Position numbers and translations under genes: made by a program. This document shows, piece after piece, positions 1 through 6,560 of a stretch of 6,560 nt of DNA (the first letter of the stretch is position 1; each line of letters starts with the position of its first letter). The notes below the pieces were generated by a model. It was given only the letters and a program-made list of their open reading frames with translations. It ran no database searches and was not told the origin of the DNA. Source of the stretch: Chloroflexota bacterium (GTDB taxonomy: Bacteria; Chloroflexota; Dehalococcoidia; Plut-88900); the NCBI GenBank assembly GCA_022572865.1, contig JACZVB010000083.1, positions 1 through 6,560 on the forward strand, written 5' to 3'.

Positions 1-1307
1 CCCAGTTCAACTCCCTCCATAGTGACCCAGGGACCCAAGCCCCCAGCTGGTTGCGGAGGATCCGTGAGGAAGCCATCACCCGCTTCAAGGAGACAGGGTT
101 CCCCACTCCCCGTGATGAAGACTGGAAATACACCAACGTCGCCCCCATAGCCAGGGCCAGGTTCGTCCCATCGTGGGAGTGTAGCAACGGCCGCCGGCCC
201 CTGGCCGGGGTCACCGCCTCGACAGCGAAGTCCCACGGGTGGATCGAGCTGGCTTTTGTAGGCGGGGACTTCGCCCCGGCCCTTTCATCGGTGCCTGAAC
301 TGCCCCCAGGGGCCAGGGTCATGAGCCTGGCCTCGGCCCTCGTCCAGGAGGCCGACCTGGTCCAACCCCACCTGGCCCGGTACGCTGATCTCCGAGAGAA
401 CGGCTTCGTGGCCCTCAACACCGCCTTCATCAGGGATGGTGCCTTCATCTACGTGCCCAAAGGCGTTACCCTGGATGCCACGGTCCACATTCTGTTCTCG
501 GCTTCTACAGGCGGCGAGGCCACCGTCTCTTATCCCAGGAACCTGATAATCCTGGCAGAGGGCAGCCGCGCATCGGTAATGGAGAGCTACGAGGGCCCGG
601 GTCAAGGGCCCTATTTCACCAATGCGGTCACCGAGGTGGTCCTGGGCCCCGGGGCCCGGCTGGATTACTACAGGCTCCAGGGTGAGGGGCGGGAAGCCTA
701 CCATGTCAGCGCCACCCGGGTGGAACAGGGTCAGGACAGCCGGTTCACCTCCTTCTACATGGACCTGGGCGGCCGCCTGGGGAGGAATGATCTCAAGGTC
801 TCCCTGGGAGCAGAGGGCGGCTCCTGCAGCCTGAACGGCCTTTACCTGATCGGCGACCAGCAGCATATCGATAATCACACCACCGTAGACCACCAGAGCT
901 CCTTTACTCCCAGCCGGCAGCTTTACAAAGGGATCCTAGATGGGCACTCTCGGGCGGTATTCAACGGGAAGATCATCGCCAGAAAGGGCACACACCAGGT
1001 GGACGCCCATCAGACCAACAAGAACCTTCTGATCTCCGAAGACTCCCAGGTGAGCACGAAGCCCCAGTTAGAGATATTCGCCGATGACCTTAAATGCACC
1101 CACGGGGCCACCGTCGGCCAGCTGGATGAGGAGGCGCTCTTCTACCTGAACAGCCGGGGCATCGGACAGGAAGCGGCACGGCTGTTCCTCACCTACGGTT
1201 TCGCTCAGGGTGTTCTTTCCCAGATCGAGTCCGACGAGATCCGCCGGCTTTTTGAAGGCCTTACCCAGGAGCGGCTTCAGGTCAAGACCAAGGTCCTTAC
1301 TACATGA
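1..1307 (+). CDS. sufD: Fe-S cluster assembly protein SufD (5' partial)
   Basis: SufD is a non-catalytic subunit of the cytosolic SufBCD scaffold, on which Fe-S clusters are built before transfer to apoproteins. The N-terminal block RDEDWKYTN (codons from 111) is typical of SufD rather than SufB. The C-terminal core has KPQLEIFADDLKCTHGAT (from 1059), including the conserved His at 1101-1103, followed by GQLDEEALFYLNSRG, the beta-helix core and C-terminal helices of the SufB/SufD family. A TTG at 51 could be called as start, but the frame is open back to base 3 and reads ...APSWLRRIREEA. That Trp-Leu-Arg segment normally precedes the WKYT block, so the true start lies upstream of the window. 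About 434 residues are visible, close to the usual full length, so little is missing. The stop is TGA at 1305-1307, and sufS follows after 9 bases. Family assignment is firm. Confidence 0.95.
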   Translation, partial: QFNSLHSDPGTQAPSWLRRIREEAITRFKETGFPTPRDEDWKYTNVAPIARARFVPSWECSNGRRPLAGVTASTAKSHGWIELAFVGGDFAPALSSVPELPPGARVMSLASALVQEADLVQPHLARYADLRENGFVALNTAFIRDGAFIYVPKGVTLDATVHILFSASTGGEATVSYPRNLIILAEGSRASVMESYEGPGQGPYFTNAVTEVVLGPGARLDYYRLQGEGREAYHVSATRVEQGQDSRFTSFYMDLGGRLGRNDLKVSLGAEGGSCSLNGLYLIGDQQHIDNHTTVDHQSSFTPSRQLYKGILDGHSRAVFNGKIIARKGTHQVDAHQTNKNLLISEDSQVSTKPQLEIFADDLKCTHGATVGQLDEEALFYLNSRGIGQEAARLFLTYGFAQGVLSQIESDEIRRLFEGLTQERLQVKTKVLTT

Positions 1308-1316
1308 GGAGATGTG

Positions 1317-2591
1317 ATGGCCGGTCCCGCTAAAATCGAAGTCCCAGAGGGGCTGGGAATGCCCCTGGATGAGAGGGCCGTCCAAAAGCTGAGGGAGGAC
1401 TTCCCTATCCTGAAGCAGCTGGTCCATGGGAAGCCCCTGGTGTACCTGGACAACGCCGCCACCAGCCAGAAACCCCGGCAGGTCATCGATGCCATCACCA
1501 ACTATTACGAGTCCTACAACTCCAACGTCCATCGTGGGCTGCACGCGCTGAGCGAGCAGGCCACCCAGGCCTATGAAGGGGCCCGGGGCATCGTCCGGAG
1601 CTTCCTCAACGCCGCGGAGGACAGGGAGATAGTCTTTGTTAAAGGGACCACGGAGGGCATCAATCTGGTCGCCAGCAGCTATGGCAGGGCCCACCTACAA
1701 CAGGGTGATGAGATCATCATATCGGAGATGGAGCACCACTCCAACATCGTCCCGTGGCAGATCCTATGCGAGGAGAAGGGCGCAGTCCTGAGGGTAGTGC
1801 CCTTCAACGACGATGGAGAGCTTCTGCTGGACGAATACGAGAGGATGCTGGGCCCGCGGACCAAGCTGGTATCCATGACCTATATCTCCAATGCCCTGGG
1901 CACGGTGAACCCGGTGAAGAGCATAATCGAGATAGCCCATGAGCGGGGTGTGCCGGTCCTGATAGACGGAGCCCAGGCGGTCCCCCACCGCCCCGTGGAT
2001 GTTCAAGACCTGGATTGCGACTTCTTTGTCTTCTCGAGTCACAAAGTCTTCGGCCCCACTGGCATGGGCATCCTCTATGGGAAAGCCGAAATACTGGACT
2101 CGATGCCTCCCTACCAGGGCGGCGGGGACATGATAAGGTCGGTGACCTTCGAGAAGACCACCTATAACGACTTGCCCTACAAGTTCGAGGCCGGGACCCC
2201 CAACGTGGCCGGGGCCATCGGCCTGGGAGCCGCCCTGGAATACGTCAGCCGGATCGGCATGAACAACATAGCGGAGTACGAGGAGTCGCTTCTCTCCTAT
2301 GCCACCGAAGCCCTGTCCTCCATAGAGGGGGTGCGGATCATAGGCACCGCCAGCCAGAAAGCGGGGGTCCTCTCCTTCCTCCTGGACCAGGTCCACGCCC
2401 ACGACGTGGGCACCGTCCTTGACACCGAGGGTGTAGCCATCCGCACGGGGCACCACTGCGCCCAGCCGGTCATGAAACACTACGGAATCGCGGCCACCGC
2501 CAGGGCGTCCCTGGCCTTCTACAATACCAGAGCGGACATAGATGCCCTGGTGAAGGGCCTGGACAAGGTCATCGAGGTCTTCACTCTATGA
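1317..2591 (+). CDS. sufS: Cysteine desulfurase SufS
   Basis: This is a PLP-dependent group II cysteine desulfurase. It converts L-cysteine to L-alanine and leaves a persulfide on its active-site Cys, supplying sulfur for Fe-S cluster assembly in the cytosol. The 424-residue protein shows YLDNAATSQKP near residue 43, EMEHHSNIVPWQ near 138 (cofactor-stacking His), LIDGAQ near 215 (Asp that contacts the PLP ring), FSSHKVFGPTG with the Schiff-base Lys243 (codon 2043), and RTGHHCAQP with the catalytic Cys381 (codon 2457). The RTGHHC signature separates SufS from IscS/NifS. I chose ATG 1317 over the in-frame GTG 1314 because GAGGAG at 1306-1311 then has 5-base spacing. It lies 9 bases after sufD and overlaps sufU by four bases, so it is co-transcribed and probably translationally coupled. 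The adjacent sufU implies SufU, not SufE, as its sulfur acceptor. Confidence 0.97.
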   Translation: MAGPAKIEVPEGLGMPLDERAVQKLREDFPILKQLVHGKPLVYLDNAATSQKPRQVIDAITNYYESYNSNVHRGLHALSEQATQAYEGARGIVRSFLNAAEDREIVFVKGTTEGINLVASSYGRAHLQQGDEIIISEMEHHSNIVPWQILCEEKGAVLRVVPFNDDGELLLDEYERMLGPRTKLVSMTYISNALGTVNPVKSIIEIAHERGVPVLIDGAQAVPHRPVDVQDLDCDFFVFSSHKVFGPTGMGILYGKAEILDSMPPYQGGGDMIRSVTFEKTTYNDLPYKFEAGTPNVAGAIGLGAALEYVSRIGMNNIAEYEESLLSYATEALSSIEGVRIIGTASQKAGVLSFLLDQVHAHDVGTVLDTEGVAIRTGHHCAQPVMKHYGIAATARASLAFYNTRADIDALVKGLDKVIEVFTL

Positions 2592-3040
2592 ACGATCTCT
2601 CTGACCTGTACCAGCAGGCGGTCCTGGACCACAACAGAAAGCCTCGCAACTTCCGTCGTCTCCCAGACCCCGATGGTACTGCCGAGGGCTACAATCCACT
2701 CTGCGGCGACCTCATCAACGTCGATGTCAAGATGGACGGAGATGTCATCAGGGAGATCGGGTTTGAAGGGGGTGGATGCGCCATCTCCAAAGCCTCCGCC
2801 TCCATGATGACCGAGGTGGTGAAGGGGATGACCAGGGATGAGGCCAGGGAGTTCTTCGACTCCTTCCGCACCGCCGTAACCGAGGGCATCGACTTCTTCG
2901 AGGCGATAGACAAGCTGGGCAAGCTGGCGGCCCTGACCGGCGTCAGTGAGTTCCCGGCCCGGGTCAAGTGCGCGGTGCTGGCCTGGCACACCCTGCGGGC
3001 CGCCCTGGATGGCAACAAGGCCAACGTCACCACGGAGTAA
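2588..3040 (+). CDS. sufU: SufU, sulfur acceptor/relay for SufS
   Basis: SufU is an IscU-fold protein. In Gram-positive-type Suf systems it is a zinc-dependent sulfurtransferase that takes the persulfide from SufS and passes it to the SufBCD scaffold. The 150-residue protein has the expected ligand set: Cys39 and Asp41 in NPLCGD, Cys64 in GGGCAIS and Cys128 in ARVKCAVLAWHT. The gap between the second and third Cys (64 residues) is about 20 longer than in IscU, which is the diagnostic SufU insertion, and there is no IscU-type LPPVK motif. The N-terminus LYQQAVLDHNRKPRNF is also family-typical. The start ATG overlaps the sufS stop as ATGA; a weak GAGGT at 2574-2578 inside sufS may serve as ribosome binding site. 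The stop is TAA. It appears to be the last suf gene, since 329 non-coding bases follow. Confidence 0.96.
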   Translation: MNDLSDLYQQAVLDHNRKPRNFRRLPDPDGTAEGYNPLCGDLINVDVKMDGDVIREIGFEGGGCAISKASASMMTEVVKGMTRDEAREFFDSFRTAVTEGIDFFEAIDKLGKLAALTGVSEFPARVKCAVLAWHTLRAALDGNKANVTTE

Positions 3041-3060
3041 CCGTTTCGACCATCCCCCTG

Positions 3061-3086
3061 TCCCCCTTCCTGGCCAGGAAGGGGGA
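3061..3086. repeat. Perfect 26-base palindrome downstream of sufU
   Basis: The arms TCCCCCTTCCTGG (3061-3073) and CCAGGAAGGGGGA (3074-3086) are exact reverse complements. As RNA this gives an 11-bp stem with a GGCC tetraloop, 20 bases after the sufU stop. No T-run follows, so it is not a classical intrinsic terminator, although it could stabilise or end the suf transcript. It looks like a dispersed intergenic palindrome (REP/MITE-like), but dispersal cannot be shown from one window. Confidence 0.8.
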
Positions 3087-3090
3087 GAAT

Positions 3091-3117
3091 GGGGTTTGGG
3101 GGTGTCCCCCAAACCCC
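3091..3117. repeat. Hairpin repeat, 12-bp stem with 3-base loop
   Basis: GGGGTTTGGGGG (3091-3102) pairs perfectly with CCCCCAAACCCC (3106-3117) around a TGT loop. It starts only 4 bases after the 26-base palindrome, so the two form a double-hairpin module. A degenerate relative of its left arm and loop recurs at 3191-3208 (GGTTTGGGGA then ATCCCCCC). The function is unknown; transcript 3' end protection or a mobile palindromic element are both possible. Confidence 0.75.
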
Positions 3118-3235
3118 CGACAATCCCGACAAGCCGGGACTGTACTCCCCGTTTGGAGGAGCTTATTAAGCGGCTTCAGGGGGAAGAACAGGTTTGGGGA
3201 ATCCCCCCACCCTTCCAGTACTGGAAAGACGCACT

Positions 3236-3262
3236 CCACGTTTTAGGGCCCTAATTACGTGG
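3236..3262. repeat. Imperfect palindrome upstream of the candidate promoter
   Basis: The core TTAGGGCCCTAA (3243-3254) is a perfect 12-base palindrome. It is flanked by CCACGT (3236-3241) and ACGTGG (3257-3262), which pair after a small 1-by-2 internal loop. The tract is AT-richer than its surroundings and ends at the promoter, so it could be a regulator site or the boundary of the palindromic cluster. Confidence 0.5.
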
Positions 3263-3276
3263 CGTCTGTTGACGCC
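3261..3276. promoter_or_regulatory. Operator-like inverted repeat over the -35 box
   Basis: GGCGTC (3261-3266) and GACGCC (3271-3276) form a perfect 6-bp inverted repeat with a 4-base spacer. The right half overlaps the candidate -35 hexamer at 3269-3274, the placement expected for a repressor site. A further half-site-like GACGC lies at 3228-3232. The regulator is unknown, and no regulator gene is in the window. Confidence 0.4.
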
Positions 3277-3297
3277 CCAGGCCCCTGGTAATACACT
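3269..3297 (+). promoter_or_regulatory. Candidate sigma70-type promoter for the dehydrogenase genes
   Basis: A -35 hexamer TTGACG (3269-3274, five of six consensus bases) and a -10 hexamer TACACT (3292-3297, four of six) are separated by exactly 17 bases. Transcription would begin near 3303-3305, giving a leader of about 65 bases before the GTG at 3370. It is the only long non-coding stretch upstream of the dehydrogenase pair, which supports a promoter here. It is prediction only. Confidence 0.45.
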
Positions 3298-3308
3298 CTC
3301 GCCAGACC

Positions 3309-3348
3309 CCGGCCTCGGCCCTGTGCTACATGCCAGCCATGAGGCCGG
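3309..3348 (+). promoter_or_regulatory. Leader hairpin in the dehydrogenase 5' UTR
   Basis: CCGGCCTC (3309-3316) pairs perfectly with GAGGCCGG (3341-3348), closing a 24-base loop. The stem ends 7 bases before the ribosome binding site. It could modulate translation or protect the 5' end of the mRNA. It does not resemble a riboswitch class I know, and no T-run follows to make it an attenuator. Confidence 0.4.
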
Positions 3349-3355
3349 TTCGCCT

Positions 3356-3364
3356 GGAGGAGGT
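3356..3364 (+). promoter_or_regulatory. Ribosome binding site fixing the GTG start at 3370
   Basis: GGAGGAGGT has its AGGAGGT core at 3358-3364, five bases before GTG 3370. The neighbouring paralogue has the same 5-base spacing (AAGGAGGT then five bases then ATG). This near-consensus site fixes the start of the first dehydrogenase and shows that its initiation signals are undamaged. Confidence 0.8.
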
Positions 3365-3496
3365 GACCCGTGAAGGCAGCTGTGATGAGGGAGGCCCATG
3401 CCCCTCTGCAGATCGAGGAAGTGCAGATCGACAAGCCCGGGCCCCGAGAGGTGCTGGTCCGCACCGGCGCTACAGGGGTCTGACACAGCAATCTCC

Positions 3497-3514
3497 ACTA
3501 CCTGGAAGGTAAGT
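3497..3514 (+). other. Small hairpin after the in-frame UGA (weak SECIS-like candidate)
   Basis: UACCU (3499-3503) pairs with AGGUA (3507-3511) around a GGA loop; two further pairs form past a bulged A. The loop begins 20 bases after the UGA at 3481-3483. Bacterial SECIS elements are short coding-region hairpins at about this distance, with a G early in the loop, so the geometry fits. Caution: a 5-bp stem is common by chance. The intact cysteine paralogue has its own small hairpin at the equivalent site (GAG-GGG-CTC, 4647-4655), which weakens the case. Confidence 0.2.
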
Positions 3515-4056
3515 ACCACTGTCCCATGCCGGCGGTCCTGGGGGACGAGGCCGCGGGCACCGTCGAGGCCGTGGGCGAAATGGTGTCCTATGTAAGGCCT
3601 GGGGACCGGGTCATCACCTGCCTCTCGGCCTTTTGCGGGACCTGCGACAAATGCCTGGACGGCCAGCCTGCCCTCTGCCGCAACGGCGGCATGCAGAGGG
3701 AGCCGGGCCAGTCACCCCGCCTGAGCAAGGGTGGAGAGCCGTTCTACCAGTTTTCCGATCTATCCACCTTCGCCGAGTACATGCTCGTCCATGAGAACGC
3801 GACGGTGAAGGTGAGAGATGATGTGCCCATCGAGCAGATAGCGCTCATCGGTTGTGGGGTGACCACCGGAGTGGGTGCGGCGCTGAACACGGCCCGGGTG
3901 AGGCCCGGCAGCACCGTGGCCGTCATCGGGTGCGGGGGCGTCGGCCTCAGCGCGGTGAACGGTGCGGCCATCGCCGGCGCGGGCCGGATCATCGCTATCG
4001 ACACCATGGAGACCAAGCTTTCCATAGCCCTTAAGCTGGGAGCCACCGATATCATA

Positions 4057-4101
4057 GATGCCTCGGGCGGCGGAGTCGTGGAGAAGGTGATGAACCTGAC
4101 C
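4057..4101 (+). repeat. 45-base tract identical between the two dehydrogenases (copy 1)
   Basis: This segment is identical, synonymous sites included, to 5199-5243 in the second dehydrogenase. It begins GATGCCTCGG and ends AACCTGACC, encoding DASGGGVVEKVMNLT. The genes are about 25% different in protein elsewhere, so such tracts suggest gene conversion or strong local constraint and could support recombination between the copies. Confidence 0.8.
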
Positions 4102-4498
4102 CGCGGCCTCGGAGTCGATTACTCCTTCGAGGCCATAGGCCTCAAGGAGACGGCGGAGCAGTCATTCGACATGCTGGACCGGGGCGGCGTGGCCACCATC
4201 ATCGGCATGATACCCGAGGGCACCAAGATCCAGCTCGACGGCCCGTCATTTCTCAAGGAGCGGAAGATTCAGGGGAGCAACATGGGCTCCAACAGGTTCC
4301 GCATCGACATGCCCCGGTACGTCGAGTTCTATCTTCAAGGCCGCTTGAAGCTGGATGAGATAGTGTCTAAGAAGATCAGGTTGGAGGAAGTCAACCAGGC
4401 CTTCGAGGATATGAAGGAAGGGCATGTTGCCCGAAGCGTAATCACCTTCGAATGAGGGCCAGGGCCTTGATAGTCTAGGCTCATTTGCAAAGGGGAAG

Positions 4499-4506
4499 AA
4501 GGAGGT
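4499..4506 (+). promoter_or_regulatory. Ribosome binding site fixing the ATG start at 4512
   Basis: AAGGAGGT sits five bases before ATG 4512. It rules out the longer reading from TTG 4485, which would place the ribosome binding site inside the coding region and add nine residues absent from the paralogue. The 56-base gap after the first dehydrogenase shows no terminator or clear promoter, so the two genes are probably co-transcribed. Confidence 0.85.
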
Positions 4507-4511
4507 CGGTC

Positions 4512-5594
4512 ATGAAGGCAGCAGTGATGAGAGAGCCCCACACGCTCCTTGAGATAGAGGAGGTGGAGACAGACAGGCCGGGGCCCCGGGAGGTACTCAT
4601 CCGGACCGGCGCGTCGGGAGTGTGCCACAGCGACCTCCATTATGTCGAGGGGCTCTACACCTGCAAGATGCCCACCATCCTGGGCCACGAGGCCGCGGGC
4701 ACCATCGAGGCGGTGGGGGAGCTGGTCACGTATTTCAGGCCCGGGGACCGGGTCATCACCTGCCTGTCCGTCTTCTGCGGCACCTGTGACAAGTGCCTTA
4801 AAGGCGAGATGGTGAACTGCCGGAGGGTGGGTCTAGTGCGGAGGCCCGACGAACCGCCCCGCCTCCACAAGGGTGACGAGCTTATACACCAGGCCATGAG
4901 TCTCTCCTCCTTCGCTGAGTACATGCTCGTGCATGAGAACGCGGGGGTCAAGGTGGACGACGACGTTCCCATCGAAGTCCAGGCCCTCATCGGTTGCGGC
5001 GTCACCACCGGGGTGGGCGCTGTGCTGAACACGGCGAGGGTCGAGCCCGGAAGCACCGTGGCCATCATCGGGTGTGGGGGCGTCGGCCTCAGCGCGGTGA
5101 ACGGCGCGGCCATCGCCGGCGCGGGCCGGATCATCGCCATCGACGCCGTGGAGGACAAGCTGGCCTTCGCCCAGAAGGTCGGGGCCACCGATGTCATCGA
5201 TGCCTCGGGCGGCGGAGTCGTGGAGAAGGTGATGAACCTGACCGGCGGCCTCGGGGTCGACTACTCCTTCGAGGCCATAGGCAAGAAGGAGACTGCGGAG
5301 CAGGCCTTCGACATGCTGGACAAGGGGGGCACGGCCACCATCATCGGCATGATACCCGAGGGCACCAAGTTCCTGATTGATGGGCCCTCGATCCTGGGAA
5401 GGCATATCCAGGGCAGCAGTATGGGCTCCAACCGGTTCCGCATCGATATGCCCCACTACCTGGAGTTCTATCGCCAGGGCCGCCTGAAACTGGACGAGAT
5501 CATATCCAAGCGGATCAAGCTGGAGGATATCAACGAGGCCTTCGATGATATGCGGGACGCACACCTGGCCCGCAGCGTCATCATGTTCGACTAG
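4512..5594 (+). CDS. Zn-dependent alcohol dehydrogenase, MDR family (class III-like)
   Basis: This is a cytosolic medium-chain dehydrogenase predicted to oxidise an alcohol or reduce an aldehyde with NAD(H). The 360-residue protein has the complete zinc set: catalytic ligands Cys38 (GVCHSD), His59 (GHEAAG) and Cys162 (LIGCGVTTG), and structural ligands Cys89, Cys92, Cys95 and Cys103 (CGTCDKC...C). The Rossmann motif GCGGVG lies near residue 187, and Asp211 in IAID, at the end of the second strand, favours NAD over NADP. The C-terminus resembles class III, NDMA-dependent and mycothiol-linked dehydrogenases, but the true substrate cannot be read from sequence. The start at ATG 4512 is set by a strong ribosome binding site and by alignment with the preceding paralogue. 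The stop is TAG, and an FAD oxidoreductase gene follows after 32 bases. This copy can supply the activity if the upstream copy is dead. Confidence 0.95.
   Translation: MKAAVMREPHTLLEIEEVETDRPGPREVLIRTGASGVCHSDLHYVEGLYTCKMPTILGHEAAGTIEAVGELVTYFRPGDRVITCLSVFCGTCDKCLKGEMVNCRRVGLVRRPDEPPRLHKGDELIHQAMSLSSFAEYMLVHENAGVKVDDDVPIEVQALIGCGVTTGVGAVLNTARVEPGSTVAIIGCGGVGLSAVNGAAIAGAGRIIAIDAVEDKLAFAQKVGATDVIDASGGGVVEKVMNLTGGLGVDYSFEAIGKKETAEQAFDMLDKGGTATIIGMIPEGTKFLIDGPSILGRHIQGSSMGSNRFRIDMPHYLEFYRQGRLKLDEIISKRIKLEDINEAFDDMRDAHLARSVIMFD
5199..5243 (+). repeat. 45-base tract identical between the two dehydrogenases (copy 2)
   Basis: This is the partner of 4057-4101, in direct orientation about 1.14 kb downstream. 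Recombination between the two would fuse the dehydrogenases into one gene and delete the segment between them. Confidence 0.8.
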
Positions 5595-5626
5595 CCATAT
5601 TACGGGGTTCCTCCGAGGAGCAGGGA

Positions 5627-6560
5627 ATGGAACAGACCCAGTATGACACCATCATCATAGGCGGGGGACACAACGGCCTGGCCACGGCCGGCTACCTGGC
5701 AAAGGAGGGGCTGAAGGTCCTGGTGCTGGAGCGGCTGGACAGGGTGGGAGGGGCTGTGGTCAGCGAGGAGCTCACGCCCGGATTCACCGTCCCATATTGC
5801 TCCTACGTCCTGCACATCCTCCAGGGCCGGGTGATCGACGACCTGGAGCTGAGGGAACACGGGCTGGACATCATCCCCTTCGTCTCCTTTCGCCTGGACC
5901 CGTTCCCCGACGGCAGGTACATCCTCACCCATCGAGAGCATCACCAGAACGCTGAGGAGCTCCGCAAGTTCTCGGAGCACGATGCCCGGGCCTATCCCGA
6001 TTGGGCCAACTTCTGGGAGCGGGCCTCGGGCCTTCTCCACCGGTACTGGTTCCGGGAGCCGCCCACCCTGGCCCAGGTCTCCGAGGACATCCGGGGCACC
6101 AGCGACGAGGAGGTCTGGGAGACCATGCTCACGGTGAGCATGAGGGACCTGATAGACCGGCACTTCCAGGACCCTACCGTCAAGGCCCACTTCATCGATG
6201 CCCAGGACGCCGGCGACCCCAGCGCTCCGGGCAGCATCCTGAGCCTCGCCTATCTCCGTGTCAACCAGTTTACGAAACCTGAGAACTACGGCATCCCCAG
6301 GGGTGGTATGAGCCAGCTCGCCTTCGCCATGGCCCGTTCCGCCGAGGCCCGGGGCGTCGAGGTCCGGCTCAACGTCAGGGTGGAGAAGGTCATCGTCGAG
6401 GATGGGGAGGCCAAAGGCGTCAGGCTTTCCAACGGCGAGGAGATACGCAGCTTCATGGTGGTATCCAACGCCGATCCAAAGAGGACCTACGGGAGCCTGG
6501 TCGACCCTTCAGACCTGGACGAGGCGACCAGCAAAAAGGTCAAGGGGCTCACCACCAGGG
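5627..6560 (+). CDS. FAD-dependent oxidoreductase, phytoene desaturase/PYROXD2-like (3' partial)
   Basis: The first 311 residues of a flavoprotein amine-oxidase/phytoene-desaturase superfamily member are visible; the frame is open to the window end. The N-terminus TIIIGGGHNGLATAGYLA (residues 8-25) is the dinucleotide-binding GxGxxG motif. Glu35 ends the second strand (VLVLE) to bind the FAD ribose, and RVGGAVVSEE near 39-48 is the usual second FAD contact. GIPRGGMSQLAFAMARSAEA (222-241), the strand RVEKVIVEDGEAKGV and VVSNADP (278-284) match the PYROXD2 type of about 500-550 residues, so over half is seen. ATG 5627 has GAGGAG at 5615-5620 with 6-base spacing. It lies 32 bases after the dehydrogenase, probably in one transcript. 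No carotenoid genes are nearby, so a carotenoid role is not implied. The substrate is unknown. Confidence 0.93.
   Translation, partial: MEQTQYDTIIIGGGHNGLATAGYLAKEGLKVLVLERLDRVGGAVVSEELTPGFTVPYCSYVLHILQGRVIDDLELREHGLDIIPFVSFRLDPFPDGRYILTHREHHQNAEELRKFSEHDARAYPDWANFWERASGLLHRYWFREPPTLAQVSEDIRGTSDEEVWETMLTVSMRDLIDRHFQDPTVKAHFIDAQDAGDPSAPGSILSLAYLRVNQFTKPENYGIPRGGMSQLAFAMARSAEARGVEVRLNVRVEKVIVEDGEAKGVRLSNGEEIRSFMVVSNADPKRTYGSLVDPSDLDEATSKKVKGLTTR

Follow-up and report, generated by a model that had tools for sequence, protein, structure and literature searches.

A putative selenocysteine codon at a catalytic zinc-ligand position in an alcohol dehydrogenase gene of a probable member of the Dehalococcoidia

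Introduction

Selenocysteine (Sec) on a catalytic metal is described for formate dehydrogenase and NiFeSe hydrogenase in section 7 of PMC13188914, the metal being molybdenum or tungsten in the formate dehydrogenase alpha subunit and nickel in the hydrogenase. The same source states that there are 119 prokaryotic selenoprotein families and subfamilies, and none of those named in its available portions is an alcohol dehydrogenase (ADH) or another MDR enzyme. No report of a Sec alcohol dehydrogenase was found in the literature searched on Sec together with ADHs or medium-chain dehydrogenases, including the available portions of PMC13188914, PMC12013277, PMC9312934, PMC5424206, PMC7176365, and PMC5736913.

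The gene described here, adhU, has the ADH_N and ADH_zinc_N domains, the structural-zinc Cys quartet and the catalytic-site order of the zinc MDR ADHs (class I/III, and the TIGR03451 S-(hydroxymethyl)mycothiol, TIGR03989 NDMA-dependent, and TIGR02818 models), but differs from them in having UGA (or Sec) for the first zinc ligand, Asp for His67 and Asn for Asp49. Zinc is not redox-active. The proposed Sec of adhU would resemble that of the Mo/W-Sec and Ni-Sec enzymes in its place on the catalytic metal, whereas the fold is another one and the metal would be zinc. Three full-length dehydrogenases with HSN and GDE motifs (P0018, P0019, and P0053) share Asn41, Asp59 and clade membership with adhU, and have Cys where adhU has UGA; the adjoining paralogue, adhC, which is 76% identical to adhU and lies in the same neighborhood, has the canonical Cys/His/Cys set and no UGA. 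Both genes lie in a window of 6,560 nucleotides (the whole stretch of DNA analyzed here), the host of which is probably an uncultured bacterium of the class Dehalococcoidia (Chloroflexota). The original prediction had raised the Sec reading as a doubtful one; the present analysis supports it, and we consider it very likely that the UGA of adhU is read as Sec and does not mark gene decay.

Locus Organization and Reading Frame

The window carries sufD, sufS and sufU, two tandem MDR dehydrogenase genes and the start of an FAD/amine-oxidase-type gene, in this order and as assigned with Pfam (Table 1); the last is presumably a phytoene dehydrogenase-like gene. A palindromic GC-rich repeat (CCCCCTTCCTGG/CCAGGAAGGGGG) occupies positions 3054-3093 and 3080-3209, between sufU and adhU.

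TABLE 1. Features of the adhU locus, with coordinates counted from the first nucleotide of the window.
Feature	Position	Strand	Basis
sufD (incomplete at the window edge), sufS and sufU, upstream of adhU	3..3040	+	Pfam; sufD comparison with G008
Shine-Dalgarno sequence of adhU, AGGAGGTGA	3358..3366	+	anti-SD duplex energy
adhU, zinc-type MDR alcohol dehydrogenase frame of 361 codons with UGA as codon 38	3370..4455	+	ORF list; Pfam
In-frame UGA, proposed Sec codon	3481..3483	+	alignment to 1ht0 (human class I ADH), residue Cys46
Codon 41 of adhU, Asn (Asp49 in 1ht0 numbering)	3490..3492	+	alignment to 1ht0
Possible SECIS hairpin with a GGA loop 20 nt past the UGA and a 7-bp stem that has one bulge	3497..3514	+	weak, no better than chance
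ATG, codon 53, first ATG past the UGA and start of the database version P0001	3526..3528	+	database protein comparison
Codon 59 of adhU, Asp (His67 in 1ht0 numbering)	3544..3546	+	alignment to 1ht0
Four Cys (codons 89, 92, 95, and 103) of the adhU structural-zinc lobe, intact	3634..3678	+	CCCC in 145/145 aligned proteins
Codon 162 of adhU, Cys of IGCGV; by homology the third ligand of the catalytic zinc	3853..3855	+	alignment
adhC, tandem Cys paralogue of adhU, ATG to TAG, with GVCHSD and GHE	4512..5594	+	76% identical to adhU

The original prediction had placed an in-frame TGA at codon 38 of adhU, where adhC has TGC (in GVCHSD), within a frame that is otherwise open and that retains its start and ribosome binding site, and the locus agrees with each of these points. 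The TGA at codon 38 is the sole in-frame stop between the GTG start at 3370 and the terminal TGA at 4453-4455, and the anti-SD duplex at GTG 3370 (-13.4 kcal/mol) is the strongest among six starts tested, with that at ATG 3526 (-3.9 kcal/mol) being the weakest. The read-through frame matches PF08240 (ADH_N, residues 24-149) with 87.6 bits and PF00107 (ADH_zinc_N) with 97.6 bits, and homology to dehydrogenases is present on both sides of the UGA. Since UGA is also the normal stop of sufD and sufS, as had been pointed out, a change of genetic code does not account for the interruption.

Between adhU and adhC, codons 1-37 have a dN of 0.133 and a dS of 1.318; conservation is lower in codons 39-52 (dN of 0.351 over 14 codons). 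When adhU is compared with five relatives from other genomes, dN is 0.18-0.26 for codons 1-52 and 0.20-0.24 for codons 53-361. The ratio of identity in codons 1-52 to that in codons 53-361 is 0.977 for adhU and 0.97 for adhC; in 132 full-length homologues the median ratio is 0.97. Given this N-terminal constraint and the strong anti-SD pairing at GTG 3370, the part of adhU before the UGA is therefore translated in frame still, or was until recently.

Zinc Ligand Positions

Codons 38, 41, and 59 of adhU align with Cys46, Asp49, and His67 of the solved human ADH 1ht0; Cys46 and His67 are ligands of the catalytic zinc, and Asp49 belongs to its second shell. The Cys at codon 162 corresponds by homology to Cys174, the third catalytic zinc ligand. 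At residue 41 adhU has HSN instead of HSD, and at residue 59 it has GDE; the positions of the Cys-His-Cys catalytic zinc set of the class I/III enzymes hold UGA, Asp, and Cys. An Asn41 in place of the acidic second-shell residue would fit an acidic ligand at position 59. The NCBIfam scores of adhC, and of adhU after codon 52, are below every listed cut-off and thereby do not fix the subfamily, and structure prediction from an alignment gave a poor model (mean pLDDT of 50.9).

Homologous Proteins

The homologue set is the union of three lists, each comprising the best 120 of about 8000 matches, and contains 153 predicted proteins. Codon 38 is covered in 144 of the 153 proteins listed, all 144 of which have Cys there, and nine do not cover it. 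In a tree built from the sequence after codon 52, the supports along the nested path to adhU range from 0.757 (the whole ten-member clade) up to 0.999, and the clade recurs in a larger tree with a support of 0.855. Its non-Cys members, among the matches listed, are the window's own protein (P0001, a cluster of eight member sequences), P0002 (97% identity), P0108 (84%), P0122 and P0121 (77% each), and P0123 (76%). The presence of P0002, a separate cluster (from ncbi) that starts at the same codon 53, makes it extremely unlikely that base 3483 was misread in sequencing or misassembled.

All six of these proteins, the window's own included, begin past codon 38: four at codon 53, one at codon 48, and one at codon 71, and there is therefore no conserved internal start in the clade. 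The part before codons 48-71 is missing in 6/6 non-Cys proteins of the Asn/Asp clade versus 3/147 of the others listed, a difference that looks to be beyond chance, in a comparison of sequences related by descent in which the six include the window's own protein. N-terminally short sequences were also part of the query in two of the three underlying searches, once as the query itself and once as members of a query alignment, and the Fisher value of the comparison thus serves only as a guide. Synthesis of a short enzyme from the internal ATG at codon 53 might be proposed from the fact that this codon begins four of the six non-Cys clade clusters among the matches listed, but the weak ribosome-binding site (-3.9 versus -13.4 kcal/mol), the variable position of the start (48, 53, 71), the coding constraint that persists over codons 1-52, and the loss of a piece that holds part of ADH_N (24-149) and a zinc-ligand position make this very unlikely.

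Nested inside the adhU clade are P0018, P0019, and P0053, which are full-length Cys proteins with GVCHSN and GDE; the remaining 141 listed Cys proteins have Asp41 and His59. Among the matches listed, Asp59 is accompanied by Asn41 in each of the three full-length Cys relatives that bear it. The suggestion that GDE marks this paralogue was thus borne out by the Asp59 and Asn41 common to these proteins, and Asp59 is therefore characteristic of the subfamily rather than a mark of decay. The original prediction had also called for a search of GDE-type homologues for a conserved TGA at codon 38. Five further protein clusters look interrupted there, and that the codon is TGA is something that we infer from where the predicted proteins begin. 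On that ground, the UGA may be conserved in divergent relatives.

These relatives also bear on whether adhU is a young pseudogene, broken by a nonsense mutation and with its function covered by the adjoining adhC. Proteins down to 76-77% identity are without the same N-terminal part and are conserved in the rest, so that a nonsense break would be old or repeated, and the window copy has no other stop in 361 codons; these observations make decay improbable, even though one substitution (TGC to TGA) would suffice, the tandem paralogue is intact, the SECIS candidate (see below) is not significant, and conservation upstream of the stop would also persist if the break were very recent.

Three proteins of the His59 type (GHE) outside the clade, P0124, P0127, and P0128, are also without everything before codon 53, and a start at this codon is therefore not specific on its own. 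Their genes might likewise contain a UGA, or the proteins may simply be truncated; P0124 is basal to the adhC-like clade, and its longest contig is of equal length (3,211,320 bp) to those of P0121 and P0118. Another protein, P0003 (363 aa), is adhC-like over its first three quarters and adhU-like at its end, and is either the product of recombination between the tandem genes or a chimera of the assembly.

For genome searches, adhU or the later portion of it served as the query; they covered the family, order, class, and phylum of genome G001, the order to which G008 belongs, and the class of G803, at E-value limits from 1e-60 to 1e-160 and, in the large searches, with few candidates scored per genome. 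Among the 127 match rows (1,435 genome looks in overlapping samples), none was an interrupted adhU homologue with an internal stop, and HSN and GDE were both absent from the 56 motif-bearing contexts in the homologue loci retrieved from genomes. No adhU homologue was found in the viral collection.

Selenocysteine Insertion Element and Machinery

The bacterial SECIS model in the available portions of PMC13188914 is a hairpin 16-37 nt after the UGA, with G in the first two loop positions and an MFE of -7.5 or lower, and the same text allows that some bacterial elements escape the model. The candidate hairpin of adhU fits the topology published there (Figure 2 legend), but at -3.0 kcal/mol it falls short of the energy limit. 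Among 500 shuffles, 53% gave a hairpin at least as stable, as did 17 of 46 Cys homologues; the folding z-score is +1.26, and the hairpin plus a lower 4-bp stem reaches -4.2, where the 47-nt stretch has an MFE of -5.8. The hairpin is weak, and we count it as no evidence. Reading of the UGA as an amino acid other than Sec, by a near-cognate or suppressor tRNA, would need no SECIS, and none here is convincing; it is nevertheless highly improbable, given that UGA terminates sufD, sufS and adhU itself, that codon 38 is Cys in all 144 covering homologues among the matches listed, and that SelA and SelB are encoded in the nearest genome of the set searched.

This nearest genome, G008, has a SufD 95% identical over 434 aa, and was the only one of 353 genomes (class of G001) to pass E 1e-140 for SufD; it is also the sole genome of its order in the set searched. 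The original prediction had named selA, selB, selC, and selD as genes that should accompany a Sec codon, and the first two are present in G008: its SelA scores 538 bits versus a family cut-off of 267.9, and its SelB (620 aa) comprises a GTPase, a beta-barrel, and two winged-helix domains. In seven genomes of the class, including G008, SelA is over the cut-off in 7/7 and SelB in 6/7. Both proteins seem common in the Dehalococcoidia-class genomes G001, G008, G417, G440, G803, G837, and G905, and Sec formate dehydrogenases from deep-sea Chloroflexi are reported in the available portions of PMC5736913.

The other two genes were not recovered from G008. No tRNA-Sec was found over the cut-off in this fragmented assembly, and the best five of its eleven sub-threshold matches, on inspection, were tRNA-Arg, tRNA-Ser, and tRNA-Gly; a tRNA-Sec was found in 7/8 other genomes searched, from the order of G001. 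ARAGORN identified tRNA-Sec with the anticodon UCA in 7/9 loci, each from a different genome, and tRNA-Ser in the remaining two. No tRNA-Sec lies beside selA or selB in seven loci or in L112. For selD, a motif scan found none in 63 G008 loci, which together span 286,154 bases, or in six loci from elsewhere in the genome set.

The sufDSU contig of G008 ends right after sufU, most of the 60 contigs examined are 2-3 kb long, and adhU itself was not found in this fragmented assembly. A GC-rich stretch similar to the repeat of the window lies at the end of G008 contig C320 (end of L103), and may explain why C320 stops there.

Proposed Catalytic Site and Implications

In the mechanism that we propose, the UGA at codon 38 of adhU would be decoded as Sec by SelA, SelB and tRNA-Sec, and Sec38 would take the place of the first catalytic zinc ligand (Cys46 of liver ADH). 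The predicted site comprises Sec38, Asp59, and Cys162 around the zinc, with Asn41 in the second shell, and the zinc would be the Lewis acid in the conversion of an alcohol or aldehyde, together with NAD(P)(H). Insertion of Sec, binding of zinc by Sec, and the use of NAD(P) and of an alcohol or aldehyde are all inferred. With moderate confidence, we favor the view that adhU encodes a natural selenoenzyme in which Sec is a ligand of catalytic zinc in an ADH fold, as part of a subfamily with a rebuilt zinc site (His67 to Asp, Asp49 to Asn, and Sec or Cys at Cys46).

If this is true, adhU would represent a new selenoprotein family inside an enzyme superfamily that is among the best studied. Molybdenum, tungsten, and nickel are known to have Sec as a ligand, and its occurrence at a redox-inert zinc would ask what selenium offers beyond redox chemistry. 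Because the subfamily has both a Sec and a Cys form, and a canonical paralogue adjoins adhU, this question is directly testable. Gene prediction would start such proteins past the UGA, and would thereby hide the family in databases.
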